From assembly GCF_017353455.1 (NCBI RefSeq), contig NZ_JAFMPZ010000507.1, positions 1 to 43,547 of the forward strand: a stretch of DNA of 43,547 nucleotides, written 5' to 3'. The translations under genes were made by a program, and so were the position numbers. The notes beneath the pieces were generated by a model. That model was not told the origin of the DNA, did not search any database, and saw only the letters and a list, made by a program, of their open reading frames with translations. Of the stretch, positions 1 through 43,547 are shown piece after piece (position 1 is the stretch's first letter; each line of letters opens with the position of its first letter). This DNA is from Streptomyces laculatispora. GTDB taxonomy: Bacteria > Actinomycetota > Actinomycetes > Streptomycetales > Streptomycetaceae.

Positions 1-956
1 CACTCGGGGCGGATGTCGAGCGGGAGGGGGCGTTCCAGGGTGACCCTGCGGCCGTGCACGGCGGTGATGCGGACCGGCCATTCGTAGGGGACGTACGAGG
101 TCAGCTTCGTCTTGTCGTCCCAGTAGTACGCCTCGGGGCCCGGACCGCCGCCCGCCATGTGCTCCAGGAGGGTGTGCGCGGAGTCGTCGGCGAGGCGGAG
201 CAGGACGAGTGCGCCGCGCCTGATCCCGCGGGTGTCGTCGACGGTGATCGTACGGTCGCCGAGGCGGGCGGGGGCGACGGTGGTCAAGGTCCGCCACGCG
301 TCGCGCTTGTTGCCGGTCCAGCCCTCGAAGGGCCAGTCCTTCGCCTTGATGGCGTCGGTGAGGGAGGTCCAGCGGTCCTCGGGGCAGAGCCAGATGAGGC
401 CGCCGGCCCAGGACCAGCTGGACTTGTCGCCGCCGTACCGGCTGCCGTAGACGCCGATCAGTTCGGTGAGGTTCCGGGTCGCGTACAGCTTGGTGCGGCC
501 GCTGCCCGCGCCGCGCACGACGACGTTGCTGTGTCCGATGCGGATGATGTCGTCGATGCGGTAGGTGCCCTCGGGGATGAGCACCGTGCCACCGCCTCGC
601 TCTCCGGCGGCGGCGATGGCGCGGTTGATCGCGGGGGCGGCGTCGGCGGAGTTGTCCGGTTCGGCGCCGTAGTGCAGGACGTTGGCGGTGAAGCCGTGAC
701 CGGTACGGCGGGGCAGGTCCGCTCCGCCCCGGTAGCCGGCCAGGCCGATGAACGGGATCTGCGGGTGGGTGAGGGGGGCTGCGGCGAACTCCCGCCAGAG
801 CAGGGTGACCTGCCCTCTGCCGTCCGCGCCGGCCGCGGTGTCGCCGCCCGCCGCGAACGCCGTTCCACCGCCGGCCCATCCGGTCGCCGCGGTTGCGGCG
901 ACGGCCACAGCGCTGCCGAGCAGTCCACGCCTGCTGAAGTTCTCGATGGTCGCCAT
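1..956 (-). CDS. Tat-exported right-handed beta-helix (pectate-lyase-like) protein, partial
   Basis: About 318 residues are present; the C-terminus lies beyond the left edge. The N-terminus carries a twin-arginine signal (SRRGLLG, residues 8-14) followed by an Ala-rich hydrophobic stretch, so the protein should be exported folded. Residues about 92-140 (NVLHYGAEPDNSADAAPAIN, then GGGTVLIPEGTY) are the typical opening of the pectate-lyase-3 / right-handed parallel beta-helix fold of polysaccharide-acting enzymes. The ATG at 956 is chosen because AAAGGCGG lies 9 nt upstream; an in-frame ATG at 994 is possible but lacks a good ribosome site. Substrate cannot be inferred. The frame is open to the window edge. 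Confidence 0.75.
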   Translation of the reverse strand, partial: MATIENFSRRGLLGSAVAVAATAATGWAGGGTAFAAGGDTAAGADGRGQVTLLWREFAAAPLTHPQIPFIGLAGYRGGADLPRRTGHGFTANVLHYGAEPDNSADAAPAINRAIAAAGERGGGTVLIPEGTYRIDDIIRIGHSNVVVRGAGSGRTKLYATRNLTELIGVYGSRYGGDKSSWSWAGGLIWLCPEDRWTSLTDAIKAKDWPFEGWTGNKRDAWRTLTTVAPARLGDRTITVDDTRGIRRGALVLLRLADDSAHTLLEHMAGGGPGPEAYYWDDKTKLTSYVPYEWPVRITAVHGRRVTLERPLPLDIRPE

Positions 957-981
957 GAGCCCGATCCGCCTTTCATGAATG

Positions 982-994
982 TGAACGACGTTCA
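982..994. promoter_or_regulatory. Short palindrome upstream of the beta-helix gene
   Basis: TGAAC and GTTCA arms separated by GAC lie about 26 bp upstream of the chosen ATG. Position and symmetry fit a repressor site, but the arms are only 5 bp. The 957-1105 spacer holds nothing else I can name. Confidence 0.3.
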
Positions 995-1105
995 TGTCTG
1001 CGTCGGCGGTGAGCATGCCACGGCACCCCAGCGCGGCGAAAGGGTCGTGCGCCGTGGAATCTCGGGGCCGGGAACCGCCAGGCGGCGTGGGTCAGTTGAC
1101 CGGAA

Positions 1106-1615
1106 TCAGCCGGAGGGGCACTGGGTCAGATGCGTGAACGCGTCCAGATTCCGCGTGGACTCGCCACGCGACACCCGCCACTCGTACTCCTTGCGGATCG
1201 CACTCGCGAAACCGAGTTCCAGGAGGGGGTTGAAGGCGCCGTCGGCGGCCTCCAGGACCGCGCCGAGCAGCCGGTCCAGCTCCTCGGGCGTGACGACGGA
1301 GAGCGGCAGCTTGCCGACGAGGTAGACGTCCCCGAGCGAGTCGATGGCGTAACTCACTCCGAAGAGGCGGAGGTTGCGCTCCAGCAGCCAGCGGTGCACC
1401 GCCGCGTCGTTCTCGTCGGGGTGCCGGATGACGAACGCGTTGACGGAGAGCGAGTGCTTGCCGACGAGCAGCGAGCAGGTGGTGGAGAGCTTGCGGGTGC
1501 CGGGCAGCTGGACGACGTAACTCCCGGGCTCGGGGCTCTCCCAGTCGAGCCCGGCGTCGCTGAGCGCCGCCTCGATGACCTGTGTCGTCGCCACTTCACT
1601 CGGTGCGTCAGCCAT
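1106..1615 (-). CDS. YbjN-domain protein
   Basis: 169-residue cytoplasmic protein of the YbjN / type III secretion chaperone-like fold. Visible hallmarks are an alternating beta-strand core (GSYVVQLPG, STTCSLLVGKHSLSVNAFV), the RHPDENDAAVHRWLLERN helix and the DVYLVGKLPL strand. The molecular role is unknown. Start MADAPSE (1615) is preferred over upstream GTG-type starts; a TACGCT -10-like hexamer lies at 1622-1627, so the transcript may be leaderless. In mycobacteria a homologue (Rv0487) also sits beside mshA (Rv0486), so the pairing is conserved. It lies immediately downstream of mshA on the same strand. Confidence 0.85.
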   Translation of the reverse strand: MADAPSEVATTQVIEAALSDAGLDWESPEPGSYVVQLPGTRKLSTTCSLLVGKHSLSVNAFVIRHPDENDAAVHRWLLERNLRLFGVSYAIDSLGDVYLVGKLPLSVVTPEELDRLLGAVLEAADGAFNPLLELGFASAIRKEYEWRVSRGESTRNLDAFTHLTQCPSG

Positions 1616-1671
1616 GGTTCGAGCGTACGTCGCCACAGGACTGACGCCACATCCGCCGCCCGGCCCGCGCC

Positions 1672-3036
1672 TCACACGTAGCGCGACCGCACCCGCCGCC
1701 GGTGTGCCTGCATCGCCTCCGTGTACACGTCAGCGGTCGCCGCGGCGGCCGTGTCCCAGCCGAACCGCTGGGCGTGCGCGGCGGCCGCGCCGCCCATCCG
1801 GGCGACCAGTTCCGGCGCCTGCGCGAAGCGCGCCAGCGCCTCCGCGTACGCCTCCGGGTCGTGGCCGGGGATCAGGAAGCCGCTGACCCCGTCCCGCACC
1901 GCCACCGGCAGCCCGCCCACGGCCGCCGCGACGACCGGGGTGCCGGCCGCCTGGGCCTCTATGGCGACCAGGCCGAAGGACTCGCTGTACGAGGGCATGA
2001 CCAGCACGGACGCGGCCCGGAACCAGTCGGCGAGCTGGTCCTGCCCGACCGGCGGGTGGAACCGTACGACGTCCGCGATACCGAGCCGGGCGGCCAGCTT
2101 GTGCAGCCCCTCCGGCCTGGCGAGCCCGCTGCCGCTGGGGCCGCCGACGACCGGCACGACGATGCGCGACCGCAGCGAGGGATCGCGGTCCAGCAGGACG
2201 GCGACGGCGCGCAGCAGCACGTCCGGGGCCTTCAGCGGCTGGATGCGGCCCGCGAAGAGCGGGATCAGGGCGTCCTGCGGAAGCCCCAGCCGGTCCCGCG
2301 CCGCGGCCCGCCCGTCGGCCGGGCGGAAGCGGTCCAGGTTGACGCCGGGGTGGACGACGGCCACGGCCTGGGGATCGGCCTCGTAGAAACGGACGAGCTC
2401 GTCCGCCTCCTCCGCGGTGTTCGCGATCAGCCGGTCGGCCGCGCTGACGATCTGGGTCTCGCCGATCACCCGGGCGGCGGGTTCGGGGGTGTCGCCCTCG
2501 GCGAGCGACGCGTTCTTGACCTTCGCCATGGTGTGCATGGCGTGGACGAGCGGAACGCCCCAGCGCTGGGCGGCGAGCCAGCCGACATGGCCGGAGAGCC
2601 AGTAGTGGGAGTGCACCAGGTCGTAGTAGCCGGGGCGCTGGCCGGCCCACGCCTGCATCACGCCGTGCGTGAAGGCGCAGAGCTGGGCGGGCAGCTCCTC
2701 CTTGGCCAGACCCTCGTACGGCCCCGCGTCGACATGGCGGACCAGGACGCCGGGCGACAGCTCGACCGTCGGCGGCAGCGCGCCGGTGGTGGAGCGGGTG
2801 AAGATCTCGACCTCGATGTTGATCGCGGCGAGGCGTTTGGCCAGCTCCACGATGTAGACGTTCATGCCGCCCGCGTCGCCCGTACCCGGCTGGTGCAGCG
2901 GGGAGGTGTGCACGGAGAGCATCGCGATCCGGCGGGGCTTGCGGTGGCCGCCCGGGAAGGAGCCGGAGAAACCGGCGGGGAACCTGAGACGCGGTGCGAC
3001 GCGGCTGCTGCCGAGCCGAGAGACGTACTGGCTCAC
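1672..3036 (-). CDS. mshA: D-inositol-3-phosphate glycosyltransferase MshA
   Basis: First committed enzyme of mycothiol synthesis: transfers GlcNAc from UDP-GlcNAc to 1L-myo-inositol-1-phosphate in the cytoplasm. The 454-residue protein shows the GT-B/GT4 layout: N-terminal [20 protein letters not shown] loop, and the C-terminal donor-site motif [19 protein letters not shown] with the EX7E glutamates. I choose the GTG at 3036 (VSQYVSRL) because a strong AGGAGG lies 10 nt upstream (3047-3052, reading leftward); an upstream ATG at 3063 has no such site. A candidate sigma-R promoter lies at 3124-3150, consistent with mycothiol being part of the thiol-stress response. Divergent from a methyltransferase gene. 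Confidence 0.95.
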
Positions 3037-3123
3037 GTCGTCCGGTCCTCCTCGTTCAGGCACTGGTACCGACTTCGTTCAGGCATGGCACCGAGGGGAC
3101 ACACGGTCCCTCCGAAGGGCTGG

Positions 3124-3150
3124 AACAGCGAAACCCCTCCTTTCATTTCC
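3124..3150 (-). promoter_or_regulatory. Candidate sigma-R (thiol-stress) promoter of mshA
   Basis: On the minus strand GGAAAT (3150-3145) is followed after exactly 18 bp by GTT (3126-3124). The sigma-R consensus of Streptomyces is GGGAAT-N18-GTT, so this is one mismatch away with ideal spacing, about 88 bp upstream of the mshA GTG. mshA is known to be sigma-R controlled in S. coelicolor. Confidence 0.6.
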
Positions 3151-3239
3151 GCTTTGCCAAATCATTGCAGTGCGTCTCCGGCGCGTCGCGGCGACGCCTC
3201 CGCGGCGTCCGCTCCACGCCGCTCGTTACGCTCTGTGTC

Positions 3240-4016
3240 ATGCGCCCCATCGGCACCGCGACCCGCGGGACCACCAACCCGAACCGGCTGCGCCGTATGG
3301 ACCGCTGGATCGCCGCCACCCACGGCCCCGCCCTGCGCCGCGCCGACGCCCCCGTCGCGGTCGACCTCGGGTACGGCGCCGCGCCCTGGACCGCCGTCGA
3401 ACTGCTGGAGCGGCTGCGCGGCGCCGAGCCGCGCACCGCGGTGGTCGGCATCGAGATCTCCCCGGAGCGGGTCGCCGCGGCGAAGCCGTACGAGCGCGAG
3501 GGCCTCACCTTCCGGCACGGCGGCTTCGAGATCCCGCTGCCCGAGCGGCCCGTACTGATCCGCGCGGCGAACGTGCTGCGCCAGTACGACGAGGGCGAGG
3601 TCACCGCGGTCTGGCAGCGGCTGTGCGAGCGGCTCGCGCCGGACGGGCTGCTGGTGGAGGGCACCTGCGACGAGGTCGGGCGCCGCCACGTCTGGGTGGC
3701 GCTGGGCCCGGAAGGGCCGCGCACGGTGACCTTCGCGACCCGGCTCGGCTCCCTCGACCGGCCCTCCGACCTCGCGGAGCGGCTGCCCAAGGCGCTCATC
3801 CACCGCAATGTGCCGGGTGAGCCCGTCCACGCGTTCCTGCGCGACTTCGACCGGGCGTGGGCCGCCGCGGCGCCGTACGCCTCGCTGGGCGCCCGGCAGC
3901 GCTGGATCACGGCGGTACGGGCGCTGTCCGGCGACTGGCCGCTGACGGACGGGGTACGGCGGTGGCGCCAGGGCGAAGTCACGGTGAACTGGGCGGCACT
4001 GAGACCCGGCCGTTAG
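3240..4016 (+). CDS. Class I SAM-dependent methyltransferase-like protein
   Basis: 258 residues. A Rossmann-type glycine motif (VAVDLGYGAAPW, about residues 40-51) is followed by the acidic end of strand 2 (VVGIEISPERV) and a motif IV-like segment (LIRAANVLRQY), the order expected of class I methyltransferases. The substrate is unknown. The ATG at 3240 is used because homology-like sequence begins there; no clear ribosome site precedes it, so a leaderless transcript divergent from mshA is plausible. The gene is followed by a stem-loop. Confidence 0.75.
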   Translation: MRPIGTATRGTTNPNRLRRMDRWIAATHGPALRRADAPVAVDLGYGAAPWTAVELLERLRGAEPRTAVVGIEISPERVAAAKPYEREGLTFRHGGFEIPLPERPVLIRAANVLRQYDEGEVTAVWQRLCERLAPDGLLVEGTCDEVGRRHVWVALGPEGPRTVTFATRLGSLDRPSDLAERLPKALIHRNVPGEPVHAFLRDFDRAWAAAAPYASLGARQRWITAVRALSGDWPLTDGVRRWRQGEVTVNWAALRPGR

Positions 4017-4033
4017 CCCAACACGCCGGGAAC

Positions 4034-4048
4034 GGGGAGGAACTCCCC
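4034..4048 (+). terminator. Stem-loop after the methyltransferase gene
   Basis: GGGGAG and CTCCCC arms with loop GAA, 17 bp after the stop codon. There is no U-tract, which is common for Streptomyces terminators, so this rests on position and symmetry only. Confidence 0.35.
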
Positions 4049-4258
4049 CTCCACCGGGAACACCTGCCGGGCGCCGTTCGTCCCAGGGATGGGGAGCGGT
4101 ACGGGGGGAGTACGTCTGCGGCACCGGCGACTGGCCGGAATGTGCCGGAGATGCATGAGCCTCTGTTGCTTTTCGGTACGGCATGGCACGATCTCGTCGG
4201 TGCCATAAGTTACTGACGGTAAATCAGATCCGTTCGGGTCTGTCCGGAGGGGGAGCTC

Positions 4259-5320
4259 GTGAACCGACGCAACAGTGCCGCCGCGGCGATCACGCTGGTC
4301 TGCGCGCTGGCTGTACTGGCCGCACCGGTCCAGGCTTTCGCCGCACCGGCACCTCCCGCGCCGGAGCAGCCGGCGAAGTCCGGGAAGAAGAGCCTCGAAG
4401 AGGTGCGCGAGGAGATCGACGCCCTCTACCGCAAGGCGGGGGCCGCGACGGACGCGTACAACCTCGCCGAGGAACGGTCCAAGAAGCAGTCGGGCGAGAT
4501 CGTCAAGCTGGCACAGGCCATAGTCGAGGGCCAGGCGAAGATCGCCGACCTCAAGAGCAGAGCGGGCGCCCAGGCCCGCGAGCAGTACCGCAACGCCGGA
4601 CTGCCGCCCGGCGCCCAGCTGATGCTCAGCGGCGACCCGCAGCTCTTCCTGGACGGAGTCAGCCGGGCCCACCAGGGCCAGCAGGCCGCCAAGGGGGTCC
4701 TGGGCGAGCTGAACAGGACCCAGGAGGACCTGGAGACGTACACGCAGGACGCGAGCACCAACTGGACCAAGCTCGAGGCCAGTCGCGTCAAGCAGGCCAA
4801 GGCCAAGAAGAAGATCAACGCACAGATCGCGGCGGCGAAGAAGCTGGAGTCCCGGCTCGAGAAGAAGGAGCGGGCCCGGCTCCTTGAGCTGGAACAGCAG
4901 GCGGAGTACAAGTCGCAGACGGCCTGGCTGAGTTCCGGCGCCCTGAAGGAGATCAACCGCGGGGCGAGCGCGAGCGGCAAGAAGGCGGTGGCCTTCGCGA
5001 CCTCGCAGATCGGCAAGCCGTACAAATGGGGTGCCGTGGGCCCCTCGTCGTTCGACTGCTCGGGGCTGACGTCCAAGGCATGGGCGGCGGCCGGGCAGCC
5101 GATCCCGCGCACCTCGCAGGAGCAGTGGCGGCAGCTGCCGCACATCGCCGTCAAGGACATGCGCCCCGGCGACCTGATCATCTACTTCGGCGACGCCACG
5201 CACGTCGGGATGTACATCGGCGACGGCGCGATCGTGCACGCCCCGCGCCCCGGCCGCAACGTCACGCTCGCGGGGGCGGGATCGATGGAGATCCTCGGAG
5301 TCGTGCGCCCGGACAAGTGA
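4259..5320 (+). CDS. Secreted NlpC/P60 peptidoglycan endopeptidase
   Basis: 353-residue exported cell-wall hydrolase that should cleave D-Glu/meso-Dap peptide bonds. Residues 1-30 form a Sec signal peptide (NRRN, then a hydrophobic core ending near AFAAP). Residues about 45-225 are a long Lys/Glu/Ala-rich coiled coil typical of RipA/CwlT-type hydrolases. The C-terminal NlpC/P60 domain has the catalytic Cys (about 267, SFDCSGL) and the two His (about 315, HVGMYIG; about 327, HAPRPG). GTG start at 4259 is supported by GGAGGGGGA just upstream. It is followed by a 531-bp gene-free stretch. Confidence 0.92.
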   Translation: MNRRNSAAAAITLVCALAVLAAPVQAFAAPAPPAPEQPAKSGKKSLEEVREEIDALYRKAGAATDAYNLAEERSKKQSGEIVKLAQAIVEGQAKIADLKSRAGAQAREQYRNAGLPPGAQLMLSGDPQLFLDGVSRAHQGQQAAKGVLGELNRTQEDLETYTQDASTNWTKLEASRVKQAKAKKKINAQIAAAKKLESRLEKKERARLLELEQQAEYKSQTAWLSSGALKEINRGASASGKKAVAFATSQIGKPYKWGAVGPSSFDCSGLTSKAWAAAGQPIPRTSQEQWRQLPHIAVKDMRPGDLIIYFGDATHVGMYIGDGAIVHAPRPGRNVTLAGAGSMEILGVVRPDK

Positions 5321-5396
5321 CGGTGCCGGTGACGGTGACGGTGTCAGTTCCGCTGCCGGTTCCGGAGGACAGCCCCGGGCCACCGGCACCCGTCGG

Positions 5397-5460
5397 CCCG
5401 GCCTGATCAAGCCACCCCATCCGGGCAGCCCGGCCTGATCAAGCCACCCCATCCCGGCAG
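5397..5460. repeat. Two 32-bp tandem repeats
   Basis: Two consecutive 32-bp units beginning CCCGGCCTGATCAAGCC (5397-5428 and 5429-5460) differ at one position, with the start of a third unit at 5461. They lie in the gene-free stretch 5321-5851. Besides these repeats, GTGACGGT-type microrepeats (5320-5345) and the inverted repeat at 5486-5515, I see nothing definable there. Confidence 0.85.
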
Positions 5461-5485
5461 CCCGGCCCGGACCGGCGCCGGCCAA

Positions 5486-5515
5486 CCTTAAGAGAGCCTC
5501 AAGGGACCCTTAAGG
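5486..5515. repeat. Inverted repeat CCTTAAG / CTTAAGG
   Basis: 7-bp arms 16 bp apart in a GC-rich intergenic stretch. It could be a bidirectional transcript end or a protein-binding site; the sequence does not decide. Confidence 0.35.
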
Positions 5516-5851
5516 CCGTCCGAGGGGCGGGCACAGAGCGGGCGGAGTCCCGAATCGGGCGGATTGTGCTGCCGCCGACGGGCGCGAATCCGCCCCCGCC
5601 CCGCAGCCGTGACCCGCGCCACCCGGCGCCCGCCGCAGCACGTGACCTTTGTCATGCGCCGGATAGGGCCACATCCCCCGCGCATCCCGCCGGATCTGCG
5701 TCCTTCCGCGGCTTAAGGCCCTCCCCGCAACGGCGGACACGCATCGAGCGCCATTCCGTTCCCGCATCCCGTACCGCTATCGTCCCCGTCTGGCGGGTCG
5801 TCGATCGTCGCTCCGCCGCGCCCTCGGGGGGAGGGAAGGAAACCCGATTCG

Positions 5852-7195
5852 ATGCCCGTACCCGTACCGCAGCAGCGTTCCGTTCCCACTGCGGAGACCA
5901 GCTATGGCGCCGACCTCACCCTCCTGGTGATCGAGGACGACCCCGCGGGCACCTTCACCGTCCCGGAGCTCCCGGCCGCGGCCGGGGCCCGGGTCCGCAT
6001 CCGTACCGCCCGCAATCTGACCGAGGCGGGCCGGCTCCTCACCGACGACGTGGACTGCATCCTGCTGGACCTGGCCCTGCCGTCCGGCGCCGAGGCACGC
6101 ACCGCCCGGGGCGAGGACCCGGACGGGCTGGCCACCCTCAAGCACGTCCTGCGGATCGCGCCCGGGCACGCCGTGCTCGCCCTCACGGCTCAGGAGGACG
6201 CCGAGCTGGCCGCCGAAGCGGTACGGGTGGGGGCGCAGGACTACCTCTTCCGCGACGAGCTCGACGGCAGGCTGCTCAGCCGCGCCATCCGCTACGCCGT
6301 CGAACGCAAGCGCGCCGACGTCGCGCAGCACCAGCTCACCGAGTCCCGGCTGCGGGCCCAGGAGAACGCCCGCCTGGAACGCGGGCTGCTCCCCACCCCG
6401 CTGCTCGAGGGCTCCGATCTGCACTTCGCCGCCCGCTACCGCCCCGGCCGCAGCCGTGCGCTGCTCGGCGGGGACTTCTACGACACGGTCCGTACGCCCG
6501 ACGGCACGGTCCACGTGATGATCGGCGACGTCTGCGGGCACGGCCCGGACGAGGCGGCGCTCGGCGTGGAGCTGCGCATAGCGTGGCGGGCGCTGACGCT
6601 GGCGGGGCTCTGCGGCGACGAGCTGCTCTCCACGCTCCAGCAGGTCCTGGAGCACGAAAGGGAGAGCGAGGAGATCTTCGCGACCCTCTGCACGGTCGAC
6701 ATCGCCCCCGACGGCCGCCGAGCGGGCCTCTGCCTGGCGGGCCACCCCGCACCGCTGATCGCCCGCCAGGGCCGGGCGGCGCATCTGCTCCCGTACCAGG
6801 ACGGCGGCCCGGCACTCGGCCTGCTGCCGCGCGCCCGGTGGCCGCGCCGGCAGGTGGAACTGGGCGGTTCCTGGAGCCTGATGATGTACACGGACGGGCT
6901 GATCGAGGGCCGGATCGGAGACGGTACGCAGCGCCTCGGACAGGACGGAATGGTCGCGATGATCAACCGCCAGCTGGCCGAGGGGCTGACCGGCGAGGAC
7001 CTGCTGGAGGCGGCGGTCACCCACGTCCGCGAGCTGAACGGCGGCGAACTGACCGACGATGTCGCGGTCCTGCTGCTCAACCGCGACCAGGACGTCGCGC
7101 GCCACCGGACGCACCACGGCGGCCGGGGCCGGAGCATTCCGCGCCCCCGCCCCGGACAGGTATCACCCGCAGGCGCTCAACGCCCGCCGTTGTAG
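5852..7195 (+). CDS. Receiver-like / PP2C (SpoIIE/RsbU-type) phosphatase
   Basis: 447 residues. Residues about 22-135 form a CheY-like receiver: acidic pair in VIEDD, presumptive phospho-acceptor Asp73 (CILLDLALP), then ALTAQED and DYLFRDELDG, where the usual conserved Lys is replaced by Arg. After a short coiled-coil linker (about 140-175) comes a PP2C SpoIIE-type domain with metal ligands in LGGDFYD, IGDVCGHGPDEA and LTDDVAVLLL. Such proteins dephosphorylate anti-sigma-factor antagonists in partner-switching pathways. A GGGGGAGGGAAGGAA stretch precedes ATG 5852. The 3' end overlaps the convergent DUF2516 gene by 19 bp. Confidence 0.9.
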   Translation: MPVPVPQQRSVPTAETSYGADLTLLVIEDDPAGTFTVPELPAAAGARVRIRTARNLTEAGRLLTDDVDCILLDLALPSGAEARTARGEDPDGLATLKHVLRIAPGHAVLALTAQEDAELAAEAVRVGAQDYLFRDELDGRLLSRAIRYAVERKRADVAQHQLTESRLRAQENARLERGLLPTPLLEGSDLHFAARYRPGRSRALLGGDFYDTVRTPDGTVHVMIGDVCGHGPDEAALGVELRIAWRALTLAGLCGDELLSTLQQVLEHERESEEIFATLCTVDIAPDGRRAGLCLAGHPAPLIARQGRAAHLLPYQDGGPALGLLPRARWPRRQVELGGSWSLMMYTDGLIEGRIGDGTQRLGQDGMVAMINRQLAEGLTGEDLLEAAVTHVRELNGGELTDDVAVLLLNRDQDVARHRTHHGGRGRSIPRPRPGQVSPAGAQRPPL

Positions 7196-7512
7196 GGCCC
7201 GTACGGCCCGTCGCTGCTCGATCCGCCGCGGCGGTTGCCGCCGCCCGTGACGGCCTTGAGCGCGGGCCGCACGTCCACGAAGAACACGATGGTCGCGACC
7301 AGCCCGGCGATCTGCACGAAGATGATGGGCACCCAGAGGTTCACCACCACCGTGATGCCGAGAATGATCAGCCAGAAGGGCTTGGTCTGCTTGTCGGCGG
7401 CCCGGTAGGCGTCCTCGCGGGCGACCGCGGCCATGATCAGGGCGATCACGGCGAGGACGAGCATTGCCGTGTAGATCAGCCCGAGGAATGAGTTGAAGCC
7501 TTCGAGCAACAT
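7177..7512 (-). CDS. DUF2516 small membrane protein
   Basis: 111 residues with hydrophobic spans at about 6-30, 42-60 and 62-78, then a Gly/Arg/Ser-rich cytoplasmic tail. The sequence matches the DUF2516 family, whose function is unknown. ATG 7512 (MLLEGF) is preferred over GTG 7521 because AGGCGG is 8 nt from the former and adjacent to the latter. Together with the HbhA-like gene and the XRE gene upstream it keeps the order seen at Rv0474-Rv0476 of M. tuberculosis, which suggests a functional unit at the cell envelope. Confidence 0.85.
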   Translation of the reverse strand: MLLEGFNSFLGLIYTAMLVLAVIALIMAAVAREDAYRAADKQTKPFWLIILGITVVVNLWVPIIFVQIAGLVATIVFFVDVRPALKAVTGGGNRRGGSSSDGPYGPYNGGR

Positions 7513-7573
7513 GATGTGCACCGCCTAGTCCGTCGATGAGCGCCTCGCGGCCAAGGTACCGGGACAACGACCG

Positions 7574-7593
7574 GGGCACCCCGAAAGGTGCCC
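7574..7593 (-). terminator. Hairpin after the HbhA-like gene
   Basis: GGGCACC and GGTGCCC arms with a 6-nt loop, 34 bp beyond the stop of the HbhA-like gene on the minus strand. No U-run. It may separate that transcript partly from DUF2516. Confidence 0.4.
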
Positions 7594-7627
7594 GTCCGTC
7601 CTCCCGGCACACCGGCCGGCCGTCGCG

Positions 7628-8269
7628 CTACTTGCCGGTGGGCGGCGTGGTCTTCTTGGCCGCGGGCTTGCGCGCGGGCGCCTTCCTGGCCGCCGCGGGC
7701 GACGGCTTGGCCTCCGCCTTGACGGTCCTGGCGGCGGGCGCGGGCTTGGCGACCGGCTTCGGCGCGGCCTTGGGCTCAGCCTTGGCCACCGGCTTGGAGT
7801 CCGGCTTGGACTCCTTGCGCGGCTCGACGACGACGGCGATCTCGACGATCTCCTCGGCGGTCTCGCCCCGCCACGTCCGCACGGTCTGCTCGCCGCGCTC
7901 GGCGACCTTCTCGTACGTCTCCCGGGCCCTGACCGCGTACTCGGCGGCCACACCCACACCGCGCAGCGCCAGGTCCTGGGCGCTCTCGCCCAGCTTCTTC
8001 AGATCGGTGTCGAACGCCCCGATCACCTCGGTGACCTTGGCCTGGAAGGTGGCCTGCGCCTCCTTGGCCTGCCCGGTCACCTTCTCCTGCACGACCTTGG
8101 GGTCGGTGTTGCGCACGGCCTCGATACGCTCCGGCGCCTCGGCCCGCAGCTGCTCGATCAGCGCCGGAACCTTGCGCGCCTGCTGCACGGCGAGATCGGC
8201 CGTACCCGCGGCGAAGTAGAGGGGGGTCGGGTCGGTGAGGGTCTTGCGCAGGTCATCGGTGATGGCCAT
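7628..8269 (-). CDS. HbhA-like helical protein with Lys/Ala/Pro tail
   Basis: 213 residues. Residues 1-145 are amphipathic helix/coiled coil (TPLYFAAGTADLAVQQARKV, AEAPERIEAVRN) as in mycobacterial heparin-binding haemagglutinin. Residues about 150-213 are a low-complexity Lys/Ala/Pro tail (KPVAKPAPAARTVKAE, ARKPAAKKTTPP), the feature that binds glycans in HbhA. No signal peptide, as in the mycobacterial protein. A role in heparin binding is not implied for a soil organism; surface or lipid-body association is only inference. It sits 27 bp downstream of its XRE regulator. Confidence 0.8.
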   Translation of the reverse strand: MAITDDLRKTLTDPTPLYFAAGTADLAVQQARKVPALIEQLRAEAPERIEAVRNTDPKVVQEKVTGQAKEAQATFQAKVTEVIGAFDTDLKKLGESAQDLALRGVGVAAEYAVRARETYEKVAERGEQTVRTWRGETAEEIVEIAVVVEPRKESKPDSKPVAKAEPKAAPKPVAKPAPAARTVKAEAKPSPAAARKAPARKPAAKKTTPPTGK

Positions 8270-8296
8270 GACTGTGGTCCTCCCGGATCATCAGAC

Positions 8297-8752
8297 TCAG
8301 TGTGAGGGTTTTGAAGGCTTTGAAGCTGTATCGGCAGCACTGCCGTCGGCATTGAAGGGCGCGTCCGCACCGGACGCATCCCCCTCCTCACCCCCGGGCT
8401 CGTCCTCGAACCCGTTCTCCTTGCGGAAGGAGGCGTAGATCTGCAGCAGCACGCTCTTCTGCCGCTCGTTGATCGACGGATCGGCCAGAATCACCGCCCG
8501 CGTCTCCAGCTCGTCCCGCTCCCGCTCATCCAGGATCCCGGCCCGTACGTAAAGGGTCTCGGCGGAGATCCGCAGCGCCTTGGCGACCTGCTGCAGCACC
8601 TCGGCACTGGGCTTGCGCAGCCCGCGCTCGATCTGGCTGAGATAGGGATTGGATACCCCGGCGGCGTCGGCGAGCTGCCGCAGCGACAGCTGCGCGGTAC
8701 GCCGCTGCTCGCGCAGGTACTCGCCGAGGTTGCCGACGTTGAGTGATGCCAT
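8297..8752 (-). CDS. XRE-family regulator of the hbhA-type locus
   Basis: 151 residues. A Cro/C1-type HTH spans about residues 10-65 (LREQRRTAQLSLRQLADAAG, then SNPYLSQIERGLRKPS). The rest is a short helical region and an acidic tail. It is the first gene of the XRE-HbhA-DUF2516 set; the mycobacterial counterpart is Rv0474. ATG 8752 is the only good start. A perfect 24-bp palindrome lies 28 bp upstream, pointing to autoregulation of the whole set. The left end of the transposon lies only 98 bp upstream of the ATG. Confidence 0.9.
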   Translation of the reverse strand: MASLNVGNLGEYLREQRRTAQLSLRQLADAAGVSNPYLSQIERGLRKPSAEVLQQVAKALRISAETLYVRAGILDERERDELETRAVILADPSINERQKSVLLQIYASFRKENGFEDEPGGEEGDASGADAPFNADGSAADTASKPSKPSH

Positions 8753-8780
8753 GTCTCGATGGTGGACCCTCGGCGCTAAC

Positions 8781-8804
8781 TTTTGCAAGCAGGCGCTTGC
8801 AAAA
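8781..8804. promoter_or_regulatory. Perfect palindromic operator of the XRE gene
   Basis: Arms TTTTGCAAGC and GCTTGCAAAA with a 4-bp spacer AGGC, all 20 arm bases matched, in an otherwise GC-rich spacer and 28 bp before the XRE start. It is the likely self-binding site. The remainder of 8753-9110 is the left end of the mobile element. Confidence 0.75.
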
Positions 8805-8845
8805 GTGTTCCGAACCACTCGTACGGGCCTGTGCGGCTTCCAGCG

Positions 8846-8850
8846 GCAGA
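8846..8850. repeat. Target-site duplication, left copy
   Basis: GCAGA directly outside the left inverted repeat. The same five bases follow the right inverted repeat at 11556-11560. A 5-bp duplication is what Tn7/Tn5053-class transposases generate. Confidence 0.75.
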
Positions 8851-8861
8851 TGTCCGTTCCC
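8851..8861 (+). repeat. Left terminal inverted repeat
   Basis: TGTCCGTTCCC, reading into the element. Weaker similarity to the other two copies of this end continues for about 10 bp. Confidence 0.75.
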
Positions 8862-9110
8862 GGTCTATCTGCGAATTCCCACCGGGTCTGCAATGTGAAG
8901 TGAACGGGTCCCGGACGACCTGCGCAGCGGCCAGCCCACCAGAGCCACCTGCCCGCGAGGGCAGTACCCACCGCTCCGGCTGTCGGATGGCCTGGGAGAT
9001 CACGACGGCCAGCGGACGGACGCCCCACCTTGCCCGAATTGCCGGGAAGGTGGAGCGCCAGGTGCGCCCATTGGTTCGTCGGTTCAGCAGGCGTATCCGT
9101 CCGCCCGTAG

Positions 9111-9959
9111 TTACCGAGGCTGGTAGGAGGTGGCCAGCACGGAGACGGTCACCCGACTGGGCAGGGAGCCGTGGCCGCTCAGGTCCGCGGGGGTCAGGTG
9201 GCGTGCGCTCGGTGTCATTCCCACCAGGTCGATGGCTTCTTGCCTGGTCAGGGGCGTGGTGTATTCGACGTGCTGAGTACCGGCGGCCTGGAAGTAGGGG
9301 TCCAACGCCTGTTGCAGGCGCTGTTCCTTGTCCGGGTCGATCGTGACCATCGTGGGGATCTGGCCCCGTAGCTCGGCCAGGTGCCGCTCGATGGGCCGCA
9401 CCACGATCAACCGGCCGGTCGGACGGAGCACTCGGTGGAACTCGGACGGGTTGCGCGGGGCGAACACGTCCAGCACGACGTCGACCCCCTGGTCAACCAA
9501 GGGGAAGGGGCGAAAGGCGTCCCAGCTCGCCGCAGCAGCTCGCGGATGGGCTCGGGCTGCTGAGCGCAGGGCGCGTGCTGACGTGTCCAGCCCCAGGCCG
9601 CGGGTGCCGGGCAGTTGATCGAGTACGCCGGCCAGGTAGTAGCCGGTGCCGCACCCGATGTCTACGACCGTGCCTTGACCAGGCAGGGCGTCGGCTGTCA
9701 TACGAGTCAGAGTCTGGTGGACAGGGGCGTACCTGCCGGTGGACAGGAACCGGTTTCGGGCCTGAACCATGGCTGCGTCGTCACCGCTGGTGGCGCGGAT
9801 GCCCGTCAGCAGGCTGACGTAGCCCTGACGGGCGATGTCGAAGGTGTGGCCCTCCGGGCAGCGCAGTGAGCCACGGTCGGGTCGGAGACAGGCGCGGCAC
9901 ACCGGGCAGCGCAGCAAGTCGAGAAATGGTTCGAGGGCAGGGGGAAGCAACGCAGGCAC
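9111..9959 (-). CDS. 23S rRNA (guanine-N1) methyltransferase, RlmA/TlrB type
   Basis: 282 residues, the usual length of RlmA-family enzymes. An N-terminal zinc finger has Cys18, Cys21, Cys34 and His38 (RCPVC, RCPEGH), followed by the family signature TFDIARQGYVSLL, an SAM motif VVDIGCGTGYY (about 105-115) and DVFAPRNPSEFHRVLRPTGR. RlmA enzymes methylate G745 or, for the Gram-positive RlmAII/TlrB branch, G748 in the exit tunnel; TlrB contributes to tylosin-type macrolide resistance. The GTG at 9959 has GGAG 6 nt upstream. The 5' leader of about 215 nt holds a mini-ORF and hairpins. It is the cargo gene of the element. Confidence 0.88.
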   Translation of the reverse strand: MPALLPPALEPFLDLLRCPVCRACLRPDRGSLRCPEGHTFDIARQGYVSLLTGIRATSGDDAAMVQARNRFLSTGRYAPVHQTLTRMTADALPGQGTVVDIGCGTGYYLAGVLDQLPGTRGLGLDTSARALRSAARAHPRAAAASWDAFRPFPLVDQGVDVVLDVFAPRNPSEFHRVLRPTGRLIVVRPIERHLAELRGQIPTMVTIDPDKEQRLQQALDPYFQAAGTQHVEYTTPLTRQEAIDLVGMTPSARHLTPADLSGHGSLPSRVTVSVLATSYQPR

Positions 9960-10049
9960 GAGGCACTCCAGGCGACGGTGAAGGGAAGGGACCGTGCCTG
10001 CACGCGCTCTCAAAAGCCGCCGTCTCAAGAAAGAGAGGCCCGGCATCTC

Positions 10050-10133
10050 GCCGCCTCGGTGTGGGCGGCACAAGGGAGATGGATCACGTAAACAGGCACG
10101 CCAAGGAGGGCGACGCCCTACGGCATCGCCCTC
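10050..10133 (-). promoter_or_regulatory. Candidate attenuator leader of the rRNA methyltransferase
   Basis: On the transcript, 12 nt after a 9-codon mini-ORF, an 8-bp hairpin forms (GAGGGCGA / TCGCCCTC, 10106-10133), overlapping an alternative GGGC-GCCC hairpin (10108-10118). Further down a GCCGCC / GGCGGC hairpin (10050-10069) precedes a U-rich patch. Mini-ORF plus mutually exclusive hairpins is the layout of ribosome-mediated attenuation upstream of drug-induced rRNA methylases. No other content is seen in 9960-10300. Confidence 0.5.
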
Positions 10134-10145
10134 AACGCCTCGTGA

Positions 10146-10175
10146 TTACAGAGCCTGGATGTGCTGGGTCCACAT
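10146..10175 (-). CDS. Leader peptide MWTQHIQAL
   Basis: Nine codons plus TAA upstream of the methyltransferase hairpins. AAGG lies 7 nt before the ATG. Too short for coding statistics, so the call depends on its position directly before alternative hairpins in a resistance-type leader. Confidence 0.4.
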   Translation of the reverse strand: MWTQHIQAL

Positions 10176-10301
10176 GCCTACACCTTACGAGCCTTACCAA
10201 AAGCCCGTCCCCTCGCCTCAGCAGTCAAGAGATGCGGCCCGGCGGTGGGGGATCGCGCCGGACTGCGTAATCACCCGGACGAGGGGTTTGGTCCCGTTTA
10301 A

Positions 10302-10391
10302 GCTGCACAGATCGAGTTCGACCACGCCGTCCAGAAGACCCGGCCCGAACGCCCCCGTGCCAAGTACGCCCGCAGGCCGAAGGCGGCCTGA
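10302..10391 (+). pseudogene. 3' remnant of the gene preceding tniQ (possibly tniB)
   Basis: An open frame of 29 codons, closed upstream by a TAA at 10299, reads QIEFDHAVQKTRPERPRAK and ends basic (RRPKAA). Its stop is 3 bp before the tniQ ATG, the spacing of an operon neighbour. In complete tni operons the gene here is tniB, an AAA ATPase. Identity as a tniB tail is inference from position; the basic composition is compatible but not diagnostic. Confidence 0.35.
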
Positions 10392-10394
10392 GTG

Positions 10395-11375
10395 ATGGAG
10401 CCCTGGAAAGCGCCGGTCCGGCTCCTGCCACTTCCTCTGCCGCCTGTCCACGGGGAGGTCTTCGGCTGGTATTTGCACCGCCTCGCCGCCGCCAACCACG
10501 TGACGTCGGGCCAACTGGCGAAGACCCTGACGCCGTTCAAGAACGCGCTGATCGGCAAGCGGACGGACACGTTATGGCGCTGGACTCCGATGGTTCTGCC
10601 GCGGCTGGCACTCCTGACGGGTCTCGCTCCTGAGACCCTTCGGATGCTGCTGCCAGCGATCTCCCGGATTGAGGCGCGTACCGGAGGCGAGGTGATCCGC
10701 TACCGGCGGCGTCTCTACGTCGCGTGCTCACACTGCATGCACCGCCGTGGAATCACCGGACCAGTCCTCGCGCATCGCCCCGCCGACCTCCAGCTCTGCC
10801 GTCGGCACGGCATCTGGCTCGACGGCAACCGCCAATACCGTGTCGGCCACCTGCCAGAACTTGTCACCGCTCAACACCGGCACCGGCGAATCGCCCGCCG
10901 CTTCCCCGACACCCTGGAAGCAGCCACAAAGGAAGCGCAGCACATGGTCCGGTCCTGGCTTCTGAACAAGAAGCAGCCCCATCTGCTCTCACGCTGGAAC
11001 GACCGTCTCGCTCAGCTCCCTCCCAAGGAGGCCGCCTACGAGAACATCATCAGGCGACGCGTCGACGAGCGGGAGTACATCGCCACCTACCCGGAGTTCG
11101 TCACCATGCTCGGCATGGTGACCGACCCTGCTTGGCGAGCACGACGGGCGCCTCGCCCATGGGTGAACCTCAGCCAGCACCGGCGCACGATCGACGCTGT
11201 CTACGCAGAAGCCGAGCACCGGCTCAACGTCCCCTCTCTCCGCGAGAATCGCCACTCACGCACCTTCTTCAACGACGCCCTCTTCCGCTGGACCGACTCA
11301 TTGGGAAGGTCGCTGATGCTGGTGATGTCCCCGGAGGACCACAGCGCCCTACGAGATGATTCCCAGTGGAACTGA
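10395..11375 (+). CDS. tniQ: TniQ-family transposition target-selection protein
   Basis: 326 residues. The N-terminal TniQ signature is clear: a proline-rich start, then GEVFGWYLHRLAAAN (residues 20-34), followed by a zinc-finger-like set Cys111, Cys114, Cys135 and His138 (CSHC ... QLCRRHGIWL). The C-terminal 150 residues are basic and poorly conserved. TniQ/TnsD proteins guide Tn7/Tn5053-class transposition and need a DDE transposase and ATPase, neither of which is complete here. ATG 10395 is favoured over the adjacent GTG 10392 by AAGGCGG 8 nt upstream. It lies inside inverted repeats with a target duplication. Confidence 0.85.
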   Translation: MEPWKAPVRLLPLPLPPVHGEVFGWYLHRLAAANHVTSGQLAKTLTPFKNALIGKRTDTLWRWTPMVLPRLALLTGLAPETLRMLLPAISRIEARTGGEVIRYRRRLYVACSHCMHRRGITGPVLAHRPADLQLCRRHGIWLDGNRQYRVGHLPELVTAQHRHRRIARRFPDTLEAATKEAQHMVRSWLLNKKQPHLLSRWNDRLAQLPPKEAAYENIIRRRVDEREYIATYPEFVTMLGMVTDPAWRARRAPRPWVNLSQHRRTIDAVYAEAEHRLNVPSLRENRHSRTFFNDALFRWTDSLGRSLMLVMSPEDHSALRDDSQWN

Positions 11376-11544
11376 TAAGTCCCAGGCCAGGGCCTATCGA
11401 CCGGACAGAGCTCCTGGGACGGACCCACCTCACGCCCGAACAGTTTCACCGCCGTTCAGATCCGCTGGGCCCTCCACGCTCCGAAGCGTCCCGACCATCA
11501 TGAGAAGGCGCAGATCAGGGGCACCTCACCGACTCAGGTCTTCT

Positions 11545-11555
11545 GGGAACGGACA
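11545..11555 (-). repeat. Right terminal inverted repeat
   Basis: GGGAACGGACA, the exact complement of the left end. Followed by the second GCAGA. Confidence 0.75.
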
Positions 11556-11560
11556 GCAGA
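11556..11560. repeat. Target-site duplication, right copy
   Basis: GCAGA between the right end of the element and a third copy of the terminal sequence. It matches 8846-8850. Confidence 0.75.
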
Positions 11561-11571
11561 TGTCCGTTCCC
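11561..11571 (+). repeat. Third transposon end, facing right
   Basis: TGTCCGTTCCC again, in left-end orientation; with GCAGA and the following GGT the identity to the left end of the element is 19 bp, and 15 of the next 26 bases agree. It looks like the left end of a second related element or relic; no matching right end was seen further on. Confidence 0.6.
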
Positions 11572-11654
11572 GGTAGACATGGCGAGTCCCAGTGGTTCTG
11601 GCCAACGGCTTGGCGGAGTCCCGGCGAAGCCGGCCGGCCTGTGCGGTCCACGGC

Positions 11655-12127
11655 ATGGTTGACGAGTTCGACGTGGCTCAAGCTCTGCGCGGCGGGACAC
11701 CCGACAGGGCGCGGGCCTGGGGCTCCCGCTGCCGACCGCGTTGCGCGATGCCTACTCGCTTCTCGGCGCGCGTCACGACCTCACCGGCAACCAGGACCCG
11801 CTGCTCCAGCCTTCCGAATTGTTCGTGCACGACGAGTTCGGCGGCGTGCACGTTTTCCGCAGCGAGAACCAGGGGTGCGCCTTCTGGGGAGTGCGGCCGC
11901 GGGACCTCGACCGAGACGATCCGCCGGTGTTCGTCCAGTCGCGGGATGGCTGGGTTCCCTTCCTGGAGCGAGTCTCCCTGGCCTCTGCCCCCCTCCCCGG
12001 CCAGTGGGTACATGGATACTCGGAGCCGCTGGAAGCAGACGACCTGCCTTTCCAGGCACTCGGTGATCTGCTTGGACGGCCGGAAAGGCCTGTGCTCCGA
12101 GCGCAACAGGGGCGTGGGGATGGCTGA
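11655..12127 (+). pseudogene. SUKH (SMI1/KNR4-like) protein, internally deleted and frameshifted
   Basis: The 5' part (frame from ATG 11655) reads VDEFDVAQALRGGTPDRARAW, like the start of Streptomyces SMI1/KNR4 proteins. From about 11718, in another frame, LGLPLPTALRDAYSLLG and then VFRSENQGCAFWGV and DLDRDDPPVFV give the conserved SUKH core. Roughly 40 residues normally between these parts are missing and the frame changes, so the gene is broken. SUKH proteins are typically immunity proteins of polymorphic toxin systems. A short coupled frame follows at its 3' end. Confidence 0.6.
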
Positions 12128-12272
12128 TCCGTACGTCATTCTCGACGAGCTCGCTCAGGAGCTTCGGCCGATGCCACGGGGCATCGAACGCCGACGGGAG
12201 CGCTTCCGCTCCGACGGTTGCGGCCACGAATGGCATTGCCTGTCCATTGACACCCCCGTAGCCTCGGCCTGA
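12120..12272 (+). CDS. Small ORF coupled to the SUKH relic
   Basis: 50 codons (MADPYVILDELAQELRP...). Its ATG lies within the last codons of the SUKH relic (GGGGATGGCTGA), the usual look of translational coupling. It has a charged helical stretch and a CGHEWHC motif near the end. No family recognised; it may itself be a truncated remnant. Confidence 0.4.
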   Translation: MADPYVILDELAQELRPMPRGIERRRERFRSDGCGHEWHCLSIDTPVASA

Positions 12273-12481
12273 TCCCTCGCGCTTTCGCGCCTACCGGGCC
12301 AGTGGCCGGAGGGGAAACATCGCGCTCAGCTCGGCAGTGCGCGCATCGCCTCGACCAGCGGCCCAGCTCAGCACGGCGGTGTCATCCACCCCGAAGAGTC
12401 GCAGCACCGGCTGCGGCTGCCGTCGGCTTCGGGGTTCGTCGGCCGCGAGCCGTGTCAGACCTGAGTGCGACACTGCGCCCC

Positions 12482-13279
12482 ATGTCTCTTGCTGATCTCG
12501 GTCTCGACCAGTGGCGGTCCTTCGAGCTGCCTACCGCACGTCGCGTCGCCCAAGAGGCGGCGCACCAGGTGGAGGGCCACGTGACCGTCGTGGAGACCAT
12601 GGAGCATCTCGGTGCTCCGCTGCATCGGGTTCGGATCGAGCGGGACGGGCAGGAATTCGCCCTGATACCCGGCGGCGCGGTGACACTCGGATTCGATCTC
12701 GACGCCTGGCAGCCGACACCTGCGCAGGCCGCCGACTATGCAGAGAGCCTGGATCAGGGCTTTGGCTGTGGCTCCGACCTGCGGGCCCACCTCGCGCACG
12801 TGCTCAGCCCCCGCCGGAGCGTCACCCTAGCCACGGTGCTCATGGCTGTGGAGGACGAGGATCTGACCGAACCGCCTGCCGACATGCCGGCCGTCCTCGC
12901 GGCTCGCGGCCTGCGGATGCCGAGCTCCGACGAGTGGGAGCACGGCTGCGGAGCCGGCACGGACACCCTGTTCCGGTGGGGCAACGACTGCCCCCTGGAC
13001 CGCATCCCCCACGGGGACCGCACCGGCCCGCATCAGCAGCTGAGCGGCTTCGGCCTGCGAATCGCCCATGACACCTACCGCACGGAACTGACGAGCGACG
13101 TCACCGCGGCCCACGGCGGTGACGGCGGCGAGTCGGTGTGCGGGGGGTACGGCTCCATGCTGGCGTGGCTGCCCCTGGCTACTGCCAACCGCAACCCCTC
13201 CATGGCTGAGTTCGCGTACGGGCCGGACGGTGAAGGCCTCTGCGAGGACTTCTCCACCCGTCCCGCGCTCACGCTCTGA
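12482..13279 (+). CDS. Formylglycine-generating-enzyme-like (SUMF1/EgtB-fold) protein
   Basis: 265 residues. The segment LAARGLRMPSSDEWEHGCGA followed by DTLFRWGND is the characteristic LPTEAEWEYA...YPWG stretch of the FGE-sulfatase domain, and an IPGG strand precedes it. The C-terminal part, where FGE has its Cys pair and RGGSW motif, is divergent (ESVCGGYGSMLAWLPLATAN), so oxygenase activity is doubtful; many such proteins are binding modules. The ATG at 12482 follows CGCCCC with no ribosome site, hence possibly leaderless. The 209 bp before it (12273-12481) hold no gene I can support. Confidence 0.6.
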   Translation: MSLADLGLDQWRSFELPTARRVAQEAAHQVEGHVTVVETMEHLGAPLHRVRIERDGQEFALIPGGAVTLGFDLDAWQPTPAQAADYAESLDQGFGCGSDLRAHLAHVLSPRRSVTLATVLMAVEDEDLTEPPADMPAVLAARGLRMPSSDEWEHGCGAGTDTLFRWGNDCPLDRIPHGDRTGPHQQLSGFGLRIAHDTYRTELTSDVTAAHGGDGGESVCGGYGSMLAWLPLATANRNPSMAEFAYGPDGEGLCEDFSTRPALTL

Positions 13280-13373
13280 TCCTCTTGGGCTCGAACCGGT
13301 GCAGTAGGCCGGCGGTGCCGTGGGTGCGGCGGAAGAGATGCTCGGGCATCTCGCGAAGCCCTCTTGGATCCTT

Positions 13374-13391
13374 GATCTTTCTCCGAAGATC
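13374..13391. promoter_or_regulatory. Inverted repeat before the hydrolase gene
   Basis: GATCTT and AAGATC arms, 6-nt spacer, 20 bp upstream of the ATG. It lies where a repressor would block the promoter or leader. Confidence 0.4.
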
Positions 13392-13411
13392 GTTCTGTTG
13401 GAGACTGAGGC

Positions 13412-14266
13412 ATGCAGAAGCTGCCGACATTCGTCTTTGTTCATGGAGCCTTCGCGAATTCGTTCTCGTTCGGGCCGCTGCAGGCTGAGCTCGCCCTACT
13501 CGGGCACCGCTCGGTCGCGGTCGACCTCCCGGGGCACGGATTCGAGGCGACCTTCCCCGCGGCCTACCAGGCTCCCCAGATCCTCGACGCACTCGCCGAG
13601 GAACCGGGGAGCATCAAGGGAGTCACGCTCGCCCACAACGCCGCCCGCGTGATCGAAGTCCTCGAACGGGCCAGGCGGAACGGGCCCACCATCCTCGTCG
13701 CCCACAGCCGGGGTGGCATCACGACCACCGCCGTCGCCAACGCCCGGCCGGAGCTGATCGACCGGATCGTTTACGTCTCCGCCTGGTGCCCCGTCGATCT
13801 GGACGTGAGCGACTACTACACCCAGCCGGAGATGGCGGACCTCGACGCAGGAGCCCTCGCCGGCGCGCTCGTCGGAAACCCGGCCGAACTCGGTCTGCTC
13901 CGGACCAACTTCCGCACCGCCGATCCGACAGTGCTCGCCGCGTTCAAGCGAGCCCTCGCCGCCGACCTCACCGATGACGAGTTCCGAACCTTCCTGAACA
14001 CCTTCCAGCCTGACGAGAACCTCGACGTCGGTACGTCCGCCGACCGGGCACAGGCCACGACCTGGGGCCGGATTCCCAAGACCTATGTGCGCCTGGCCGC
14101 CGATGCCAGCATTCCGCTCGCCGCGCAGGACCGCATGATTCGCGAGGCCAACGCGCTCACACCCGACAACCCCTTCGACGTCCGGACACTTGAGGGAAGT
14201 CACCTGCGCTGGCTCGCCCACCCGAAGCCCGCCGCCGAGTTGCTCGCAGACCTCGCAGCACGCTGA
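13412..14266 (+). CDS. Alpha/beta hydrolase
   Basis: 284 residues. It opens with the oxyanion-hole motif FVHGAFAN; the nucleophile elbow is AHSRGG, and a C-terminal catalytic His lies in GSHLRWLAHP. No signal peptide, so cytoplasmic. Related proteins are annotated as salicylate-esterase-like or generic hydrolases; the substrate is unknown. GGAG 8 nt upstream supports the ATG. A palindrome lies at 13374-13391. No regulator is adjacent, and the gene is convergent with the next one. Confidence 0.8.
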   Translation: MQKLPTFVFVHGAFANSFSFGPLQAELALLGHRSVAVDLPGHGFEATFPAAYQAPQILDALAEEPGSIKGVTLAHNAARVIEVLERARRNGPTILVAHSRGGITTTAVANARPELIDRIVYVSAWCPVDLDVSDYYTQPEMADLDAGALAGALVGNPAELGLLRTNFRTADPTVLAAFKRALAADLTDDEFRTFLNTFQPDENLDVGTSADRAQATTWGRIPKTYVRLAADASIPLAAQDRMIREANALTPDNPFDVRTLEGSHLRWLAHPKPAAELLADLAAR

Positions 14267-14370
14267 CACTCCCCCATGCCCACCAGACGCCAGGGCGAGA
14301 TCGGTGGACTCTCGCGAGGGCACACGCCCGGAGACGGCTGCCTACCTGACGGAGTCCACCGATGCGGCGT

Positions 14371-15120
14371 CTACGGCGCAACCGGCCAGTCGGCGCTGAC
14401 TTGGTCGGCAACGGAGAAGTCGGTTTCGCAGTCCGGACACGTCGCGCGTCCGAATACATGGGTCAGCACGTGGGCGACCTCGTGTTGGCCGTCGGAGAGG
14501 GAGATGTCGTGGAGGCGTCGACCGATGCCGTCCAGGTTGGCCGGGTTCGCCGGCAGCAGGGGTCTCGTCTCGACATCGTGGTCCGAGAGCGCGTAGTCCT
14601 CGCTGGTGGAGAAGAATCCTCGCTCGCCGAGAACGATGAACAGACCGGTCCGGCAGCCGGGGCAGTCGACCTCGTACTCCTCGTTGACCAGCCCCCAGGC
14701 CAGATCTTCGCTCCAGCCCACGACGCCCTCGAAACCCAGCATGGCTTCCAGCAGGTGGATGTAGTCGGTGCGATCGGAGACCACCCGGAGCTGCCGGTTC
14801 ACCGCCGTCAGGAGGCTCTCGACCTCCGCGGCGTGCCGCGCGCGGACGTCACCGGCCACGTGCGGCTGCTCGGCACCCGCCATGATCGCGCCTGCCAGAG
14901 CCAGGGCGTTCACCGCCTGCTCCCGGTCGTTACTGCCGGCCAGGTCGGCCAGCCAGGGCAGCGCCGCGAAGCTGGCCGAGTAGACGCTGCCCTGGTGGCA
15001 CAGCGCTGACCACAGGTCGCTCCAGAGCTCGGGCTTCCGTTCCCATGCGATCCGGTCCAACAGGGTGGGTATGTCTTCCGCCGAGCCGTAGGCATGGCTG
15101 AGTTGCGACCAATCCGTCAT
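14371..15120 (-). CDS. Uncharacterised helical protein with two Cys pairs
   Basis: 249 residues beginning MTDWSQLSHAYGSAEDIP. The N-terminal two thirds are alpha-helical (SALCHQGSVYSASFAALPWL, AVNALALAGAIMAG), resembling HEAT-like actinobacterial hypothetical proteins found near immunity genes. Two CxxC knuckles, DCPGC and TCPDCETDF, could bind zinc. I know no assigned function. Convergent with the hydrolase gene. An immunity-type role near the SUKH relic is speculation. Confidence 0.7.
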   Translation of the reverse strand: MTDWSQLSHAYGSAEDIPTLLDRIAWERKPELWSDLWSALCHQGSVYSASFAALPWLADLAGSNDREQAVNALALAGAIMAGAEQPHVAGDVRARHAAEVESLLTAVNRQLRVVSDRTDYIHLLEAMLGFEGVVGWSEDLAWGLVNEEYEVDCPGCRTGLFIVLGERGFFSTSEDYALSDHDVETRPLLPANPANLDGIGRRLHDISLSDGQHEVAHVLTHVFGRATCPDCETDFSVADQVSADWPVAP

Positions 15121-15539
15121 GCAGGGATCCAAACAGGTTGATGGGCCGGTCCTGGTCTCGGCCTTGTCGTCATGAGGGATGTCGCCCCAGATGATCTGGC
15201 GGGTCCCCTGCGTTTCTGGGCAGTTCTGCTCATGGGGCCGCGGGCGGAGGAATTCGACGTCGGCCGACGTGATGCCGGAGGTGAGCACAGGCGGCTTCCG
15301 GCAGGGGCGGCGTCGGTGGAGCCGCTGTCGCAGCCACTATGGCTGCCGGCCCACATACTGGCTGCTGGAGACGCCGAGTTCGCTGGTCAGCGGGACGGGG
15401 CACCGGCGGTGGCGCCCTTCGCGCTGCTGGACGCCGTTCCGCCGCAGGCAAGGCCTTCCTGAACCCTCCAGGACACACAACTGTGCCTGCCGGGGCTGAC
15501 CTTCCACTCCTGCGTTCATTCTCATCTGGGCGACGGGGA
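15121..15539. other. Gene-free stretch
   Basis: 419 bp between two minus-strand genes. Several short frames exist on both strands but none shows a recognisable motif, ribosome site or consistent third-position GC pattern. It may contain decayed coding DNA. Confidence 0.5.
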
Positions 15540-16031
15540 TCAGAAGTACGTCGCGATCCCGAAGGCTCGACGGAGTTGAGCCATGTCGTGCCGATCGCGG
15601 TCCGTGGGCTCGTAGCCCTGGTGGAAGCAGACCTGCTGCTCGGCGGACAGACACGGGACGGGCGTTCCCTCGATAGCGCCGGTCACAAAACATCGTGGGG
15701 GATAGAGGAACGGACGTTCCGGTTCGGGTGACGCCTGCACCGCCGAGCCGTCGTCGGCGAAGACGAGGGGATGAAGATCGATTTCCCGGCCGTCCGGAGC
15801 CGTGACGACGAATCGGATGGGCCTCCAGCTCAGGCTCTCGACGAACCCCACCTCGGAGAGAGCTGCCATCACAGCGGCCTCCTGGTCCTTCCGATGCATC
15901 AGGTCCAAGTCGCGATGATCCCGGGTCCGTTCACCGATCAGAGCATCGATCCCCCATCCTCCGCCGATCCAGACATCCGCTTCAGCCCGTCGCAGCAGAG
16001 CCAGGACGGACAACACGGCTTCAGCTGTCAT
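15540..16031 (-). CDS. ANT(2'')/Lnu-type nucleotidyltransferase
   Basis: 163 residues. The nucleotidyltransferase core is obvious: WIGGGWGIDALIGERTRDHR, then DLDL with the metal-binding Asp pair, then EIDLHPLVF supplying the third acidic residue. This matches the short aminoglycoside-2''-adenylyl / lincosamide nucleotidyltransferase family. Whether it modifies a drug, and which, cannot be told from sequence; many chromosomal members are not proven resistance genes. ATG 16031 is preceded by an in-frame GTG; no strong ribosome site is seen. The 208 bp before it carry nothing definable. Confidence 0.75.
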   Translation of the reverse strand: MTAEAVLSVLALLRRAEADVWIGGGWGIDALIGERTRDHRDLDLMHRKDQEAAVMAALSEVGFVESLSWRPIRFVVTAPDGREIDLHPLVFADDGSAVQASPEPERPFLYPPRCFVTGAIEGTPVPCLSAEQQVCFHQGYEPTDRDRHDMAQLRRAFGIATYF

Positions 16032-16239
16032 CACGCGACGCAGGCTAGAAGCGATCACCCCGGACAGCGAACGAATTCCTTCGGCCGGTCGCCGCAGGTC
16101 ACAGGAGTGGGTCAGGGACTGATCGTTTGCGAGGAGACATCCCATGCGCCGAACTGCCCACACCTGCGCGGGACGGCCTCGGCCGGCACGTCCCGGACAG
16201 GACGAAGCACCGCGGGTCAGAGCCTCGCACGGCCCGCAC

Positions 16240-17430
16240 TCAGCTGGGACAGGACACCGGCAGGGCACCTGTCGCCCGCCGCGAGAGCGCCCACACCGCC
16301 AGCGCGGCCACGGCATAGGCGGCGCCGAGCAGGCAGGACGCCCACCACCCCGAGGAGGCGTACGCCCACGCCGTGGTCACGGCACCGAGGGCGGAGCCGA
16401 GCGAGTAGAAGGCCATATAGGCGCCGATGACGCTGCTGGAACGTTCGGGGTGCGCGGCGGTGAGGAGGTGCTGACTGCTCACATGCACGGCCTGGACGGC
16501 GAAGTCGAGCAGCACGACGCCTGCGATGAGCGGCCACAGGGCCGGTGCCGTCTGCGCGGTGAGCGTCCAGGACGCGGCCAGTAGCGCCAGCGACCAGCCG
16601 GTGACGGCCTGGGCGCGCCCCGCGTCGGCCCAGACGCCCGCGCGCCCGGCCGCCACGGCACCGATGAGGCCGGCCAGACCGAACAGCCCGATGGTCGTCG
16701 TACCGAAGTGCCATGGCGCGGCGGCCAACGGCAGGGCCAGCCCGCTCCACAGGGTGCCGAAGGACGCGAACAGGAAGAACGCGATCAGCCCGCGGCCGAG
16801 GAAGAGCCGATCGGTGGCGACGAGACGTCCCGCGGTGGCGAGGACATCCCGGTAGCGGGCCCGCGCGGGCCGGGCGTCGGGGTCGAGGGTCCGGTGCGCG
16901 ATCAGAGCGAGAGCGAGGCAGAGTGCGGCAAGAACGGCGTAGACGGCCCGCCACCCGACGTGGTCACCCAGCACACCCGCGAGCACGCGGACGCCGAGAA
17001 TCCCGAGCACCACCCCGGAGGTGACCGTGCCGATGTTGCGGCCGCGCTCGCCGGGCGGCGAGGTGGCCGCGACATAGGCGACCGTGATCTGCACAACCAC
17101 CGCGAACAGGCCCGCGACCGCCAGGCCGACCCCGGCGATCACGCCTCCGGGCGCGAGGGACGTGATCGTCGCACCCGCGCCGGTGAGGATCAGATGCCCG
17201 ACGATCAGCGTGCGCCGGTCGAGGACGTCCCCGAGCGGCACCAGCAGGACGAGCCCGGCGAAGTACCCGAGCTGGCCGACCGCGACCAGCCACCCCAGCG
17301 CCGAACCGGCCAGCCCGAGGTCGCTGCCCGCGGCCTCCAGCACCGGCTGGATCGCGTAGATCGTGGACACCGCCACCGCGCACACCGACGCCAGGACGAA
17401 ACGCTGCCCGCTCGTGATCGTCGACGACAT
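16240..17430 (-). CDS. MFS transporter controlled by HxlR
   Basis: 396-residue major facilitator with 12 predicted spans. The motif A equivalent PLGDVLDRR follows span 2, and SPPGERGRNIGTVTSGVVLG resembles members of the drug:H+ antiporter group (NarK/AraJ-like). It sits in the cytoplasmic membrane and probably exports a small molecule. ATG 17430 (MSSTIT) is chosen because AGAGG precedes it. The gene is divergent from an HxlR regulator with a palindrome between them, so the pair is probably one inducible efflux unit. Confidence 0.85.
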   Translation of the reverse strand: MSSTITSGQRFVLASVCAVAVSTIYAIQPVLEAAGSDLGLAGSALGWLVAVGQLGYFAGLVLLVPLGDVLDRRTLIVGHLILTGAGATITSLAPGGVIAGVGLAVAGLFAVVVQITVAYVAATSPPGERGRNIGTVTSGVVLGILGVRVLAGVLGDHVGWRAVYAVLAALCLALALIAHRTLDPDARPARARYRDVLATAGRLVATDRLFLGRGLIAFFLFASFGTLWSGLALPLAAAPWHFGTTTIGLFGLAGLIGAVAAGRAGVWADAGRAQAVTGWSLALLAASWTLTAQTAPALWPLIAGVVLLDFAVQAVHVSSQHLLTAAHPERSSSVIGAYMAFYSLGSALGAVTTAWAYASSGWWASCLLGAAYAVAALAVWALSRRATGALPVSCPS

Positions 17431-17449
17431 CCCTGCCCACCTCTCGATT

Positions 17450-17466
17450 GGTTTCAATATGAAACC
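17450..17466. promoter_or_regulatory. Palindromic operator between MFS and HxlR genes
   Basis: GGTTTCA and TGAAACC arms with spacer ATA. The GGTTTC/GAAACC half-site occurs again up to 17491, so two overlapping sites are possible. It is the only AT-rich spot between the divergent genes. Confidence 0.65.
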
Positions 17467-17520
17467 GTTTGAGATTAAGGCACAATGGTTTCGATCTGCA
17501 ACTCATACGGGAGGAGTCCG

Positions 17521-17976
17521 ATGACGGACGCGGTGCCGGCAGACCAGGAGTGGACCGATCCGACGTGCCCGGTTGCGCGCACGGTCGATCTCGTCGGCGA
17601 CCGGTGGAGCCTGCTCATCGTCCGTGACGCAATGGACGGCGCGGCGTCGTTCACCGATTTCCGAAACCGTCTCGGCGTCGCCCGCAACGTCCTCAGCGAC
17701 CGGCTCCGAAAGCTCACCGCGCACGGCATCCTGGCCACGAGCACTCCCCCCGGGGCCAAGCGCCACACCTACCGGCTCACCGATGCCGGCCAGGAGTTGT
17801 TCACCGCCGTCGTCGCGCTCAGGCAGTGGGGAGAACGCCATGCCTTCGCCCCCGGCGAGGACCGCTCCGTCCTGGTCGACCACGACGGACGGGACGTGCC
17901 CCGCCTCAGCGTTCTGGACCGGAGCGGCCGGCCCGTCACGGCATCGACCTCACACGTGCGCAAGGTCGGCCGGTAA
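17521..17976 (+). CDS. HxlR-family transcriptional regulator
   Basis: 151 residues. The HxlR winged helix spans residues about 12-105: CPVARTVDLVGDRWSLLIVR, the recognition region FTDFRNRLGVARNVLSDRLR, and the wing (GAKRHTYRLTDAGQEL). Its conserved N-terminal Cys is present. ATG 17521 has GGAGG at good spacing. It should regulate the divergent MFS gene and itself through 17450-17466. Confidence 0.88.
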   Translation: MTDAVPADQEWTDPTCPVARTVDLVGDRWSLLIVRDAMDGAASFTDFRNRLGVARNVLSDRLRKLTAHGILATSTPPGAKRHTYRLTDAGQELFTAVVALRQWGERHAFAPGEDRSVLVDHDGRDVPRLSVLDRSGRPVTASTSHVRKVGR

Positions 17977-18344
17977 CGCGGCCAGGAGATCGCCCGGCCG
18001 ACCACGACGTTTCCCGACGCGGCAGCCCGGTCGCTGAGTTCATGCTGCACATCCACGACGACGGCACCGCCGGCCGGGCGCCGGCACGACGAACCGTCCG
18101 ACGCGGTGAACCGGCGACGCGCCGCCCTCGCGGACCCCGGCCGCGTGCTCAGCCGGCAGCGGCGCCGGACCACTTGGGCGGCACGCCGAGCAGCTCCCGC
18201 AGCGCGGTCGCACCCGGGCCGGTCCCCAGCAGGGTGATCTGGCACGGGTGCTGGCCGGCACGCGGGCGCCCACCGGGTGCCGTTCGGCGTGGCAGCTGTC
18301 CAGCAGCCGCCCGCCGGCGTGCCGAGGGCCGGCCTTCCCGGAGT
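17977..18344. other. Gene-free stretch with a possible coding relic
   Basis: 368 bp. On the minus strand an open frame ending at 18149 reads ITLLGTGPGATALRELLG and then VPPKW, which looks protein-like but belongs to no family I can name, and has no start of its own. Nothing else is supported. Confidence 0.35.
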
Positions 18345-19304
18345 TCAGCGCCTCCCCGCCCGCGCCAGGGCCTCGACGGCCTGAGTCGCCAGTGCGGCGA
18401 CGAGATCGGCCGCGGGCGGCATGTCCGTGACGAGGTCGACGGCCTCGCCCGCCCATACCGGCAGAGGCGGCACAGCGCCTCTTGCCACATCGGCCCGATA
18501 GTCCTGCTGGGCCGCGGCGGACGCCGAGAGTTCCGTCTCCCGGCCCCGCCATCGGTCGAGGTAGGGGTGGCCGAGGGTGCGAGCCGTGTATTTCGCGGGC
18601 CACCGGGACCCTCGGGCGATGTCGAGAACGCTGTTGCGCTCCGTGTCCTGCCCGCGTCCCCGCACGATCGCCTCGGTGACCGAGGGGTCGGCGAGGGCCT
18701 CCGCCGTGGCCTGGAAACGGGTGCCGATGAGCGCCCCCGCAGCGCCCAGGGCCAGGGCGGCGGCCACGCCGCGGCCGTCGGCGATCCCGCCCGCCGCCAG
18801 CACCGGTACGGGCGCCGCCAGATCCACCACGACCGGCACGAACGGAAGCGTGGACCGCCCGCGCCGGGCGCCGTGCCCACCGCTCTCGGTGCCCTGCGCC
18901 ACGATGATGTCGGCGCCCAGGTCCACGGCCTGCCGGGCCTCCTCCAGATCGGTGGCCTGAATGATCACCGCCGCGCCCGCCGCCCGGACGCGTTCGACGA
19001 ACGGGCTCGGATCCCCGAAGGACAGCATCACCGCCCGGGGCCCGTACTCCAGCGCCTGCTCGACCGCACCGGCACCGGTCGCCCAGCTCAGGAAACCGAC
19101 GCCCCACGGCTCCTCGACACCCGCCATGACCGGCAGTTCGCGGGCCAGCCAGTCCCGGTCCCCCATTCCGGCACCCAGCATCCCGAGTCCGCCGCCGCGG
19201 GAGACGGCCGACGCCAGCGCACCCCCGGCCGATCCGCCCATCGGCGCCAGCACGATCGGGTGCCGCACACCGAGCAATTCCGTGAACGCAGTGGACAGTT
19301 CCAT
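18345..19304 (-). CDS. Nitronate monooxygenase / 2-nitropropane-dioxygenase-like FMN enzyme
   Basis: 319-residue TIM-barrel flavoprotein expected to oxidise alkyl nitronates. Hallmarks: N-terminal HPIVLAPMGGSAGG, FMN phosphate-binding and catalytic-His region GTESGGHGARRG, and VLAAGGIADGRGVAAALALG followed by IGTRF. The start is taken at MELSTAF (19304); MLTV (19316) is also possible. No partner gene is evident. Substrate in vivo is unknown. Confidence 0.85.
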   Translation of the reverse strand: MELSTAFTELLGVRHPIVLAPMGGSAGGALASAVSRGGGLGMLGAGMGDRDWLARELPVMAGVEEPWGVGFLSWATGAGAVEQALEYGPRAVMLSFGDPSPFVERVRAAGAAVIIQATDLEEARQAVDLGADIIVAQGTESGGHGARRGRSTLPFVPVVVDLAAPVPVLAAGGIADGRGVAAALALGAAGALIGTRFQATAEALADPSVTEAIVRGRGQDTERNSVLDIARGSRWPAKYTARTLGHPYLDRWRGRETELSASAAAQQDYRADVARGAVPPLPVWAGEAVDLVTDMPPAADLVAALATQAVEALARAGRR

Positions 19305-19377
19305 GACCGTAAGCATCGCCCTCGCGGGCGTGCCACGTCATCCCGCGCGGCCGGACGGGAGCCGGCGCCTCGTCGGC

Positions 19378-19902
19378 CTACGTGGACTCGACCCGGCCGA
19401 ACGGGCCGGAGCCGGACGCCAGTTCGTCCCGCGCCGCCTGCCAGGCGGAATCCCCGGGGTGGAGCTCCGTACGGAGGTAGGCCCAGGTGAGCCGCTGGAC
19501 GACGGAGACCCGCGCGGGGTTCTCGTCCGTGGTCTCGGCGACGTCGTATCCGCAGACCCCGCCGAGTCCGTGCTCCGCGCCGAACAGGGTGAGCAGGGAC
19601 TTGGGGCCCGGGGAGAGCAGGTACGGGTCGGCGTGCCAGTCGGGGCCCCGGACGGTCAGGTGGGCGGAGGCGTCCTTGTCGCCCGCGACCACGAGCACGG
19701 GCGTCCGCATCCCGGAGAAGTCCGTGGTCAGGAGAAAGGGGAAGTTCCTGGCCGCGGACTCGCCGAGGGCGTCGCCGCCCCGGCCGGGCGCGGCGAGCAG
19801 TACGCCCGCCCGGATCCGGGGGTCGGCCGGGTTCACCACCGTCCCGTCCTGCGGATCGGTGAGCCGGGCGCCCAGCAGCAGGCTCGCGGTGTGCCCGCCC
19901 AT
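19378..19902 (-). pseudogene. Alpha/beta hydrolase lacking its N-terminal half
   Basis: 174 codons. The frame opens at MGGHTASLLLGARL, the sequence that normally directly follows the nucleophile Ser of the elbow (GHSMGGH), and continues through GVLLAAPG, VLVVAGDKD, TLFGAEHGLGG (catalytic His) and ENPARVSVVQRLTWAYLRT. Upstream, AVVDKAEQ replaces the expected AVAGHS, so the first 120-130 residues including the nucleophile are gone. The product cannot be catalytic. It lies downstream of an HxlR gene on the same strand. Confidence 0.8.
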
Positions 19903-19974
19903 CTGTTCCGCTTTGTCAACGACCGCCGGACCGCCTCGGTACCCGCCCTCGCACGCACCTCGGCACCCACCCCG

Positions 19975-19996
19975 GTACCCACCTTTTTGTGGGTAC
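19975..19996. repeat. GTACCCAC hairpin near the truncation point
   Basis: GTACCCAC and GTGGGTAC arms with loop CTTTTT. Degenerate copies of the GGTACCC/GGCACCC unit fill 19936-19982. It may be a terminator of the HxlR transcript, an operator, or a scar of the event that removed the hydrolase 5' end. The surrounding 19903-20178 holds no gene. Confidence 0.45.
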
Positions 19997-20178
19997 TTGG
20001 CAGCCGGCGCCGCCCGGGCGAACCTGGTTACGGAAGACAGCGCGGCAACGCACCCGGCATCCGGCCGGACGCCGGAAGCCGGACGCCGGAGGGGAGGTCA
20101 TGGCGTCTCGCGTCGCCCGTGCCAGGAGAGTGGGCCCATGCCAGGAACTGCGCCCGGGTCAGAAGGTACGCACCCGGG

Positions 20179-20529
20179 TCAGGATGCCGAAGGGGACCCG
20201 GTCAGCCGCTCCAGGCGGCGGTGTCCCCAGTCGGACAGCGGCGCCAGCGCCTCGGAGAGCTCCCGGCCGAACGGGGTCAGGGAGTACTCGGTCCTGAGCG
20301 GCAGTTCGTCGTACACCTCCCGGTGCACCAGTCCGTCGTCCTCCATCTCGCGCAACCCCTGGGTCAGCACCTTCTCGCTGAGCCCCGGCAGCTGACGCCG
20401 CAGCTCTCCGGGGCGGCACGGCCCGGACTCCAGCAGCCAGAGCAGGGCGGTCTTCCACTTGCCGTCGATCACCGCGATCGCGGCCGTCACTCCGCAGACA
20501 TTCGGATCCTGTGCACGGCTGCGTGTCAT
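20179..20529 (-). CDS. HxlR-family regulator of the imine-reductase-like gene
   Basis: 116 residues, a minimal HxlR winged helix: VIDGKWKTALLWLLESGPCR, recognition helix region LSEKVLTQGLREMEDDGLV, wing LPLRTEYSLTPFGREL. ATG 20529 (MTRSRAQD) is used. Only 47 bp separate it from the divergent dehydrogenase gene, whose palindrome overlaps the ribosome site; regulator and target very likely form a pair. Confidence 0.88.
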   Translation of the reverse strand: MTRSRAQDPNVCGVTAAIAVIDGKWKTALLWLLESGPCRPGELRRQLPGLSEKVLTQGLREMEDDGLVHREVYDELPLRTEYSLTPFGRELSEALAPLSDWGHRRLERLTGSPSAS

Positions 20530-20559
20530 CTCGGTCTGTCCACCGCTTTCGTCAACGTT

Positions 20560-20574
20560 TTCAATGGAGTTGAA
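20560..20574. promoter_or_regulatory. Palindrome in the HxlR/dehydrogenase intergenic region
   Basis: TTCAA and TTGAA arms with spacer TGGAG, ending 2 bp before the dehydrogenase ATG and containing its ribosome site. Binding here would block both promoter clearance and translation. Confidence 0.45.
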
Positions 20575-20576
20575 GC

Positions 20577-21464
20577 ATGTCCACACCCTCCGAACAGTCT
20601 GCCGTCACCGTGCTCGGTCTGGGACCGATGGGCCGTTGCCTGGCCCGGGCGTTCCTGGACGCGGGTCTGCGGACCACGGTCTGGAACCGGACCCCGGGAC
20701 GGGACCGGGAGCTGGTCGAACGCGGCGCCACCGGCGCCCCGTCGGCCGGGGAGGCGGTCGCCGCGAGCCCGCTGACCGTGGTGTGCGTCGTGAACTACGA
20801 CGCGGCCGACGCCGTCCTGCGGAGCGACGCGGTCACGGACGCGGCCAAGGGGCGCACGGTCGTGAACCTGAGCGCCGACACCCCGGACCGGGCCCGGTCC
20901 ACCGCGGACTGGGCCGCCCGGCACGGCATCCGCTACCTGGACGGCGCGATCATGACGCCGACCACCACCATCGGGACACCGGCCGCCGTGTTCCTCCACA
21001 GCGGCCCGGCAGAGCTCTACCGGGAGCACCGGCCAGTCCTGCATGCGCTGGGCGGCACCCATACCCATCTGAGCGAGGAGATCGGCCGGGCGGCCGCGTA
21101 CGACATCGCGCTGCTGGACATCTTCTGGACCGCGATGACCGGCTTCGCGCACGCCCTCGCGGTGGCGCGGGCGGAAGGGGTCACCGCGCGCGAACTGGCC
21201 CCGTTCGCCCAGGGAATCAGCGCGATCCTGCCACCGATCTTCGGGCAGTACGCACAGGCGCTGGACGACGGGGACTTCTCCGGCGAGGACAATCCGCTCA
21301 CCTCGGCGGCATCCTCCATGGCCCATATCGTCCACACCTCCGAGGCCCACGGCATCGACGCGGGCGTGATGCGCGCGGCCGGGGAACTGGCGCGGCGGGC
21401 CGTCGCCGACGGGCATGGCACCGACGGCTTCGTCCGGGTCGCCGAACTGCTCGGCCGGGCCTGA
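20577..21464 (+). CDS. NAD(P)-dependent imine-reductase / hydroxyisobutyrate-dehydrogenase-like enzyme
   Basis: 295 residues. An N-terminal Rossmann fold (VTVLGLGPMGRCLARAFL, WNRTPGR giving NADP preference) is joined to an all-helical C-terminal domain with LDGAIMTPTTTIGTP and DIALLDIFWTAMTGF, the signature order of bacterial imine reductases. The catalytic Lys of hydroxyisobutyrate dehydrogenases is not apparent, which favours imine reduction. Natural substrate unknown. Divergent from its HxlR regulator. Confidence 0.85.
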   Translation: MSTPSEQSAVTVLGLGPMGRCLARAFLDAGLRTTVWNRTPGRDRELVERGATGAPSAGEAVAASPLTVVCVVNYDAADAVLRSDAVTDAAKGRTVVNLSADTPDRARSTADWAARHGIRYLDGAIMTPTTTIGTPAAVFLHSGPAELYREHRPVLHALGGTHTHLSEEIGRAAAYDIALLDIFWTAMTGFAHALAVARAEGVTARELAPFAQGISAILPPIFGQYAQALDDGDFSGEDNPLTSAASSMAHIVHTSEAHGIDAGVMRAAGELARRAVADGHGTDGFVRVAELLGRA

Positions 21465-21532
21465 GGGACCCGGCGAACCGGACCCGGCGAACCGGACTGG
21501 GCGGGGCCGGCCGACCGGCGCCCGCGCCCGGA

Positions 21533-22360
21533 TCACCGCAGGAACGCCTCGACAGCCGCGGTGAACCGGCCGGCGTCGTCGAGCCACGGATAGTGCCCCG
21601 CCCCCGGCTGCACGACGAGCGCCGCTCCGGGGAACAGCGCGGCGAATCCGGCCGCCGCCCGAGGGGGGCTGTTCAGGTCGAACTCCCCGGCCAGCAGCAG
21701 GACCGGGGCCCCGAAGCCGGCGATCGCCGTGCGGGTGGCGGCCGGGCCGAAGGCGCCCTCCGCTCCGAAGCCGGCGACGGCCTCCGGGTTCTCCGGCCGG
21801 CTCGCCACGCAGTGCTCCCGTGCCGCGTCGTCCCACCGGCCGTAGAAGAACGGGGCCACGGCATCCCAGTCGCCGTCCGCCCCCCGGGTGATCGCCTCCA
21901 GCGCGGTGGACGCGGCCGGGTACCACGGCTCGTCCTTCCGGAGCGCCGCGAGCTCGCGGCGCTCCTCCCCGGTGATCTCGATACCGACGGCCCGGGTGCT
22001 GGGGGTGATCAGGGCGAGCCTGCCGACACGCTGCGGGAACCGGGCCGCGTACAGCGTCGCGATGTTCGTACCGGCCGAGTGGGCGAGCAGGTCCGTCCGG
22101 GGAAGGCCGAGGTGTTCGCGCAGGGCCTCGACGTCGTCGACGAGGCGGTCGCAGCGGTAGGACGAGACGTCCTCGGGGACCGCGGACCCTCCGGTGCCGC
22201 GCAGGTCCGGGACGATCAGGCGGCGGTGACCGGACAGGCCGCCGAGGTCGCCCAGGTAGCGGGAGTCCGCAGGGCCTCCCGGGACGCAGACGAGCGGGTC
22301 GCCGTCCCCGTACGCGCGGTAGGCGAGCCGGGTGCCGTCGGACGCGCAGAAGGTGGTCAT
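21533..22360 (-). CDS. Alpha/beta hydrolase (proline-iminopeptidase-like)
   Basis: 275 residues. Visible: oxyanion motif VPGGPADSRYL, PDLRGTGGS, nucleophile elbow AHSAGT, the acidic residue near LLAGEFDLNSP and the final His in GAGHYPWLDD. Probably a cytoplasmic esterase or peptidase. Start at MTTFCASDG (22360). It is divergent from a sigma-70-like HTH protein across a 30-bp palindrome, so the pair is likely a regulator and its target. Confidence 0.85.
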   Translation of the reverse strand: MTTFCASDGTRLAYRAYGDGDPLVCVPGGPADSRYLGDLGGLSGHRRLIVPDLRGTGGSAVPEDVSSYRCDRLVDDVEALREHLGLPRTDLLAHSAGTNIATLYAARFPQRVGRLALITPSTRAVGIEITGEERRELAALRKDEPWYPAASTALEAITRGADGDWDAVAPFFYGRWDDAAREHCVASRPENPEAVAGFGAEGAFGPAATRTAIAGFGAPVLLLAGEFDLNSPPRAAAGFAALFPGAALVVQPGAGHYPWLDDAGRFTAAVEAFLR

Positions 22361-22377
22361 ACGAGCGATACTGCCAG

Positions 22378-22407
22378 CCATAACCAGGTTGTACAACGTG
22401 GTTATGG
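22378..22407. promoter_or_regulatory. 30-bp near-perfect palindromic operator
   Basis: Outer arms CCATAACCA and TGGTTATGG enclose the inner palindrome GTTGTACAAC; 28 of 30 positions are symmetric. A further partial half-site (ATAACTTGGTTG) runs to 22435. It sits between divergent starts at 22360 and 22435. Confidence 0.7.
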
Positions 22408-22422
22408 CGCGGTGGTCAGGTA

Positions 22423-22428
22423 TATAAC
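22423..22428 (+). promoter_or_regulatory. -10 element of a probably leaderless regulator transcript
   Basis: TATAAC ends 6 bp before the GTG at 22435, placing the start of transcription at or next to the start codon. No ribosome site precedes the GTG. Confidence 0.5.
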
Positions 22429-22434
22429 TTGGTT

Positions 22435-23097
22435 GTGGCAGGCGGAGAGAAGGACACGCGGCACAGCCCCGGGGCGCTGACCGAGGAACAGGCCGAGCGG
22501 ATGCTCGCCGGGATGAACGACGTCATCCGCGCGGGCGAGGAGATGCGGAAGCTCCGCGCCGAGATGATCAGGCTGTTCATCGGCTTCGGCTGGACCCAGG
22601 ACCGTATCGCGCGGCTCACCGACATGAGTCAGCCCGCCGTGTCCAAGCAGGTGACGAAGTACCGCTCCGCCGATCCGGCACCCTCGATGGACCTCTCCCT
22701 CGGCCAGCACGACGTTCCGTGGCTGGAGGGACGCCTGTGGGGGCTGGCCGAGGACATCTCCGAGACGTACGCGGACGCCGCCCGCTGCACGGGCTGCGTC
22801 AGCGCCCTCGCCCGGGGCAGGAAGCGCTTCACCCCGGAGAACGTCGACGAGCTGCGGCGGCTCGTCGAGGACGATCTGCGGCGGTACGGCGAGGGAGTGC
22901 CCGATGTCCACCGGGACGCGGACGCGCAGGCGTTGTCCCGTGCCCACCGGGACGCGTACGACGAGATCAGCCGCGGTCTCGACGTACCGTCCAGGCAGGC
23001 CACCGCCCCGGCCGGCGCCGCCCCGCTCGGCTCGGCCTCCGTACGCCGCACCCTCGCCCACCGGATTCAGCGCGACCGGCTCAGGGACGGCTCCTGA
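22435..23097 (+). CDS. HTH regulator of the divergent hydrolase
   Basis: 220 residues. Residues about 35-75 hold a sigma-factor-like HTH (GWTQDRIARLTDMSQPAVSK QVTKY region). The rest is hydrophilic, with a CTGC knuckle (about residues 118-121) and a disordered Ala/Arg-rich tail. I do not recognise a named family beyond the HTH. Likely binds 22378-22407. The GTG at 22435 fits a leaderless mRNA; the next gene is convergent after 15 bp. Confidence 0.75.
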   Translation: MAGGEKDTRHSPGALTEEQAERMLAGMNDVIRAGEEMRKLRAEMIRLFIGFGWTQDRIARLTDMSQPAVSKQVTKYRSADPAPSMDLSLGQHDVPWLEGRLWGLAEDISETYADAARCTGCVSALARGRKRFTPENVDELRRLVEDDLRRYGEGVPDVHRDADAQALSRAHRDAYDEISRGLDVPSRQATAPAGAAPLGSASVRRTLAHRIQRDRLRDGS

Positions 23098-23112
23098 GCC
23101 CTCGGGCGGGTT

Positions 23113-24516
23113 TCAGCTGCTCCGGGCGCGGGCGGCGAGGGCGGCCGCCAGGACGCTCGGCACGAGCAGCAGGCCGAAGGCGGCGGCGTACCCGGCCAGC
23201 TCGGCGGAGCCGATGCCCAGGAAGAGGTTGAACACGGCCGAGGACACACCCATGACCGCCATCTGGCCCAGGTTCTGGCTGGTCTGCATCGCGCTGCTCG
23301 CATATCCCTGCCGGCCCGGCGGACTGTGCGTGAGCGAGAGCAGGGTGAGGGACGGGGCGACCATGCCCATGCCGATGGCCGCGAGCACCATGGCCCCGGC
23401 GGCGGTGAGCGCGGGTGTCCCGGGGAGCGTCCCGGCCGCGGCGATCACGACCGCCGCGCCCATCACCAGCGAACCGGCCGTGATCATCCGGTGGCGGGAG
23501 ACGCGTCCCTGGAGGCGGCCCTGCAGCCAGGAGGCGCCCGCCCAGGCGATGGCGGCACCCGTGAAGGCCAGCCCCGTCTGCACGGGCGGCACCTGCCGGG
23601 CGGTGTCGAGCAGCAGGGGCACGAAGGCCTCCAGCGTGAAGTACGCCCCCGACGTCAGACCGCGCAGCAGCACGGCGGCGGGCAGCCCGCGCGCGGCACG
23701 CCAGGTGCCGGGAGGCAGCAGCCGGGGCGCGAACACCACCAGCAGCGCCACTCCCGCCACCCCGCACAGCAGGTGGCGCACGTCCCAGCCCGAGACGGCG
23801 TACTGCCCCAGCGCCGCGCCCACGCTCACCGCGGCCGCGACCAGCAGCGCGGGGCGCGGCACCCGGTCCGCCGACGCCTCGGAGGCCAGGTCCGCGGGCG
23901 CCGCCTGCCAGGAGCGGCTGCGGAGCAGGAACACCACGGCCAGCGAAGGAATCACGGTCAGGGCGGCCAGGCCGTAGAACACCACGCGCCAGGACCACCA
24001 GTCGGCCACCAGCCCCGCCAGCGGCGGGCCGGTCAGCGAGGGGATGATCCAGCAGGTACTCATCAACGCCAGTGCGCGCGCCCGCAGTCGGTCCGGGTAG
24101 GCATGGGCGATGGCGGTGTTGATGGCCACCGCGATCATCCCGGCCGCCACCCCGTCCAGGAAGCGCCCGACCGCCAGTTGCCAGATGGTGGTGCTGGTCG
24201 CCGAGACCACCAGGGTGACCACCGCCAGCACCACACCGGCCGCCAGCGGACGCCCCGCCCCGGCACGGTCCGCCCAGTCGCCGCCCAGCACCCCGCCGAG
24301 CAGGCTCGCGGCGACGAAACAGCCCGCCACCAGCGGGTAGAGGTGGACCCCGTCCAGCTCCCGGGCGGCCGCCGGGAGGGTGGGCACGACGGCGAGCGCG
24401 GCGAACCCGGTCAGGAACATCACCGCGGCGAAGCTGATGGTCGCGGCCGCGTACGTCCGGGAGAACAGACGCTCCTCGACGGCGGTCTCCGGCTTCGCCG
24501 GAGCACGCTCGGTCAT
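23113..24516 (-). CDS. MFS transporter (14-span type)
   Basis: 467 residues, about 14 hydrophobic spans, like DHA2-group drug exporters. Motif A-like GDWADRAGAGRP follows span 2 and the antiporter motif region ALALMSTCWIIPSLTGPPLAG matches GP-rich span 5. The substrate is unknown. ATG 24516. No regulator is directly attached; the HTH gene downstream is convergent. Confidence 0.85.
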   Translation of the reverse strand: MTERAPAKPETAVEERLFSRTYAAATISFAAVMFLTGFAALAVVPTLPAAARELDGVHLYPLVAGCFVAASLLGGVLGGDWADRAGAGRPLAAGVVLAVVTLVVSATSTTIWQLAVGRFLDGVAAGMIAVAINTAIAHAYPDRLRARALALMSTCWIIPSLTGPPLAGLVADWWSWRVVFYGLAALTVIPSLAVVFLLRSRSWQAAPADLASEASADRVPRPALLVAAAVSVGAALGQYAVSGWDVRHLLCGVAGVALLVVFAPRLLPPGTWRAARGLPAAVLLRGLTSGAYFTLEAFVPLLLDTARQVPPVQTGLAFTGAAIAWAGASWLQGRLQGRVSRHRMITAGSLVMGAAVVIAAAGTLPGTPALTAAGAMVLAAIGMGMVAPSLTLLSLTHSPPGRQGYASSAMQTSQNLGQMAVMGVSSAVFNLFLGIGSAELAGYAAAFGLLLVPSVLAAALAARARSS

Positions 24517-24690
24517 CGCCGTCCGCCCGTCGCCAGAAGGCTGGTCGCCGTGGCGCGCAGGACATGTGCCAACCCGTCGGACAGCGCTTTCGGATCATGA
24601 GTCACGGGCGCCAAAGCTATGCGGGCGGCGCGACGGCCTGCCACTGGATTTCGGGCCGCCGCGGCTGAGCGGCGGACGTCCGGCGCCCCC

Positions 24691-25806
24691 TCACCGGCGG
24701 GCCATCGCCGCCCCCGCCGCCCGAAGCGCGTCCCCGTCCGCTCCCATCAACAGGTCCGTGCTGTCTGCCCATTGGTCCACGGCCCCGGTCAGCGGCCGGC
24801 CGCACAGCTCCGGGTCCGTGAGCGAGGCGGCCAGCGGGCGGGCGAAGCGCTCCGCGTGCAGGACCAGGAACGGCCTGCCGTGGTACGGGCGGGGGGACGG
24901 GTCCACCGGGTCGGTCAGGCCGCTCTCGTTCTGACGGATCGCCACCGCCTCGTACGCGGCGCAGAGGTGCCGTTCCCGTTCCGGTTGGTCCGTGGCCGCC
25001 AGCGCGCCGCGCAGGGAGGGCAACAGCCTTGCGGCCGCATCCAGTTGAGCGAACGCACTGCCCAGCCATTTGCTGTACGGCGCGTAACGCCGCTCCAGGA
25101 GCAGGCTCAGGCGCATGAGGTCGCGCACCAGCCGGGCCGTGACCACGGCCGAGCCGAGTTCGTCGCCGACCTCGGCGCAGCGCCCCACGAAGGCCTCCTC
25201 CTGGGAGATCCGCTGCCACTGGCAGGCCAGCAGGTACCGCCACACCTGTTCGGGATACCGGGCCAGCCGCCGCCGTGCGGCGGTGAGGAGGCCGGGGCCG
25301 TCGTGGAACACCGCACCGCCGGTGATCCCGGCGAGTCTCTGCTGCGGCATCGCGAGCCAGTCCCGGACGGCCGGTTCGGCGGTCGACGCGTCGAAGCCGG
25401 CCTCCCGGGTCAGCCAGTCGCCGATGCCGTACGCGAACACGCGGTGGCTGACCGGTCCGTCGGTCACCTCCAGGTGCCCGACCGGGTCGAGCGGATCACC
25501 GGCGGAGCGGAAGTGGGTGGACCAGCCGCGGATCTCCTTCGGCAGCCGGTCCGCCAGGAGCCGCCGGATCGCGTCGCCGTGTGCCGCCACGTCGTCCGCC
25601 GCGAGGAAGAGGTCCAGCCGCGGGCCCCAGTCGTGGTCGGCCGACCGGGCCGTGTCGAAGCCGAGCACCTCCGAGCCCGGCCCGATCCGCGCGGCGGCGT
25701 ACGGCAGCCCGGGGAAGCCGGCCTCCAGGACCGGCCGCACGGCCTCCTCGTACAGGATGCGGGAGAGCTCCAGACCTGGCAGGAAGGCGGCTTCGGTGTG
25801 GGTCAT
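24691..25806 (-). CDS. DUF4037 nucleotidyltransferase-like protein
   Basis: 371 residues. The N-terminal part shows a nucleotidyltransferase core: GPGSEVLGFDTARSADHDWG followed by RLDLFLAADD with acidic residues in metal-binding positions; the C-terminal half is helical (QVWRYLLACQWQRISQEE). It matches the DUF4037 family, whose substrate is not known. Start at MTHTEAAF (25806). Divergent from a MarR gene across 123 bp that contains a small palindrome. Confidence 0.8.
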   Translation of the reverse strand: MTHTEAAFLPGLELSRILYEEAVRPVLEAGFPGLPYAAARIGPGSEVLGFDTARSADHDWGPRLDLFLAADDVAAHGDAIRRLLADRLPKEIRGWSTHFRSAGDPLDPVGHLEVTDGPVSHRVFAYGIGDWLTREAGFDASTAEPAVRDWLAMPQQRLAGITGGAVFHDGPGLLTAARRRLARYPEQVWRYLLACQWQRISQEEAFVGRCAEVGDELGSAVVTARLVRDLMRLSLLLERRYAPYSKWLGSAFAQLDAAARLLPSLRGALAATDQPERERHLCAAYEAVAIRQNESGLTDPVDPSPRPYHGRPFLVLHAERFARPLAASLTDPELCGRPLTGAVDQWADSTDLLMGADGDALRAAGAAMARR

Positions 25807-25880
25807 ACGGCCACTGTGCGGGGGCGGAAGCGGATCGGCCATCGATTAGTTCCGGGCCGGCAGGGCCACCTCCCAGGAAA

Positions 25881-25894
25881 GTCCGTTTGCGGAC
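25881..25894. promoter_or_regulatory. Small palindrome between DUF4037 and MarR genes
   Basis: GTCCG and CGGAC arms with spacer TTTG. It may be the MarR site; arms are short. A TACGCT -10-like hexamer lies at about 25916-25921, 8 bp before the MarR ATG. Confidence 0.35.
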
Positions 25895-25929
25895 GATCCG
25901 CCACAGATCGAATGGCTACGCTGGCAGAC

Positions 25930-26418
25930 ATGACCGCCATGGCACCCACACGCACCGCGCCGGACCTCTCCTACCTCCTGGACCACACCAGCCACGTACT
26001 GCGGACCCAGATGTCGGCGGCGCTCGCCGAGATCGGGCTCACGGCGCGGATGCACTGCGTCCTGGTCCACGCCCTGGAGGAGGAGCGCACCCAGATCCAG
26101 CTCGCCGAGATCGGCGACATGGACAAGACCACGATGGTGGTGACGGTGGACGCACTGGAGAGCGCGGGCCTCGCCGAGCGCCGGCCCTCCGGCCGGGACC
26201 GGCGGGCGCGGATCATCGCCGTCACCGAGAAGGGCGCGGCGCTCGCCGGACGGAGCCAGGAGATCGTGGACCGGGTGCACCGGGACGCCCTGACCGGCCT
26301 GGACCGCGGCGACCGCGACACACTCCTGCGCACCCTGGGTCAACTGGCCGGCGGCCACCTGTCCACCCCGGCCGAGACCCCCGGGGCGACCCGCCGGGCC
26401 CGGCAGAGCCGGAAGTAG
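25930..26418 (+). CDS. MarR-family regulator
   Basis: 162 residues. MarR winged helix: LTARMHCVLVHALEEERTQI, recognition helix IGDMDKTTMVVTVDALESAG, and wing RRPSGRDRRARIIAVTEKG. Candidate targets are the divergent DUF4037 gene and the downstream PPOX-like gene. The ATG at 25930 is close behind a -10-like sequence, so leaderless translation is plausible; ATG 25939 is an alternative. Confidence 0.88.
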   Translation: MTAMAPTRTAPDLSYLLDHTSHVLRTQMSAALAEIGLTARMHCVLVHALEEERTQIQLAEIGDMDKTTMVVTVDALESAGLAERRPSGRDRRARIIAVTEKGAALAGRSQEIVDRVHRDALTGLDRGDRDTLLRTLGQLAGGHLSTPAETPGATRRARQSRK

Positions 26419-26431
26419 CCGGCCGGTCAGG

Positions 26432-26461
26432 CCCGAAGCGGCACATCCCGAAGCGGCACAT
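26432..26461. repeat. 15-bp direct tandem repeat
   Basis: Two perfect copies of CCCGAAGCGGCACAT, with seven bases of a third, directly after the MarR stop codon. Confidence 0.8.
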
Positions 26462-26518
26462 CCCGAAGATGAGACCGAAAGAAATAGTCTTCAACGAAAC
26501 CATCTGTTAGCGTCTCTC

Positions 26519-26594
26519 TTGTTGACCCGACCTGTACTCGTCAACCCGACCAGCACTTGCCGACCCGACCGACGCTTGTCCACCCGACCGACAG
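26519..26594 (+). repeat. Four 19-bp imperfect repeats in the leader of the PPOX-like gene
   Basis: Units start at 26519, 26538, 26557 and 26576 with an exact 19-bp period. Each contains ACCCGACC at the same offset; the first six and last five bases vary. The array ends 9 bp before the ATG at 26604 and leads into its ribosome site (AGGAGA). It occupies the 5' leader rather than coding sequence. Confidence 0.85.
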
Positions 26595-26603
26595 GAGAGT
26601 CCG

Positions 26604-27095
26604 ATGTCCGCCTCCTCGCAGCCCTCCGGCCCCGGCACCGGCCCCGCCCCGCGCGTGCTCACCGACGCCGAACTGTCCCGGCTGCTCGGGGAGCGGCAGT
26701 TCGGAGTCCTGGCGAGCGTGCGGCGCACCGGGCACCCCCATCTGACGACCGTGCTCTACGCCTGGGACGCCGCGGAGCGCGTGGTGCGCGTCTCCAGCAC
26801 CGCCGACCGCCTCAAGCCGGGCCAACTCCGCGCCGATCCGCACGCCGCGCTGCACGTCAGCGGTCCGGACGTGTTCTCCTTCGCGGTCGCCGAGGGCGAG
26901 GCCGAGGTGTCGGAACCGGCCACCGGACCCGGTGACGCGGTGAGCCGCGAACTGCTCTCCATGACCCCCGGCTTCGAGGACCCCGCCGAGGAGGCGGCCT
27001 TCCTGTCCCAGGTGGTCGCCGACCGGCGCGTGGTGATCCGGCTCCGCGTCTCCCGGCTCTACGGAACCGCGCTGGACGTGCCCGCGGCGCAGTGA
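26604..27095 (+). CDS. PPOX-class (flavin or F420) split-barrel oxidoreductase-like protein
   Basis: 163 residues. The pyridoxamine-phosphate-oxidase-like barrel is visible: LLGERQFGVLASVRRTGHPH, LTTVLYAWD, VVRVSSTADRLKPGQLRADP and the C-terminal RVVIRLRVSRLYG strand, the order of the actinobacterial F420-dependent TIGR03618-type proteins. It probably binds F420 or FMN; the substrate is unknown. AGGAGAG lies 5-7 nt before the ATG. The leader carries a four-copy 19-bp repeat. Confidence 0.85.
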   Translation: MSASSQPSGPGTGPAPRVLTDAELSRLLGERQFGVLASVRRTGHPHLTTVLYAWDAAERVVRVSSTADRLKPGQLRADPHAALHVSGPDVFSFAVAEGEAEVSEPATGPGDAVSRELLSMTPGFEDPAEEAAFLSQVVADRRVVIRLRVSRLYGTALDVPAAQ

Positions 27096-27143
27096 CCCGC
27101 GCGGTACGGGCGCCGTCACCGCAGGACGCGGTACGGCACAGCG

Positions 27144-27758
27144 CTAGCCCGCGTCCGGCTCCGGCTCCGGCTCCGGCGGCAGGCCGGGCCGGGGACCCTC
27201 GTCGGGGACCATCACCAGGCGTACGGCCATCTGGCGTGAGCCGGCCGGGTGTTCACCGGGGACGGTCAGGTACTTGCGCATCAGCGTCTCGTACTCCTCG
27301 GCGAACGAGGCGACCTGTTCCTTCGTCATCCGCAGGCCCATGCGGTAGATCTGGTTCCAGCCCCCGGAGGCGTCGTAGCCGGCGTACGCGCTCACGACCA
27401 GGCCGAGGTCGTGGGTCATCCTCAGCGCGCCGATCTTCACCGCGGCCTCGCGTTCGTCGGCCGTCATCTCCAGGCCGGGCGGGGTGAAGATGTCCGTCAT
27501 GAGCGACCGCCACCAGCGCTCCCGGCCGGCGGACCGCTCCTCGATCTCGGCGATCAGCTTGAGATCGGCGAGTTTGCGCAGGTGGTAGCTGGTGGTGCCG
27601 GTGGACTCGCCGAGCGCCTTGGCGACGCCGGTGGAGTTCGCTTCGCCGTGCTCGCCGAGGTAGCTCAGGATGTCGCGGCGCACCGGGTTGGACAGCGCCT
27701 TGTCGAAGGCCTTGAGGTCCGGGCCGGTGAGCACTCTCTTCTCGGGGCGCTCGACCAT
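27144..27758 (-). CDS. ArsR-type winged-helix regulator
   Basis: 204 residues. N-terminal ArsR HTH (LSNPVRRDILSYLGEHGEAN, recognition STGTTSYHLRKLADLKLI), then a C-terminal domain (WWRSLMTDIF ... WNQIYRMGLRMTKEQ) of the type seen in HTH_20/DUF-containing repressors, and an acidic Pro/Glu tail. No metal-binding Cys set, so a metal sensor is unlikely. ATG 27758. A 41-bp symmetrical site starts 12 bp upstream. Confidence 0.88.
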   Translation of the reverse strand: MVERPEKRVLTGPDLKAFDKALSNPVRRDILSYLGEHGEANSTGVAKALGESTGTTSYHLRKLADLKLIAEIEERSAGRERWWRSLMTDIFTPPGLEMTADEREAAVKIGALRMTHDLGLVVSAYAGYDASGGWNQIYRMGLRMTKEQVASFAEEYETLMRKYLTVPGEHPAGSRQMAVRLVMVPDEGPRPGLPPEPEPEPDAG

Positions 27759-27770
27759 GCCGCCAGCGTA

Positions 27771-27811
27771 CTGCAAAGAATCTCTGCAACTATTGCAGAG
27801 ATTGTTTGCAG
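27771..27811. promoter_or_regulatory. 41-bp double palindrome, ArsR operator
   Basis: Perfect 11-bp arms AATCTCTGCAA and TTGCAGAGATT with spacer CTA, flanked by CTGCAAAG and GTTTGCAG, which match at 7 of 8 positions. A further CTCTGCAA half-site follows at 27817-27824. Position between divergent genes implies control of both. Confidence 0.75.
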
Positions 27812-27882
27812 AACTCCTCTGCAATCGCTACGTTGGTGAAGGAGGCGCCACCGGGCGTCTCCTGAACTCTCGGGGGGTCGAG

Positions 27883-27945
27883 ATGCGGAAACACCTGGCC
27901 GACAGGGGACCGGCGGCGGGGCTTCGGGCGGTCTGTCATGGCTGA
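27883..27945 (+). CDS. Possible 20-residue leader ORF
   Basis: MRKHLADRGPAAGLRAVCHG. GGGGGG lies 5 nt before the ATG, and its stop overlaps the start of the next gene (ATGGCTGA), which would couple translation. No conservation can be judged. Confidence 0.35.
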   Translation: MRKHLADRGPAAGLRAVCHG

Positions 27946-28210
27946 GCCGCTGGACGCCCGGACGCGGGACGAGATCGACGACCAGGTCGCGGAGGCGTTC
28001 GACGCCTACCTGGCCGACCGGCTCGCCGAACCGGGGCCGCTGCGCGCGTCCGCCGCCCGGGGGCGCGCCGCCCTGCTCGTACTGGGCACGGTCGCGCTCG
28101 GCGCCCTGGCCACGGCCGTCGCCCCGGCCACGGGCGCCACCGTCGGCTGTATCTGGGGGGCGATCGCGCTGATCGACCTCGCCTGGCTGCTGACCGCACG
28201 CCGCCACTGA
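27938..28210 (+). CDS. Two-span membrane protein next to the ArsR gene
   Basis: 90 residues: hydrophilic acidic N-terminus (RTRDEIDDQVAEAFDAYL), then two hydrophobic spans (about 44-64 and 67-85) ending TARRH inside. Function unknown. It is divergent from the ArsR gene and is its probable target; small membrane partners of PadR/ArsR regulators are common in streptomycetes. Confidence 0.7.
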   Translation: MAEPLDARTRDEIDDQVAEAFDAYLADRLAEPGPLRASAARGRAALLVLGTVALGALATAVAPATGATVGCIWGAIALIDLAWLLTARRH

Positions 28211-28323
28211 CGGCCCGTGGGGCACCCGTGACGGCCCGTGCAGGTCCGGGTGACGGGCCGTCGGGTACCGCCGGCGGCCCGTAGGGCACCGGCGCGCATC
28301 GGAGAGGCTCTAGGATCCCGCCC

Positions 28324-28842
28324 ATGGCACCCGACCCCGGCTTCACCTGCTCCCGCTGCGGCGGACACCACACGGAACTCCCGATGGGGTACTCCACCAT
28401 GGCACCCGACGTCTGGGACGCGAGCCTGGAGAGCGACCCCGACAGCATGCTCTCGACGGACCAGTGCATCGTCAGGCACGAGCACTACTTCATCAAGGGC
28501 CTGATCGAGATACCGGTGGCGGGCAGCCAGGAACCGTTCTCCTGGGGCGTCTGGGTGTCACTGAGCCGGGAGAACTTCGGCCGCGCCCTCGATGTGTGGG
28601 AGACCCCGGGCCGGGAGTCCGAGAAGCCGTACTTCGGCTGGCTGACCACCGAGTTGGGGCTCTACTCCCCTCGCACGACCAACCTCAGGACCAACGCGCA
28701 CACCCGCCCGATCGGCCGCCGCCCGCTCATCGAGCTGGAGCCCACCGACCATCCGCTGGCCGTGGAGCAGCGGAACGGGATCACGTTCGGCCGGGTACAG
28801 GAGATAGCCGAAGCGGTGCAGCACGCCGAGGACAGCCCTTAG
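28324..28842 (+). CDS. DUF2199 protein
   Basis: 172 residues. The N-terminal CSRCGGHHTELPMGY followed by the DQCIVRHEHYFIKGLIEIPV segment and FSWGVWVSLS match the DUF2199 family, which is cytoplasmic and uncharacterised. The CxxC may bind zinc. ATG at 28324 follows GGATCCCGCC with no obvious ribosome site; a second ATG lies 75 bp downstream. No operon partner. Confidence 0.85.
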   Translation: MAPDPGFTCSRCGGHHTELPMGYSTMAPDVWDASLESDPDSMLSTDQCIVRHEHYFIKGLIEIPVAGSQEPFSWGVWVSLSRENFGRALDVWETPGRESEKPYFGWLTTELGLYSPRTTNLRTNAHTRPIGRRPLIELEPTDHPLAVEQRNGITFGRVQEIAEAVQHAEDSP

Positions 28843-28906
28843 CCCACGCCCGCGGAGTCCCGCCGGGCCCCGATCCGCCGCGCGGGCCCTGGACCGCGGC
28901 CACCGC

Positions 28907-29578
28907 CTACCGCTCCCCCAGCCCCGACCGCAGCTGCGTGAACCCCAGCTCCGCCGCCTCGACCGCACCCCCGTACACCTGGTCCGCGCTCCGCCCCGCA
29001 CTGATCCGCTGCCAGTTGTCCAGGGCCAGGATGCGCAGGACCGCGACGATCTGGCCCGCCGCCAGCCGGTCGGACACCCGGTCGCCCAGGGCGCGGGCGA
29101 GAGCGGCCTCGGAGCGGCCCTGGTACGCGTAGAGCCTGGCCACCAGGGACGGCGTCCCGTACAGCAGCCGGTGGAACGCCAGCACCTCGGGCACGTCGCA
29201 GAGGCCGGTGACCGGGTCGCGCCGCTCCAGGCCGTCCAGGAAGTGGCGCCGCAGCGCGTCGAGCGGGGATTCGCCGTCGGCGCGGGCGGTGACCACCCGG
29301 GCGGGCTCGTCCTCGTGATCGGCGAACCGGTGCAGGGCCAGGTCCTCCTTGGACGGGAAGTACCGGAACAGCGTCGGCTTGGAGATGTCCGCGGCGGCCG
29401 CGACCTCCGCCACCGAGACCTTGTCGAAGCCGCGCTCCAGGAACATCGCGATCGCGGCGTCGGAGACGGCCTGGTACGTCAGCTGCTTCTTCCGCTCGCG
29501 CAGACTCATCGGCGCGTTCGGCCCACGGGGCGCGTCCTCGTCCGCCGCCGCGCCGGACCTGGGCTTCTCTCCGCTCAT
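28907..29578 (-). CDS. TetR-family regulator
   Basis: 223 residues. The TetR HTH is at about 30-75 (FLERGFDKVSVAEVAAAADI, SKPTLFRYFPSKEDLAL). The ligand domain (residues 80-215) is typical in length. ATG 29578 (MSGEK) is chosen; MSLRERK further in is possible. It is the first of two tandem TetR genes reading away from the ABC transporter; its own target is not evident. Confidence 0.85.
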   Translation of the reverse strand: MSGEKPRSGAAADEDAPRGPNAPMSLRERKKQLTYQAVSDAAIAMFLERGFDKVSVAEVAAAADISKPTLFRYFPSKEDLALHRFADHEDEPARVVTARADGESPLDALRRHFLDGLERRDPVTGLCDVPEVLAFHRLLYGTPSLVARLYAYQGRSEAALARALGDRVSDRLAAGQIVAVLRILALDNWQRISAGRSADQVYGGAVEAAELGFTQLRSGLGER

Positions 29579-29603
29579 GACCACGAAGCGTACGCCCTTG
29601 ACC

Positions 29604-30422
29604 TCAACCGGACTTGACGTCCGCCGCCCGCGCCCTTCTCGGTGAGCCCTGATCCCGCCCGCGCTCCCGGACCAGCGCGTCGATCCCGTCCAGCACCCGT
29701 TCGAGGCCGAAGCGGAACTCGTGGTCGGGCTCCTCCGGGCCCCACATCACGCCGGACGCCATCAGCCGGGAGAGCGCGGGATGGCGCTCGGGGTCGACCA
29801 GCCGGTTCAGCGTGCGGGCATAGCTCTCCATCACCTCCTGCGCCGGTACGCCGCGCGCCTCGACAGCGGCGTCCAGATCACCCATCAGCAGCGCCTCGTT
29901 CCGCACGAAACCGCCGACCAGAAGGATGACGGAGACCGTGTCACCCGGCCCGAGACCGCTGCCTTCGAGAGCCTGGAGGCCCTGTTCCCACCAGGCGACG
30001 GAGTGCGGGCTGGCGGGCGGTCCCGAGATGGGGATGCGGAGCATCCACAGGTTGCGGTGGAAGACCCGGCGCTGCGCCCAGGCCCACTGCGAGAGCGCCT
30101 CCCGCCAGCCGGCCCCTTCCTCCAGGGCGGGCAGCGGGGGCGGCGGGCCCAGGGCCGCCTCCTGCATGAGCACGTAGAGCTCGTCCTTGGCGGCCACGTA
30201 CCGGTAGAGCGACATCGTCGAGGCGCCGAGGTCCTTGGCGACCCGGCCCATGGAAACCCCGCCGAGCCCTTCGGACGCCGCCACCGCCACCGCGGCGTCC
30301 ACGATGCGCTCCAGGCTGAGCCCCGGCTTGGGCCCCTTCACCGGGCGCGCCCGCAGCCCCCAGGCGGCCTCGATGCTGACCGGCAGGTCCGTGCCGCCCG
30401 GCGAACCGTTCTCTTCCGTCAC
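29604..30422 (-). CDS. TetR-family repressor of the DrrA-type transporter
   Basis: 272 residues. HTH at about 40-85 (IVDAAVAVAASEGLGGVSMG, RVAKDLGASTMSLYRYVAAK) and a TetR_C-type ligand domain ending EFRFGLERVLDGIDAL. The GTG at 30422 (VTEENGS) is selected because AAGGAGG lies 6-7 nt upstream; an ATG at 30449 lacks one. It is divergent from the ABC ATPase with palindromes between, the standard layout of a drug-efflux operon. Confidence 0.88.
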   Translation of the reverse strand: MTEENGSPGGTDLPVSIEAAWGLRARPVKGPKPGLSLERIVDAAVAVAASEGLGGVSMGRVAKDLGASTMSLYRYVAAKDELYVLMQEAALGPPPPLPALEEGAGWREALSQWAWAQRRVFHRNLWMLRIPISGPPASPHSVAWWEQGLQALEGSGLGPGDTVSVILLVGGFVRNEALLMGDLDAAVEARGVPAQEVMESYARTLNRLVDPERHPALSRLMASGVMWGPEEPDHEFRFGLERVLDGIDALVRERGRDQGSPRRARAADVKSG

Positions 30423-30453
30423 CTGAACCCTCCTTCCCTTGACGGTCATCCTA

Positions 30454-30494
30454 GTTATGCGTAACCCTTACACAATAACGCGTACTCAATACGC
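30454..30494. promoter_or_regulatory. Operator/promoter region between TetR and ABC genes
   Basis: Contains GTTA-TGCG-TAAC (30454-30465) and GCGTA-CTCAA-TACGC (30480-30494), two symmetrical sites sharing the GCGTA core, in a locally AT-rich segment. Confidence 0.5.
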
Positions 30495-30510
30495 AGAAAG
30501 GGGCGCACCC

Positions 30511-31482
30511 ATGCCGCCAGGCACACCCATGCCCCCGGCCGCCATGATCGAGGCCCACGGACTGACCAAGTCGTACACAGGAGCCGCGCCGCCCGTGCTG
30601 GACGGCCTGGACCTGCGGGTCGGCCGCTCCACCGTCCTCGCGCTGCTCGGCCCCAACGGCGCGGGCAAGACCACCGCCGTACGCATCCTGGCCACGCTCA
30701 CCACCGCCGACAGCGGCACGGCGCGCGTCGCCGGGCACGACGTCGTGGCCGACCGGAGCCGGGTGCGCCACGCGATCAGCCTCACCGGGCAGTACGCCGC
30801 CGTCGACGAGACGCAGACCGGCGAGGAGAACCTGCGCATGATGGGCCGGCTGACCGGCCGCTCCCGGGCGGACGCGCGCCTCCGGGCCGCCGAACTCCTC
30901 GAACGCTTCGGCCTCACCGAAGCGGCCCGCCGCACCGTCCGCACGTACTCCGGCGGGATGCGGCGCAGGCTCGACCTGGCGGCCAGTCTGGTCGGCAGCC
31001 CGCAGCCGGAGGTCTTCTTCCTCGACGAGCCGACGACCGGTCTCGACCCGCGCAGCCGGCAGGAACTCTGGCAGGTGGTCCGCGATCTCGCCACCGAGGG
31101 CGCCACGGTGCTGCTCACCACCCAGTACCTGGAGGAGGCCGACCGGCTGGCCGACCGCATCGCCGTCCTCGACCGGGGCCGCAAGGTCGCCGAGGGCACC
31201 GCGGACGCGCTGAAGTCACGCGTCCGTGGACACCGCCTGGACCTGGTCATGGCCGACCGCGCGAGCTACCTCCGGCTCACCCACCGCGCCGTGCACCACG
31301 CGCCCGCGACCCTCACCCTCGGACTGCCGACGGACGGCTCCGCGGCCCAGGTGCGGGCGCTGCTCGACGAGATCGACCCGGCCGGCACCGAGATCGAGCG
31401 GTTCACCCTGCACAGCACCACGCTCGACGACGTCTTCCTGGCCCTGACCGCGACGAAGGAGACACCGGCCGCCCATGTCTGA
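30511..31482 (+). CDS. DrrA-type ABC transporter ATP-binding protein
   Basis: 323 residues, the usual DrrA length. Walker A GPNGAGKT (47-54), Q-loop SLTGQYAAVDE, signature YSGGMRRRLDLA (about 146), Walker B VFFLDEPTTGLD, and Gln in place of the H-loop His (LLTTQYLEEAD), which is common in this family. The C-terminal DrrA domain ends STTLDDVFLALT. ATG 30511 with AAAGGGG upstream. Such ATPases energise two-subunit drug export with a DrrB permease; the permease gene, which overlaps by 8 bp, is destroyed, so the exporter should be inactive here. Confidence 0.93.
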   Translation: MPPGTPMPPAAMIEAHGLTKSYTGAAPPVLDGLDLRVGRSTVLALLGPNGAGKTTAVRILATLTTADSGTARVAGHDVVADRSRVRHAISLTGQYAAVDETQTGEENLRMMGRLTGRSRADARLRAAELLERFGLTEAARRTVRTYSGGMRRRLDLAASLVGSPQPEVFFLDEPTTGLDPRSRQELWQVVRDLATEGATVLLTTQYLEEADRLADRIAVLDRGRKVAEGTADALKSRVRGHRLDLVMADRASYLRLTHRAVHHAPATLTLGLPTDGSAAQVRALLDEIDPAGTEIERFTLHSTTLDDVFLALTATKETPAAHV

Positions 31483-31627
31483 AGCCCTCGCCGCCGCCCC
31501 GGCCCGGCCCCCGTCCGCGGTCCGCGCCCCGCTCGTCCACGCCGGCACGATGACCGCCCGTTCGCTGCGCATCAGCAGGCGCAACACCGACGCCCTCGTC
31601 ACCTCGCTGATGCTGCACTGCTGGTAG
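31475..31627 (+). pseudogene. DrrB-type ABC-2 permease, 5' fragment
   Basis: Starts at the ATG overlapping the end of the ATPase gene (ATGTCTGA). It reads VHAGTMTARSLRISRRNTDA and LVTSLML, the conserved cytoplasmic head of DrrB permeases just before the first membrane span. After 31616 the sequence changes and hits a TAG 11 bp later; no membrane span is left. Confidence 0.85.
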
Positions 31628-31808
31628 TCGGCCCAGATGCCGAACAGGCAAGTGAGGCACGTTCCGCACGCTGATGGGGGTCCTGTAGGCGAGGGACTGG
31701 GACTCGCGTGCTGCCGTGCAAGGGCGCAACCTGGAAGCAGTGTGATCGAGTGCGGACGGTGCCGGCGGCCCGCCGGGACTTGCGCACGAGGACGCTGGGG
31801 AGGCAACG

Positions 31809-32969
31809 ATGCCGGGTGACCCCTTCGGACTGGACAAGGTGCTCGCCGCGGCGGAGGACGCGGCGCCCGGGGCGTCTCTCGGCGTGGTGGCGCGCAATCT
31901 GCGCGACCGGTTCGACGCGCGGGCGGTGTCGTTCCTGTTCGTCGACCTCGTCGGCCAGCAGATGGTGCGCATCGACGAGACGATCGCCTCGCAGGCCGCC
32001 CTCCAAGCCGGCCGGATCCGGCTGGCCGGCAGCGTCTACGACCGAGTGCTGCGCACCCAGGAACTGGTGCAGGCCCCCGACGCCGGGCACGGAAAACGGC
32101 TACTGGCCCCGGTGACCAACCGCGGCGACACCATCGGCGTCCTGGAGCTGTCCCTGCCGCACGTCAGCCAGGAAATCCTGGAAGAGGTCCGCGAGGCCGC
32201 GCACGCACTGGCATACATCATCGTCACCGACCGCCGCTTCACCGACCTCTACCGGTGGGGCCAGCGCGCCACCCCGCTCACCCTGGCCGCCGAGATCCAG
32301 CGCCAGCTCCTGCCCAGCGCACCTTCCTGCGAAGCCGCGCAGTTCGTGCTCGCCGCGACCCTGGTACCCGCCGACGACGCCGCCGGGGACACTTACGACT
32401 ACACCCTCGACAACGACACCCTGCACCTGTCCATCACCGACGCCATGGGCCACGACGTCAACGCCGCCCTCATGGCCACCCTCCTGGTCAACGCCTCGCG
32501 CGGCGCCCGCCGCGACGGCGCCGACCTCGCCGGCCAGGCCCACAAGATCCACCAGGCCCTCCTCGACCACGGCCACCACACCCTCGCCACCGGTCAGCTC
32601 CTGCGCATCGCCCTCGACGGAACCGGCGCACAGCTCGTCAACGCCGGACACCCCTGGCCACTGCTCCTGCGCGACGGCACGGTGGACGAGGTACGCCTGG
32701 ACATCGACCTGCTCTTCGGCGCCCCCGGAGGCACCGCTTACCACGTACAGGACCTCGACCTGCGCCCCGGCGACCGGCTCCTGTTCTACACCGACGGCAT
32801 GCAGGAACAACATGCCGAGTCCGTCGACCTGCCCGGCCTCATACGCGACACCGCCTCCGAACATCCCCGAGAGGTCGTGCGTGTCCTGACAGCAGCGGTC
32901 ACCGACGCCGGCAACGGCCACCTGGCCGACGACGCCACCGTGCTGTGCCTCGACTGGGGGTGCCGTTAA
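31809..32969 (+). CDS. GAF-like / PP2C (SpoIIE-type) phosphatase
   Basis: 386 residues. Residues about 20-145 look like a GAF sensor ([20 protein letters not shown], then [15 protein letters not shown]). Residues about 155-386 are a PP2C SpoIIE domain: [14 protein letters not shown] helix, [45 protein letters not shown] and ADDATVLCL. The metal-binding GGDFYD motif appears as AGDTYDY, with its Asp kept. GGGGAGG lies 5 nt before the ATG. It sits between the two halves of a broken permease gene and has no anti-sigma partner nearby. Confidence 0.88.
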
Positions 32970-33033
32970 CGAACAGCGAACCAAGTGCCAACTAGCGCAA
33001 AGCTCCAGGTCAGAAGCTCGTGATCTTGATCCG

Positions 33034-33225
33034 ATGAGAGGTCTGGTCCGAGCTGCCGAAACCGCCGACCACCAGCCGGTCACCCCGGCCATCGAGTCCC
33101 TGCGCGGCCTCCTGCTGGACCAGCCGGTGGGCAACTCCCCCTGGATCGCGCTGACCTGGGCCGCCGGGATACTGCTGGCGGCGATGGCACTGCCGGACGT
33201 GCTGTTCAGCGTGCGGACACGGTGA
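33034..33225 (+). pseudogene. DrrB-type ABC-2 permease, 3' fragment
   Basis: From about 33058 the frame reads ADHQPVTPAIESLRGLLLDQ and PVGNSPWIALTWAAGILLAA, the conserved end of DrrB permeases: extracellular helix, last membrane span and basic tail (RTR). It is in the same orientation as the 5' fragment, 1.4 kb away, so the two are ends of one gene whose middle is missing. Confidence 0.8.
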
Positions 33226-33272
33226 CCACGGGGCCGTCCGTAGATGCTCGTCGAGCGCCTACGAGCGGGAGT

Positions 33273-33470
33273 TCAGCGCTGACGTCGGCCGAGGTCGTGG
33301 CTGTCGTCGAGCTTCCGCCGGAACGCCAGCCGCTTCCGGGTGCGGGGCAGACACTCCGGGGTTCGCGGCGGATGGGCGTACGAGTCCTGTCGGGCCGCTG
33401 ACATCGAGTCGCCGTACGCGACCACCACGTACGTGCCGGTGATCACCTGGTCGCAGTCAACGCATCTCAT
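33273..33470 (-). CDS. Small hypothetical protein with a CxxC motif
   Basis: 65 residues: MRCVDCDQVITGTYVVVAYG, then an Arg-rich tail. The CVDC pair at 3-6 may bind zinc. Similar very small proteins occur beside XRE/DUF7848-type gene sets in Streptomyces; function unknown. It follows the DUF7848 gene on the same strand. Confidence 0.6.
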   Translation of the reverse strand: MRCVDCDQVITGTYVVVAYGDSMSAARQDSYAHPPRTPECLPRTRKRLAFRRKLDDSHDLGRRQR

Positions 33471-33513
33471 GACCGCACGCGCTTCTCAGCGATGGTGGTC
33501 GTGGGCACATCTG

Positions 33514-33777
33514 TCATGGTGCCTCCTGGTGCAACGGGTTGCCCGGGGCAGGGGTGACACGGAGGAACGACGTGATGATCGCGCGGTATCCGCGATGGCC
33601 AGGGTTGTGGCCGGTATGACGCAGCGCCCAGTCCTCGGGCGGCCTCGGTCGCTCGTCGGCGTCGGACGCCTCCAGGCAGGTGGTGCACTCCACCTCGTAC
33701 ACAGGGCCCGAGGCGCCAGGGGTACGGTCCACCTTGATCGTCCAGTCCGCCATACGGATCACTGATCGGATCGTCAC
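33514..33777 (-). CDS. DUF7848-type small protein
   Basis: 87 residues, matching a small Streptomyces family: RSVIRMADWTIK, YEVECTTC, then WALRHTGHNPGHRGYR and FLRVTPAPGNP. The GTG at 33777 overlaps the stop of the preceding gene (GTGA), indicating coupling, and restores the family's usual N-terminus. Function unknown; members lie downstream of XRE regulators in what may be a regulatory set. Confidence 0.75.
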   Translation of the reverse strand: MTIRSVIRMADWTIKVDRTPGASGPVYEVECTTCLEASDADERPRPPEDWALRHTGHNPGHRGYRAIITSFLRVTPAPGNPLHQEAP

Positions 33778-34322
33778 GCGAGTCGCCCCGCCCTCGGGCC
33801 GAGCATGAGCGCCGTCGACGCGGCCAGGGCTGCGCGCAGCGTTACGGGCTCGGTGCCGACGCGGCCGGATGTCGGCGGCCGGAGCCAGTGCAGACGGGTG
33901 TCCGTGGCGCTCAGCGGCGGCACCGTGACGTAGGTAGTGACCCCGCAGGGGACGGTGCCCTGCACCTCCCAGCCCGCGGTCGCACCTGCCGTGGTCAGGA
34001 AGTGCAGGATGCGGGACCACGAGTCGCTGATCACCGCACCGCAGTCGCCGCCCAGCGCCTCGGCTGCCGGACGGCCGAGGCTGAACGGCACACGTACCGC
34101 GTCCCAGTGCTCACCGGCCCCGACCGTCCGCGCCATGCCGTCCGGCGGGAGCCACGGCAGCACGGGCCCCGGCGTGGCACCGGCGCGGCAGCCGCAGGTG
34201 ACGATCGGCCTCTCGGATGCGGGTGGAAACGTGCTCCCGGTCGGCAACGAGACGGGACGGGTCCACGCCAAGCGCTCCGGCGATGGCATCGAGGGTGCCG
34301 TCAGTGACGCCGCGCTCTCCAC
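33774..34322 (-). CDS. Streptomyces hypothetical protein, true 5' end lost
   Basis: The conserved part begins near 34215 (RPIVTCGCRAGATPG, VLPWLPPDGMARTV, AGEHWDAVRVP) and runs to the stop at 33774. It is the familiar protein between XRE and DUF7848 genes. No start codon lies just before the conserved part; the frame is open to 34322 only by running through the XRE coding sequence in another frame. A deletion has probably joined the two genes, so the start given is nominal and the product may not be made. Confidence 0.45.
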   Translation of the reverse strand: MESAASLTAPSMPSPERLAWTRPVSLPTGSTFPPASERPIVTCGCRAGATPGPVLPWLPPDGMARTVGAGEHWDAVRVPFSLGRPAAEALGGDCGAVISDSWSRILHFLTTAGATAGWEVQGTVPCGVTTYVTVPPLSATDTRLHWLRPPTSGRVGTEPVTLRAALAASTALMLGPRAGRLA

Positions 34323-34455
34323 GCTCGATCTTGCGGATGGTGCCGAGTGCGACGCTCGCGCGGTCGGCGAGCTGCTGCTGGGTCAACTTCGGTCGGGCGA
34401 CACTGCGGTAGTACGCAATGCGGCGGCCTACCGGACCGGGCTGGGGCGGCGGCAT
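34111..34455 (-). CDS. XRE-family regulator, C-terminally truncated
   Basis: 114 residues. HTH at about 10-65 (YYRSVARPKLTQQQLADRAS, VALGTIRKIERGERGVTDGT). Family members in Streptomyces continue for some 300 residues after VSTRIREA; here the frame departs at that point (about 34215) into an Arg-rich out-of-frame tail. DNA binding may persist but the sensory part is missing. ATG 34455. Confidence 0.7.
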   Translation of the reverse strand: MPPPQPGPVGRRIAYYRSVARPKLTQQQLADRASVALGTIRKIERGERGVTDGTLDAIAGALGVDPSRLVADREHVSTRIREADRHLRLPRRCHAGARAAVAPAGRHGADGRGR

Positions 34456-34556
34456 AGTGCTCCGTTCGAGGCGTCCGCTCGCACCGTACCGGGCAACCAC
34501 CACCTGGGTACGCGAACGGCGCGACCTGAACTCCCGGTGAGACCGTCACTTTGCCG

Positions 34557-35198
34557 TCACGGTTCGATGATCCCGACCAAATCCATGAGGGAGTTGATCG
34601 ACCAGTCCGCCTCGGCGCGCACCGCCGGGTCGTCTGCCCACCAGTGCCCCCACGGGCCGCGCCGAATGTGGGCCGTCAGCAGCCCCGCCATCTTGGCCGG
34701 GAAGACATCGTTGGCGGGATGGTCGCCCACGTACAGCGTCGTCTGCGGGCTCGCCCCGGACACTTCCAGGACGCGGCTGAAGAATGCCGGGGCCGGCTTG
34801 GCGACGCCCCACTCGCCGGACATGACCACGAGGTCCGCGGGGAGATCGAGCGCGCGCAGCAGGGCGGCTGCCTTCTGCGTCTGATTTCCGGCCACGACCA
34901 CGCGGACGCCGAGTTCGCGCAGCGCCGCGAGGGCCGGGCGGACATCGTCGTAGAGGTCGCGTTCGTCGAGCGTTTCACCCCGCCCTGCGGCTTCGCGGAC
35001 TTCGTACTCGGCGGCGATGTCGATGCCCGGTCGCAGCAGCCGCACAGCTTCCGCGTTGTCCCGCCCCTGGATCACCATGGCCCCGACAAGCGCGCTGAGT
35101 GTGTGGGGCTGCACGTTGAGCCAGTCCGCCCAGGCCGCCCAGTAACGGTCGTCGCGGGTTAGCGTCTCGCCGACATCGAAGACGATGGTCTCAATCAC
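34557..35198 (-). CDS. HAD-superfamily hydrolase
   Basis: 213 residues. HAD motifs in order: FDVGETLTRD (nucleophile Asp8), VVAGNQTQ (motif II with Asn), AKPAPAFF (Lys) and YVGDHPANDV (motif IV). A small helical cap lies between. Probably a phosphatase for a small metabolite. The GTG at 35198 starts directly at the first strand; it overlaps the current stop of the preceding GNAT frame by 4 bp. Confidence 0.85.
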   Translation of the reverse strand: MIETIVFDVGETLTRDDRYWAAWADWLNVQPHTLSALVGAMVIQGRDNAEAVRLLRPGIDIAAEYEVREAAGRGETLDERDLYDDVRPALAALRELGVRVVVAGNQTQKAAALLRALDLPADLVVMSGEWGVAKPAPAFFSRVLEVSGASPQTTLYVGDHPANDVFPAKMAGLLTAHIRRGPWGHWWADDPAVRAEADWSINSLMDLVGIIEP

Positions 35199-35237
35199 TG
35201 TTCCGACCCTACGCGGAGGCACGGACCAGATCCGGCC

Positions 35238-35782
35238 TCACCACGGAATCGGCCCCCGGTCCGTTGCCAGGCGGGCATGGAGTTCCACGTCGTAACGGAC
35301 ACCGTCGTATTCGAGCTTCTTCGTTGCTGTCCTTCCACCGCGAAGCCGGCAGCGCGAGCCACTCCGCAGGAGGCTGGATTGTTCACCCGGTGTCCAAGCT
35401 CCAACCGGAAGAGTTCAGCATCGTCGAAAGCCCACTGGGCCACAGCACAGCAGGCACGGGAGGCCACACCTCGGCCACGAGCCGTTGACGCAGTCCAGTA
35501 GGACACCCATCCCGTGCCATGACGCCGGTCCACCGGGCCGACGCACATCTGGCCGAGAACGAGGCCACCGCCATCGACGACGGCGAAGGAGTGGGAAGAG
35601 CCCGCAGCCCACTGATCACCACGAGCGGCTATCCACCGCTCGGCAGACCGGACAGAATCAACCGGCTCGACGGACTGGCTCCGCATGAGCGGATCCGCGA
35701 ACGCGGCCATCACCGCCGGGGCGTCCTCGGCCCTCCATGTCCGCAGCACCAGGCCCGAGGAGGCATCTACACGATCGCGCAT
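35238..35782 (-). pseudogene. GNAT acetyltransferase, frameshifted near the 3' end
   Basis: From MRDRVDASSG (35782) the GNAT fold is normal: LVLRTWRAEDAPAVMAAFAD, WVSYWTASTARGRGVASRA (acetyl-CoA loop) and HRVNNPASCGVARAAGFAVEG. Shortly after, near 35325, the expected last strand KLEYDGVRYDVELHARLATD is found in a neighbouring frame, ending at 35238. One base appears missing. The unshifted frame runs on to 35195 and overlaps the HAD start, so a readable but altered protein is possible. Confidence 0.65.
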
Positions 35783-35881
35783 GCCGCGAGTCTCCCCCGG
35801 CGGGCGTGGCCAGTCACCTCGGTTTCCCGGCAGCCGCCGCGCCACACGCGGTCGCGGATATCAGAGCCGGCGGGGCACTAG

Positions 35882-37135
35882 CTAGAACACATCCGGGCAC
35901 CAGGCCCGCCGCCCCGCCCGGAACAGCACGTCCGCCAGCGCCGCCGCGCCCGGGGTCAGCTCCTCGATGCGGTCCAGGGCCGTCAGCCGCAGGGCCGACT
36001 CGTCGCCCAGGTAGAGCGCCCCCAACTCCCGTACGTCCAGCGCGAGATCCGCGCTGCGCGTCGTCGGGGTGCAGGTGGCGCCGGCCGGGGAGGCGTCCAG
36101 GTGGAAGCGGCCCGCGGTGAGGCCGGTGGCGTCGTGGATGTCCAGGACCAGGGAGCCGGGGACGGCGTAGGTGCGGGCCTCCAGTGCGCGTACGACGTCC
36201 AGGAGGCGCACCCACAGGAAGTCCGCCTGCGTCACCACGCGGGCCGCGCGCGGGTCCGGGAGGAGCAGCGGGAGCAGGTCGTCGGGGGCGCGGTTGCCGG
36301 TGCGGATCGTGGTGACCCAGTCGACCGAGCAGAGGAAGTGCCACAGCGCCCGCTCCGCCGCCGGGGTCGTCGCGATCATGCTGCGCACCGTCGCCCGGTT
36401 CAGCGGCTGCTTGGCATCGCCCCAGTGGTCGTCGGCGCGGTAGACGAGGAGGCCGTCCACGGTGCCTTCGGCGTCACGGTGGACGGCGTGGAACGGCTCG
36501 GTCCAGCGGTCGTTCGGGAAGAGCGCGTTGCCGGTCGTCAGGTCCCACCAGCGGTCGCCGCGGCTCACCACCCCGTGCTGCCGGGCCCGCAGCCGGTCGT
36601 GGAGGGCCGGCCCCAGCTTGCGCACCTCCGCGCCGTCCACCAGGTCGATCCGGCCGCCGTCGCGCTCGGACGTACCGGACAGCCGGGGGTCGAGACCCGC
36701 CCGCGGTATGTCGATCTCCCACTCGGTGGTCCAGGCCGCGGGGCCGAACCCGTACCGCCCGTAGATCGGGTACTCGGCGGCGATCAGGGTGGCGGCCACG
36801 TCGCCGCGCTCCTTGGCCGCCGCCAGGTCCGCAGCCATCAGCCGGGTGAGCAGTCCGCGGCGGCGGTGGGTGGGCGTCACGGTGACGTTGGTGACCGCGT
36901 CGGTCGGCACCGTCGCCCCGCCGACGACCGTCAGCTCCTGCGCGAACGAACGGAACGTCGCCACGCACCGCCCGGCGTCGAACACCCCCTGGACGCGGGC
37001 CAGATCCATATGGGGCAGCCGTCCGGCCACCTCCTCGTCCGAGGGGGTCGGCGGGCGCAGGAATCCGGTGTTCAGGGCGCGCAGCCAATCGGCGAACTCG
37101 GACTCGGTGACGGTACGGGCCTCAAGGCTGTTCAT
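35882..37135 (-). CDS. Eis-like GNAT N-acetyltransferase
   Basis: 417 residues, matching Eis (about 400). Two GNAT domains and a sterol-carrier-like C-terminus: [20 protein letters not shown] (acetyl-CoA loop), [14 protein letters not shown] (general-acid Tyr), and the protein ends PDVF, keeping the C-terminal Phe whose carboxylate is catalytic in mycobacterial Eis. Eis enzymes acetylate amines, including aminoglycosides; the native substrate here is unknown. ATG 37135. Confidence 0.88.
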
Positions 37136-37229
37136 GCGCTCCACGCTAGACACCGCTGTTCGGGTTGTCGCCCGCTTTTCCCGCCGTACGGGACCGGCAC
37201 CGGCGCCCGGAACCGGGAGGTGCGCCGGG

Positions 37230-38216
37230 TCAGAACGCCGCCCGGATCTCCCCCACCTCCGCGGCGCCGCCCAGCAGCGGCGCCCGGCCGATCCGCGACA
37301 CCACCGGGGCGTCCACCCCGAGCAGTCCCAGCGCACGGGCCAGGACCGGGCCGAGCGCCCGGGCCGAGCCGTCGTCGATCTTGAAGGCCAGCGCCCTGCC
37401 GTCCGCGAGCGCCACCGCCTGGACCGCCTCCGCACCCATCTTGGACAGCGTGCCGGGCAGCCCGCGCATCAGCCAGGTGTCCGGGCGACGGGTGCCCGCC
37501 ACGTACTCGGGGTGGGCGCGCATCGCGTCCGCCACCCGGCGCTCCGCCGTGCCCGGTGCCGCCGTGACGAACGCACGGAACGCCCGCGCGAGACCCACCA
37601 GGGAGATCGCCATCAGCGGCGCCCCGCAGCCGTCCGTGCCGACCGCGGCGACCGGTTCGCCCGCCGCCTCCTCGATCACCTGGTGGACCAGCCGCTGGAG
37701 CGGATGCGCCGGGTCGAGATAGGTGGCCGGGTCCCAGCCGTTGTGCAAGCACACCGCGAGCATCGCCGCGTGCTTGCCCGAGCAGTTCATGGTGATCCGC
37801 TCCCGGACGTGGCCCGCGGCGAGATACGTCTCCGCCTCGGCCGGGTCCAGCGGAAGGTCGGGCGGGGTCTGCAGATCGTCGGGCGACAGTCCGTGCTCGG
37901 TGAGCATCTTGCGTACGAGATCGAGGTGGAAGCCCTCGCCCGCATGGCTCGCGGCGGCCAGCGCCAGCCGCTCCCCCGACAGGTCGAGCCCGGCGCGCAG
38001 CACGGCCGCGGCCTGCATCGGCTTGTTGGACGACCGGGGGAAGACCGGCGCCGACGGATCGCCCAGGGCCATCTCGACGCTGCCGTCGGCGGCCAGGACG
38101 ACCAGTGATCCGCGATGGTGGCCCTCGACGAAACCGGACCGTACGACCTCGGCCAGCACCGGCGGGGCGGCTGTCGGGCCGGATATGGCGGACGGAGTTG
38201 TGGTGCTGGAGGTCAT
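37230..38216 (-). CDS. L-asparaginase II (Rhizobium-type, class 3)
   Basis: 328 residues. Hallmarks of the PF06089 family: [30 protein letters not shown] with the SxxK dyad, [13 protein letters not shown] and GTDGCGAP. It should hydrolyse asparagine to aspartate and ammonia in the cytoplasm. No signal peptide. ATG 38216. It lies downstream of rsiG on the same strand with a 46-bp gap, but a functional tie is not evident. Confidence 0.92.
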
Positions 38217-38262
38217 GGTGGCCTTCCGGGGACGGGCGGGACCCGCCCCCGGAGGGGTTGCC

Positions 38263-38886
38263 TCAGGCGAGCAGGTCGTCTACTTGTGCTTCCCCGTCAC
38301 GGTACCTGCGGGCGATCTCCGCACTGCAGTCGTCCGCGGTGCGCTGAAGCCGGTGACGGCGCCGGGAGACCTGCTGCTCGTAGCGGACCAGGCGTCCCAT
38401 CGCGGTGTGCAGCTCCTCGTCCGTCCGGGCGTCGAGGTCGGAGAGTTCGACCTCGGCGAGCGTCTCGGCGGCCAGCTGCCGGTACTCGTCGCTGCGCGGG
38501 GTGCTCAGCGTGACGTGCCGGGCGGAGGAGCGGTGCAGCGACGGGGCGTCGGCGAGGATCTCCGAGAGCCGGTCCACCACCGGCGACTCGGGGTCCCGCC
38601 GCCGGGCCAGCTCGGCCCGCAGGATGTCGATGCGCCCCTGGACCAGCCGCCGCACGTAGCTGAGGTCGGCCTCGTCGCGCTGCGAGTCGCGGCGCAGTGT
38701 ACGCAGCTCCGGCAGCCGCAGCGCGCCCAGTTCGGACGGGAGCGCGGCCGGACCGTCGTCGGAGCCCTGTCCGGTCCGCTGCACGGGTGGGCGCATGGTG
38801 CTCGTACTCGTACCTGCACTGCTGTTGACGCCGGCACGCGTGACCGGCACGGTGCCCGGGGACTGCCCGGTTCCATGGGTGCTCAT
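38263..38886 (-). CDS. rsiG: Anti-sigma factor RsiG (c-di-GMP-dependent, for WhiG)
   Basis: 207 residues, mostly coiled coil. Both copies of the c-di-GMP-binding pattern E(X3)S(X2)R(X3)Q(X3)D are exact: Glu72-Ser76-Arg79-Gln83-Asp87 and Glu170-Ser174-Arg177-Gln181-Asp185. RsiG with c-di-GMP sequesters sigma-WhiG and holds back sporulation in Streptomyces. The N-terminal 50 residues are disordered Ser/Thr/Gly. ATG 38886 is preferred to ATG 38898, which touches its GAGGGG. All key residues are intact, so it should be functional. Confidence 0.93.
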
Positions 38887-39002
38887 GCTTGTGTCCATCC
38901 CCTCGACCGGTGCGTCGGCGCACCGCCTCCGTGCATCGTGCCACTCCGAGGGTGCCGGTGGAGATGCTCTGTACCCGTTCAGCCCAAGATAGGTTGGTCT
39001 GT

Positions 39003-39452
39003 ATGCGTGCAGTGGTACAGAGGGTGGACGGTGCGAGCGTCACGGTGGCCGACGCCGACGGCGAGGGCAGCGGCCCCGCGGTGGTCGGCGAAATCGTCGG
39101 CGAGGGCCTGTGTGTGCTGGTGGGAGTCACCCACGGGGACACCCCGGAAAAGGCGGCGCAGCTCGCCCGCAAGCTCTGGTCGGTCCGCATCCTGGAGGGC
39201 GAGAAGTCCTGCTCCGATGTGAATGCGCCGCTTCTGGTGATTTCGCAGTTCACTCTCTACGGGGACGCCCGGAAGGGCCGCCGGCCCACCTGGAACTCCG
39301 CCGCGCCCGGCGAGATCGCCGAGCCGCTGGTCGACGAGGTGATCGCGCGGTTGCGGGCGCTGGGGGCGCAGGTGGAGACGGGCCGGTTCGGGGCGGACAT
39401 GCGGGTCTCGCTCACGAACCACGGCCCGTTCACCGTCATCGTCGAGGTCTGA
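39003..39452 (+). CDS. dtd: D-aminoacyl-tRNA deacylase
   Basis: 149 residues. [15 protein letters not shown] is the standard N-terminus; the SQFTLYGD and TNHGPFTV motifs form the cis-Gly-Pro chiral proofreading pocket, and [11 protein letters not shown] follows. It hydrolyses D-aminoacyl-tRNAs (and Gly-tRNA-Ala). ATG 39003 has a TAGGTT -10-like hexamer about 8 bp upstream and no ribosome site, so leaderless expression is likely. Divergent from rsiG. Confidence 0.93.
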
Positions 39453-39486
39453 TCCGGCGGCGGCAGGCGGGGACGCGGCCGGAGGG

Positions 39487-40455
39487 CTACGGCTCGACGA
39501 CCGTCTCCTGGGCCGCCGCCGTGTTCTCCCCCGCCAGCAGCTCCGCGTCCACCGCCACGTTCCGCTTCACCAGGGCCAGGGCGATCGGCCCCAGCTCGTG
39601 GTGGCGGGCGGAGCTGGTGATGAAGCCGAGCTGACGGCCCTCGGCCCCGTCTGCGGCGAGCCGGATCGGGGTGCCGTGCCCGGGGAGCATGACCTCGCTG
39701 CCGTCCAGGTGCAGGAAGACCAGGCGCCGGGGCGGCTTGCCCAGGTTCTGCACCCGGGCCACGGTCTCCTGGCCCCGGTAGCAGCCCTTCTGGAGATGGA
39801 CGGCGGTGCCGATCCAGCCCAGCTCGTGCGGGATGGTGCGGTGGTCGGTCTCGAAACCGAGGCGCGGGCGGTGGCCCTCGATGCGCAGCGCCTCGTAGGC
39901 CAGGACCCCGGCGACCGGGCCGTGCTCCGCCGCGTACGCCTCCAGGCCGGCCCGCGGCAGGAACAGGTCACGGCCGTACGGCGTCTCCCGTACGGTGACT
40001 CCGTCCGGCACCGCGGCGATGGAACCGGCCGGCAGATACACGACCGCGAAATCCTCGGTGCGGTCGGCGACCTCGACCCGGTAGAAGAACTTCATCGACT
40101 CCAGATACGCGATCAGCTCGCCCTGCGTGTCCGGCTCGACGTGCATCCACACGGTCTCGCCGTCGTCGACGAGGTACATGGCGTGCTCGATGTGCCCGTT
40201 CGCCGTGAGGATCAGGGACTCGGTGGCCTGTCCCGGTGCGAGGTCGGTGACGTGCTGGGTGATCAGGAGGTGCAGCCACGCCAGCCGGTCGCTCCCGGTG
40301 ACGGTGACGACGCCGCGGTGCGAGAGGTCGACGAGGCCGGAGCCGTCGGCGAGGGCACGCTGCTCGCGGAACAGGTCGCCGTAGTGCGCGGCGACGCCTT
40401 CGTCGCAGCCCTCGGCGGGGACGGCGCCGGGCAGGGACAGCAGGGGGCTCTTCAT
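39487..40455 (-). CDS. ygfZ: YgfZ/GcvT folate-binding iron-sulfur maintenance protein
   Basis: 322 residues. The diagnostic YgfZ motif KGCYRGQE is present, preceded by IPHELGW; the GcvT-like fold is seen in LVDLSHRGVVTVTGSDRLAW. YgfZ uses folate to support certain Fe-S enzymes. ATG 40455. It is 24 bp downstream of nur on the same strand, so probably co-transcribed. Confidence 0.9.
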   Translation of the reverse strand: MKSPLLSLPGAVPAEGCDEGVAAHYGDLFREQRALADGSGLVDLSHRGVVTVTGSDRLAWLHLLITQHVTDLAPGQATESLILTANGHIEHAMYLVDDGETVWMHVEPDTQGELIAYLESMKFFYRVEVADRTEDFAVVYLPAGSIAAVPDGVTVRETPYGRDLFLPRAGLEAYAAEHGPVAGVLAYEALRIEGHRPRLGFETDHRTIPHELGWIGTAVHLQKGCYRGQETVARVQNLGKPPRRLVFLHLDGSEVMLPGHGTPIRLAADGAEGRQLGFITSSARHHELGPIALALVKRNVAVDAELLAGENTAAAQETVVEP

Positions 40456-40479
40456 GCGACCAGCGTACGACTCGGCCCC

Positions 40480-40926
40480 TCAGGCCGGGTTCGCGGACTG
40501 CTCGGCCGCCTTCGCCGCGCAGTCCGCGCAGCGGCCGAAGATCGCGAAGTGCTTCATGTCCGTCTCGAACCCGAACGTGCCGCGCAGCTTCTCGGTGAAC
40601 TCGGCGACGACGCCGACATCGGCCTCGATGACGTCTCCGCAGTCCCGGCAGACCAGATGGATGTGGTGATGGCGGTCGGCCAGGTGGTACGTCGGGGCTC
40701 CGTGGCCCAGATGGGCGTGGCTCACCAGACCGAGCTCCTCCAGGAGCTCCAGGGTCCGGTAGACGGTCGAGATGTTCACGCCGGACGCGGTCCGGCGCAC
40801 CTCGGAGAGGATGTCGTCGGGCGTCGCGTGTTCCAGCGTGTCGACGGCTTCCAGGACAAGCTGCCGCTGCGGCGTCAGCCGGTAGCCGCGCTGCCGAAGA
40901 TCGGTCTTCCAGTCGGTGCTCACCAC
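40480..40926 (-). CDS. nur: Nickel-responsive Fur-family regulator Nur
   Basis: 148 residues, nearly identical by eye to S. coelicolor Nur as I remember it (STDWKTDLRQRGYRLTPQRQ). Metal ligands described for Nur are all here: His33, His86, His88, His90 (general site) and His70, His72, His126 (nickel site), plus the C-terminal Cys93/Cys96 and Cys133/Cys136. With nickel it represses nickel uptake and the Fe-SOD gene. GTG starts at 40926 or 40923 are both possible. Confidence 0.93.
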   Translation of the reverse strand: MVSTDWKTDLRQRGYRLTPQRQLVLEAVDTLEHATPDDILSEVRRTASGVNISTVYRTLELLEELGLVSHAHLGHGAPTYHLADRHHHIHLVCRDCGDVIEADVGVVAEFTEKLRGTFGFETDMKHFAIFGRCADCAAKAAEQSANPA

Positions 40927-41000
40927 AGGCCCCAGTGTAGGTCCGGGCGGCCGCCGCCCCCAGCGAAATGCCGGGACAGCCCTCAGGCACCGCGCACCGG

Positions 41001-41573
41001 CTACTTGAAGAACGCGATCCCGTCGTCCGGCAGGTCACCGAGGCTCTTCGCCATCGCGGCGACCTCTTCGGGGGTGACGACCTTCTTCAGGTGCGCCGAC
41101 ATGTACGGCCGCAGCTCCACCTCGGGCGTGGACTTCTCGCCGACCCACATCAGGTCGCTCTTCACGTAGCCGTAGAGCCGCTTGCCACCGTTGTACGGGC
41201 CGGAGGCCGCGGTCCGGGCCACCGCGTCGGTGACCAGGTCGATCTGCGGCTTCTGGTGGCCCAGCTCGCCGTACCAGATCTCGATGACGCCCTGGTCGCG
41301 GACCATCACGACCTCGACCTTGCGGTCCTTGTCGATCCGCCAGTACCCGGACTCGGACTCCAGCGGCCGGACCTTCTCGCCCTCGGCGTCGAGCACCCAG
41401 GAGTGCGAGACGTACTCCAGGAAGTCCCGGCCGTCGTGGCTGAAGGAGACCTCCTGGCCGAAGTTGCACTTCTCGGCGCCGGGGAAGTCGGACACGCCCG
41501 CGCCCGCCCAGTTGCCCAGGAGGAAGGCCAGCGGGACGAGGTCCGGGTGGAGGTCGGACGGAATCTCGATCAT
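41001..41573 (-). CDS. Nitrobindin-like (FABP-family) heme-binding protein
   Basis: 190 residues. A 10-strand barrel with the family motif GNWAGAG near residue 20 (usual GxWxGxG) and the C-terminal proximal-His segment MSAHLKKV. Nitrobindins bind ferric heme and interact with NO/peroxynitrite; the actinobacterial members are annotated as FABP family. ATG 41573. Upstream of nur on the same strand. Confidence 0.88.
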   Translation of the reverse strand: MIEIPSDLHPDLVPLAFLLGNWAGAGVSDFPGAEKCNFGQEVSFSHDGRDFLEYVSHSWVLDAEGEKVRPLESESGYWRIDKDRKVEVVMVRDQGVIEIWYGELGHQKPQIDLVTDAVARTAASGPYNGGKRLYGYVKSDLMWVGEKSTPEVELRPYMSAHLKKVVTPEEVAAMAKSLGDLPDDGIAFFK

Positions 41574-41635
41574 GAGCGGCTCAGACGATCTGTGAGGCGG
41601 GGGGGACAGGGAGGGGCGCGCGTGGAGCTGAGGGG

Positions 41636-41737
41636 TCAGCGCTGACCCTGGTACAGCTTCTTCACGGTCAGGCCGGCGAAGGCGAGGGTGCCGACACAGA
41701 CCAGGACCAGCAGGGTGGTGAAGAATGCCTCAAGCAC
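41636..41737 (-). CDS. 33-residue membrane peptide
   Basis: GTG-initiated, M-LEAFFTTLLVLVCVGTLAF then AGLTVKKLYQGQR. One membrane span (residues about 4-24) and a basic cytoplasmic end. GGAG lies 5 nt before the GTG (AAGGAGCTCCC). Length, span and ribosome site make a real small gene likely. Function unknown; it lies between the nitrobindin gene and a membrane-protein pair. Confidence 0.7.
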   Translation of the reverse strand: MLEAFFTTLLVLVCVGTLAFAGLTVKKLYQGQR

Positions 41738-41836
41738 GGGAGCTCCTTGAACGAGCGGTATGGCAGCAGTACGGGCCGGGTCCCAGCCTAATGGGTGGGG
41801 GCCCGGCCCGTCGGTTCGGGGTTTGCCGCGGGGCGG

Positions 41837-42730
41837 TCAGCCCAGCAGCTGATTCTGCAGGATCACCGTCTGATGGAAGGGGATGCGCTCCGTCCCCCCG
41901 GCTCCCGGGCGGGACTGGAGGATCAGGGCGACGGTGTCACCGGCGACCAGGTACGCCTGCCGGACCTGAGTGGCTCCGAAGGGCTTCGGCTCACGGGCCA
42001 CGTGGGACGAGGTGCTTTCCACCTTCCCGCCGCCCGACCAGGTCTCGTCCAGGTCCATCTGAGCCGCGCCGATCAGCGGATCCCCCACCGTGGCGCCGAT
42101 GTAGCGGTCGTCGTGGAACGCCTCGGCATAGCCCGCCGAGTTGAACTGGAGCAGGTAGATCCGGCTCGACGTGCCGTCCGGCATGGTCCAGCCGCGCGCG
42201 GCGATGTGCCGGAGGGCGGACTCCTTCAGCTGGTCGCCGATACCGGCACGCGAGTCCTTCTCGTACTCGGAGACGAACTGTCGCGTGCTGACCCAGCCGC
42301 CGGTCAGTTTCTCGTCGGCCGTTGCTCCGGCCGGGGCCGGGAGCAGCAGGCGGCGCAGGTCGGCGTGGTGGATCTCGGCGGTGTTGCCGTCGCTGAACGG
42401 GCGCGGCGCGCCGGCCGGGAGCGCGGGCAGGCTCAGCCGGGGGAAGTCCCAGCGCCCGTCGCCCTTCGTGGCCAGCCCCGGCACGTCGGTGCGCTCGGCC
42501 GAGGTGATGGCGTACGCCGTACCCGCACCGAGCCCGCCGAGCACCAGCACCGCGACGGTCCACCGGGCCACGGCCCGCAGCACCCGGCGCGGGGGCCGGG
42601 GCGCCGGGTGCTGCGGCGACGGGGGCCGCGGCGGCATGGGCGGGATCGGCACGGGCGGAGGCGTTACGGGGGTGGCGCCGGCCGGCTCGGGCGCGGATTC
42701 GGCGGCGGGCGCGGCCGTCTGCTCGGTCAT
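41837..42730 (-). CDS. Single-span membrane protein, paralogue A
   Basis: 297 residues. Residues 1-48 are a Pro/Ala-rich cytoplasmic tail (PPPVPIPPMPPRPP), residues about 55-78 a membrane span, and the rest an extracytoplasmic domain (LRRLLLPAPAG, WVSTRQFVSEYEKDSRAG). Function unknown. Its ATG overlaps the stop of the next gene upstream (ATGA), and both share tail, span and a (S/R)-LLLP motif, so they are a coupled paralogous pair that may act together at the envelope. Confidence 0.75.
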   Translation of the reverse strand: MTEQTAAPAAESAPEPAGATPVTPPPVPIPPMPPRPPSPQHPAPRPPRRVLRAVARWTVAVLVLGGLGAGTAYAITSAERTDVPGLATKGDGRWDFPRLSLPALPAGAPRPFSDGNTAEIHHADLRRLLLPAPAGATADEKLTGGWVSTRQFVSEYEKDSRAGIGDQLKESALRHIAARGWTMPDGTSSRIYLLQFNSAGYAEAFHDDRYIGATVGDPLIGAAQMDLDETWSGGGKVESTSSHVAREPKPFGATQVRQAYLVAGDTVALILQSRPGAGGTERIPFHQTVILQNQLLG

Positions 42731-43547
42731 ACGTACTCCCCCGGGGACGTGATGTGGTCCAGCTGGTCCTTCACCAGTCCGGCGACGGACGACGTGTCGA
42801 CAGGTGTGGGACCCGAAGCCGAGAAGGTGAGGACCGTCTCGCCGTCGTACGCCATGCAGAACATGCTCTCGATCCTGAGCTCGCTGTCCTCGGGCTGCAG
42901 GAAGCACTTGGCGTTCTTCTTGTGGCCGCCGACCGCCGGCCCGTCCCGGAGGAGGCCGGCGGCGTCGAAGAGTCCCGTCCGGAAGACGTAGAGGTCCCGG
43001 ACGGCCTTTTCGTCCTTCATCCGCACCAGTTCGGTCCTGACGATCAGGTCGTTCCCGTCCGATGCGTAGGTGCGGATGGCCAGGCCCTGGACGTGGAGCT
43101 TGTCGATCCGCTTCTCCAGCTCCCGCCGCTGCTTGCCGGCGAGCCCGCGGCTGCCGGCCTTCATCTCGGCGGTGGCCTCGCGGCCGCTGAGCTCGCTGTC
43201 GTTGCCGTGCGCCCCGTGGTCCGGGCCGAGCCGGTATCCGTCGGGGACCGGCAGCAGCAGCTTGCTGAGTTCCGTGGACGCCCGGCCCCGGGAGACGTCG
43301 CCGGCCGGGTCCTTGCCGGGGCCGTGCGCGGACCGCGCCCAGAGGCGGGTCGTGACCGTACGGTCGGCGCCGTCGACGGTGGCCTTCGTGTACGCGGCTG
43401 CGCCGGCGACAGCGGCGAGCACCAGCACGACGGGGGCCGTCGCGAGGATCACCCGGCGCACCCTGCCCCTCCGGGCCGGGGCGGAATCGGGAACGGGGAC
43501 GGAATCGGGAACGGGCCCGGGAGGGGGCTCGGGCAGCGGAGCGGGGG
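42727..43547 (-). CDS. Single-span membrane protein, paralogue B, partial
   Basis: At least 272 residues; the N-terminus is outside the window. The frame continues upstream of the internal GTG at 43461 as a Pro-rich tail (PAPLPEPPPGPVPDS), so that GTG is not the start. A span (VILATAPVVLVLAAVAGAAA) is followed by an extracytoplasmic domain with TELSKLLLPVPDGYRLG and an NAKCFLQPED ... MFCMAY segment whose two Cys could form a disulfide. Function unknown. Confidence 0.75.
   Translation of the reverse strand, partial: PAPLPEPPPGPVPDSVPVPDSAPARRGRVRRVILATAPVVLVLAAVAGAAAYTKATVDGADRTVTTRLWARSAHGPGKDPAGDVSRGRASTELSKLLLPVPDGYRLGPDHGAHGNDSELSGREATAEMKAGSRGLAGKQRRELEKRIDKLHVQGLAIRTYASDGNDLIVRTELVRMKDEKAVRDLYVFRTGLFDAAGLLRDGPAVGGHKKNAKCFLQPEDSELRIESMFCMAYDGETVLTFSASGPTPVDTSSVAGLVKDQLDHITSPGEYV

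Follow-up and report, generated by a model that had tools for sequence, protein, structure and literature searches.

An internally deleted, probably site-specific Tn7-like transposon beside a palindrome upstream of an XRE-type regulator gene in Streptomyces laculatispora

The analysed window, a contig of 43,547 nucleotides from Streptomyces laculatispora, contains a 2705-bp element (8851..11555), recognized from its sequence, an empty site and relatives in other genomes. It is very probably an internally deleted copy of a Tn7-like transposon that inserts at a constant spacing from a palindrome preceding an XRE-type gene, the element's TniQ protein having likely steered the now-missing TnsA-TnsB-TnsC proteins of its ancestor to this place.

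The sequence-only reading had described perfect 11-bp inverted ends around 2705 bp and a flanking GCAGA repeat, and both are seen at 8851-11555, the two copies of the target-site duplication GCAGA occupying 8846..8850 and 11556..11560. The terminal sequence TGTCCGTTCCC has only three exact copies in the whole window: at 8851-8861 (+), 11545-11555 (−) and 11561-11571 (+). The third copy was not mentioned in that reading. In the left end (8851..8922, + strand), the 11-bp terminal repeat is accompanied by a subterminal repeat of the form KTCCC-N5..8-YCTG, present three times, at element positions 7, 26 and 58. The right end (11515..11555, − strand) consists of the terminal repeat and the conserved AGAAGACCTGA; the subterminal repeat occurs on this side at positions 7 and 136. 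The background frequency of this pattern is 0.03 per 150 bp. Left ends of relatives contain two such repeats (loci L098 and L061), one (L070) or none (L099).

In G166, a genome of the same species, the sequence CGGCTTCCAGCGGCAGA|TGTCCGTTCTC runs directly into a second left end; GCAGA is present there only once, and the 2.7-kb element is missing. Thus the search for an empty site in related strains, proposed along with the earlier reading, yields an exact junction. The second left end belongs to a second element of the same family (11561..13291), which directly adjoins the right GCAGA copy, with a 45-nt repeat that is 76% identical. This second element is common to G166 up to position 13291, and its first 0.8 kb is also found in the S. 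antnestii element L099; no right end was found for it. Since G166 carries the second element without the first, the second one is the older. G166 also has a different insertion of 783 bp, located 18 bp closer to the palindrome. This 783-bp unit is a NUDIX element.

The only intact transposition gene of the window copy is tniQ (10392..11375, + strand), which encodes a likely target selector of 327 aa (PF06527, E=6.5e-7). It is preceded by a tnsC/tniB remnant (10308..10388, + strand) comprising the last 27 codons, which correspond in a tblastn search to residues 324-350 of TnsC from the full-length relative L067 with 63% identity. Immediately before it lies a stretch (10234..10310, + strand) that is 87% identical to the one preceding tnsA in L067. 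These segments form the right and left sides, respectively, of a deletion junction at ~10309 with a 2-bp overlap, AG. Judging from this arrangement, tnsA, tnsB and most of tnsC, all missing from the window copy, were lost through a single deletion of ~3.8 kb; tniQ is orphaned because this one event stripped the other genes from a full element. It is thus a leftover of a full transposon that underwent ordinary decay, rather than a gene gained alone. The earlier description of tniQ without tniA or an intact tniB is borne out, in that the complete transposase genes of an autonomous transposon are absent and 27 tnsC/tniB codons remain. The window copy is predicted to be immobile unless a sister element supplies TnsABC.

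The cargo (9111..10073, − strand) is predicted from domain and NCBIfam matches to encode an RlmA-type 23S rRNA (guanine-N1) methyltransferase (PF21302, E=2.3e-12, plus methyltransferase domains). The listed open reading frame starts with TTG, and the true start is probably located further inside. The methylase stretch is 96–97% identical in L095, a relative at the same attachment site. The cargo belongs to the same enzyme family as the G748 methylases MyrA, ChrB and Erm(32) and the G745 methylase RlmA. Its best NCBIfam matches are MyrA (2.2e-63) and ChrB (3.2e-63), but it reaches only about one third of the bits that the curated resistance names require: 214.5 vs 625 for MyrA, 213.8 vs 620 for ChrB and 196.4 vs 550 for Erm32. 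The name of a macrolide-type resistance methylase, given to it earlier, is therefore not retained.

Homologues of TnsA are encoded in all seven relatives with a complete core (L061, L067–L070, L098 and L099), whereas the window copy, L095 and L064 have none. In L067 we identified a TnsA-like endonuclease (PF08722, E=1.1e-6; NF033179, 305 bits vs the cut-off of 110), a TnsB-type transposase with rve and Mu C-terminal domains (PF00665 and PF09299) and a TnsC/TniB AAA+ ATPase (PF05621, E=7e-15). Among the six L067 proteins scanned there was no resolvase domain and no selector-like protein besides TniQ. As the complete relatives carry TnsA-like, TnsB, TnsC and TniQ genes and have the same ends, the family is Tn7-like and not Tn402-like, as it had been labelled initially. 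Membership in the Tn402/Tn5053 group (tniA-tniB-tniQ, no tnsA, tniR resolvase) is ruled out by the TnsA-like genes of the seven relatives, and Tn402-type insertion near plasmid res sites, by the location of seven of nine two-ended elements next to, and upstream of, an XRE-type gene. Perfect 5-bp duplications flank seven of these nine elements (GCAGA in the window, GGTGC in L067, GCCCA in L068, GTCGA in L069, TCCGG in L070, CTGGG in L098 and GCCGA in L099); one more has a duplication with one mismatch, and one has none. Duplications of 5 bp are typical of Tn7, as well as of Tn402/Tn5053, whose ends begin with TGTC. Beyond the core genes, what is common to six of the full-length relatives is limited to sequence near the ends, plus the stretch before tnsA in L061 and L098.

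The host regulator gene (8297..8752, − strand; start codon ATG at 8752) encodes an XRE/HTH_3-type protein of 151 aa; the HTH_3 domain (Pfam, E=7.6e-15) was detected in a scan of the frame begun from 8755. The core of the attachment site is the perfect palindrome ACTTTTGCAAGC-AGGC-GCTTGCAAAAGT (8779..8806), a predicted operator of this gene. Its half-site GCTTGCAAAAGT (8795-8806), upstream of the XRE-type gene, is the motif setting the insertion point, and is separated from the left end by a 44-bp spacer (8807..8850) whose sequence differs between species. The palindrome occurs exactly once in 90 of 96 genomes (57/61 and 33/35), with no occurrences of the reversed pattern. Mycobacterial Rv0474, a gene that may correspond to the XRE gene, was followed in the literature and led nowhere.

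We scanned 488 genomes for left ends within 36–48 bp of the motif GCTTGCA(A/T)(A/G/T)AGT and found them in 22 (18/392 and then 4/96 further genomes), always at 41–45 bp; the reversed pattern gave no matches in the scanned genomes. The gap is 44 bp at eight of the 22 loci, 43 bp at seven, 42 bp at four, 41 bp at two and 45 bp at one, and at none of them does a right-end-like end face the motif. L061 is an exception to the fixed distance and orientation. An order-level scan found nothing in 15 genomes of other genera. Many left ends at the attachment site are lone remnants, and most of those outside TniQ-bearing genomes have neither a right end nor core genes. The left-end type AGTAGATGTGGCGAGTCCC recurs across several species, and several left-end types exist. 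In G096, a genome of another species, element L068 has a second copy of 7330 bp, base-for-base identical, inside a SWIM-type open reading frame 44 bp from a half-site with one mismatch, GCTTGCAGAAGT, which has no second palindrome arm. More divergent Tn7-like loci, with TnsB 46–57% identical and with different ends and offsets, occupy the same place; candidate paired ends were found for one of eight such loci (L172, 3–4 mismatches) and are unconvincing. At L100 in S. sp. I05A-00742, relatives of TnsABC with only 26–35% identity are located some kb from the palindrome.

Five TniQ relatives of 324–326 aa are 82–94% identical to the window protein, and dN/dS of tniQ equals 0.17–0.21 in five comparisons. 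Of 42 genomes, 15 encode a TniQ relative no more than 10 kb from the palindrome, and 12 have the two on different contigs; where TniQ is at least 69% identical, it is near the palindrome (≤10 kb) in all seven genomes. An initial structural model of TniQ built from 11 sequences was poor (pLDDT 62.5) and was replaced; a Foldseek search with the TniQ structure model found nothing at E≤0.001. Since full-length relatives in other species sit at the same palindrome, TniQ likely reads it and would thereby select a new attachment site. We suggest that TniQ, the only candidate selector common to the full-length relatives, would bind the half-site and recruit TnsC and TnsAB, so that strand transfer would be set at a distance of ~44 bp, the left end pointing toward the motif. 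Both the regulator gene and the palindrome remain intact, which would make the site a safe haven; the cargo would be an RlmA-type 23S rRNA methylase.

This reading has to be weighed against several others. That inverted and direct repeats surround unrelated genes by chance might seem conceivable, as this GC-rich window contains many matches to the 11-bp end if up to two mismatches are allowed (30 vs 18 expected). It is nevertheless already refuted by the rarity of exact copies, the relatives bounded by the same ends with perfect duplications, and the empty site. The left end beside the palindrome could also be an old inherited scar, ancestral in Streptomyces, with its distance retained by descent and the cargo swapped by homologous recombination. 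The lone left ends and the spread of AGTAGATGTGGCGAGTCCC among species agree with this, but the precise empty site and the GCAGA duplication within one species contradict it for the window element. Different perfect duplications at seven elements, the several left-end types, the identical G096 copy beside a half-site that belongs to an unrelated gene, and the restriction of left ends at this distance to 22 of 488 genomes also argue against such a scar, which we regard as highly improbable. It is somewhat less improbable, though still unlikely, that TniQ does not read DNA but attaches to the XRE protein of the host while this protein occupies its palindrome. The palindrome is directly upstream of the XRE gene and mostly single-copy, and TniQ is mid-sized (326–327 aa), a class for which direct binding and the need for a partner are hard to tell apart according to section 11 of PMC10293859. 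In contrast, one half-site sufficed for the ectopic copy in G096, and direct reading of 12 bp fits this better than a dimeric repressor.

The 2.7-kb unit might have moved as a deletion derivative, with TnsABC from elsewhere and its own TniQ choosing the target, as the sequence-only reading proposed in calling it trans-mobilised. The two ends with their subterminal repeats are undamaged, as is tniQ, the distance of 44 bp is the one seen most often, other TnsB genes exist in the genome, and in another species L165 is a 2479-bp left-to-right-end unit at the site without core genes, with unmatched flanks (ACGGC/GCAGT). However, deletion after arrival gives the same anatomy, and only one copy of the derivative was found in its own genome, in a TniQ search of 295 genomes of the genus and among plasmids. 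The whole-element search of this genome matches the window only; the exact 13-mer TGTCCGTTCCCGG occurs at two sites, both in the window, and at 32 sites with at most one mismatch. A transposase element with the same ends was sought in this genome as well: no cognate TnsB is present in the assembly (G000, 84% complete) or in G166, the TnsB relatives of the former reaching only 45–54% identity with the cognate protein. L095, the nearest relative with matching cargo, keeps TnsC residues 184–350, and therefore the window deletion is not common to it. We consider such movement in trans doubtful. A plasmid source was rejected: among 72,556 plasmid records there are 19 matches, in no case spanning more than 80% of the query, and among the matches listed, which leave aside four records including the two at 80–90%, the best-ranked cover the methylase part alone at 76–78%.

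More speculatively, the palindrome may be a shared Streptomyces landing hub, a repressor operator adopted independently by divergent Tn7-like lineages and stripped units (methylase, NUDIX) and recognized by one short TniQ, either mimicking the repressor or riding on it; trans mobilisation of the stripped units would then continue, and the methylase unit would bring its own address label. We find this possible but not probable. If the principal reading, that of a fixed-distance Tn7-like transposon, is true, it adds a new, compact site-specific insertion system in the industrially central genus Streptomyces: a TniQ of 326 aa would read, from ~44 bp away, a 12-bp motif within a palindrome that is single in almost all Streptomyces genomes checked. 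Whether a mid-sized TniQ reads DNA alone or via a partner would become directly testable.

Tn7-like elements pick "safe" chromosomal sites via dedicated selectors, and those named in the excerpts of PMC11406308 and PMC10293859 are glmS, tRNA genes, parE and comM. Judged by the literature listings, we found no description of an attachment site at an XRE palindrome in open-licence papers, and no paper that combines TniQ, XRE and Streptomyces; as a Tn7-like landing site the palindrome is apparently unreported. Clade 2 of the TnsB tree of Tn7-like elements is dominated by Actinobacteria and uncharacterised (Benler 2021, PMC8649781). The elements studied here are likewise actinobacterial and Tn7-like and may belong to this clade, for which the excerpts of that paper mention no XRE-gene attachment site; L067 TnsA scores far above the cut-off of the NCBIfam TnsA_like_Actin model. 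Tn402/Tn5053 (tniABQR) and the present family both have TniQ and TniB homologues, but differ in the TnsA-like endonuclease of the complete relatives and in the resolvase, which has no counterpart among the six L067 proteins. The target here is chromosomal and lies beside an XRE gene, whereas Tn5053 targets plasmid resolution sites (table in PMC11406308). Tn7 in its TnsD pathway (attTn7 at glmS), according to the excerpts of PMC11406308 and PMC8649781, likewise combines TnsA, TnsB and TnsC with a TniQ-domain selector, inserts in one orientation and at a set distance relative to a conserved site in the chromosome and has subterminal repeats. Unlike Tn7, which uses the coding end of glmS, the present family uses a palindrome that precedes a regulator gene, has a single TniQ of 326 aa and ends beginning with TGTCCGTTC, and inserts 41–45 bp from its motif.

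The transposon that the sequence-only reading had placed at 8851–11555 of the window was borne out by its ends, its paired GCAGA and a precise empty site in G166, another genome of the same species. The sequence TGTCCGTTCCC is found by a search of the window exactly at 8851–8861 and as an exact inverted copy at 11545–11555, with GCAGA on either side (8846–8850 and 11556–11560). The interior of the 2705-bp element contains a gene for a predicted RlmA-type 23S rRNA methyltransferase (methylase) and an intact tniQ, encoding the likely target selector. In G166 the flanks are joined with one GCAGA, followed at once by a second left end; hence the 2705-bp unit was inserted precisely. A third exact TGTCCGTTCCC at 11561, immediately after the right GCAGA, opens another left end in the window. 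A second element of this family, immediately next to the first, covers 11561–13291 with its left end and body; in G166 the corresponding left end comes directly after GCAGA. No right end of the second element was found in the window from 11561.

The TniQ search in 295 genomes of the genus found matches at E≤1e-5 in 45; in seven of them, the window's own counted, identity is at least 69%. The scan of named genomes provided six loci (S. composti, S. sp. SirexAA-E, S. antnestii, S. sp. ADI96-02, S. sp. I05A-00742 and a Streptosporangiaceae MAG). Nine elements could be delimited on both sides, with lengths of 2705 bp (window), 7330 bp (twice, in genome G096), 6009 bp (G067), 7678 bp (G003), 7850 bp (G100), 10547 bp (SirexAA-E), 7355 bp (S. 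antnestii) and 6002 bp (S. composti). Perfect 5-bp duplications flank seven of the nine; that of L061 is off by one base, and L095, a cargo-matched relative, has none. The gene order TnsA-like, TnsB, TnsC, TniQ is the same in all seven complete-core relatives (core genes of one of them, L067, were identified by Pfam and NCBIfam), tnsC of S. antnestii (L099) being split over two frames. The cargo is an FAD monooxygenase and a TetR regulator in L067 (Pfam), and a methyltransferase, an ATPase-like protein and an SMI1-like protein in L069, L070 and L099 (by eye from the sequences). Between the left end and tnsA of six full-length relatives, only the first ~60–107 bp are common to some pairs; L061 and L098 additionally share 175 bp before tnsA.

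The left flank of the window element, carrying an XRE-type regulator gene, agrees with that of most relatives. A palindrome, ACTTTTGCAAGC-N4-GCTTGCAAAAGT (8779–8806), lies upstream of the start of this gene. The DNA from the palindrome to the left end differs across species, its length being nearly constant: 44, 44, 44, 45, 43, 41 and 41 bp in seven two-ended elements at the site, and 39 bp in the partial MAG locus L064. No motif was found where the L061 element sits, which shows that insertion of this family is not confined to the site. Genomes were scanned for motif-N36..48-TGTCCGTTC, with the reversed pattern as control. The pattern is present in 18 of 392 genus genomes and in 8 of 147 genomes of the order scan (4 of them among 96 newly scanned), or 22 of 488 combined; the reversed pattern had no match in either scan. 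All 22 gaps equal 41–45 bp (44 in eight, 43 in seven, 42 in four, 41 in two, 45 in one). The subterminal repeat KTCCC accompanies 19 of the 22 under a strict test and two more have CTCCC, L103 being doubtful; none of the 22 site ends is right-end-like. A single copy of the palindrome is present in 57 of 61 genomes and in 33 of 35, and none in the other six (control, 0). A TniQ relative lies within 10 kb of it in 15 of 42 genomes with both, and on a different contig from it in 12 of the 42; for close-clade TniQ (at least 69%) the 10-kb proximity holds in 7 of 7. An ORF of the aminoglycoside-2''-adenylyltransferase family (PF10706, E=2.1e-63) is located at 15540–16316 on the reverse strand, in the variable stretch next to the attachment site.

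The strongest single piece of evidence for the attachment site is the second copy in G096, identical to the first over all 7330 bases and 1.1 Mb away from it. It interrupts an ORF of SWIM type (domain by eye); GCTTGCAGAAGT, which differs from the motif at one base, is 44 bp away, and the second arm of the palindrome is missing there. Among ~444,000 positions in the fetched loci, 217 have at most two mismatches at gaps of 39–45, of which 168 are exact motifs, mainly attachment sites themselves.

Of the 22 pattern genomes, five were already in hand, 14 loci were fetched, and three contigs were too short. L166 retains part of TnsB, plus TnsC and TniQ; L154 and L159 retain TnsA-like pieces. An exact right end, with a flank unlike the left one, is present in L165 and L166, and L157 has a right-end candidate with two mismatches and a matching duplication; in the other nine fetched loci only the left end was found. 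The left-end-only and partial loci are decayed, in part perhaps inherited. In L165 (408–2886, genome G472) a left end sits at the attachment site and the exact right end follows 2479 bp on, with no TnsABC or TniQ between them and flanks ACGGC/GCAGT, making it a possible second stripped unit.

Positions 10234–10310 of the window align to the L067 sequence before tnsA, and those from 10309 on, to the end of tnsC; the overlap at the deletion junction, read from the alignment, is 2 bp (AG), and ~3.8 kb is absent compared to L067. The methylase cargo of L095 is 96–97% DNA-identical to the window's and broken by an insertion (~1.36 kb, with a 4-bp overlap), and L095 retains TnsC residues 184–350. 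Therefore the cargo once resided on a fuller element, and the window deletion occurred later or in another lineage; with 2045 N in the transposase-gene region of L095, its own losses are only partly readable. Whether the genes were deleted in place or the stripped unit moved as such, suggested earlier as mobilization in trans, is not distinguishable from anatomy. No stop interrupts the window tniQ, and its dN/dS of 0.17–0.21 in five comparisons (L067 omitted owing to its length) mostly reflects shared history. Deletion in place is favoured, because the stripped unit was found only once in searches of its own genome, of the 295 genus genomes by TniQ and of plasmids, and no cognate TnsB was found in G166 or in the window's genome. 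The latter has other Tn7-like TnsB genes, 45–49% identical: two back to back on contig C560 (3975–5822, reverse strand, and 7560–9572, forward strand), one at C185:26099–27973, and a frame-broken one on C387.

At 1282–2064 of the G166 locus (L096) lies an insertion of 783 bp, flanked by a CCTGT duplication, with TGAG.. ends (TGAGCCTGAGC/TGAGACGGAGC) and an ORF of NUDIX type (by eye). Located 18 bp nearer the palindrome than the window element and 26 bp from the half-site, it looks like another stripped single-cargo element. Eight more loci from other species (L169–L176) have TniQ of ~26–34% identity 1–5 kb from the palindrome; six have the full TnsA-TnsB-TnsC-TniQ set, with TnsB 46–57% identical to that of L067, and two are broken. 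In seven of the eight, lookalikes of transposon ends of other types (TGTCTC../TGTGAC.., by eye) lie in the first ~60 bases after the palindrome, at other offsets. The palindrome may thus serve as a landing hub for several Tn7-like lineages, named here only as a candidate reading since the ends of these eight loci could not be paired. In S. sp. I05A-00742 (L100), TGTGACTTCCAGCGTTAGCTGTCACATTTCAGCGCTTGTTGTCAC, another type of transposon end with repeated sites, lies 23 bp after the palindrome, and remote TnsABC relatives are on the opposite strand.

In passages of PMC8649781, PMC10293859, PMC11406308 and PMC12231136 no XRE-gene attachment site is named, and the Actinobacteria-dominated clade is described in Benler 2021 (PMC8649781) as having no experimentally characterised member. 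The window holds a decayed member of a Tn7-like family whose attachment site appears to be new.
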